Both the position numbers and the translations under genes were made by a program. 42,482 bases of DNA, from assembly GCA_027002375.1 (NCBI GenBank), contig JALWZX010000060.1:1-42482 (forward strand), given 5' to 3'. This DNA comes from a candidate division WWE3 bacterium. Lineage in GTDB: Bacteria > Patescibacteriota > WWE3 > 2-01-FULL-39-13. The notes under the pieces are model-generated. The model was not told the DNA's origin and did no database searches. It saw only the letters and a list, made by a program, of their open reading frames with translations. Below, piece after piece: positions 1-42,482 of this stretch. Numbering within the stretch: the stretch's first letter is position 1; every line of letters starts with the position of its first letter.

Positions 1-61
1 ACATCATAAAGATTAAAAGATTAAATCATTATGAAAAATTTATTTAATATTGTAATTAAAC

Positions 62-1621
62 ATGAGAAATCCATTTAAAAACCCAAGATTCACATTGCTC
101 ATTGTTAGTTTCATTACACTCGTTGGCGTTGTCATCGCATTACCTAAAGTGCCCGTAAATATACACTATAAAAATATAAATATTGACACTACGATTGGTG
201 GTTACAATATAAATTGGTTTGGTGGTCGAGTTCAACGTGATTTAGAATTGAAAAAAGGGTTAGACATTGCTGGTGGTGTTAGTGTATTGCTAAAAGCCGA
301 CATGTCCAAAATTCCAGAAGAAGATAGAACAGAAGCTCTAAAATCATTAAGAGATATAATTGAAAAAAGAGTTAATTTATTGGGAATTTCAGAGGCAAAT
401 GTTCAAACATCAAAAGTTGGTGATGAATATAGAATCATTGTAGAGCTTGCTGGTGTTTTTGATACGACCAAAGCTTTAGATGTAATTGGGCAAGTGGCGC
501 AGTTGGAATTCAAGACAGAAGCTCCAACATCTTATTATGATGCTAAGGAACAGAAAATTTTAGAAGAAAAACCAGAAGATTTTGACGCAGAAAATAAAAA
601 GGCAGAAGAAGAATATAAGAAAGCAATAGATGAAGGTAAAAGTGGTGAAGAACTGGCTGGTATTCCACAACAAAGATATATAGAAATTCCAGATTGGCAA
701 TCTTCAGATCTAACAGGTGCAGATTTAAGAAAAGCATCAGTTGCGTTGAATCAGCAAACTGGTCAACCCGAAATACAATTAGAATTTAATGCAGAAGGCG
801 CAAAAAAGTTTAAAAAACTCACAGAAGAGAACTTAAACAAACGAATTGCAATATTTTTAGACAATCAAATTTTAATGGCTCCAAAAGTAAATTCTGTAAT
901 TGCAGATGGTCATGCTGTTATAACAGGTCAATTTACAGTAGACGAAGCTAAAAACATTGCGACACAATTAAACGCAGGTGCGTTACCAGTTCCTGTTGAA
1001 GTATTAGAACAAAGAACAGTAGGTCCAACACTTGGGCAAGAATCTGTTACAAAAAGTTTAGTCGCTGGTGCAATTGGGTTAGGTCTAGTTATATTATTCA
1101 TGATAGCTTATTACGGTTGGTTAGGTGTTTTCGCAAGTGTATCCCTTATGATATATGGAATTATAACGTTGGCACTTTATAAATTTATACCTGTTGTATT
1201 AACATTGCCGGGATTAGCTGGGTTTGTGTTGTCTATTGGTATGGCTGTAGATGCAAATATTTTAATATTCGAAAGAATAAAAGAAGAATTAAGAGATGGA
1301 AAGCCAAGAGATGTTGCATTTGAAAATGGATTTGGTCGTTCATGGGATTCAATAAGAGATGCAAATGTGGCGACATTAATAACTGCATTCATATTATTTA
1401 ATCCATTCAATTGGAGCTTCTTGCCACAGTCTGGGCCTGTAAGAGGTTTTGCATTAACATTAAGTTTGGGTATATTTATTAGTTTATTTACTGGTGTAAT
1501 AATTACTAGAAACTTAGTAAGAGTTTTTTACAGAAAACCAAAACGACAACATAAGAAGTCAAAACTAGAGCGAGATGTATTAAAAGAAGGCAAAAGCGTT
1601 TCAAAGGAGGAATCAAAATGA
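62..1621 (+). CDS. secD: Protein translocase subunit SecD
   Basis: 519 aa ORF; SecD motifs (LKKGLDIAGGVSVLLKAD, TVGPTLGQESV, GMAVDANILIFERIKEELRDG); followed directly by secF. Confidence 0.95.
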   Translation: MRNPFKNPRFTLLIVSFITLVGVVIALPKVPVNIHYKNINIDTTIGGYNINWFGGRVQRDLELKKGLDIAGGVSVLLKADMSKIPEEDRTEALKSLRDIIEKRVNLLGISEANVQTSKVGDEYRIIVELAGVFDTTKALDVIGQVAQLEFKTEAPTSYYDAKEQKILEEKPEDFDAENKKAEEEYKKAIDEGKSGEELAGIPQQRYIEIPDWQSSDLTGADLRKASVALNQQTGQPEIQLEFNAEGAKKFKKLTEENLNKRIAIFLDNQILMAPKVNSVIADGHAVITGQFTVDEAKNIATQLNAGALPVPVEVLEQRTVGPTLGQESVTKSLVAGAIGLGLVILFMIAYYGWLGVFASVSLMIYGIITLALYKFIPVVLTLPGLAGFVLSIGMAVDANILIFERIKEELRDGKPRDVAFENGFGRSWDSIRDANVATLITAFILFNPFNWSFLPQSGPVRGFALTLSLGIFISLFTGVIITRNLVRVFYRKPKRQHKKSKLERDVLKEGKSVSKEESK

Positions 1622-2505
1622 TTAATTTTATGAGATACAAATATGTATACCTTAGTATATCTGCAATCGTTGTTACAATATCGATTATTTCACTAGCATT
1701 ATTTGGGTTAAAACCTGCAATTGATTTTACAGGTGGTGCACTTTTAGAAGTGACTATAAATACTGATAAAACTGTAGATACTGATGAATTAACAAATGAT
1801 ATAACCCAAGCCGAAGGTGTAAATGTTTATGCGATTCAAACAGTAACTGGCCAAAATAACTATATTATCAAGACGACTTATATTGATGAGCCAAAGAAAA
1901 ATGAAATTATAAATAAAATAAAAGAAAAGTATGGTGATAACGTAACAGAATTACGGTTCGAAACAGTTGGCCCAACATTGGGTAAAGAATTATTAATGAA
2001 AACTGGTGTGTCAGTTCTACTTGCATCATTAGCAATACTTTTATACGTAGCACACCAATTTAAAGACAAGTTATATGGAATCTCGGCAATACTTGCAATG
2101 TTTCATGACACTATAATTTTACTAGGCGTATTTTCTTTGCTCGGTCAATTTTACGATGTTGAAGTAGATATGCTATTTGTTACAGCACTTCTTACAACAT
2201 TAAGCTTTAGCGTTCACGATACAATTGTTGTGTTTGACAGAATACGTGAATCTCTAAGGCGTGGCATGCCATTAAGTTTTGAGCAAATAGTGGATAAAGC
2301 AGTTACAGAAACCTTACCAAGATCGTTAAATAATTCACTAACAATAATATTTGTTTTAACAACATTAGCACTTTTAGGTGGTGTTACAGTCAGATGGTTT
2401 GTTGTTGCGTTGCTTGTTGGTACTATTGCAGGTACATATTCATCAACATTCGTAGCATCCCCATTGCTTGTGATTTTTATGAAAAAATTCAGACACAAAA
2501 AATAG
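1618..2505 (+). CDS. secF: Protein translocase subunit SecF
   Basis: 295 aa ORF overlapping the secD stop; SD AAAGGAGG upstream; SecF motifs (ALFGLKPAIDFTGGALLEV, SVHDTIVVFDRIRESLR). Confidence 0.95.
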   Translation: MINFMRYKYVYLSISAIVVTISIISLALFGLKPAIDFTGGALLEVTINTDKTVDTDELTNDITQAEGVNVYAIQTVTGQNNYIIKTTYIDEPKKNEIINKIKEKYGDNVTELRFETVGPTLGKELLMKTGVSVLLASLAILLYVAHQFKDKLYGISAILAMFHDTIILLGVFSLLGQFYDVEVDMLFVTALLTTLSFSVHDTIVVFDRIRESLRRGMPLSFEQIVDKAVTETLPRSLNNSLTIIFVLTTLALLGGVTVRWFVVALLVGTIAGTYSSTFVASPLLVIFMKKFRHKK

Positions 2506-2521
2506 CAATCTTAGGGTTCTT

Positions 2522-2550
2522 TTGACAAATTGTTGATTTCATACTATTAT
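2522..2550 (+). promoter_or_regulatory. Predicted sigma70-type promoter upstream of the RmlA-like gene
   Basis: TTGACA (2522-2527), 17-nt spacer, TATTAT (2545-2550). Confidence 0.6.
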
Positions 2551-2612
2551 AACTTTGATTTCCACATAAAACATAAATGGTATTTTAGTGAGCAAATCAA
2601 TTAACTAAAATT

Positions 2613-3377
2613 ATGAAAGGAATAATACTAGCAGGTGGCACAGGTTCTAGACTTAGACCTGTTACGTTTGTTGTAAATAAGAACATATTGCCAGTTTACA
2701 ATCAGCCGTCGATATTTTATTCGGTCGATTTATTAAGAACAGCTGGTATAAAAGAAATCGCAATCATCGCAGAGTATCACTATCTAGAAGATTTTATAAC
2801 AATACTAGGTAACGGTACTGATTTTGGCGTGAAACTTGAATATATTAGCGATACACCTTATAAAAAAGGTCCAGCTAGTGCAATATATTATGCTAAAGAT
2901 TTTATTGACGGGGAATTCGTAGCGGTAGTTTTCGCTGATGGCATTTACGATTTAGACATAAGCGAAGATGTCAAAAACTTTTCAGGTGGCGCAGTGGTTT
3001 ATTTAAAAGAAGTTGATAATCCATCACAATTCGGAATTCATGAAATGAATAAAGACGGAAAGATAATTTCGATAGAAGAAAAACCTGAGAGGCCTAAGTC
3101 AAATTTAGCATATACTGGACTAACACTTTATGATGAAAAATTGGTTGATTACATTGAAATGATAAAACCAGGTCCAGGTGGTGAATATTACACCGTAGAT
3201 GTAAACAAAATTTATTTAGAAAGCGGTACATTAGAAGGTAAGGTGATTACTGAATTTTGGCAAGACATAGGAACATTTGATGGTTTACTTTCAGCTAGCA
3301 ACTATATGAAAGAGAGGTCAGAAAAACGGGGGCAGAAAAACATAGAACGAATCTCATTTAAGGATTTCACAATTTGA
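2613..3377 (+). CDS. Sugar-phosphate nucleotidyltransferase (RmlA-like)
   Basis: N-terminal MKGIILAGGTGSRLRPVT, KNILPVYNQPSIFYSVDLL, EEKPERPKSNLAYTGLTLYD. Confidence 0.85.
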   Translation: MKGIILAGGTGSRLRPVTFVVNKNILPVYNQPSIFYSVDLLRTAGIKEIAIIAEYHYLEDFITILGNGTDFGVKLEYISDTPYKKGPASAIYYAKDFIDGEFVAVVFADGIYDLDISEDVKNFSGGAVVYLKEVDNPSQFGIHEMNKDGKIISIEEKPERPKSNLAYTGLTLYDEKLVDYIEMIKPGPGGEYYTVDVNKIYLESGTLEGKVITEFWQDIGTFDGLLSASNYMKERSEKRGQKNIERISFKDFTI

Positions 3378-3396
3378 TATTCACTTTCCACAACTA

Positions 3397-3422
3397 ATGC
3401 TGACTGCGTAAGCTGTCGGCGT
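3397..3422. repeat. Palindromic repeat, ATGCTGAC-N10-GTCGGCGT
   Basis: 8-bp stem with G-T wobbles; core resembles hairpins near 13.8, 15.2 and 18.1 kb. Confidence 0.5.
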
Positions 3423-3470
3423 CTCACCGTTTTGTGATAAATAAACATCAACTCCGTTATAATTTATAAT

Positions 3471-4778
3471 ATGGACACTATAAAAATCTTCGGTGGCAAC
3501 CCATTAATTGGTGAAGTTACACCAATACCAAACAAAAATGCGATTCTTTCTGCTTTGCCTGTAGCGATTTTAACAGATAAAACGATAACCTATCATAATG
3601 TTCCAGACACAACTGATGTAAAAATTCTTCTTCAATTATTAGAAAAGCTCGGGGCAGAAATAAACCGTGAAGACTACAACAATTTGACAATTAACTGTAA
3701 AAGTATAAGTTCCACAAAGTTAGATCATGATTTAGGTATTAGAGTTAGAGCCTCCATTATGTTTGCGGGTCCATTACTAGCCAGATTTGGTAGAGCTGAA
3801 ATTCCAATGCCCGGTGGTTGTGTTTTAGGTAAAAGATCTATCTCTGCACATATTGACGTTTTTTCTAAAGTTGGAATTCAAACAGAATTTGGAGACGATT
3901 ATGTAACATTTACAGTTCCACCCAAAATTCAAAAAGAATATCAAATATGGCAATCAGAAGCTAGCGTAACTGCAACAGAAAACCTTGCGATGTACGCATC
4001 TGGTACAGATGCAAAATTTACGCTTGTTGACGCAGCCAGTGAGCCACATGTCACTCAACTCTTAGAATTACTTAACGATATGGGTGCTAATATTAGCGGA
4101 ATTGGTGCAAATCTAATAAAAATTGAAGGTTCTAAATCTTTGAAAAACGCTGAGTATACCCCACAACCAGACTTTGTAGATATAGCTGGGTTAATAGTGG
4201 CTACAGCAATTACAGATGGAAAAGTTAGAATAAAAGGGGCAAATATTTTCGAAACTGTTGGGGGTTTTGTGAATTGGTTTAGAAAATTTAACATACAAAT
4301 TCAGGAAGATGGTGATGACTTGGTTGTAAGTAGAAAGGGTAAACTAAAAATCGACTTAAAAACGTCAGGATTTCCTATGGCAACATCAACTATGCCTAAA
4401 TTCTCGCCAAGACCATGGCCAGGTTTTCCTGTAGATTGCTTGCCACCTGTAGTTACACTTGCAACAAAAACCGAAGGGCAAATTCTAATACAAAATTGGA
4501 TGTATGAGACAGGCTTAGATTTTATAAGAGAACTAAATAAAATGGGGGCAAATATTATGATGTGTGATCCTCAAAAGGTTATTGTAACAGGTCCAACTAA
4601 ATATCGAAAAAGTGAGATTGTAACACCTGCAATTATTCAAGCATGTAAGTCCATTTTTTTGGGAGCACTTTGCGATCCGGTAGAAATCGTTCTGCACGGT
4701 ACAGAAGTGTTAAAGCGTAGATACCCAAACGTTTATGAAGTTTACAGGTCATTGGGTGCAGATATAGAACTCTTATAA
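3471..4778 (+). CDS. murA: UDP-N-acetylglucosamine 1-carboxyvinyltransferase (MurA-like)
   Basis: 435 aa EPSP synthase-like protein; PMPGGCVLGKRS (active-site Cys), RPWPGFPVD, RRYPNVYEVYRSLGADIELL. Confidence 0.85.
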   Translation: MDTIKIFGGNPLIGEVTPIPNKNAILSALPVAILTDKTITYHNVPDTTDVKILLQLLEKLGAEINREDYNNLTINCKSISSTKLDHDLGIRVRASIMFAGPLLARFGRAEIPMPGGCVLGKRSISAHIDVFSKVGIQTEFGDDYVTFTVPPKIQKEYQIWQSEASVTATENLAMYASGTDAKFTLVDAASEPHVTQLLELLNDMGANISGIGANLIKIEGSKSLKNAEYTPQPDFVDIAGLIVATAITDGKVRIKGANIFETVGGFVNWFRKFNIQIQEDGDDLVVSRKGKLKIDLKTSGFPMATSTMPKFSPRPWPGFPVDCLPPVVTLATKTEGQILIQNWMYETGLDFIRELNKMGANIMMCDPQKVIVTGPTKYRKSEIVTPAIIQACKSIFLGALCDPVEIVLHGTEVLKRRYPNVYEVYRSLGADIELL

Positions 4779-4779
4779 T

Positions 4780-4917
4780 ATGAGAAAATATATTGAAACA
4801 GAAAAAGGTGTCACAGCTAACGATGTAAAAACTATAATCGATAAAGTAAAAAAAGAAGCCTGTGAAAAATTTGGCGTAAAATTGCGAAAAGAAATAATTC
4901 TACTTGGTGAATTCTAG
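4780..4917 (+). pseudogene. Orphan MurB C-terminal-domain-like mini-ORF (45 aa)
   Basis: MRKYIETEKGVTANDVKTIIDKVKKEACEKFGVKLRKEIILLGEF; matches the terminal MurB pattern (A.D...LI..V...V.EKFGV.L..EV.IIGE). Confidence 0.6.
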
Positions 4918-4998
4918 CTTCTAATGATATTATTCACTAATAATTTGCGATATTAATGGTATAATACAAATATAAATTCGTTTTATGCCCAACTTATT

Positions 4999-6096
4999 AT
5001 GCTAAATTATATACTAATAATTCTACTATCGTTTTTTTTAACCATTTTAATCAGTATCCCTTACATAAAATTACTTTACAAATTCAATATTAGAAGAATA
5101 TCAAAGACAGATTTAGATAGGGTTATGCCAGGTAAAAAAATAAAAATGGGAACTCCTATCATGGGTGGCGCGGTTATAATTTTAACGATAGCGGTGCTAA
5201 CCACTTTATTTTTACGTCATTGGGATTACTTTTATATGATATTAATAGTTTCTATCCTTGGCGCATTTTTGGGCGGTATAGACGAATACACAAATACTCT
5301 TGGTAGAACTATATTGGCCATAAGAAAGAGTAGGCCAAATCCGAAAGAGAGTTTAATAAAAGTTAGTGGTTTTTGGGCTAATATAAAGCACTTCGTTTTA
5401 ATTCCATGGCGTTGGTTTGAAGAATCTTTAAGAATTATGGGAAGTGAACAACGTGGTTTAAAAAGCCATTATAAATTCCTTTTGTACATTTTAATAACAT
5501 TTGTTGTGGTTTATTTCTTAATATCTAACAACCACTTGCCAGTATTCTATTTTCCTTATTTAGGTGCAATTGATTTTGGATGGTTTTATTATGTTATTGT
5601 TATATTTTTATTAATAGGTTTTGCAGTAGCATTTGGAATTACAGATGGATTAGATGGTTTATCAGCAGGAACTCATGCGATTTCTTTCTCAGCATTTGGT
5701 TTGCTAGCCGTATACTTGGGATATAGCGAGATGGCAATGCTCGCTTTCATAATTGTAGGAGCTGAACTAGCTTTTTTGTATTTCAATATTAAACCGGCTC
5801 GAATGGAAATGTCCGATGTGGGCACTTTACCTTTAGGTATGCTATTTGTAATAACATCTATTCTAATATATAGAGAGGTATCACTTTTGTTTATTGGTGC
5901 ACTTTTTATAATCGAAATTTTATCCAGCGTTGGTCAACAATGGTCTGTAAAGCTTAGAAAGAAAAGAATATTATTAGTTGCGCCTATACATCATCATTTT
6001 GAAAAACTAGGTTGGTCAGAAAATAAGGTTGTGGAACGTTTTTGGTTGTTTGCAGTTATTAGCGGTTTAATAGGTATTGCTATTGCATTAATCTAA
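4999..6096 (+). CDS. mraY: Phospho-N-acetylmuramoyl-pentapeptide-transferase-like protein
   Basis: Multi-pass membrane protein; MGTPIMGGAVII, GITDGLDGLSAGTHAISF, APIHHHFEKLGWSENKVVERFW. Confidence 0.85.
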   Translation: MLNYILIILLSFFLTILISIPYIKLLYKFNIRRISKTDLDRVMPGKKIKMGTPIMGGAVIILTIAVLTTLFLRHWDYFYMILIVSILGAFLGGIDEYTNTLGRTILAIRKSRPNPKESLIKVSGFWANIKHFVLIPWRWFEESLRIMGSEQRGLKSHYKFLLYILITFVVVYFLISNNHLPVFYFPYLGAIDFGWFYYVIVIFLLIGFAVAFGITDGLDGLSAGTHAISFSAFGLLAVYLGYSEMAMLAFIIVGAELAFLYFNIKPARMEMSDVGTLPLGMLFVITSILIYREVSLLFIGALFIIEILSSVGQQWSVKLRKKRILLVAPIHHHFEKLGWSENKVVERFWLFAVISGLIGIAIALI

Positions 6097-6288
6097 ATAA
6101 GTTTGTATAATGTTTTCAACTTTGTTCTATTTAGAAGTATTTTAAATTTAATATAGTTTTAACTTGTTCGCCAGCATTTGCCTTGAACACAGCTAAAACT
6201 AGCGATATGTTTTCTAAAGATGTTATCATATCGCCTATAACCAAGTCCGGTAATTTCGGTAGGTTTAACAATTGCCCAATTTTATATG

Positions 6289-6318
6289 TTGACAACTAGC
6301 AGTTTTATTTGTTATATT
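6289..6318 (+). promoter_or_regulatory. Predicted promoter of rpoBC
   Basis: TTGACA (6289-6294), 18-nt spacer, TATATT (6313-6318); about 110-nt leader to rpoB. Confidence 0.6.
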
Positions 6319-6437
6319 TACATTCGCGCGCAGCGGCATTAATAACATACATTATGGTGGCGGTCTTTCTAGATCGTCTTTATTTGTATGTAAAAGTATA
6401 CTAGTGAACTTTTATTAATGTTGGTTGTTAATATTAA

Positions 6438-9400
6438 ATGAGAATTGCATTCTCTAAACACAACGTTGATTATTTACCCGTAAATCCAATAAAAATACAA
6501 GTTGATTCATTTAATTGGTTGATAACAGAAGGTATAAATGAAACATTAAATGGTATTGGGGATATTTACGACAGTACTGGTCGTAATTGGGTATTGACGT
6601 TTTCAAACCCTAGAATAGATAAGCCAAACAGAACACCAGATGAAGCTATAAATAAGGGAGTTACTTATGATGCTCCATGGTACATTACAGCTACTATCAA
6701 AAAGAATGGTACAAAGCAAAAGAAGGAAAAAGAAATTTATATGGGTGATTTGCCATTAATGACAGAAGATGGTGTTTTTATTGTTAACGGTGTTCAAAAA
6801 GTAGTTATAAACCAACTTTCACGTGCCCAGGGTGTGTTCTTTGGTTACGACGCTGATAACACAAGTTCAAGACTTTTGCCGAATGCAAAAATATTACCTT
6901 TTACCGGAGCTTGGATAGACTTCGAGACGAATAGGTATGGGGTTTTGACTGTTAAAATTGATAGAAAAAGAAAAATTCCTGTTACTACATTGCTTAGAAT
7001 CTTTGGTTTAGATACAGATGAAAAGATATTAAGAACGTTTGAAAAAGATATAAAAGACGAAACTGACAATATCATTTTGAATACATTAGAAAGAGATGTG
7101 GCAACAAATTATAATGAGGCTGCTTTAGAAATATATAAAAAAATGAGGCCAGGTGAACCATTGGTTGTTGATGCGGCTAAAGCTTTGGTTGACAATATGT
7201 TCTTTAATGTTAAGAGATATAGTTTAGGTAGAGTTGGAAGATTCAAATTAAATAAGAAATTGGGCTCTAATTTCCCAGAAACAGAAGAGTACTTTATTTT
7301 ACAACAAAAAGATGTTGTGGAAATCGTAAGGTATATTGTACATTTGTGGCAAGGTGATGAAGGTTACACGACTGATGATATTGATAGCTTGAAAAATAGA
7401 AGAGTTAGAGCTGTTGGCGAATTGCTACAGTCAGAAATGAGATATGGATTTTACCAATTAGAAAGATTAGCTAGAGAGAAAATGGCATTACAGCCTAGAG
7501 AAGTTTTACCAGATCCGTCGGTTTTAATATCACCGAGGCCAGTATCTTCTAGGGTTATTTCGTTCTTGGCGTCTGGTCAATTATCACAATTATTAGGACA
7601 ATTTAATCCATTAGATTCATTAGATCATAAAAGAAGACTCAGTGTTTTAGGTAAGGGTGGGTTAACAAGAGAGAGAGCAAGTTACGCTGTTAGAGATGCA
7701 CACCCTACACATTATGGAAAAATAGATGCTATAAGAAGTCCAGAGGGTACAAACATAGGATTAGTAACATACCTTGCTTTATACGCAAAGTTAAATGAGT
7801 ATGGTTTCTTAGTAACACCATATGCAAAACTTGAAAAGAAAGGAAACAAAATAAAAATAACAGATGATGTAGAATATCTTGCCACGTATGACGAAGAAAA
7901 ATACAATATCATTGGTGGTGATGTAGAAATAGACGGTAATAATATAGTTTCAGAAAGAGCTCCAATGAGAAGGGGTACAGAGTTTTTCTTAGGGTTTACC
8001 AAAGACGCTGATTATATTGAAATTTCACCACAGCAGATTCTTGGTGTTTCCACAGCACTTATTCCGTTTATTGCAAATGACGATGTCGCTAGAGCATTAA
8101 TAACTGCACAACAATCATCGCAAGCGGTACCATTAATTAAACCTCAAGAACCAATTGTTGGTACTGGTATAGAAGGTTTTATTGCTGATAGCGCTGGATT
8201 AACAGTAAAAGCGCCAGAAGACGGTGTTATTGAATATGCTGATGCTAAAAAGATAATCTTAAAGGGAAAATCTAATACCCATGAACTCAAACTAACTAAT
8301 TTTGTACAGTCTAATAGTGATTCTTGTTACACACAGATACTTAAAGTTAAAAAAGGTACAAAAGTTAAAAAGGGTGACTTGTTAGCAGAAGGTCCTTCAA
8401 GTAACAATGGTGAATTGGCGTTAGGAGTAAACTTAAGAGTTGCCTTTATGAGTTATGAAGGTTTTAACTATGAAGATGCATTTATAATTTCAGATAGAAT
8501 ATTAAAAGAAGATTTGTTATCTTCTGTTAATATTTCTGATTATAGTATTAAAGTATTGGAAACAAAATTGGGGCCAGAAGAATTAACTGCAGACATACCA
8601 AATGTGTCAGAGTCAGCATTGAGAAATTTAGATGAAGATGGAATAGTAACAATAGGGTCGCATGTGAAGTCAGGTGACATTCTTGTTGGTAAAATTGCGC
8701 CTAAGGGTCAATCAGAATTATCCGCTGAAGAAAGATTGTTAAGAGCAGTATTTGGCGAAAGAGTAAAAGATGTTAAGGACAATTCGCGTAGATTGCCTCA
8801 TGGTAGATCAGGCGTTGTTATTGATGTCCAGGTTTTAACACCTAAAGACAAAGAACAAATGGCCAAAGGTGTTATAAAAGAAGTTACAATCAAAGTTGCT
8901 GAGTTCAGAAGAATATCTGTCGGTGATAAGTTGTCTGGTAGGCATGGGCAAAAAGGTGTTATTGCTAAAATTGCACCAGTTGAAGATATGCCACATATGG
9001 CAGATGGTACTCCAGTCGACGTTATAATTTCCCCATCATCAGTTTTAGGACGTATGAATATGGGAAACATACTAGAAACACATCTTGGGTGGGTCGGTGG
9101 TTTAACCGGTAAAAAATATGCAATATTACCTTTTAGAAAAGTTACTAGACGCGAAATTAAAAAAGAATTAAAGAGTGCAGGCTTGCCAGAAGACGGAAAA
9201 GTTTATTTATACGATGGTAGAACCGGTGAAAAAATGGAACAAAAGGTAACTGTAGGTAACATTTATGTATTCAAATTACATCACATGGCAGAAGAGAAAA
9301 TTCATGCTCGTTCAACAGGCCCTTACTCGTTAATAACACAACAGCCATTGGGTGGTAAGGCTCAGATGGGTGGTCAAAGGTTTGGTGAAATGGAAGTGTG

Positions 9401-9656
9401 GGCATTAGAAGCATATGGTGCCGCAAATATTTTAAATGAAATGTTAACGATAAAGTCTGATGATATTAAAGGTAGGTATATGGCATTTCAAGCTATAATC
9501 AAGGGGCTCAAGATTCCAGAGCCACATATACCTGAATCATTTAAATTATTGGTTAGACAATTAAACGGATTGTGTTTGTCTATAACACCAATTATTTACG
9601 ATGAAAATAAGAAAATGCTTATCGAAAGTTCCTTAGTTAGTAAGGAGGATCTATAA
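6438..9656 (+). CDS. rpoB: DNA-directed RNA polymerase subunit beta
   Basis: 1072 aa; LDHKRRLSVLGKGGLTRERA, EGFNYEDAFIISDRI, GDKLSGRHGQKGVI, GGKAQMGGQRFGEMEVWALEAYGA. Confidence 0.98.
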   Translation: MRIAFSKHNVDYLPVNPIKIQVDSFNWLITEGINETLNGIGDIYDSTGRNWVLTFSNPRIDKPNRTPDEAINKGVTYDAPWYITATIKKNGTKQKKEKEIYMGDLPLMTEDGVFIVNGVQKVVINQLSRAQGVFFGYDADNTSSRLLPNAKILPFTGAWIDFETNRYGVLTVKIDRKRKIPVTTLLRIFGLDTDEKILRTFEKDIKDETDNIILNTLERDVATNYNEAALEIYKKMRPGEPLVVDAAKALVDNMFFNVKRYSLGRVGRFKLNKKLGSNFPETEEYFILQQKDVVEIVRYIVHLWQGDEGYTTDDIDSLKNRRVRAVGELLQSEMRYGFYQLERLAREKMALQPREVLPDPSVLISPRPVSSRVISFLASGQLSQLLGQFNPLDSLDHKRRLSVLGKGGLTRERASYAVRDAHPTHYGKIDAIRSPEGTNIGLVTYLALYAKLNEYGFLVTPYAKLEKKGNKIKITDDVEYLATYDEEKYNIIGGDVEIDGNNIVSERAPMRRGTEFFLGFTKDADYIEISPQQILGVSTALIPFIANDDVARALITAQQSSQAVPLIKPQEPIVGTGIEGFIADSAGLTVKAPEDGVIEYADAKKIILKGKSNTHELKLTNFVQSNSDSCYTQILKVKKGTKVKKGDLLAEGPSSNNGELALGVNLRVAFMSYEGFNYEDAFIISDRILKEDLLSSVNISDYSIKVLETKLGPEELTADIPNVSESALRNLDEDGIVTIGSHVKSGDILVGKIAPKGQSELSAEERLLRAVFGERVKDVKDNSRRLPHGRSGVVIDVQVLTPKDKEQMAKGVIKEVTIKVAEFRRISVGDKLSGRHGQKGVIAKIAPVEDMPHMADGTPVDVIISPSSVLGRMNMGNILETHLGWVGGLTGKKYAILPFRKVTRREIKKELKSAGLPEDGKVYLYDGRTGEKMEQKVTVGNIYVFKLHHMAEEKIHARSTGPYSLITQQPLGGKAQMGGQRFGEMEVWALEAYGAANILNEMLTIKSDDIKGRYMAFQAIIKGLKIPEPHIPESFKLLVRQLNGLCLSITPIIYDENKKMLIESSLVSKEDL

Positions 9657-12600
9657 TGGTAAATTTAAACAGTTTGCGTGATTTAGATGCGTTAAAGATA
9701 TCACTTGCTTCATCTGAAGCAATCCTTTCATGGTCATATGGTGAGGTTTTGAAACCTGAAACAATAAACTACAGAACATTTAAGCCAGAAAGAGATGGTT
9801 TGTTTTGTGAAAGAATCTTTGGTCCTGTCAAAGATTATGAATGTGCTTGCGGTAAGTACAAAAGAGTCAGATTTAAGGGTGTTGTTTGTGATAGGTGTGG
9901 CGTGCAAGTAACGTCTTCAAAAGTAAGAAGAGAAAGAATGGGGCATATAAAGCTTGTTTCACCTGTTGTTCATGTTTGGTATTTTAAAAATATACCTTCA
10001 GTATTAGCAACTTTATTGGGAATTCCACCAAGAAGTTTAGAACTGGTGATTTACTTTTCATCATTCATAGTTACAGATATTGATCACGATGCAAAAGAAA
10101 AAGTCTTAGAAAGATTTGATGATTTAGCTGCAGAAGCAAGGGAACAGGCTGGTTTAGAAATAGAGAACCAAATTAGTGAAATATACGAGAAACTTGATGA
10201 AAAAATAAAAAGCATAACTACTGAACCAGAATCTAAATGGAATGAAAAAACAAAAGCAAAAATAGAAGATTTAAGAAAGGCAGTAGAAGATCAAATTGGT
10301 GAACTTAGAAACAAACAACTTGTAGAACAAGAGAAAGGCGAGTTAGAAATTAGAAAACAAGAAAAAAAGATAAAAGAAGTAGAACTTCATACAATAATGA
10401 CTGATAGAGAATATGTATTATTAGAAGATTATTTAGATGAATTTTGTGAAGTATCAATAGGCGCTGAGGCTATAGAGAAAATATTAGAAACTCTAGATGT
10501 TGAAAAATTAGAAAAAGAATTAGAAGAATCTATTTTAACAGCAAAAGCTTCACAGATTGAAAAGCTTAAGAAAAGATTGAGAGTTGTTAAGAGTTTTAAG
10601 AACGGAAAAGTAGATCCCAAAAACATTGTTATTGACGTTTTACCAGTGATTCCACCAGATCTTAGACCTATGGTTCAACTTGAAGGTGGTAGATTTGCAG
10701 CATCAGATCTAAATGATCTATATAGAAGAATTATTAACAGAAACAACAGATTAAGAAGGTTGTTAGACCTTGGAGCTCCAAATATAATCGTCAGAAACGA
10801 AAAAAGAATGCTTCAAGAATCTGTTGATGCCTTAATTGATTCGTCAAAAGTTAGAAAATCTAGAACAAGAGAAAGAAAAGTATATAGATCAATAGCAGAT
10901 TCTATAAAAGGTAAGCAAGGTTATTTTAGAGCTAATTTATTGGGTAAAAGAGTTGATTATTCTGGACGATCTGTAATCGTTTCTGGACCATCACTTAAAA
11001 TGCATGAATGTGGTTTACCTGTAGATATGGCATTTGAATTATTTAGACCATTCTTACTAAGGGAAATCATGGCAAGGGGTTTAGCACCAAACATGAAAAC
11101 TGCTAAAAAAGTTTTAGAAGAACGATCAGGTGCAATATACGATATATTAGAAGAGTTAGTAAAAACAAGGCCAGTTTTACTAAATCGTGCACCTACACTT
11201 CACAAGTTAAGTATTCAAGCGTTTTATCCAAAATTGGTGCACAATAAAGCTATTCAGCTACATCCTGTAGTTTGTGCCGGATTTAACGCTGATTTCGATG
11301 GAGATCAAATGGCTGTTCACTTGCCTTTGTCAGAAGAAGCCGTTAAAGAGAGCATTGATCTAATGCTTTCTACCAATAACCTTTTAAAACCTGCAGATGG
11401 TGGTGTCATTACCGTGCCTTCAAAAGAAATGGTTTTGGGGATTTATTATTTAACAAGTATAAATCCACATTTTTATATGTACAAAGTTATTTTTGCAGAT
11501 GAAAAAGAGGTTATGCAGGCCTTGGGAAATAATGTCATTAAGTTAAGACAAAAAATTAAATATTTGAAAGGCGATGAAGTTATAGAGACTTCTGCTGGAA
11601 GAATAATATTTAACGATTTTGTACCAGAAGAGTTAAGATTTATTAACGATGAAATTGGTAAAAGTGGAGTTAAAGTTTTAGTACAGAAATCTCTAAAATT
11701 AGTTGGAGCAGAACGAACAATAGAATTTATCGATAACTTAAAGAAATATGGATTTATTTATTCTACTAAATCAGGTGTATCACTTTCTATTTTTGATACA
11801 CAAAAGCCAGCCGACATGGAAAAAGTTATAAAAGAAACAAAGAAAAAGGTAGCTGAAATTGAGCAAAATTATTACATGGGTTTGATTACTAGAGAAGAAA
11901 TGATAAAACTATCATTAAAAGTTTGGAAAGAAGTAGAAAATCATTTCGACGAGACAATTTTGAGTCACTTGGACCACGAGAATCCTGTAAATATTATTAT
12001 TAGAGCAAAAGCTGGTAAAGCTTCACCAGTTCAAATCAGGCAAATCGCCGCTCTAAAAGGGCTAATCGCTGATCCAAAAGGAAAAACAATAGAATTACCT
12101 GTTTTAGGAAATTATGCTAATGGGTTATCAAGTTTTGATTACTTCTTGTCAGCACGTGGTGTTAGAAAAAATTACATGGACAAGGGGCTAGGAACAGCTG
12201 ATGCAGGTTACTTAACTAGAAGACTTGTAAATGTCGCACAAGATATATTAACTAGAGAAGATGATTGTGGAACCAAAGCGTACAGAACTGTTAAAAAAGG
12301 TGATAATACACCAATTATGGAATGGAATGAAAGAATTATTGGTCGATATTTGGCCGATACATTAAAAGATTCAAAAGGTAAGATAATAGGTAAAAGAAAT
12401 GAATTAATTACTGAGGAGATGGCAAAGAAAATTGGTGAATCTGATATTGATGAGGTTCGAATTAGATCTGTATTAACCTGTGAAAGTGAATACGGAGTTT
12501 GTTCCAAATGTTATGGTACAGATTTGTCTAAGAACGAAGAAGTTAAAATTGGAACAGCAGTTGGTATAATGGCAGCACAATCCATAGGTGAACCGGGAAC

Positions 12601-13363
12601 ACAATTAACAATGAGAACGTTCCATAGTGGTGGTATTGCACAATCTGATATAACGCAGGGTTTACCAAGGGTAGATGAACTTTTCGAGGCAAGAAAACCT
12701 AAGAGTCAATCTATAATGTCACATATTGCAGGTAAAGTTGTTATAAATGAAGAAGAAGACAAATTGATAGTTAAGATAGTTCCAACCAGCAAAAAAGAGT
12801 TAGAAGAAGTTTACGAATTAGAGAAATCAGCAGATTTAGCTGTATCAGATGGTGATTTAATTGCACCTGGAAACCAAATTACAAATGGTGCAATGAACTT
12901 GCAGGAAATGTACGAAACAGTTGGAGAAGAAGCAACAAAAGAATATATCTTAAATGAAGTCCAAAAAACGTATGCATCACAAGGTGTTCAAATCGATGAT
13001 AAGCATGGCGAAACGATAATTAGACAGATGTTTAATAGAGTAAAAATCATCGATGCTGGTGACACTAAACTATTGCCCGGTGACATTGTTACGATATATA
13101 AACTAGAAGAAGAAAATAAGAAAGCGGTGAAAAATGGTAAAAGAGAAGCTACTTATGAGAAACTATTATTGGGAATTTCAAAGGTGTCTATAAACTCCGA
13201 AAGTTGGCTTGATGCCGCGTCTTTCGAAGAAACCAGCAGGGTGTTAACAGAAAGATCTATTGCAGGAAGTGTTGACAAACTTATAGGATTAAAAGAAAAT
13301 GTGATAATTGGTCGTCGTATCCCAGTTGGAGATGCAGCACGATTAAAAAAAGAGGAGGTATAA
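9656..13363 (+). CDS. rpoC: DNA-directed RNA polymerase subunit beta'
   Basis: 1235 aa; ATG overlaps the rpoB stop (TAATG); SD AAGGAGG; catalytic NADFDGDQMAVH; N-terminal zinc-finger cysteines. Confidence 0.98.
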   Translation: MVNLNSLRDLDALKISLASSEAILSWSYGEVLKPETINYRTFKPERDGLFCERIFGPVKDYECACGKYKRVRFKGVVCDRCGVQVTSSKVRRERMGHIKLVSPVVHVWYFKNIPSVLATLLGIPPRSLELVIYFSSFIVTDIDHDAKEKVLERFDDLAAEAREQAGLEIENQISEIYEKLDEKIKSITTEPESKWNEKTKAKIEDLRKAVEDQIGELRNKQLVEQEKGELEIRKQEKKIKEVELHTIMTDREYVLLEDYLDEFCEVSIGAEAIEKILETLDVEKLEKELEESILTAKASQIEKLKKRLRVVKSFKNGKVDPKNIVIDVLPVIPPDLRPMVQLEGGRFAASDLNDLYRRIINRNNRLRRLLDLGAPNIIVRNEKRMLQESVDALIDSSKVRKSRTRERKVYRSIADSIKGKQGYFRANLLGKRVDYSGRSVIVSGPSLKMHECGLPVDMAFELFRPFLLREIMARGLAPNMKTAKKVLEERSGAIYDILEELVKTRPVLLNRAPTLHKLSIQAFYPKLVHNKAIQLHPVVCAGFNADFDGDQMAVHLPLSEEAVKESIDLMLSTNNLLKPADGGVITVPSKEMVLGIYYLTSINPHFYMYKVIFADEKEVMQALGNNVIKLRQKIKYLKGDEVIETSAGRIIFNDFVPEELRFINDEIGKSGVKVLVQKSLKLVGAERTIEFIDNLKKYGFIYSTKSGVSLSIFDTQKPADMEKVIKETKKKVAEIEQNYYMGLITREEMIKLSLKVWKEVENHFDETILSHLDHENPVNIIIRAKAGKASPVQIRQIAALKGLIADPKGKTIELPVLGNYANGLSSFDYFLSARGVRKNYMDKGLGTADAGYLTRRLVNVAQDILTREDDCGTKAYRTVKKGDNTPIMEWNERIIGRYLADTLKDSKGKIIGKRNELITEEMAKKIGESDIDEVRIRSVLTCESEYGVCSKCYGTDLSKNEEVKIGTAVGIMAAQSIGEPGTQLTMRTFHSGGIAQSDITQGLPRVDELFEARKPKSQSIMSHIAGKVVINEEEDKLIVKIVPTSKKELEEVYELEKSADLAVSDGDLIAPGNQITNGAMNLQEMYETVGEEATKEYILNEVQKTYASQGVQIDDKHGETIIRQMFNRVKIIDAGDTKLLPGDIVTIYKLEEENKKAVKNGKREATYEKLLLGISKVSINSESWLDAASFEETSRVLTERSIAGSVDKLIGLKENVIIGRRIPVGDAARLKKEEV

Positions 13364-13366
13364 ATC

Positions 13367-13801
13367 ATGCCAACAATAAATCAATTAATAAGAAAAGGTA
13401 GAAAAAGAAAACCAAGAAAACCAAAGACAAGAGCGTTGTCTGTAATGTTCAACGCAAAAAAACGTGAATATGTTAAGGTGTATTCACCTTTTAAGAGAGG
13501 TGTTTGTACAAGTGTTAGAACAACCACACCTAGAAAGCCAAATTCTGCTTTGCGAAAAGTGGCTAGAGTTAGATTTTCAAACGGTCGTGAAGTAACAGCT
13601 TACATTCCTGGTGAGGGGCACAATCTACAAGAGCACTCTGTAGTTTTGGTAAGAGGTGGTAGAGTTAAAGATTTAGCTGGTGTAAGATATACAATTGTTA
13701 GAGGTACATATGATTTACAAGGTGTTGAAGGTAGAAAAAACAGTAGATCAAGATATGGTACTAAAAAGAGTTCATCAGCTGGTTCGGAAACTGCCGAGTA
13801 A
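13367..13801 (+). CDS. rpsL: 30S ribosomal protein S12
   Basis: [53 protein letters not shown]. Confidence 0.97.
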
Positions 13802-13913
13802 AACACCGACAGTTTACGCTGTTGGCGTTTTGCCTTTATCTCGCCAAGGCGAGTTCGGCTACGCCGAAATAACTTTATCTGATTGTTTACACAATCAGCA
13901 GTTATGAAAAGTA
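13797..13913. repeat. 117-nt intergenic repeat, copy A (multi-hairpin)
   Basis: Gapless alignment with 15175-15291 (100/117 identical by eye); contains CTGATTGT-TTAC-ACAATCAG, TTCGGC-TAC-GCCGAA and CTCGCC-AA-GGCGAG. Confidence 0.8.
13801..13831 (+). terminator. Terminator-like hairpin after rpsL
   Basis: AAACACCGACAG-TTTACG-CTGTTGGCGTTT then T; one A-C mismatch; part of repeat copy A. Confidence 0.45.
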
Positions 13914-13935
13914 ATACTTAATTTAAATAATAATT

Positions 13936-14403
13936 ATGCCAAGATCAAGAAAGGTACATAAAAGAATAAAAGAGCCTGATTCCAAATATAAATCAAGAGT
14001 AGTTACTAAACTCATAAACATGGTAATGGAAGATGGTAAAAAAAGTGTCGCACGTACAATAGTATATGAAATGATGTCTAACTTAAGCGACGATATAAAA
14101 GATGCGAGGGTGTTTTTTGAAACTGCTGTTAAAAACGTAATGCCAGAAGTAGAAGTGCGATCAAGAAGAATTGGTGGTGCAAACTATCAAATCCCAATTC
14201 CTGTTAGACATGATAGATCAGAAACTTTAGCTTTAAGGTGGATAATCGAAGGAGCTAAATCTAGAAAAGGAAAACCGATGGTAGAAAGATTAACTGAAGA
14301 AGTTAAAATGGCCTACAACAAAGAGGGGTATGCTATGACCAAGAAGGTAAACACACATAAGATGGCTGATGCGAATAAAGCCTTCGCGCACTTCCGTTGG
14401 TAA
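13936..14403 (+). CDS. rpsG: 30S ribosomal protein S7
   Basis: MPRSRKVHKRIKEPDSKYKSRVVTKLINMVMEDGKKSVA; GGANYQIPIPVRHDRSETLALRW. Confidence 0.97.
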   Translation: MPRSRKVHKRIKEPDSKYKSRVVTKLINMVMEDGKKSVARTIVYEMMSNLSDDIKDARVFFETAVKNVMPEVEVRSRRIGGANYQIPIPVRHDRSETLALRWIIEGAKSRKGKPMVERLTEEVKMAYNKEGYAMTKKVNTHKMADANKAFAHFRW

Positions 14404-14456
14404 TACTTCATATATTTGTTTATTATTTGTTAACCCATTTTGCATAATATGTAGGT

Positions 14457-15158
14457 ATGGGAAAACAAAATGAAAGTAATAGAATCCAAAGTCTACCAGA
14501 ATCTGAAAGGCCTCGTGAAAGGTTAATAAACAAAGGTGCTAAATCATTATCAATTGTTGAATTGTTTGAAATAATAATCTCAAAGGGTAATAGCAAAAGA
14601 TCTGTTGTAAACATCACACACGATATACTTTCAGAATATTCAGATTTAAATGAATTGAAAAATGTTGCAGTAAAAGATTTAACTAAAATAAAGGGAATCG
14701 GGATAGCTAAGGCTTGCCAGATAGTTGCAATGTTCGAGCTAACTACTCGCCTTAACCTAATAGAAGAATCATTAGGTACATATATTGATTACAAAGCAGA
14801 AGATTTATTCAAGCTATTAAATTCATACTATTCAGATAAATCAAAAGAGCATCTAATTGTTATTTCACTCGATTCGCGAAAAAGAGTAAGTTCAATAGAT
14901 GTAGTTTCGGTAGGAACAATAAATGAAACAATCGCACACCCAAGAGAGGTTTTTAAAACCGCAATTGATAATTTGGCTTCCTACATAGTTATTGCACATA
15001 ATCACCCATCTGGTGATGTTCAACCATCATCAGAAGACCTAAGATTAACTAGAAGATTATTAGACGCATCTTATACAATAGGAATTCCAATTATTGATCA
15101 CTTAATTGTTAGTGAAGAAGGTTACATGTCTATGAAAGATCAGAATTTATTAAATTAG
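14457..15158 (+). CDS. radC: RadC-family JAB/MPN protein
   Basis: SLPESERPRERLINKGAKSLSIVELFEIII; VIAHNHPSGDVQPSSEDLRLTRRL. Confidence 0.92.
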   Translation: MGKQNESNRIQSLPESERPRERLINKGAKSLSIVELFEIIISKGNSKRSVVNITHDILSEYSDLNELKNVAVKDLTKIKGIGIAKACQIVAMFELTTRLNLIEESLGTYIDYKAEDLFKLLNSYYSDKSKEHLIVISLDSRKRVSSIDVVSVGTINETIAHPREVFKTAIDNLASYIVIAHNHPSGDVQPSSEDLRLTRRLLDASYTIGIPIIDHLIVSEEGYMSMKDQNLLN

Positions 15159-15174
15159 AGTATATGTTGAGATT

Positions 15175-15291
15175 AGTAAAACATCGGCATTTTACGCAGT
15201 TGGTATTTTGCATTTATTTCCCTAAAGTGAGTTCGGTTACGCTGAAACAATTTCATCTGATTGTTTACACAATCAGCAGTTATGAAAAGTA
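15175..15291. repeat. 117-nt intergenic repeat, copy B
   Basis: Gapless alignment with 13797-13913; the right-most ~37 nt are identical. Confidence 0.8.
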
Positions 15292-15349
15292 GAAAAATTT
15301 CCTAATTAATCCAGTATCGAATTCCACATAAATATATTATAATGCTAAT

Positions 15350-16492
15350 ATGCAAAAACAATATAACGTAGAAGATTTACAAATCGACCAAAAATTAATT
15401 AAAGAGCCATTTGCCTTGCTTGAATTTGAAAAAAAACTAAGTAAGCAAATGAAGCCTTACTATAATATAGAATTGGGCGATAAAACTGGTAAGATACGAG
15501 CGAAGGCATGGACTGAATCAATCCCAAATTTAGATACTAACGCAGAAGTTGGAAATATTGTAGCCATAACTGGAAAGGTTCAATCATATGCTGATAAACC
15601 CCAAATAATTGTTGAAAGGCTTGAAGTTGTTGATGACATTGCGCCAGAAGAATTTTTAGTAGTAACTGAAAGAGATAGAAGCCAAATGGCTGATGATTTA
15701 AAAGCTGAGATAGATAAGACGCAAAATCAATATTTAAAACAGTTACTTGATCTTTTTTGGAATAACGATGACTACAGAGACAAATTTATAAACTTTCCAG
15801 CCGGTGAATATGTACATCATGGTTATGTCGGTGGTTTAATAGAGCATGTTTGGGAAATGAACGAATTAAGTAAACCATATTTGAAAATGTACAAGAATTT
15901 AGATCGTGATCTTTTATTTACCGGAATATTTTTTCATGATATTGGTAAATTAGAAGAATTAGACATTGTTGGGGCAACCATTATAAGAACTGTTTCTGGT
16001 AGGTTGATAACACATATACCTCAGGGTTTACTGTTTGTTGATCATTTGATACAACAAATCCCTGATTTCCCAGAAATGTTAAAAGATAAGGTGTTTCATA
16101 TGATATTAAGTCATCAAGGTAAATTAGAATTTGGAAGTCCAGTAGTACCTCAATTACTAGAAGCTTTAGTGTTAAGCCAAATAGACGATGCTGGTGCTAG
16201 TATGAACCAAGCTGTTAAACATATAGAGAAAGAATATCAAACCGGTAATGAATTTACAGATTATCATAAATGGTTAAAGAGAAGCTTTTATCAAAAAGAT
16301 TATTATTCGGATCCAAATAAGACAGACGAATCTATTGATGGTTCCTCTAGTACAGCTATTACTAGTGACGAAAAAAGATTTGATCGGGCAATAAGATCAC
16401 ATGCTACCAATAATTCCGATATCGTTAGAAATACTGATTCTGCTGAAGAATCTGAATCCATGAAAAAAGATAAGCAAAATTCGTTATTTTGA
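15350..16492 (+). CDS. YhaM-like 3'-5' exoribonuclease (OB-fold plus HD domain)
   Basis: N-terminal OB-like region, then HHGYVGGLIEHVWEM ... GIFFHDIGKLEEL ... MILSHQGKLEFGSPVVPQLLEALVLSQIDDAGA. Confidence 0.8.
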   Translation: MQKQYNVEDLQIDQKLIKEPFALLEFEKKLSKQMKPYYNIELGDKTGKIRAKAWTESIPNLDTNAEVGNIVAITGKVQSYADKPQIIVERLEVVDDIAPEEFLVVTERDRSQMADDLKAEIDKTQNQYLKQLLDLFWNNDDYRDKFINFPAGEYVHHGYVGGLIEHVWEMNELSKPYLKMYKNLDRDLLFTGIFFHDIGKLEELDIVGATIIRTVSGRLITHIPQGLLFVDHLIQQIPDFPEMLKDKVFHMILSHQGKLEFGSPVVPQLLEALVLSQIDDAGASMNQAVKHIEKEYQTGNEFTDYHKWLKRSFYQKDYYSDPNKTDESIDGSSSTAITSDEKRFDRAIRSHATNNSDIVRNTDSAEESESMKKDKQNSLF

Positions 16493-16495
16493 TTT

Positions 16496-18079
16496 TTATA
16501 TTTCAATCTTTACTTTATGCTTTTTATCTGTTCTGACTTTCTCAGTATAATGTGTAACTTTCGGTAAATACCCAAACATCATCATTGTTTCTGCATATAG
16601 CCATGGTACTAGTCCATATGTAAGCATGTTTATCATTGCAAATGGTGCTTCGAGAAGTGCTGTGTATTTTCTCCATTTAGGAAATGTTGATGGCACAGGG
16701 TATAATTTATGCCTAACATATGTTAATGGTATAAACATGAATATACCAGCGGTTAAGAATATACTAATAATTTTGGGTAAGCCATATGTTGTCGCTTGCA
16801 TTCTAAAGCTCCTGTTTACAAATGTCAGAATAGTAAATCCAAATGTAATTAGAAATACAGAGGTGCGTACTAGTAGGTGCCTTTCTATTTTTAAATATAG
16901 CCAAACTAATTTTTGGTCGAGTGTCAAATTTTCTAGCTTACGTGTAAAGAACATTTTAAAAGCTATTGCTGTTGACACACTTCCCCATCCCCATCGTACT
17001 AGTTGCTTAAATAAATTTCTATGTGCTATTACATAATTTTCACCGCCTGTAGCGTCACTGTAAATTGGTAGGTGAAAATATCGTGCAGAAAAATCCCCTT
17101 TTCTTGCCTCAAATGCGCGCCAATAAAATAGTGTGTCATCAATAAATTTGACATCCCAATAATTTGCCGAGATTAATGTATCTAAAGATGTGGAATAACA
17201 GGCAAACGTTTCTGATAACCTTGATTGTGTAGTCCAACTAGATAGTAAACCCAATGTTAAGTTTGTAGCTTCTATTCTAGCAAGTAGCGGAACTTCCCAA
17301 ATATTATTGGTAAATAAATGAACTGCCGTTTCATAAAACCTATTGTATCGCTTTTCATCTATTAAATAGTTATAAGTGACTGCAGCTAAAAAATGATGGT
17401 GTAATACAGCATCTGAGTCAAATGTTGTGAAAATGCAGTTATTTACTTTTAAGCCTTCCTTACGTAACTGTTCTATTGCATGTTTCGCCGCCCATGTTCT
17501 ATTAGGTGATGCTACCCCTACGATTTCGTCGGGCAAACCTTTCGGATGAATAAATTGCATTATTCTAGGTAATTTATTGCCATATTTTTTCTTAATTTTG
17601 TTTATGGCATCGGTTACCCTTTCTTTTCCAGCTTCTTCGGTTCCAACAACAATAATAATTTTATCCTTACCAATTGACTGCCTCATAATACCCTTAAACG
17701 TTGGCTCAAGTACTTCGAATGGTTCTTTATATGTGGGAATTAAAAGTATATGTTTCAATTCCTCATAACTATCAGGTAATGTCTTTTTATTTGGAAGTTC
17801 GGCAAAATCTAGATTTTCTACCTTTTTTAACCAATCCGTCTGTAGAGCTTTTTCGTATTTTTTATAGCCTAAAAGTAAACCTTTTGCATGAGTTATCGCC
17901 ATATAAAGCCAATATATTGCTATAAATGTTAAAACGAATGTTGCGCCTTTGGGGTAAATTATGCCAAGCCATATAGGCATAAATATCATTAACCACGATA
18001 GAAAGCCGGGTATAAACATAAATAATCTATCTGTTTTTTTCTTTGGATTTATCATTATTAATATAGCTGTAATATACAA
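16496..18079 (-). CDS. Membrane glycosyltransferase family 2 (processive type)
   Basis: 527 aa; LLIPTYKEPFEVLEPT, FTTFDSDAVLHHHF (DxD), KQLVRWGWGS (QxxRW), several TM segments. Confidence 0.8.
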   Translation of the reverse strand: MYITAILIMINPKKKTDRLFMFIPGFLSWLMIFMPIWLGIIYPKGATFVLTFIAIYWLYMAITHAKGLLLGYKKYEKALQTDWLKKVENLDFAELPNKKTLPDSYEELKHILLIPTYKEPFEVLEPTFKGIMRQSIGKDKIIIVVGTEEAGKERVTDAINKIKKKYGNKLPRIMQFIHPKGLPDEIVGVASPNRTWAAKHAIEQLRKEGLKVNNCIFTTFDSDAVLHHHFLAAVTYNYLIDEKRYNRFYETAVHLFTNNIWEVPLLARIEATNLTLGLLSSWTTQSRLSETFACYSTSLDTLISANYWDVKFIDDTLFYWRAFEARKGDFSARYFHLPIYSDATGGENYVIAHRNLFKQLVRWGWGSVSTAIAFKMFFTRKLENLTLDQKLVWLYLKIERHLLVRTSVFLITFGFTILTFVNRSFRMQATTYGLPKIISIFLTAGIFMFIPLTYVRHKLYPVPSTFPKWRKYTALLEAPFAMINMLTYGLVPWLYAETMMMFGYLPKVTHYTEKVRTDKKHKVKIEI

Positions 18080-18080
18080 T

Positions 18081-18166
18081 TAATGCTCACTGCGTTCGCA
18101 TTATCATTTGTTATTCACTTCGTTCATAACATCCTGTAATGCTCACTGCGTTCGCATTATCATTTG
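18081..18166. repeat. Direct-repeat pair of a 30-nt hairpin sequence
   Basis: TAATGCTCACTGCGTTCGCATTATCATTTG at 18081-18110 and 18137-18166; each folds TAATGC/GCATTA; spacer carries GTTATTCACTTCGTTCATAAC. Confidence 0.85.
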
Positions 18167-18296
18167 GGCTGGTTTCTCGCATGTATCGCATTTTAGTATA
18201 CCACAGATATTTAGATTGACATTAAGTTATTGCCCTTTTATTTTATTCATGCAATAATTACATGCGCTAAGTTTTTAGCAGGCTAAAGTCTTGTAT

Positions 18297-18451
18297 TATA
18301 ATAAAAATTTAGTGCTTAAACGTAATGTTTCATTATTAATAATGATAACGACAAGGCACGACAGTATGGTCGTGAATGTGAGTTGTAAATCTCGCTATCT
18401 AGAGATTTTGCAGTTACCATTTGTATCGTGCAATTAGTACGAATTTATGGT
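18297..18451 (+). ncRNA. Candidate structured RNA or leader upstream of fusA
   Basis: -10-like TATAAT (18297-18302), then palindrome CATTATTAATAATG and hairpins CACGAC/GTCGTG, AAATCTC/GAGATTT, ACCAT..TCGTGC/GTACGA..ATGGT. Confidence 0.4.
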
Positions 18452-18532
18452 TTCTGATATTAACACATAACTTATAATAGTTAGCATTTTGTAATACGCA
18501 AGTTGTATTATACTTATGCATAAAAATAGTAT

Positions 18533-20629
18533 ATGGCAGACGTTCATGTAGCCGATAAGGCACAACAGTTTACAATTGACAAGATTAGAAATATAGGAAT
18601 AATTGCGCATATTGATGCTGGTAAAACTACAGCAACAGAAGCAATATTATATGCGACTGGTTTAAGGCATAAAATCGGTGTGGTTCATGAGGGTGACACT
18701 ACAACAGATTGGATGGATCAAGAAAGAGAAAGGGGAGTAACCATTGTGTCTGCCGCTGTTACATCATTTTGGAAAGATCATAGAATAAATATAATAGATA
18801 CACCGGGGCATGTTGACTTTACGGCTGAGGTAGAGAGATCTTTAAGGGTTTTAGATGGTGCGGTTGTTGTTTTGGACTCAAAAATGGGTGTTGAAGCGCA
18901 GACTGAAACTGTATGGAGACAAGCTGATAAATATAAAGTTCCGAGAATTTTTGCTTTTAATAAAATAAATCAGATCGGTGGTGACTTTTACAAAACATTA
19001 GAATCTGTAAAATCACGACTAACTGAGCATGCTTATCCTGTTATGTTACCAATTGGCAAAGAAAAAGAAATAAATGGTTGGGTAGATTTGGTTACAATGA
19101 AAGCTTATAGATACAATGAATATACAGATAAAACATTAATTGAAGAAGAAATTCCAGAAGATATGAAAAATGAGGCTATGGTCTATAGAACACATATGAT
19201 CGAGAAAGCGATTGAAGCCGATGAAAAATTAATGGAAAAATATTTATCCGGTGAAGAACTTACTGTTGATGAAATTAAAACAGCAATTAGAAAAAGTACA
19301 ACAAGTTTAGAGATAGAATTTTATCCGGTTTTTGGTGGTGATTACAGGGGTGTTGCTGTTGAACATTTACTAGATGCTGTTGTTGATTATTTGCCATCAC
19401 CATTAGATACTATGCCTGCACAAGGTACTGATACCAAAACTGGTGAGACATATATTTGTAAGCCCGATAAAAATGAAAAATTCGTAGCGTTAGCATTCAA
19501 GGTGATGACAGACCCGTATGTCGGTAGGTTGGTCTACATTAGGGTGTATTCTGGTACATTAAAATCAGGGTCGTACATTTATAATACTACCAAAGGCAAA
19601 AAAGAGAGAATCGGTAGAATTGTCTTGATGCACGCTAATGATAGAGAAGAAATTCAGCAAGTGTATGCGGGGGAAATCGCAGCAGTTGTCGGTTTAAAAG
19701 ATACATCTACTGGCGACACAATAACAGAAGAGGGTATGCATGTGGTGTTGGAAAATATATCATTTGCTGAACCAGTTATTTCCATGGCTATTGAGCCTAA
19801 GACAAAATCTGATCAAGAAAAAATGGGGCTTGCTCTAAAGAAACTTATGGATGAAGATCCTACTTTTAAAGTTAGTACAGATGAGGAATCAGGACAAACT
19901 ATAATTTCCGGTGTTGGTGAATTCCAGTTAGAAATAAAAGTTGATTTGTTGAAAAGAGATATGGGGGTTGATGTAAATGTCGGTGCACCAAAGGTTGCAT
20001 ACAGAGAGACGATACAGGGTTCGGCAGATGCTGAAGGTAAATATATAAAACAATCTGGTGGTAGAGGTCAGTATGGACATGTTTGGTTAAGAGTTAAACC
20101 GTTAGAAAGGGGCGAAGGATTCAAATTTGTTAATAGTATTGTTGGTGGTACGATACCTAGGGAATATATTCCGGCTGTAGAGAAAGGGGTGAAAGCCGCT
20201 ATGGAAAAAGGTGTTGAATGGGGTTATCCAGTTGTAGATGTTGAAGTTGAACTTTATGATGGTTCTTATCATGAAGTTGATTCGTCTGAAATTGCTTTTC
20301 AGTTAGCAGCAAGAGAGGCTTTTCAAGATGCTGTAAGAAAAGCAAAAATGATCTTGCTAGAACCTATTATGAAGGTTGAAGTGGTTACACCTGAAGAGTT
20401 TGTTGGTGATGTTATAGGCGATTTGTCATCTAAAAGAGGTATGATAGAGGGTACAGAGCAAAGGGGAAACGTACAAGTAGTAAAGGCTTCGGCGCCGTTG
20501 GCAGAATTATTTGGATACGTAACTATTCTAAGAGGTTTGACACAAGGTAGAGCTGCACCTTCGATAGAACCAAGTCATTATGAGGTGGTGCCAGCTAATG
20601 TAGCAGAAAAACTAAAAACGAAAGATTAG
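18533..20629 (+). CDS. fusA: Elongation factor G
   Basis: 698 aa; NIGIIAHIDAGKTTATEAILYATG, IIDTPGHVDFTAEVERSLRVLDGAVVV. Confidence 0.98.
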   Translation: MADVHVADKAQQFTIDKIRNIGIIAHIDAGKTTATEAILYATGLRHKIGVVHEGDTTTDWMDQERERGVTIVSAAVTSFWKDHRINIIDTPGHVDFTAEVERSLRVLDGAVVVLDSKMGVEAQTETVWRQADKYKVPRIFAFNKINQIGGDFYKTLESVKSRLTEHAYPVMLPIGKEKEINGWVDLVTMKAYRYNEYTDKTLIEEEIPEDMKNEAMVYRTHMIEKAIEADEKLMEKYLSGEELTVDEIKTAIRKSTTSLEIEFYPVFGGDYRGVAVEHLLDAVVDYLPSPLDTMPAQGTDTKTGETYICKPDKNEKFVALAFKVMTDPYVGRLVYIRVYSGTLKSGSYIYNTTKGKKERIGRIVLMHANDREEIQQVYAGEIAAVVGLKDTSTGDTITEEGMHVVLENISFAEPVISMAIEPKTKSDQEKMGLALKKLMDEDPTFKVSTDEESGQTIISGVGEFQLEIKVDLLKRDMGVDVNVGAPKVAYRETIQGSADAEGKYIKQSGGRGQYGHVWLRVKPLERGEGFKFVNSIVGGTIPREYIPAVEKGVKAAMEKGVEWGYPVVDVEVELYDGSYHEVDSSEIAFQLAAREAFQDAVRKAKMILLEPIMKVEVVTPEEFVGDVIGDLSSKRGMIEGTEQRGNVQVVKASAPLAELFGYVTILRGLTQGRAAPSIEPSHYEVVPANVAEKLKTKD

Positions 20630-20756
20630 TATTGAATTTGTTATGATTTCTGTTAGAATAACATTTGACCTTAAATGGTAAAGTATTAAATTTAGTTAAT
20701 TTTATTGCTGAGAAGGTAAAAAACGTTGTTTTGCCTATCTCATGTTAAACACAAAA

Positions 20757-21935
20757 ATGGCTGACAAATTTGACAGAACAAAACCGCACGTCAATATCGG
20801 TACCATTGGACATGTAGACCATGGTAAAACAACATTAACTGCGGCTATCACCAAAGTCCTTTCTGATGAAGGAAAGGCGAACTTTAAGGCGTTTGACCAA
20901 ATAGACAATGCGCCTGAAGAAAAAGAAAGAGGTATTACAATTAATGTATCTCATGTTGAGTATGAAACTGATAAAAGACATTATGCTCATATAGATGCAC
21001 CTGGACACGCAGATTATATTAAAAATATGATTACTGGTGCAGCTCAAATGGATGGGGCTATTTTAGTTGTGGCCGCAACTGATGGTCCTATGCCACAAAC
21101 TAGAGAACACATACTTTTAGCGCGACAAGTCGGTGTACCTAAATTGGTTGTTTTCTTGAATAAAGTTGATATGGTAGAAGATACTAGCCTTATTGAATTA
21201 GTTGAAGAAGAAGTGAGAGATCTTCTAGTAAAATACGGGTATGAAAAGGATACGCCGATAATAGCTGGATCTGCATTGAAAGCATTAGAAGGTGATGCAG
21301 AAGCGATAGAATCTATCAAAAAATTGATGGATGCAGTTGATGCATGGATTCCTACACCAGAAAGAGATCTTGATAAGCCTTTCTTAATGCCTGTTGAAGA
21401 TGTTTTTTCAATACAGGGAAGAGGTACTGTAGCAACTGGTAGAATCGAAAGAGGAAAAGTAAATCTTAACGATGAGGTAGAAATCGTTGGTATAAAAGAG
21501 ACTAAGAAAACAGTTGTAACAGGTATCGAAATGTTTAACAAACAATTAGAAGAAGGTTTGGCAGGTGACAATGTTGGTATTTTGCTACGTGGTGTAGAAA
21601 GAGATGGTGTTGAAAGAGGTCAAGTTTTAGCGGCACCAGGAAGTATTACACCTCACACAAAATTTGAGGCAGAAGTATATGTATTGAAAAAAGAAGAAGG
21701 TGGAAGACATACACCATTTTTCAATGGTTATAGACCACAATTCTATGTAAGAACAACAGATGTTACAGGTAACGTTACTTTGCCAGAAGGTACTGAAATG
21801 ATTATGCCTGGTGATAATACAAAGATTACGGTAGAGTTAATTACACCAATTGCTATTGAAGAAGGGCTTCGCTTTGCAATTAGAGAAGGAAGCAAAACGG
21901 TTGGTGCTGGCGTAGTAACTAAAATTATTAAGTAA
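20757..21935 (+). CDS. tuf: Elongation factor Tu
   Basis: [31 protein letters not shown]; the ORF track starts at 20742 but the ATG at 20757 matches the family N-terminus. Confidence 0.97.
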
Positions 21936-21954
21936 GTTAAACTAAGAAGTTTGA

Positions 21955-21987
21955 CAATGAGCCCTCTGTAATACAGAGGGCTCATTG
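21955..21987. other. 14-bp perfect hairpin between tuf and rpsJ
   Basis: CAATGAGCCCTCTG-TAATA-CAGAGGGCTCATTG; no T-tract on either strand. Confidence 0.85.
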
Positions 21988-22002
21988 AAATTAGAGCACA
22001 TT

Positions 22003-22329
22003 ATGGCAGATAAGAAAAACACTGTAAAAAACAAACTCAGAGTATTATTAAAATCGTATGATACGAATACGATTGATCAAAGCGCACAAAGAATAGCAGA
22101 AGTCGCTATAAGAACGGGAGCCAAAATCTCTGGTCCTATTCCTTTGCCAACAAAAACTGAGATTTTTAGTTATCAAAGAGCCGCTTCTAACGACAAGAGA
22201 TCATTTGAGCAATTTGAGAGGCGAACTCATAAACGTATTATTGATATAATAGAGCCCACGGCTAATACGATTTCTGAGTTGTCTAATTTAAAATTGCCTA
22301 CCGGTGTTGGAATAGAAATAAAACAATAA
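22003..22329 (+). CDS. rpsJ: 30S ribosomal protein S10
   Basis: KLRVLLKSYDTNTIDQSAQRIAEVAIRTGAKISGPIPLPTK; likely start ATG 22003, not 21985 inside the hairpin. Confidence 0.95.
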   Translation: MADKKNTVKNKLRVLLKSYDTNTIDQSAQRIAEVAIRTGAKISGPIPLPTKTEIFSYQRAASNDKRSFEQFERRTHKRIIDIIEPTANTISELSNLKLPTGVGIEIKQ

Positions 22330-22352
22330 ATATTATCCCTGCTAATTAAATT

Positions 22353-22829
22353 ATGTCTAAAACTAAGGTTTATAGAACAATTGAATATACTGTATATGAA
22401 GCTGTAAAAAAAGAAATGTCACAGCAATTTGATGATGATGGTAAAGTTGTTCCATATACAGCGTTAATGTTAAATGGCGAAAAGGACAGTGATGCTTTAT
22501 TTGATAATGAACTTGGTACAAAGGTGTTGGTTGTCGGAAATTCCAAGGGAAAAGGATTCGCAGGAACTGTAAAGAAATGGGGATTTCGGGCCGGTCCTAA
22601 TACTCATGGTCAAATAAAACGTCGGTCGTCTGGTTCTATTGGTACACAAGGACAGGGTCGTGTTATTCCAGGTAAGAAAATGGCTGGTAGAATGGGAAAT
22701 CAAAAAATCACTATTAGATCTAAGGTCGTTGGTATCGATAAGCTGTCTAAAACATTGAGGGTGTCAGGTTCTGTTCCCGGAAGTAAGGGAAGTAAGGTTT
22801 ATATTTATATAAAGAAAAATGAAGATTAA
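22353..22829 (+). CDS. rplC: 50S ribosomal protein L3 (short form)
   Basis: [36 protein letters not shown]...[19 protein letters not shown]; 158 aa. Confidence 0.93.
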
Positions 22830-23436
22830 AGTATATGATAAAGATGCTAAAAATATAAAGAGTGTTAACTTCAATATCGTTGATAATGGTGTTAATCATG
22901 ATTTAATTACACAATACATTCGTATTTACCAATTAAATCAAAGACAAGGAACCGTAAAAGTCAAAACCAGATCCGAGGTTCGTGGTGGTGGAAGAAAGCC
23001 ATGGAAACAAAAAGGAACGGGCAGAGCTAGAGCTGGAACAATTAGATCACCATTATGGCGTGGAGGTGGTATAACACATGGACCAGTACCAAAAGAGTGG
23101 AATTTATCGCTAAATAAAAAAACGAAAAAGAAAATATTTGCCGATTCTATTATTCTCAAGATAAACGAGGACAAGTTGATGTCTTTTGTCGGTTTTGAAT
23201 CATTAGAAAACCCATCTACTAAAATTACAAATAAGTTTTTAGAACAAATGAATTTGAAAAATAATAGAATTTTAATCATACATGACAAATCTGACGTACT
23301 ATTTAAATCGTTTAGAAATATTAAAGGTGTTAGAGTCAAAAGTATCGATGATTTATCTGCCTACGATATTTTATCGGCGGATTATGTTTTGATAGACTCA
23401 CAAGCGGTAAGTTTAGTTGAACAAAGAATAAGATGA
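22819..23436 (+). CDS. rplD: 50S ribosomal protein L4
   Basis: [35 protein letters not shown]. Confidence 0.95.
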
Positions 23437-23732
23437 ATTATAAGAAGATAATAATTAAACCAGTTATTACTGAAAAAAGTCTAAAATTGGTTGCAAATCA
23501 AAATAAATATACTTTTATGATAACGAAGTCAGCAACCAAGGGGCAAGTTAAGCAAGCGGTCTCTGATCTGTTTGATGTTAACGTAGTGTCTGTGAATGTT
23601 CTAAAAAATAGAGGCAGAATTAAACGAAGTTTAGTAGGAAAAAGAAACGAATACTCAACTAAAGACACAAAAAAAGCGATTGTACAATTGGTAGAAAAGG
23701 ATAGTATCAAAATATTTGAAGGAGGTAAATAA
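23433..23732 (+). CDS. rplW: 50S ribosomal protein L23
   Basis: [47 protein letters not shown]. Confidence 0.93.
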
Positions 23733-24556
23733 TGATAAAGATATACAAACCAACAAGTCCAGGAAGAAGAAACCAGACAATTTTAATATCCGAATCTAAT
23801 AATAAACGAACAGATAAAAAAATCCTTAAGAAGTTTAGTAAGTCTGTTCACAGAAAAGCAGGAAGATCTCATGGTAGAATTTCTGTTTATCAAAAAAGAG
23901 TTGGTGCGAAGAGAAGATATAGAGTGATAGATTTTAAGAGAAATAAATTTAATATAGAGGCGAAGGTAGTTTCTATAGATTATGATCCAAATAGAACTTG
24001 TGATATAGCATTAATCTCCTATGCTGATGGTGAAAAAGCATACATATTAAGGCCTAATGATTTAAACGTTAATGATGTTGTTATGTCAGGTGAAAAGTTG
24101 GAAGCTAAGGTTGGTAACACAATGCAAATGAAAAATATACCGATTGGTTTACCTGTGCATAATATAGAACTGTATCCAAACGCTGGTGGTAAGTTTGTTA
24201 GAAGCGCTGGAACTGCTGCCTATATTACGGCAAAAGAGGGTAAGTATGTGAATGTAAGAATGCCTAGCGGTGAGGTTAGAAGATTTTTGGGTGATTGCAA
24301 GGCTACAATAGGACAATTGGGTAGAGACGAATGGAAATTGGTTAAGTTAGGTAAAGCAGGTAGAAACTTCCATTTAGGAAAAAGACCTAAAACTAGAGGT
24401 AAGGCCAGATCTGATTCACACCCACTAGCTGGTTCGTATAGCAGAAGGGTTGGAAGACATCCTGTAGACAAGTGGGGTAATCTCTCGAAAGGTAAGAAAA
24501 CTAGAAGAAGAAAACATACTAACAAGTATATAGTTAAAGATAGAAGAGTTAAGTAG
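23732..24556 (+). CDS. rplB: 50S ribosomal protein L2
   Basis: RSHGRISVYQKRVGAKRRYRVIDFKR; SD GAAGGAGG. Confidence 0.97.
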   Translation: MIKIYKPTSPGRRNQTILISESNNKRTDKKILKKFSKSVHRKAGRSHGRISVYQKRVGAKRRYRVIDFKRNKFNIEAKVVSIDYDPNRTCDIALISYADGEKAYILRPNDLNVNDVVMSGEKLEAKVGNTMQMKNIPIGLPVHNIELYPNAGGKFVRSAGTAAYITAKEGKYVNVRMPSGEVRRFLGDCKATIGQLGRDEWKLVKLGKAGRNFHLGKRPKTRGKARSDSHPLAGSYSRRVGRHPVDKWGNLSKGKKTRRRKHTNKYIVKDRRVK

Positions 24557-24600
24557 AAAAAGCTTTTCAAATAAAGAATTTTCTGCTAACATAGGCACTT

Positions 24601-24870
24601 ATGTCAAGATCATTAAAGAAAGGGCCATACCTAAACGAGAAATTAATGAAAAAGGTTTTTAAAGCAAAAGATACAGGTGATAGAACACCGATAAAAACGT
24701 GGGCTAGAGCTTCTACGATTACACCCGACATGGTGGGGCTAACATTTGATGTACATAATGGAAAGAAGCATGTTCCTGTTTATGTTAGTGAATCAATGGT
24801 AGGGCATAAGTTGGGGGAATTCGCACCAACTAGAACTTTTAGAGCGCATGCTAAAAAGAAGGGTAAATAA
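24601..24870 (+). CDS. rpsS: 30S ribosomal protein S19
   Basis: [41 protein letters not shown]. Confidence 0.97.
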
Positions 24871-24880
24871 TTAATATTTT

Positions 24881-25288
24881 ATGAGCAAAAAAAAGGTAAT
24901 TAACGAACAAAATAATATATTAATAAAAAGTACATACAAAAATGCGCATATTTCGCCAAGTAAGGTTAGACTAACTGCGAACGCCGTTCGTAGAAACGAT
25001 GTTAAAAGTGCTATTAACAAGTTAACATTTTATAATAACAAGGCATCTAAAGTGTTAAAGAAGACTTTGCTATCAGCCGTAGCAAATGCTGATCAAAAAG
25101 GATATAAAATTGCTAATCTATATATAAATGATATTAAATTAGGTAAAGGTATGACCTTAAAGAGATTTAGGTATGGTTCACACGGGCATATCCATCCTAT
25201 ACTAAAAAGATGGTCTAATATAACAATTGAATTGGGAGTTTTAAATAATAATATTGTTAAGAAAAACAAGGAGGAAAATAATGAGTAG
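24881..25288 (+). CDS. rplV: 50S ribosomal protein L22
   Basis: ISPSKVRLTANAVRRNDVKSAINKLTFYNNKASKVLKKTLLSAVANA. Confidence 0.93.
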   Translation: MSKKKVINEQNNILIKSTYKNAHISPSKVRLTANAVRRNDVKSAINKLTFYNNKASKVLKKTLLSAVANADQKGYKIANLYINDIKLGKGMTLKRFRYGSHGHIHPILKRWSNITIELGVLNNNIVKKNKEENNE

Positions 25289-25904
25289 AAAGATAGATCC
25301 GAGAGCTTTGAGAGTTGGCGTTACGAAACCATGGTTATCATCATGGTTTGCTGAAGGTAATAGGTACGCTGACAGAGTTGTTGAAGATGAAAAAATAAGA
25401 AAGATTTTAAGAAAAAGGTTAAGAACTGCTGGATTAGATTCCATATTAATTGAAAGATCTATAAAATCTGTTAAAATCATTATTCGTGTTACAAGGCCTG
25501 GTGTAGTTATAGGAAGAAAAGGTGCAGGATTATCACAAATTAGAGAAGAAATAAAGAGAATAACCAAATCTGATATTGATTTGTTGATTGAAGAAGTAAA
25601 GGTTCCGGAGACAAGTGCAAGTGTGGTTGCTGAGACGATTGCAATGCAAATTGAGAAAAGAATTAACCCAAAAAGGGCTATTAATGTTGCGGCTGATAAA
25701 TCAATTGAAGCTGGGGCGACAGGTATAAAGGTAGAGGCTAGCGGTACATTATATGGTCCTAATAGTATGGGAACAATAATTGTAACTACGAGAGGGCCTG
25801 TTCCAACACAAACCCTGAGAGCGGATATCGATTATGCAAAGACTGTTGCGTACACAAGAGGTGGAACAATAGGAATCAAAGTGTGGATTTACAAAAAGAG
25901 TTAA
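25281..25904 (+). CDS. rpsC: 30S ribosomal protein S3
   Basis: MSRKIDPRALRVGVTKPWLSSWFA; VTRPGVVIGRKGAGLSQIREEI; SD AAGGAGG; ORF-track start 25254 is probably too early. Confidence 0.95.
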   Translation: MSRKIDPRALRVGVTKPWLSSWFAEGNRYADRVVEDEKIRKILRKRLRTAGLDSILIERSIKSVKIIIRVTRPGVVIGRKGAGLSQIREEIKRITKSDIDLLIEEVKVPETSASVVAETIAMQIEKRINPKRAINVAADKSIEAGATGIKVEASGTLYGPNSMGTIIVTTRGPVPTQTLRADIDYAKTVAYTRGGTIGIKVWIYKKS

Positions 25905-25930
25905 TTAAGTTTATCAATTAAATTATGTTA

Positions 25931-26341
25931 ATGCCTAAAAAGACAAAATACAGAAAGCAGATGAGAGGTAAGAATCGCGGTATTAGTACACGTGGGTATG
26001 AGCTTAATTTCGGTGAATTCGGTCTTAAAGCCGTTGATAGCGGGTATTTAACATCAAGACAAATCGAGGCTGCTAGAAGAGCTATAACTGGAACAACTAA
26101 GAGAGGTGGAAAAGTTTACATTAGAGTATTTCCAGATAGACCTGTTACCAAAAAGCCTTTAGAAGTTAGAATGGGTAAAGGTAAAGGTGCTGTTGATCAA
26201 TATACAGCTAGAGTGAAACGGGGAAAAATGTTATTTGAGTTAGCTGGTGTAGAGATGAATGTTGCAAAAGAAGCATTTAGAATAGCAGCTGCTAAGTTAC
26301 CAATGAAAACCGTATTTATTAATGGTGAGGAGCAATTATGA
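25931..26341 (+). CDS. rplP: 50S ribosomal protein L16
   Basis: [45 protein letters not shown]. Confidence 0.96.
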
Positions 26342-26538
26342 CAATAGCAGAATTAAGAAAACAAGATATAAAAGAATTAAATAACATGCTAAAGGATAAA
26401 AACAAAGAAATTTTAGCTAAAAGAATTGATATAAAAATTGGAAAAGAAAAAAATACATCTGTGATAAAATTTTTGAAAAAAGAAATTGCGCAAATTAATA
26501 CAGTTATTCGTGAAAAGGAGGTTCTAAATGAGCAGTAA
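26338..26538 (+). CDS. rpmC: 50S ribosomal protein L29
   Basis: 66 aa helical protein in the conserved L16-L29-S17 position. Confidence 0.88.
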
Positions 26539-26764
26539 AATACTAAAGGGAAAAGTTGTATCTGTAAAAATGCAGAAAACTTGCGTTGTAGAAGTGGGTA
26601 CAGCAAAGAAACATAAAAGATATAATAAGCGTTATGTTTTGCATAAGAAATATAAAGCCCACAATGACAGTTTTGATTTAAAAGTTGGCGATTTAGTTTC
26701 GATAAAAGAGGTAGCACCTATTAGTAAAGATAAACATTTTATTGTAGTTAGTAAAGAATCTTAA
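26528..26764 (+). CDS. rpsQ: 30S ribosomal protein S17
   Basis: LKGKVVSVKMQKTCVVEVGTAKKHKRYNKRYVLHKKYKAHN. Confidence 0.94.
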   Translation: MSSKILKGKVVSVKMQKTCVVEVGTAKKHKRYNKRYVLHKKYKAHNDSFDLKVGDLVSIKEVAPISKDKHFIVVSKES

Positions 26765-26786
26765 TTAGTATAAATTTTGTTATATT

Positions 26787-27158
26787 ATGATACAAAAACA
26801 ATCAGTTCTAAAATGTGCAGACAACTCAGGGGCAAAAAAACTAAATGTTATTGGAATTCCTGGGTATTCAAAAAAGCGATTCGCTAAAATTGGAGACGTT
26901 ATTACATGTTCTGTACGAGGATCAACTGGGATTGGAACAAATGTAAAAGATCATGAAGTTGTAACTGCAGTAATTGTTAGAACTAGAAAAGAAATAAGAC
27001 GTAAAGATGGTTCGTATATAAGATTCGATGATAATGCAGCGGTAGTAGTAGATAAAAACAAGGCACCCAGGGCTACTAGAATTTTTGGTCCGGTAGCTAG
27101 AGAGCTTAGAGACAATGGTTTTAATAAAATTGTCTCTCTAGCACCTGAAGTTTGGTAA
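26787..27158 (+). CDS. rplN: 50S ribosomal protein L14
   Basis: [50 protein letters not shown]. Confidence 0.97.
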
Positions 27159-27200
27159 GTATATTATATTGAATTGACGATTGATTGTTTCACGTCAGAA

Positions 27201-27239
27201 CAATTTATCTAATTGGCATATGCGTTTAGATATAAATTG
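27201..27239 (+). promoter_or_regulatory. Hairpin in the unusually long rplN-rplX gap
   Basis: CAATTTAT-CTAA ... TTAG-(AT)-ATAAATTG with a 2-nt bulge. Confidence 0.45.
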
Positions 27240-27252
27240 TAAAAATGTAATT

Positions 27253-27558
27253 ATGAAAATTAGAAAAAATGATAAAGTAACAGTATTATCGGGCAAATAT
27301 AAGGGTAAAAGTGGAACTGTTGAAAGGGTATATATACAAGAAGATAAGGTGTTGGTTGAGGGTGTGAATGTTGTAACTAAACACATGAAACCTACGGTTA
27401 AGTCTTCTGGTGGAATTATGAGGGTAAATAGACCTATCAACATTTCTAATGTTATGTTAATATGTCCGAAGTGTAATAAACCTACTAGAGTTAGTTATAA
27501 GGTAGAAAACGGTAAAAAATACCGTGTTTGTAAAAAATGTAATGAAGTTATTGATTAA
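27253..27558 (+). CDS. rplX: 50S ribosomal protein L24
   Basis: MKIRKNDKVTVLSGKYKGKSGTVERV; ORF-track start at 27181 is a TTG extension. Confidence 0.94.
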   Translation: MKIRKNDKVTVLSGKYKGKSGTVERVYIQEDKVLVEGVNVVTKHMKPTVKSSGGIMRVNRPINISNVMLICPKCNKPTRVSYKVENGKKYRVCKKCNEVID

Positions 27559-27560
27559 TA

Positions 27561-28130
27561 ATGACGCTAAAAGAAGAATATCAAAAAACAATTTTAGAGA
27601 ACTTAAAAAAAGAATTAGAGTTAAACTCGATATTCGCTGTTCCTAAAATTGAGAAGATTGTAATTAACATGGGAATTGGCAGAAACAGAGATAATAAACA
27701 GTTTGTCGAAGAAGCTATAAATGAAGTGACTATGATATCTGGCCAAAAACCTGCTTTAAGAAAAGCAAAGGTTTCAATTTCTAATTTTAAGCTTCGACAG
27801 GGTCAGCTAGCTGGAATATCGGCTACATTGCGTGGAGATAGAATGTGGGATTTTTATGAAAAACTTGTTAAAATAGTTTTTCCTAGAATGAAAGATTTTA
27901 GGGGAATTTCACCTAAATCTTTTGATGGTGCTGGAAATTATAATATCGGTTTTAGTGAACAAATTATATTTCCTGAGATCGATGCAAATAAAGTTATTTA
28001 TAATAAGCCTTTGCAGGTTACGATTAGTACAACTGCAAAAAACGACGAGGATGCGTATAAATTGCTAAAAGCTTTATATATGCCGTTTCGCGAAGAAAAA
28101 AATAGATTATGCCAAAGAAATCACAAATAG
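27561..28130 (+). CDS. rplE: 50S ribosomal protein L5
   Basis: [55 protein letters not shown]. Confidence 0.96.
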
Positions 28131-28294
28131 AAAAATGGAAGAAACCTAAAAAATTTAAAGTTAAAGAATATAACAGATGTGAAAGATGCGGAAGATCACA
28201 TGGATACATGAGAAAGTTTAAATTGTGTAGAATTTGTTTTAGAGAACTCGCACATGAGGGAGTACTTCCTGGTGTACGAAAAGCAAGCTGGTAA
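28109..28294 (+). CDS. rpsZ: 30S ribosomal protein S14 type Z
   Basis: 61 aa; [38 protein letters not shown] (CxxC...CxxC). Confidence 0.95.
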
Positions 28295-28295
28295 T

Positions 28296-28697
28296 ATGAT
28301 GACAGATACTATATCAGATATGTTAACAAGAATTAGAAATGCTCAAAGTAGATCTAGCCTATCTGTTGAAATGCCATATTCGAGAAAACTTGAGAGTATA
28401 GCAAAGGTATTGAAAAATGAGGGTTATATAGAAGGTTATAAGGTTTTTAAATTCGATGGTAAAGTGTATAAAGGTTTAAATATAAGTTTGAAGTATGATT
28501 CTGAAGGAAACCCTGTAATTTCCCATATATCAAGAGTGTCTAAGCCAAGTTTGAGAGTATATAAAAAATATGGTGAAATAGGATCTGTTCTGACTGGTCG
28601 TGGAATATACATAATATCTACGTCTAGAGGGGTGATGTCTAGTAATGAGGCAAAGAAAAAAAGATTAGGTGGAGAGATAATTTGTAAGGTTTATTAA
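28296..28697 (+). CDS. rpsH: 30S ribosomal protein S8
   Basis: MMTDTISDMLTRIRNAQ; ISTSRGVMSSNEAKKKRLGGEIICKVY. Confidence 0.95.
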   Translation: MMTDTISDMLTRIRNAQSRSSLSVEMPYSRKLESIAKVLKNEGYIEGYKVFKFDGKVYKGLNISLKYDSEGNPVISHISRVSKPSLRVYKKYGEIGSVLTGRGIYIISTSRGVMSSNEAKKKRLGGEIICKVY

Positions 28698-28715
28698 AAT
28701 TAAAATAATAATATT

Positions 28716-29264
28716 ATGAGTAAATTAGGAAAAACTCCAGTTGATATTCCAAACGGAGTCGAAGTAAAAATTGAAGACGATTTTGTAAAAATCAAAGGGC
28801 CAAAGGGGGAATTGTCTGTAGATAGAGTTACCGGTGTCGATATTGATTTAAAAGATAATCAAGTTGTGTTTTCTGTTAAAGATGAAAACGCCGAAAACGC
28901 AAAGGCTTATTGGGGTTTGATGCGGTCTCTTGTACAAAATTGTATCGTTGGTGTTACAGAGGGGTTCTCAAAAGAGTTGGAACTAGTAGGAATCGGTTAC
29001 AGAGTAGAAAAAGTAGACGAAAATTTGAAGCTATTTGTAGGTTATTCGCATGATGTTATTGTTAAGGCACCAGATGGTATTACTTTTGATGTTGAGGGTA
29101 ATACAAAAATAAAAGTATCTGGTATTGATAAACAAAAGGTTGGTCAAACATCGGCAGAGATAAGGGCCATTCGAAAACCTGAGCCATATAAGGGTAAAGG
29201 AATAAGGTATGTTGATGAGATTGTAAGAAGAAAACAAGGAAAAGCTGCAAAATCAGCTGCGTAA
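28716..29264 (+). CDS. rplF: 50S ribosomal protein L6
   Basis: MSKLGKTPVDIPNGVEVKI; IRAIRKPEPYKGKGIRY. Confidence 0.96.
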   Translation: MSKLGKTPVDIPNGVEVKIEDDFVKIKGPKGELSVDRVTGVDIDLKDNQVVFSVKDENAENAKAYWGLMRSLVQNCIVGVTEGFSKELELVGIGYRVEKVDENLKLFVGYSHDVIVKAPDGITFDVEGNTKIKVSGIDKQKVGQTSAEIRAIRKPEPYKGKGIRYVDEIVRRKQGKAAKSAA

Positions 29265-29280
29265 AATAATTATTGAAATT

Positions 29281-29637
29281 ATGGTTAAACTGTATAAAAC
29301 AAAAAGAGAACGAAGAAAAGCAAAAATTCGAAATAAGATTCGTGGTACTGTAGATAGACCTAGGTTTAACATTTTTAGATCGAATAAATACATCTATGTT
29401 CAAGCTATAGACGATGTTAATGGAATAACATTAGCAAGTTTTTCCTCGTTGGAGTTCGATAAAAAAGATTTGGGTAAGACCAAAACGGAACAGTCAAAGC
29501 TTGTTGGTGAGGAATTTGCAAAAAGATTAAAGAAGAAAAAAATAGAAAAAGGGGTTTTTGACAGATCGTCATATATGTATCATGGTAGAGTAAAGGCTGT
29601 AGCCGAAGGTATAAGAAGTGGTGGTATAGAGATTTAG
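29281..29637 (+). CDS. rplR: 50S ribosomal protein L18
   Basis: RPRFNIFRSNKYIYVQAIDDVNGITLASFSS; FDRSSYMYHGRVKAVAEGIRSGGIEI. Confidence 0.94.
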   Translation: MVKLYKTKRERRKAKIRNKIRGTVDRPRFNIFRSNKYIYVQAIDDVNGITLASFSSLEFDKKDLGKTKTEQSKLVGEEFAKRLKKKKIEKGVFDRSSYMYHGRVKAVAEGIRSGGIEI

Positions 29638-29661
29638 CAAGTTTAATATAGTTAAAATAAC

Positions 29662-30165
29662 ATGCAGGTAACAAAAGAAAATAAAACAAAAAGAGAAGAG
29701 AAAAGAAGTGATGATGATTTTAATAAGAGTGAGGAGAAATCTGTTGAAGAAAGATTGTTAAAAGTGAGAAGAGTTTCAACTAAAAGAGCAGGTGGATCGT
29801 CGTTTCATTTTTCGGTATTAGCTGTTGCTGGTGATCGTAACGGCAATGTTGGTGTTGCAATAGCGAAGTCAAAAGAAAATACACTTGCTATACAAAAGGC
29901 AAAAGATAGAGCAAAAAAGGCAATGTTTAATGTTCCGATAACAGAAGATGGTAGTATTCCACATGAGGTTTATATTAAAGACGGGCCGTCAATATTGTAT
30001 CTTAAACCAGCCCCTCAAGGTGCAGGTATTATCGCTGGTGGAAGTATAAGGCATATCTTAGAACTAGCGGGTTACAAGAACGTATCCGCTAAAATAATTG
30101 GAACAAATAATCAAATTAATAATTCATATACATTAGCGAAGGCATTAAAAAGTTTAAGAAAATAA
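29662..30165 (+). CDS. rpsE: 30S ribosomal protein S5
   Basis: RVSTKRAGGSSFHFSVLAVAGDRNGNVGVAIAKS; PAPQGAGIIAGGSIRHILELAGYKNVSAKIIGTNN. Confidence 0.96.
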   Translation: MQVTKENKTKREEKRSDDDFNKSEEKSVEERLLKVRRVSTKRAGGSSFHFSVLAVAGDRNGNVGVAIAKSKENTLAIQKAKDRAKKAMFNVPITEDGSIPHEVYIKDGPSILYLKPAPQGAGIIAGGSIRHILELAGYKNVSAKIIGTNNQINNSYTLAKALKSLRK

Positions 30166-30169
30166 TATT

Positions 30170-30622
30170 ATGAGTAATTTATTATCAAAACTAACAAAAA
30201 AAGATGGTGCTATAAAAAAATCTAGAAGAGTTGGCAGAGGATATGGTTCAACTGCGGGTGGGCATACTGCAACTAGAGGAATGAAGGGTCAAAAATCAAG
30301 ATCTGGTGGTAAGACACGTGTATGGTTTGAGGGGGGGCAAACACCTTTGGTAAGAAGACTGCCATATAGAAAAGGTTTTAGAAATCACAACAAAAAAGAT
30401 GTCGTATCCATTAGCTTTTATGATTTGAGTGATGTAATAGAGAAAAATGATAAGATTACCCCTGAGATGTTAATGGACCTAGGTATTATAGAAGCTGGTC
30501 TATACTCAGATTTTAAGATATTATCTAATGGTAAGATAACAAAAAAAGTAACATTTGAAGGTTTCAAATATTCTGCAAAAGCAAAAGAGAAGATTGAAAA
30601 GGTTGGTGGCGTTGCAAATTGA
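30170..30622 (+). CDS. rplO: 50S ribosomal protein L15
   Basis: SRRVGRGYGSTAGGHTATRGMKGQKSRSGG. Confidence 0.95.
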   Translation: MSNLLSKLTKKDGAIKKSRRVGRGYGSTAGGHTATRGMKGQKSRSGGKTRVWFEGGQTPLVRRLPYRKGFRNHNKKDVVSISFYDLSDVIEKNDKITPEMLMDLGIIEAGLYSDFKILSNGKITKKVTFEGFKYSAKAKEKIEKVGGVAN

Positions 30623-30663
30623 ATCTAACGCTTTTGTGATCGTTTTGAATATAATTAACAAAC

Positions 30664-31959
30664 ATGATTGACGTAATAAAAAAATCTTTTCATATCCCTG
30701 AAGTAAGAAAAAAAATTCTTATAACGTTTGCTGTATTGGCATTATACAGATTTTTAATTCATGTACCTGTTCCTAATGTAGATCTAAACGCTATAAAAAC
30801 CATCTTTGATCAAAGTCAGTTTTTTAACGTGGTTAACTTATTCTCTGGTGGTGGTTTATCTCAAGTTTCTATAATTTCACTTGGTGTTGGTCCATATATA
30901 ACAGCATCTATTATAATGCAACTTGTAACAATGGTTATTCCGCAGTTAGAAGAATTATCAAAAGAGGGTCAATACGGAAGAGAAAAGATAAATCAATATA
31001 CACAGTTTTTAACATTACCACTAGCTATAATTCAATCCTATGGTTTATATTTCATTTTTTCAAAACAAAGTGTTGGCAATTTATCTATAATGGGAAACAT
31101 GACTTCTTTAGATATAATAATGATGGTTATTATAATGACAGGTGGTGCTTTTTTATTAATGTGGATAGCAAGTCTAATAACTGATTACGGTGTTGGAAAT
31201 GGTGTTTCAATAATTATTTTTGCAGGAATTTTAGCCAGAATTCCATCTAGTATGGGTAAGATTTCAATTGTTGGTGCAGACGCAACGCAGATGTTTAATT
31301 TGCTTATATTTATAGGCATAGCATTGGTTGTTATTGCTGGTGTTGTTTATGTTAATGAAGCCTACAGAAAAATTGATATACAATATTCTACACGTGTTAC
31401 TGGCTCTAAAACTCTTGGTGGAGGGTCTAGTTATATACCTGTTAAAATAAATCAAGCTGGTGTAATACCTATTATATTCGCTGTTTCGATCGTTCTATTA
31501 CCAAGCTTTTTTGCAGGTTACTTGCAACAGGTTAATTCTGAACAGTTACAAAACATCGGTTTATGGATATCAATGAATTTTACACCTGGAAAGCCATTTT
31601 ATACTGCATTATACTTTTTCTTGGTATTTATATTTACATATTTCTATACAGCTGTTACATTTAATCCAGAAAAGATTGCTGATGACGTTAGAAGGTCTGG
31701 TGGTTTTATACCTGGAGTACGCCCAGGAAAAGCAACGGAAAATTATCTTAGCTATATAATTACAAGACTAACATTCGCTGGAGGTATTTTCTTAGGTGCG
31801 ATTGCGGTTTTACCATTGATTGTACAAAATTTTACAGGAATAACTTCTTTAGCTATAGGTGGTACAGGTTTACTAATTGTAGTGTCAGTAGTTTTAGAAA
31901 CAGTTAAACAAATTGAAGCGCAAGTTATTACGCGTGAATATGAAACATTCACACGATAA
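30664..31959 (+). CDS. secY: Protein translocase subunit SecY
   Basis: 431 aa multi-TM; LFSGGGLSQVSIISLGVGPYITASIIMQL; ADDVRRSGGFIPGVRPGKATENYLSYIITRLTFAG. Confidence 0.97.
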   Translation: MIDVIKKSFHIPEVRKKILITFAVLALYRFLIHVPVPNVDLNAIKTIFDQSQFFNVVNLFSGGGLSQVSIISLGVGPYITASIIMQLVTMVIPQLEELSKEGQYGREKINQYTQFLTLPLAIIQSYGLYFIFSKQSVGNLSIMGNMTSLDIIMMVIIMTGGAFLLMWIASLITDYGVGNGVSIIIFAGILARIPSSMGKISIVGADATQMFNLLIFIGIALVVIAGVVYVNEAYRKIDIQYSTRVTGSKTLGGGSSYIPVKINQAGVIPIIFAVSIVLLPSFFAGYLQQVNSEQLQNIGLWISMNFTPGKPFYTALYFFLVFIFTYFYTAVTFNPEKIADDVRRSGGFIPGVRPGKATENYLSYIITRLTFAGGIFLGAIAVLPLIVQNFTGITSLAIGGTGLLIVVSVVLETVKQIEAQVITREYETFTR

Positions 31960-31977
31960 TTACTGTGCTTAAAAATT

Positions 31978-32253
31978 ATGATAGATAAATTAGGACAAAT
32001 GAAAGATCTTTACGCCTTAAAGAAGCAGGCAGACGCGTTAAAAAAAGAAATGGAAAAGATTCAGGTAGAGGTTTATGAGGGAGATTATAGAATTATAATG
32101 TTAGGTGATCAAACTGTGGTTGCTGTTTACAAAGATGACGTTGAAATGCCAGGGTTGAAAAAACTATATAATAAAGCATTAAAGGAATCACAGAAAAAGG
32201 TTGCAAAACAGATGCGTGGAAAGATGGGTGATATGGGTTTGCCAGGATTTTAA
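31978..32253 (+). CDS. YbaB/EbfC-family nucleoid-associated-like protein
   Basis: 91 aa; LGQMKDLYALKKQADALKKEMEKIQVEV ... MRGKMGDMGLPGF. Confidence 0.7.
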   Translation: MIDKLGQMKDLYALKKQADALKKEMEKIQVEVYEGDYRIIMLGDQTVVAVYKDDVEMPGLKKLYNKALKESQKKVAKQMRGKMGDMGLPGF

Positions 32254-32270
32254 TTAATAAATAACAAAAC

Positions 32271-32873
32271 ATGTCACGTGAAATAATATTGGTTCTAGGT
32301 CCCCAAGGTTCGGGTAAATCTACGCAGGCTAAATTGCTCGCAGATTATTTAGACTATCAGTTTCTTTCAACTGGTCAAATGATACGAGAAGCCAGTCAAA
32401 AACATAACGATCTTGCTGAAAATCTTAATCGTTATCAGTTACTTGGCAAACTTGTTCCCGATGAAATCGTAGAAAAGATGCTTTTTGACAGAATAACCGA
32501 GTCTGATAGTTTAGGATTTGTAATTGACGGATTTCCAAGAGATAAAAAACAACTAGAAGATTTTTTGAATTTTATAGAAGATAACGGATATGATTTTAAT
32601 CACGCCTTTTACTTAGATGTGTCTTTAAGGGAGTGTTTAAACAGGCTTAGATTAAGACGCGAGATAGAGAATAGACCAGACGAAACAGATGGTGCGATTA
32701 AAACAAGACTTAATGTGTATTTTTCAAATACAGAACCATTATTAAGCAAATATGATAGATTGGGTGTTTTAGAAAAAGTAAATGGTGAGAAATCTATTCA
32801 AGAAATACAAGACAATATACAAGATATAATAAATAATTATTTAGAAAAATCTAGATTTTATGGGAATAACTAA
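32271..32873 (+). CDS. adk: Adenylate kinase
   Basis: ILVLGPQGSGKSTQAKLLAD; GFVIDGFPRDKKQLEDF; RPDETDGAIKTRLNVY. Confidence 0.93.
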   Translation: MSREIILVLGPQGSGKSTQAKLLADYLDYQFLSTGQMIREASQKHNDLAENLNRYQLLGKLVPDEIVEKMLFDRITESDSLGFVIDGFPRDKKQLEDFLNFIEDNGYDFNHAFYLDVSLRECLNRLRLRREIENRPDETDGAIKTRLNVYFSNTEPLLSKYDRLGVLEKVNGEKSIQEIQDNIQDIINNYLEKSRFYGNN

Positions 32874-33654
32874 TATTTTAACAGATTCTTCGATTCCAAT
32901 AATGAGAGAAGGCGGAAAAATTGCTTCGAATATAATGAATACGGCACTATTTTCTTCTGTTTCTGGCACAAAAACAAGCGATATCAATAATATAATAGAA
33001 GAAGAAATGAGAAGATATGGGGTTAAACCATGGTTTAAAGAAGTAGATAATTACCCTTATGCATCTTGTATATCGGTAAATGAAGTTTGGTTGCATGGAA
33101 TGCCTAATGATACTGTCTTAAAAAAGGATGATGTTGTTTCAATAGATCTAGGTGTCAAATTTGAAGATCATTACATTGATCACTGTTGGACAATTTCTGT
33201 TAAGGATTCTTATGAATCAATGGATACTATACGAGAAGAATTTAATAACTCTGATGATAATGTTAAAAAATTCTTAAAGATTGGAGTTCAGGCCGTAAAT
33301 AGTGCAATTGAAAGAGCTTATCCAAGAAATAAAGTTGGTGATATCTCATCGGCAATGCAATCGGTGGTTGAGAGCAATGGGTACTCAGTGATTGAAGGTT
33401 ATGGAGGGCATGGTGTAGGTTATGGTGCTCATATGGAGCCTCATATTCCATGCTATGGAATAGAAGGTTCTGGTAAAAAAATAAAAAAAAACATGGGGCT
33501 TGCGGTTGAGGTGATGTATTCTATGGGAAATCCAGAGTGGATTGTTGATTCTAAAGACGGCTGGTCTATCATAACAAAAGACCACAGTAAAACAGGAATG
33601 TTTGAACACACAATAATAGTTACAAACAACGGTCCTGAAATCTTGACTGAGTGA
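32860..33654 (+). CDS. map: Methionine aminopeptidase type I
   Basis: Metal ligands in VSIDLGVKFEDHYIDHCWT, GYGGHGVGYGAHMEPHIPCYG, LAVEVMYSMG, MFEHTIIVT. Confidence 0.93.
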   Translation: MGITNILTDSSIPIMREGGKIASNIMNTALFSSVSGTKTSDINNIIEEEMRRYGVKPWFKEVDNYPYASCISVNEVWLHGMPNDTVLKKDDVVSIDLGVKFEDHYIDHCWTISVKDSYESMDTIREEFNNSDDNVKKFLKIGVQAVNSAIERAYPRNKVGDISSAMQSVVESNGYSVIEGYGGHGVGYGAHMEPHIPCYGIEGSGKKIKKNMGLAVEVMYSMGNPEWIVDSKDGWSIITKDHSKTGMFEHTIIVTNNGPEILTE

Positions 33655-33742
33655 GATTCTAGATTGATGTGAGGTTTTCTTTGTGCCTTGAATCAGTTGA
33701 TTACCTATTCAGCTCAACCTTAAGGATTCGGCTTTTAGTGCC

Positions 33743-33776
33743 ATAGTGAAGTACGAAATTAAATCACTATATTTTG
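33743..33776 (+). terminator. Terminator-like hairpin after map
   Basis: ATAGTGA-N14-TCACTAT followed by ATTTTGT. Confidence 0.4.
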
Positions 33777-33790
33777 TAATGAAATAAGTG

Positions 33791-33818
33791 TTGACTATGC
33801 GAAATATTGCTATATTAT
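33791..33818 (+). promoter_or_regulatory. Predicted distal promoter upstream of infA
   Basis: TTGACT (33791-33796), 16-nt spacer, TATTAT (33813-33818). Confidence 0.45.
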
Positions 33819-33892
33819 ATTAAAAGTCGCACAATTTTGGAATTGAAATCTAATAATCAATTTAAACGTTATGATTAAGTTTCATGTAAATA

Positions 33893-33920
33893 TCGACAAT
33901 TATACAATTTGTGTTACAAT
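33893..33920 (+). promoter_or_regulatory. Predicted proximal promoter upstream of infA
   Basis: TCGACA (33893-33898), 16-nt spacer, TACAAT (33915-33920). Confidence 0.45.
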
Positions 33921-33987
33921 TATGCAGTAAACTGGGTTGGATACCCTTTTCCTGCTAAGCCAATCGGCATTGCACTATACTAAATTT

Positions 33988-34218
33988 ATGACAAAAAAAG
34001 ATTTAATCGAATATACAGGTACAGTTATAGAAGCTTTACCTGACGGAAAATTTAAGATAAAACTTGATGATGAAGATAGAGAGGTGACTGGTTATATTGC
34101 CGGAAAATTAAGAAAATTTAGAATATATATATTGCCTGGTGACAGGGTTAAACTAGAGTTTAGTAAATACGACTTAGAAACGGGTCGTATAACTTATAGA
34201 TTGAAAAAACAATTATGA
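33988..34218 (+). CDS. infA: Translation initiation factor IF-1
   Basis: [28 protein letters not shown]...[21 protein letters not shown]...[14 protein letters not shown]-track start at 33937 is too early. Confidence 0.95.
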
Positions 34219-34331
34219 AAGTTAAAGCAAGTGTAAAAAAAAGATGTAGACATTGTAAAGTAGTTCGCCGAAAGGGGAAAGTTTATATAATTTGTAGTGC
34301 GAATCCAAAGCACAAGCAAAGGCAAGGTTAA
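34215..34331 (+). CDS. rpmJ: 50S ribosomal protein L36
   Basis: 38 aa, below the ORF-track cutoff: [42 protein letters not shown] overlap with infA. Confidence 0.95.
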
Positions 34332-34333
34332 TT

Positions 34334-34723
34334 ATGCCAAGAATATCTGGTGTTGATATCCCAAATAATAAAAGAATTGTAATAGCTTTAACGTATATAT
34401 ACGGAATAGGTTTAAAAACATCAAAGCAAATATTAAAAAGGGCTAATGTAGATGAGAATATTAGGGCAAAAGATTTAACAGATGAACAACTTGCTTCTAT
34501 TAGAAATGTAATAGAAAAAGAGCAGTATATGGTAGAGGGAGAATTGAGACGTGTAATTAATCAAAATATAAAGCGACTAAAAGAAATACGTTGTTACAGA
34601 GGAATTCGTCATACTAGAAATTTACCAGTAAGAGGACAAAAAACTCAGAAAAACGCTAGAACAAAAAGAGGTAAAAGAGTTGCAGTTGGTGGAGCAAATC
34701 CAAAAGCAGCCGCAAAGACATAG
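34334..34723 (+). CDS. rpsM: 30S ribosomal protein S13
   Basis: [54 protein letters not shown]. Confidence 0.97.
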
Positions 34724-34748
34724 TTTTGCAGTTCTTTAAATTCATATA

Positions 34749-35144
34749 ATGGCAAAAAAAACAAAGGTAAAGAAAAAAGTTAATAAAAGCAAAAGTGTAC
34801 CTTCGGTTGGAAATGTTTATGTATTTTCTGGTTACAATAATACAATTGTTACTGTAACTGATTTAGATGGTAATACAGTATGTTGGGAATCAGGTGGTAC
34901 GAATAACTTTAAGGGTTCTAGAAAATCCACACCATATGCAGCATCTGTTGTTGGTGAAAGTGCATCAAAGAAGGCTGTTGCCCTTGGCATGAAAGAGGTT
35001 ACTGCATATATCAAAGGTATAGGTAGTGGTAAATCGCAAGCCGTAAAAGCTATTCGTAATGGGGGTTTAGTTATTAACAAAATAGTAGATATTACACCTA
35101 TTGCACATAATGGGTGTAGGCCAAAGAAAAGAAGGAGAATATAA
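34749..35144 (+). CDS. rpsK: 30S ribosomal protein S11
   Basis: YNNTIVTVTDLDGNTVCWESGG; DITPIAHNGCRPKKRRRI. Confidence 0.97.
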   Translation: MAKKTKVKKKVNKSKSVPSVGNVYVFSGYNNTIVTVTDLDGNTVCWESGGTNNFKGSRKSTPYAASVVGESASKKAVALGMKEVTAYIKGIGSGKSQAVKAIRNGGLVINKIVDITPIAHNGCRPKKRRRI

Positions 35145-35746
35145 TGTCAAGATATTTAGGACCGAAATGTAAATTATGTAGAAGAGAGGGAACAAAACTG
35201 TTTCTGAAAGGTGCTAAATGCTACTCTGATAAGTGTCCAATGAATACGCGAAGCTATCCACCTGGACAACATGGCCCATCACGTCGTAGAAGATTATCTG
35301 ATTATGGAAGACATCTGAGAGAAAAACAAAAAGTAAAGAGAATTTACGGTGTATTAGAAACGCAGTTCAGAAGATATTACGAAAAGTCTGCGTCAAAGAA
35401 AGGTATTACTGGTGAGTTACTGTTACAAATGCTTGAGAGAAGATTGGACAGTGTTGTATATTCAAGCGGTTTGGGTCTATCAAGAATGCATGCTAGAAAA
35501 TTAGTTAGACAAGGTAAAATTAAAGTAAATGGAAACGTTGTCACAATTCCATCATATCAAGTTAATGAAAAAGATATGGTTGAATGCGATTTCGTTGGAG
35601 CTAAACCAAAAGATGATAACGAAATGCCCACATGGCTCGAATGGAACAAAGATAAAAAGGCAATAAAGATTCTTAGACTTCCAGAAAGGGATGATATTAG
35701 TCAAGAAATTAACGAACAATTAATAGTTGAATATTATTCGCGTTAA
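35144..35746 (+). CDS. rpsD: 30S ribosomal protein S4
   Basis: MSRYLGPKCKLCRREGTKLFLKG; LLQMLERRLDSVVYSSGLGLSRMHARKLVRQGKIKVNG. Confidence 0.97.
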   Translation: MSRYLGPKCKLCRREGTKLFLKGAKCYSDKCPMNTRSYPPGQHGPSRRRRLSDYGRHLREKQKVKRIYGVLETQFRRYYEKSASKKGITGELLLQMLERRLDSVVYSSGLGLSRMHARKLVRQGKIKVNGNVVTIPSYQVNEKDMVECDFVGAKPKDDNEMPTWLEWNKDKKAIKILRLPERDDISQEINEQLIVEYYSR

Positions 35747-35788
35747 TAGAAAGATCTTTTTATCTTTTTATTACCGTATTATAAACAT

Positions 35789-36763
35789 ATGTATAATCTA
35801 AAAAAAATAAATTTTAATGTAATTAAAAAAGATGCAACTACAGGGGTTTTTGAAATATCGCCATTAGTTAAGGGCTTTGGATATACAATCGGAAGTGGAA
35901 TAAGAAGAACTTTATTTTCCGCAACTCGAGGCGCTGCAATTGTTTCAGTTTCGATAGACGGTGTATCTCATGAGTTCTCAACAATAGAAGGTGCTACTGA
36001 TGATGTCTTGCAGATCTTACTTAAATTAAAGAAAGTCATTGTTAAAATGTCACCTGAATTTGAACTTGATGATACTGTAGAACTCAAAATAGATGCTAAA
36101 GGACCTGGTGACGTTACAGCTGGTGACATAAGTAATGATGCAGGTGTTGAAATAATTAATAAAGACTTCGTTATTACATCGCTTAATACAGCGAAAGATA
36201 CATTTAAAGCAACTTTAACGGTGAAGCCTGGATATGGTTATGAGCAGGTTGATGAAGATGCAGATGTTGCTATGGGAACTATTTTATTAGATGCAAATTA
36301 TACACCTATCGTGAACGTCAGTTATGACGTTGATGTTGCTCGTGTTGGTAGAGATGATAATTTTGATAAATTAATATTAACTGTTGAAACAGATGGATCA
36401 GTTGATTCTGAAGAGGCGGTTAGAAATTCTGCAAAAGTATTAAAAGAATTCTTTTATAAGGTTGAGACAGGTGAAGATTATACAGAAGAGCAAGATGCTA
36501 TATTGGCAGAGTCTACAGAATCACAAGAGGTTGCTCAAGAGGCTAGTACAACCACACAAAGTGGAATTGCATTAGATGAAATATCGTTAGAAGAGCTGAG
36601 ATTACCTACAAGAACGGTGAATGCATTAAAGAAGGCAGGTATAAGTACACTAGCAGATTTAGCAGATAGATCAGAAGACGACTTATTAAGAGTTCGAAAT
36701 TTAGGTGAAAAATCAATAAGAGAAATAATCGCTTTATTAGAAAAAGAAGGTTTAAAAAAGTAG
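35789..36763 (+). CDS. rpoA: DNA-directed RNA polymerase subunit alpha
   Basis: PLVKGFGYTIGSGIRRTLFSATRGAAIVSVSIDGVSHEFSTIEG; alpha-CTD LRLPTRTVNALKKAGISTLADL. Confidence 0.97.
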   Translation: MYNLKKINFNVIKKDATTGVFEISPLVKGFGYTIGSGIRRTLFSATRGAAIVSVSIDGVSHEFSTIEGATDDVLQILLKLKKVIVKMSPEFELDDTVELKIDAKGPGDVTAGDISNDAGVEIINKDFVITSLNTAKDTFKATLTVKPGYGYEQVDEDADVAMGTILLDANYTPIVNVSYDVDVARVGRDDNFDKLILTVETDGSVDSEEAVRNSAKVLKEFFYKVETGEDYTEEQDAILAESTESQEVAQEASTTTQSGIALDEISLEELRLPTRTVNALKKAGISTLADLADRSEDDLLRVRNLGEKSIREIIALLEKEGLKK

Positions 36764-36786
36764 TCTAGTTGAATTCCACGTAATAA

Positions 36787-37293
36787 ATGAGACATAGAGT
36801 AAAAAGAACAAAATTAAATAGAGACAGAGATGGAAGAAAAGCCATTGAAAGAGGTTTACTAAAACAAATTATAGAGCATGGGCATGTAGAAACGACATTA
36901 ATGAAGGCCAAATATATAAGACCAAGGGTTGAGAAATTGGTAACAAAAGCAAAAAAGAATGATTTAGCGACAAGAAGGTTGTTAATTCAAAGATTAAACG
37001 ATAAAGTTTTGGCCAAAAAATTATTAGAGGAAATCGCACCTAAATACCAAGAAGTAGAGGGGGGATATTTAAGAATACGAAGAACAACTATCAGAAAAGG
37101 TGATAGCGCACAATTGGCAGAAGTGTCATTTGTAGAAGTAACACAACCAAAGATAAAAGAAACAAAGAATGATTCAAAGAACTCTACAAAGACTAAAAAA
37201 GCTAAGACAAAATTAGTCGAGAAGAACGAAGGTGAAAAAAAGGGTACCGCCAAACCAAATGGCAAGTCAGAAAGTAAAAAAGAAACAAAATAA
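36787..37293 (+). CDS. rplQ: 50S ribosomal protein L17 with Lys-rich C-terminal tail
   Basis: MRHRVKRTKLNRDRDGRKAIERGLLKQIIEHGHVETTLMKAKYIRPRVEKLVTKAK. Confidence 0.94.
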   Translation: MRHRVKRTKLNRDRDGRKAIERGLLKQIIEHGHVETTLMKAKYIRPRVEKLVTKAKKNDLATRRLLIQRLNDKVLAKKLLEEIAPKYQEVEGGYLRIRRTTIRKGDSAQLAEVSFVEVTQPKIKETKNDSKNSTKTKKAKTKLVEKNEGEKKGTAKPNGKSESKKETK

Positions 37294-37295
37294 TT

Positions 37296-37721
37296 ATGAC
37301 AAAAACAACAAGTTCAACAAAAAAAGAGAACGTGGTAAAGAAATGGCACCATTTAGATGCTGAAAATAGAGTATTAGGTCAATTAGCAACAGAAATTGTA
37401 GAATTATTAATGGGAAAGCACAAGGTTGATTATTCACCAAATATGAACATGGGAGATGGTGTAGTAGTTACGAATTCCGCCAAAGTAGTGCTAACTGGAA
37501 ACAAAGAATCAGGAAAGATTTATTATCGACACTCAAGAAAAGTAGGAAACCTAAAATCCGTAACGGCAGAACAGTTAAGGAGAATAAAGCCAAATGATTT
37601 AATCTATTTGGCTGTAAAAGGAATGCTACCTAAAAATAAATTAAGAAAAGTTAGGTTAGCTAATTTAAAAATTTACAAAGAAAGTGAACACCCACATAAA
37701 GGGCAAGTAACGTCATCGTAA
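37296..37721 (+). CDS. rplM: 50S ribosomal protein L13
   Basis: WHHLDAENRVLGQLATEIVELLMGKHKVDYSPNMNMGDGVVVTNS. Confidence 0.94.
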   Translation: MTKTTSSTKKENVVKKWHHLDAENRVLGQLATEIVELLMGKHKVDYSPNMNMGDGVVVTNSAKVVLTGNKESGKIYYRHSRKVGNLKSVTAEQLRRIKPNDLIYLAVKGMLPKNKLRKVRLANLKIYKESEHPHKGQVTSS

Positions 37722-37739
37722 TTTATTTATTATTAAAAT

Positions 37740-38333
37740 ATGGCAGACGTAAAAAAAGAAACAAAAGAGCAAAAGAAAATAAAGTCGCCCAAAGAAGCAG
37801 AAAAGAAAGCAAAAGTTACAAAACAGACTAGTGATGAGTCTGATAAAAAAGTTGTAGATAAAGTTGTTGAAAACGATGTAGATACAAAGAATCTAGAAAG
37901 CACAGAAAAAGCTGATACCAAGCCCTCAAACGGTAAAAAGAAGTTTTATGCAGGTACTGGTAGAAGAAAAGAATCTGTGGCGAGGGTATGGTTGTATGAC
38001 GAAAAAGGGGAATTTATAGTAAATGGTAAGCCTATCAAAGAATATTTTACGAGTAGAGAAGAGACATTAGAGTGGGTAAAACCGTTTCATGCAATTGGAA
38101 TTTCTCATCCACAATCTAAATTTAGTGCTTCGATAAAGGTTCATGGTGGTGGTAGAACTGGCCAACTAGGTGCTGTGCGTTTAGGCTTATCTAGGGCTTT
38201 AGTAGATCTTGATTCAGAAAATAAGGGTGTATTAAGAACTGCGGATCTATTAACAAGAGATTCTAGAAAAGTTGAGAGAAAGAAAGCATTCTTCAGAAAA
38301 GCTAGAAAGAAACCACAATATTCGAAACGTTAA
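37740..38333 (+). CDS. rpsI: 30S ribosomal protein S9 with Lys-rich N-terminal extension
   Basis: FYAGTGRRKESVARVWLYDEKGEFIVNGKPIKEYF; C-terminal RKARKKPQYSKR. Confidence 0.95.
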   Translation: MADVKKETKEQKKIKSPKEAEKKAKVTKQTSDESDKKVVDKVVENDVDTKNLESTEKADTKPSNGKKKFYAGTGRRKESVARVWLYDEKGEFIVNGKPIKEYFTSREETLEWVKPFHAIGISHPQSKFSASIKVHGGGRTGQLGAVRLGLSRALVDLDSENKGVLRTADLLTRDSRKVERKKAFFRKARKKPQYSKR

Positions 38334-38375
38334 AGTATACAAATTATATGGCACATACTTGTCATTCGACCTTAT

Positions 38376-38425
38376 ATAGTAATTAGCAATAAGGAACCCC
38401 GAGCTTTAACTCGTGGAGTTTCATT
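38376..38425. repeat. REP-like hairpin repeat, degenerate copy
   Basis: 43/50 identical, gapless, to 42387-42436; core CCCCGAGCTTTAACTCGTGGAGTTTCATT. Confidence 0.75.
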
Positions 38426-38437
38426 TTATATACTTAG

Positions 38438-39367
38438 ATGAATTATAAAGGCTATAATTTATTTCCAATAGGAATAGGAACATGGGGAATAGGTGGTTTT
38501 GCTTCAAAAGATACTACCAACGATAATAAACAAATCGATGCTTTGATTTACCTTTTAGAACATGGATTGAATTACATATCAATTTGCCATTGGTATGCAA
38601 AAGGCCATGCTACAGAAAATCTAGCAAAAGCAATAACCGAAAGTAGGACTAAAAGAAAAACGTTGTTTATAAACCAGTCAATATATTCACACAACAATAA
38701 GAGTGTAGAAGATATAGAAAGTGAAAGAAAAAAATTTTTTGATACACTGAAATTAGATTATGTTGATTCATTACAGTTAGATTTTGGTGTATTTCAAAAA
38801 TATAATTATTTTGAAGTTATAGATTATTTGAAAAACTTATTATCTAATAAGTTAATTAAGTACGTAAATATAACTAATACTAATTTAGAATTTTTGAAAA
38901 AGTTTTATGAGGAATTCAGTCGTGATATTTTTGCATGTGAATCTGGTTTCAATTTTGAAATAAGAGAAAATTATGATAATGGTGTTTTACCTTTTTGTAC
39001 TAGCCACGATGTATTAAATGTTATATATCAACCTATAAGAAGAAATAGAACAGCTAAAAGAAATTGGAAATTATTAGTAGAGTTAGCTACAAAATATGGT
39101 GTTACTCAAAATCAAATTATACTAAAATGGATAATTAGTAATGGGTATCTACCATTGGTTAAGTCAGAAAATATAGAGCATATTAACGAAAACATAAAGG
39201 CGTTAGATATAGAATTAGAAGAAAAAGATGTCAAGAAATTAAATGAATTTAGAGTTGCGAATTATAAACAACCGAAAATTGATTGGGGTTATGATAAAGA
39301 GGGAATTCCTATATATATGCTAAGTAATGTTTTTGATGAAGAGTACGATAGGCAAGTAAAAAATTAG
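38438..39367 (+). CDS. Aldo/keto reductase-fold protein, probably catalytically altered
   Basis: GIGTWGIGGFASKD; LEHGLNYISICHWYAKGHATENLAKAI; KYGVTQNQIILKWIISNGYLPLVKSENIEHINENIKALD. Confidence 0.75.
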   Translation: MNYKGYNLFPIGIGTWGIGGFASKDTTNDNKQIDALIYLLEHGLNYISICHWYAKGHATENLAKAITESRTKRKTLFINQSIYSHNNKSVEDIESERKKFFDTLKLDYVDSLQLDFGVFQKYNYFEVIDYLKNLLSNKLIKYVNITNTNLEFLKKFYEEFSRDIFACESGFNFEIRENYDNGVLPFCTSHDVLNVIYQPIRRNRTAKRNWKLLVELATKYGVTQNQIILKWIISNGYLPLVKSENIEHINENIKALDIELEEKDVKKLNEFRVANYKQPKIDWGYDKEGIPIYMLSNVFDEEYDRQVKN

Positions 39368-39371
39368 TTTG

Positions 39372-39448
39372 CGGGGTGTGGCGCAGTTGGCTAGCGCGTA
39401 CGCATGGGGTGCGTGAGGTCGTGGGTTCAAGTCCCACCACCCCGACCA
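39372..39448 (+). tRNA. tRNA-Pro (anticodon GGG), CCA encoded
   Basis: Acceptor CGGGGTG/CACCCCG, D-stem GCGC/GCGC, anticodon stem TACGC/GCGTG with loop ATGGGGT, T-arm GTGGG-TTCAAGT-CCCAC, ACCA end. Confidence 0.96.
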
Positions 39449-39456
39449 TTATAATT

Positions 39457-39993
39457 ATGTCTGACTATATAGAAAACGAAGTTAAAATTCTAAACATTGA
39501 TGCACAAGAAGTTGCAAAATTGATAGAAAGGTTAGGTGCAACCAAAGTTTTTGATGGAAAAAGAGTTTTTACAACATTTGATACTACTGATAGGTTCTAT
39601 ACCAAGAACAATACAATCATACGACTGACAGAAGAGGGAAAACTTAAGTTAAGTGTTAGTTATATGAACGAAAATGGTGATAAGGAAACTATTAAATTAT
39701 TTACAAGTAGAAAAAAAGAAACTGTAGATTTCTTGTCTAGATTAAATGTTGTTCCAATTGCAAGAGTAGAATCGCATAGAGTTTCATATGAGCTTGATGA
39801 TATAGATTTCGATATAGACAAGTTTCCTAAAATTCCACCATTTTTAGAGGTTGATATAGGCGCGGATTCAAAATATTCATTAGATGAGTTAGTGAGGAAG
39901 TTAAGGTTGGATGGAAATGAATTAGTTAGTATCGGAACTGAGGATATATATTCTAAATATGGCAAGGATTATTTTGAATTGTTTGCTGTGTAA
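39457..39993 (+). CDS. CYTH-domain protein (class IV adenylate cyclase/thiamine triphosphatase fold)
   Basis: ExExK motif in MSDYIENEVKIL; FLEVDIG; the ORF-track start at 39376 lies inside the tRNA. Confidence 0.75.
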   Translation: MSDYIENEVKILNIDAQEVAKLIERLGATKVFDGKRVFTTFDTTDRFYTKNNTIIRLTEEGKLKLSVSYMNENGDKETIKLFTSRKKETVDFLSRLNVVPIARVESHRVSYELDDIDFDIDKFPKIPPFLEVDIGADSKYSLDELVRKLRLDGNELVSIGTEDIYSKYGKDYFELFAV

Positions 39994-40032
39994 GTTTTTG
40001 ATCGAATAATATTTAGTGTGACCATTATAATT

Positions 40033-40536
40033 ATGTCTGACAATGAGATTCTTGATATAGTAAATGAAAAAGATGAGGTGATAGGTACTGCCACGCGAAA
40101 AGATTGTCATTCAAATCCCCATCTAATACATCGTACTGTTCACTTTACATTGGTTGACCCTCGTAACAAAAAAGTCTTAATGACCATTAGGTCAAGAAAA
40201 AAGAAACATGATGGTGGCAAGTATTGCGTGTTGGGCGAACATATTTTATCTGGTAAAACATATATCGATGCTATAAAAAGAGGTGTAAATGAAGAGTTGG
40301 GTTTTGTTCCACAAAAATTCAAAGAGTTGTCACATAATATCTTTACATATGATAATCAAAGGGAATTTGTTCGTTTTTTCATAATTCTTTGGAATAACGA
40401 ACAAATTAAATATGACACGAGTGAAATTGAAGATTTAGTGTGGGTTGACATTGATAAGATTGTATCCGCTGATTTAGATTATTCTGATATGACAAGGTAT
40501 TGGATTAAAACTATCAAATGGAGCGATTCAATGTAA
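40033..40536 (+). CDS. Nudix hydrolase-like protein
   Basis: MSDNEILDIVNEKDEVIGTATRKDCHSNPHLIHRTVHFTLVD; degenerate Nudix box HILSGKTYIDAIKRGVNEELGF. Confidence 0.8.
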   Translation: MSDNEILDIVNEKDEVIGTATRKDCHSNPHLIHRTVHFTLVDPRNKKVLMTIRSRKKKHDGGKYCVLGEHILSGKTYIDAIKRGVNEELGFVPQKFKELSHNIFTYDNQREFVRFFIILWNNEQIKYDTSEIEDLVWVDIDKIVSADLDYSDMTRYWIKTIKWSDSM

Positions 40537-40595
40537 ATTCTAAAAATTAAACTAATTACAGTGTCCATGTAATCTTGATATAATCTTTCGTATAC

Positions 40596-41801
40596 ATGTC
40601 TGAGACTAATTTATCTGAAACTACTTCCAAAAACTTAAAATCTAATATTTCTAAACTTTATGTTTACAAAGCTCTAACAGGTTCGTTTTTTGCTATTCCA
40701 ATAATGGTTTTGTTTTGGCAAGATAATGGCTTGTCATTTACACAAATAATGGTGCTGCAAGCGTATTTTTCAATATTAATTGTTTTACTTGAAATTCCAA
40801 CTGGGTATTTCGCCGATTTATATGGAAGAAAAGCATCTATCATAGTATCATCATTTGGTTTAGGATTTTCTATTTTAATTTATAGTTTTGGTAAAAGTTA
40901 TTTAACATTCTTTTTGGCTGAAACATTTTTTGCAATACAGGCATCTTTTTATTCAGGTAGTGTATCTGCGTTGCTTTATGACACGTTAGTTGATTTAAAA
41001 GAAGAACATAAATACAAGGAAATTTGGGGCAAATCTATGTCTTATGGTTTGTTTGCATTGGCAATCTCTGGAATAATTGGTGCGTTTGCTGCAAAATATA
41101 ATTTAAGATATGCAATTTGGTTATCCGTTCCATTCTTTCTTGCGACAATTCCATTTGCATTCTCTTTTACCGAACCTACTAGACATAAAATAGTAGTGAA
41201 AAAAGGGTACATGAAAGAATTATTAACAATTGTAAAAGACATATTTTTAAAAGAGAAAAACTTAAGGTGGTTAATAATTTATTCTGCGTTGATATTAGGT
41301 TTGAATAAAGCAGGTGTTTGGACATATCAACCTTATATGAAATTGATTGGTATTGATGTCGTCTACTTTGGCTTTATATTTGCAGGGTTTGCAATATTTA
41401 CAGCTATGATTTCCAAATATGCGTACATTATAGAAAAAAAACTAGGTAAGAGGTGGTCTTTGATTATGTTAGTAATTTTAACTTCGGCTGGTTATTTTTT
41501 TATGGGAACTCTCACGATTAAGTTAAGTTTAGCATTTATTTTTATTGGGCAGTTTGTAAGAGGGTTCAGAAGTGTGGTTGTTACAGATTATATAAATCAG
41601 TTAACAGATTCTAGTATTAGAGCCACGGTTTTGTCTGCAGAAAGTTTGATTGGGAAATTAATATATGCATTAATAATTCCACTTATTGGGTGGGTAGCTG
41701 ATGTGTTTTCACTAGAACAGGCTTTATTGATGGTGGGGATAGTTACACTGTTAGTTGGTGGTATATTGCTTGGCATAATGAAAAACGATCATGTGATCTA
41801 A
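40596..41801 (+). CDS. Major facilitator superfamily transporter
   Basis: ~12 TM segments; LLEIPTGYFADLYGRKASIIVSSFGLGFSI (MFS motif A-like). Confidence 0.85.
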   Translation: MSETNLSETTSKNLKSNISKLYVYKALTGSFFAIPIMVLFWQDNGLSFTQIMVLQAYFSILIVLLEIPTGYFADLYGRKASIIVSSFGLGFSILIYSFGKSYLTFFLAETFFAIQASFYSGSVSALLYDTLVDLKEEHKYKEIWGKSMSYGLFALAISGIIGAFAAKYNLRYAIWLSVPFFLATIPFAFSFTEPTRHKIVVKKGYMKELLTIVKDIFLKEKNLRWLIIYSALILGLNKAGVWTYQPYMKLIGIDVVYFGFIFAGFAIFTAMISKYAYIIEKKLGKRWSLIMLVILTSAGYFFMGTLTIKLSLAFIFIGQFVRGFRSVVVTDYINQLTDSSIRATVLSAESLIGKLIYALIIPLIGWVADVFSLEQALLMVGIVTLLVGGILLGIMKNDHVI

Positions 41802-41803
41802 AA

Positions 41804-42481
41804 TTAATAATTTGTAGACTTGAGGTTAAGTTCGTATATTAATATACTTTCTCTGTTGGTAGAAGTTTTAGCTACGATGGTTCCATATGGGTCAACTATC
41901 ATTGTTTCACCTATGCTAGTTGTAACAAAAACTTTTTCAGACTTTGTTCTTATGGTTTGTTTGTCTGCATAATTTACATACAGAAAGTAACAACGGTTTT
42001 CTATTGCTCTAGCTCTTGTCAATGTCTGAACAATGTTCGTCTCAATATTTTTTGGAACATATTTTTTATATATGTAACTATCTTCATGCGACCATAATGA
42101 TATGTTAATAATCATGTTTATATCTTTTGAATATTTGCTAGATAACGATGGGGAATTTAAATCTGCGCATATTTGAATTGCAACTAAATTATTATTAAAT
42201 GCAACAAATTCTAATTTATCAGTATTGTCATTACTTAGAACTCTCTTTTCGTCTGCCCATAAATGATTCTTATAATACCAGTGAAGAATCTCTCCATTCC
42301 AATCGACAAAACAAGTTGAATTATAATATTTATTATCGCCAAACTTAAAACCACGCACTTTAGTGCGTGGATGGAGTTGGTCAACAATAGTAATTGGCGA
42401 TAAGAAACCACGGGCTTTAGCCCGTGGAGTTTCATTATTCTCTTTAAGAATAAAACTTCCAGGAATAATGTTTATCTTACG
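41804..42481 (-). CDS. Carbon-nitrogen hydrolase (nitrilase) family protein, 5' end beyond the window
   Basis: Frame stays open from the edge (RKINIIPGSFILKENN...) to the TAA at 41804; KYYNSTCFVDWNGEILHWYYKNHLW, VAIQICADLNSP, NISLWSHEDS; ORF-track start GTG 42358 is an artifact. Confidence 0.75.
   Translation of the reverse strand, partial: RKINIIPGSFILKENNETPRAKARGFLSPITIVDQLHPRTKVRGFKFGDNKYYNSTCFVDWNGEILHWYYKNHLWADEKRVLSNDNTDKLEFVAFNNNLVAIQICADLNSPSLSSKYSKDINMIINISLWSHEDSYIYKKYVPKNIETNIVQTLTRARAIENRCYFLYVNYADKQTIRTKSEKVFVTTSIGETMIVDPYGTIVAKTSTNRESILIYELNLKSTNY
42332..42438. mobile_element. REP/IS200-like double-hairpin element flanked by ATTAT direct repeats, inside a coding sequence
   Basis: ATTAT at 42332-42336 and 42434-42438; hairpins CCACGCAC-TTTA-GTGCGTGG and CCACGGGC-TTTA-GCCCGTGG; inverted repeat TATCGCCAA/TTGGCGATA. 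Confidence 0.75.
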
Positions 42482-42482
42482 T

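Follow-up and report, generated by a model that had tools for sequence, protein, structure and literature searches.

A 102-nt palindromic element, very probably of the transposase-less IS200/IS605 type, in frame in a nitrilase-family gene and other genes of a candidate division WWE3 bacterium

A nitrilase-family gene at the edge of a contig from a candidate division WWE3 bacterium carries two perfect hairpins within its coding sequence, which raises the question of what this insert is, how it came to lie in a gene and what becomes of the encoded protein. The stretch of DNA analysed, referred to here as the window, is 42,482 nt long and is the whole of contig C60 of a draft genome of 811 kb in 77 contigs that is 76% complete; the gene is cut by the contig edge and its 5′ part is therefore absent. 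The preliminary description of this locus had noted a minus-strand frame open through both TTTA-loop hairpins, and translation together with the PF00795 match bears this out: the frame is uninterrupted from 42481, the contig edge, to 41804 and reads IPGSFILKENN-ETPRAKARGFLSPITIVDQLHPRTKVRGFKFGDN-KYYNSTCFVDWNGE, in which ETPRAKARGFLSPITIVDQLHPRTKVRGFKFGDN is the element-encoded part (Table 1). The proposal that these 34 residues are an insertion agrees with homologues that lack the region and with a CN_hydrolase match that becomes longer and rises from 72.5 to 76.8 bits once they are removed, and what is left after deletion is, as had been suggested, a normal-looking nitrilase with an improved PF00795 value (Table 1). 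Relatives of the nitrilase were found neither in genome_contigs nor in 96 related genomes, so that an empty nitrilase site is not directly demonstrable, and structure prediction of the protein from its single sequence is uninformative (mean pLDDT 31).

Table 1. Features of the element and its surroundings in the window (positions are those of the 42,482-nt stretch)
Feature	Position	Strand	Basis or remark
Nitrilase-family (CN_hydrolase) gene	41804..42481	-	PF00795 4.5e-20; 2.2e-21 with insert left out; 5′ end cut by contig edge
34 extra residues in nitrilase-family protein (ETPRAKARGFLSPITIVDQLHPRTKVRGFKFGDN)	42334..42435	-	Open frame across element
Mobile element, 102 nt	42334..42435	+ (transposition "top strand": TATCGCC...GTTTCAT)	Ends common to about 33 nhmmer-aligned copies; tandem copies C8 and C11 join TCAT/TATCGCC directly
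TTAT, target / left cleavage site C_L, host DNA	42330..42333	+	Conserved at -4 to -1; T at 42329, the fifth base, likewise favoured
AAAA, left guide G_L, 5′ foot of left hairpin	42347..42350	+	Fits TTAT by IS608 rule
Left-end hairpin CCACGCAC-TTTA-GTGCGTGG	42351..42370	+	Perfect; hairpin pattern and fold
GAAA, right guide G_R, 5′ foot of right hairpin	42404..42407	+	Fits TCAT by IS608 rule
Right-end hairpin CCACGGGC-TTTA-GCCCGTGG	42408..42427	+	Perfect; hairpin pattern and fold
TCAT, right cleavage site C_R, element's last four bases	42432..42435	+	Copy alignment
Degenerate right half of another copy, intergenic	38374..38424	+	nhmmer E=3.4e-8; between rpsI and aldo/keto-reductase-like ORF (gene names by inspection)

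Read on the minus strand, the hairpins are CCACGGGC-TAAA-GCCCGTGG and CCACGCAC-TAAA-GTGCGTGG, both perfect, and the single-stranded DNA fold of the segment has z = -8.1 versus shuffles. A subterminal palindrome is present at either end and terminal inverted repeats are absent. The two ATTAT sequences described earlier, at 42332-42336 and 42434-42438 and 102 nt apart, are indeed there and consist of target plus element end, TTAT/TAT at one junction and TCAT/TAT at the other. Their interpretation as a target-site duplication is rejected because each straddles a junction, with an element half that is common to other copies. A classical DDE-type MITE is ruled out, as both terminal inverted repeats and a target-site duplication are absent. 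We first took the unit to be 105 nt long, with ATAATAAA at its end and WAT as its target; this parse was dropped, since two tandem copies and the guide rule described below fit the 102-nt unit.

Other copies of the insert, as anticipated for a mobile element, are present elsewhere in the genome. The 811-kb draft contains about 33 full or near-full copies that are 78-100% identical, and a profile search of the stretches fetched around the copies returns 33 nhmmer matches at E<1e-20 in addition to many fragments; boundaries and copies were analysed in these stretches. The hairpin pattern, with up to two mismatches allowed, has 56 forward matches versus 0 in the reversed control. With these two counts and the z-score of the fold, repeat and hairpins are not due to chance. 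The youngest copies are mostly 102 nt long and many older ones 101 nt. The element is absent from the 96 related genomes, except for hairpin-sized matches in two, and its exact 3′-end pattern has no match in public genome and viral contig collections, the source genome possibly lying outside those scans.

The boundaries of the copies give access to the mode of insertion. Turned so that the loops read TTTA, copies have the form TTTAT/TATCGCCAAACTTAAAA-(hairpin)-...-GGCGATAAGAAA-(hairpin)-AGTTTCAT/W. Conservation of the TTAT target at positions -4 to -1 is 100, 100, 91 and 100%, with T at -5 in 94% and none further out, and in each of 30 copies the element is followed by A or T at +1, where conservation ends. 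Across about 30 copies, insertion is 3′ of TTAT, which is retained in the left flank, and no target duplication is seen. At C8 and C11 a newer copy stands directly before an older one (TCAT/TATCGCC), a junction consistent with exact reuse of the older copy's TTAT. IS608 also inserts 3′ of a target kept in the left flank, shares a +1 preference with ISDra2, and places its guides 5′ of the hairpin feet, pairing G_L AAAG with C_L TTAC and G_R GAAT with C_R TCAA (PMC5934647). In our own reading of the published sets, guide base 1 corresponds to position -3, base 2 to -4 and base 4 to -1. By this rule the guides AAAA and GAAA of the present element predict TTxT and TCxT, and the actual TTAT and TCAT fit at both ends, a match that was noticed post hoc in an A-rich region. 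The TTAT strand has positive GC skew at 26 of the 33 copies and on 19 of 24 contigs, compared with 0.49-0.55 across all sites of this kind (p = 0.014 by contig, moderate statistics). Such a strand, which by its GC skew we take to be the lagging-strand template, is the one used by IS200/IS605-type elements, and the TTAT strand here tends to be this template.

The insert is very probably a copy of a transposase-less IS200/IS605-type element (PATE/MITE-like, 102 nt), moved by a Y1 TnpA in trans and with in-frame copies surviving in genes; judged from sequence features, the mover is most probably an IS200/IS605-type single-strand transposase. In the proposed route, a Y1 HUH transposase (TnpA) acting in trans would bind both subterminal hairpins on single-stranded DNA, and base-pairing of the guides at the hairpin feet, AAAA with the left target TTAT and GAAA with TCAT at the right end, would allow the element to be cut out as a single-stranded circle. 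Reintegration of the circle would take place 3′ of another TTAT, mostly on the lagging-strand template, and leave no target duplication. As the sequence shows, the length is divisible by three and, of the five frames that are usable, three are open, so that the intragenic insertions that survive are in frame. They add 34 residues at a tolerated loop, leader peptide or interdomain linker, and in a further frame insertion onto a stop codon changes TAA to TGA.

Mobilisation in trans by a TnpA/RAYT enzyme, with REP or IS200/IS605-like ends, had already been suggested in the preliminary description. The Y1 type of enzyme is backed by the guide/cleavage code, the target, the lack of duplication and the strand bias, and the ends fit IS200/IS605 (TnpA) better than a REP/RAYT unit; the corresponding gene was not found, as neither Y1_Tnp (PF01797) nor the TnpB C-terminal domain (PF07282) is detected in the 76%-complete assembly. 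Y1_Tnp is found in 45 of the 97 genomes of the relatives set, and two of the IS200-type tnpA loci fetched from relatives end in TTTA-loop hairpins. In one relative (G081, locus L134), the hairpin CCACGG-CTTTAG-CCGTGG, near-identical to the right-end hairpin, follows an IS200-type tnpA at a distance of 13 nt.

Two other ways of moving are set against these features. Under the first, the element would be a REP/REPIN-type palindrome dispersed by a domesticated RAYT (TnpA-REP); in keeping with this, it has paired hairpins, a high copy number and a tetranucleotide at the foot of the hairpin, Y1 proteins the size of a RAYT are common among relatives, and a paired-hairpin repeat of the relative G075 has the same CTAAAG core. 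This origin is nonetheless very unlikely, as the guides are AAAA and GAAA rather than GTAG-like, left and right ends are distinct and have matched cleavage sites and a fixed insertion target, the element is found inside genes and not extragenically only, and a RAYT was not found in the 76%-complete assembly. A coding repeat resembling the Rickettsia palindromic elements and moved by a non-Y1 route would account for palindromes of about 100 nt in frame in several unrelated genes and for an assembly in which a transposase was not found, but such a route is highly improbable, given that the element has the target, the guide/cleavage pairing, the +1 preference and the strand bias of Y1 elements.

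For the Y1-mobilised element favoured here, near-complete in-frame copies are located in seven recognisable genes, encoding the nitrilase in the window (C60), OGG/HhH-GPD (C64), a GT4 glycosyltransferase (C22), a MurG-like GT28 (C75, a contig that starts in the element), DUF6624 (C35), a prepilin-like leader (C69) and MnmA (C71). A VKOR-like protein (C73, named from its sequence) holds a right-half fragment. Removal of the insert betters the Pfam match in four of the five cases tested, with increases from 29.0 to 34.0 bits for OGG_N, from 17.0 to 22.6 bits for N_methyl and from 69.7 to 73.1 bits for DUF6624, in which the profile start moves from 43 to 2; the GT4 scores are almost unchanged because the insert sits between the two domains. 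In MnmA the loop that carries the insert has 86 residues, 34 of them from the element, versus 24-53 in relatives, and it is short in solved MnmA sequences too.

We infer that the 34-residue peptide would be translated and retained in the host proteins, with GFLSPITIVDQLHPR as an expected tryptic peptide. The proteins would instead be unchanged if the insert were spliced from the mRNA, as a mini-intron or IStron-like unit, or skipped by the ribosome, which would be compatible with the mobility proposed above. The hairpins are strong, and IStrons, which combine an IS with a group I intron, are known. Diverged genic copies hold frame and length, one of them by compensating indels, which would be needless under splicing or skipping, and together with the short length and the lack of an Rfam match this makes the idea even less probable than a non-Y1 route. 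An IStron or group I intron as such is ruled out, 102 nt being far shorter than a group I intron and no Rfam match being found around a longer copy. The least probable reading is an assembly artefact in which the repeat has fused halves of unrelated genes; several contigs, including C75 and C41, do begin within the element, so the repeat breaks the assembly, but on either side of the insert OGG, GT4, DUF6624, MnmA and the nitrilase match one and the same protein family, with the two parts correctly ordered, which is unexpected from random joins.

The reading frame of the Y1-type element itself bears on its tolerance in genes. Besides a length divisible by three, it has three open frames among the five that are usable, a number of open frames that mono-nucleotide shuffles reach in 1.4% (measured post hoc). 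Counted over the target sites within long ORFs, the three open frames are available at 486:499:233, whereas the genes use them 5:0:2, so that the hydrophobic frame is avoided. Among copies of <95% identity, all three in genes keep a length divisible by three and an open frame, compared with one of 14 diverged copies outside genes that has either of the same two frames open and such a length; these are few copies, and genes disrupted by an insert may have escaped detection. The DUF6624 copy has regained its length via a compensating indel. Four further copies (C1, C40, C42, C65) end upstream ORFs of 115-492 residues with the element's own TGA and replace the TAA of the target by TGA, which for C1 is deduced, the old TAA being no longer there. 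Selection of the element for safety inside genes, as the multiple-of-three length, open frames, rewriting of stop codons and the 102-nt young versus 101-nt old copies might suggest, is a tentative and rather doubtful proposition. If true, it would describe a protein-coding transposon that succeeds in a gene-dense minimal genome via tolerable 34-residue inserts, some of them perhaps functional.

Other repeats were noticed in this genome and its relatives. Longer relatives of the element at L089, L090, L091, L092 and L099 (C64, C29, C7, C26 and C45, respectively) have about 110 or more extra internal bases, which hold further stems (TGATGATA...TATCATCA and ATCACTGAT...ATCAGTGAT). No intact tnpA is seen within these longer copies, most of which add only about 110 nt. 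As longer copies exist, the 102-nt form may be their internal-deletion derivative. A second hairpin family at L098 and L105 (C19 and C11:69449), CAGTGAACTGCCACGCACTAAAGTACGTGGCTTACATTAGAAAATA(T/G)TCGCATAATTACATTATGCGA, has the same CTAAAG loop and is maybe another IS200-like non-autonomous element. Within the window, a perfect 30-nt direct repeat, TAATGCTCACTGCGTTCGCATTATCATTTG, occurs at 18081-18166 as two copies that flank a similar TTATTCACTTCGTTCATAA hairpin at a spacing of 56 nt and is absent from the other fetched loci, and a 117-nt direct repeat, 85% identical, occupies 13797-13913 and 15175-15291. Among the relatives, AAATGAAACTCGCACGGGCTAAAGCCCGTGGTCTC lies between two ORFs resembling halves of one gene (L106, G036:C15:3036) and constitutes a related single-hairpin insertion, and G075, which belongs to another family of the phylum, has on two contigs (L107, L108) a similar double-hairpin repeat in which CCCCGGGCTAAAGCCCGGGG and CCACGGGCTAAAGCCCGTGG are separated by about 40 nt.

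The combination of traits places the element close to several known systems. It resembles IS608 and ISDra2 in having subterminal hairpins with guide tetranucleotides at their feet, in inserting 3′ of a short, fixed target that stays in the left flank and in its +1 preference (PMC5934647), and also in its use of the lagging strand, but it lacks internal tnpA/tnpB and has the target TTAT instead of TTAC/TTGAT. REP/BIME/REPIN sequences with RAYT are likewise many-copy hairpins with a foot tetranucleotide; here, in contrast, the guides are not GTAG-like, copies are genic too, left and right ends are defined and a RAYT was not found in the assembly. The PATEs of Haloquadratum walsbyi are IS605-related and are mobile in a genome whose IS200-type transposase genes are almost all broken; like the present element, they have near-terminal palindromes, no terminal inverted repeats or target duplication, and are too short for a transposase (PMC3119063). 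The differences from PATEs are a bacterial host of about 0.8 Mb, a uniform 102-nt unit, in-frame positions in several conserved genes and readable guide/cleavage pairs. Rickettsia palindromic elements are palindromic repeats of about 150 bp with an open frame that occur in frame in unrelated genes (Ogata 2000, reviewed in PMC10969869). The likeness to these is one of behaviour, namely in-frame insertion in several unrelated protein genes, here seven, and the difference is the readable IS200/IS605 transposition code. How Rickettsia palindromic elements are mobilised is, to our knowledge, unexplained.

In this genome the element behaves as Rickettsia palindromic elements behave in their own hosts, and an in-frame palindromic behaviour that was until now a Rickettsia curiosity is seen in another minimal genome together with an IS200/IS605 guide code. 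This makes testable both how such elements move and how often transposons seed protein segments in gene-dense genomes, and the related peptides in a tRNA thiolase, a DNA glycosylase, glycosyltransferases and a prepilin leader provide a natural experiment.
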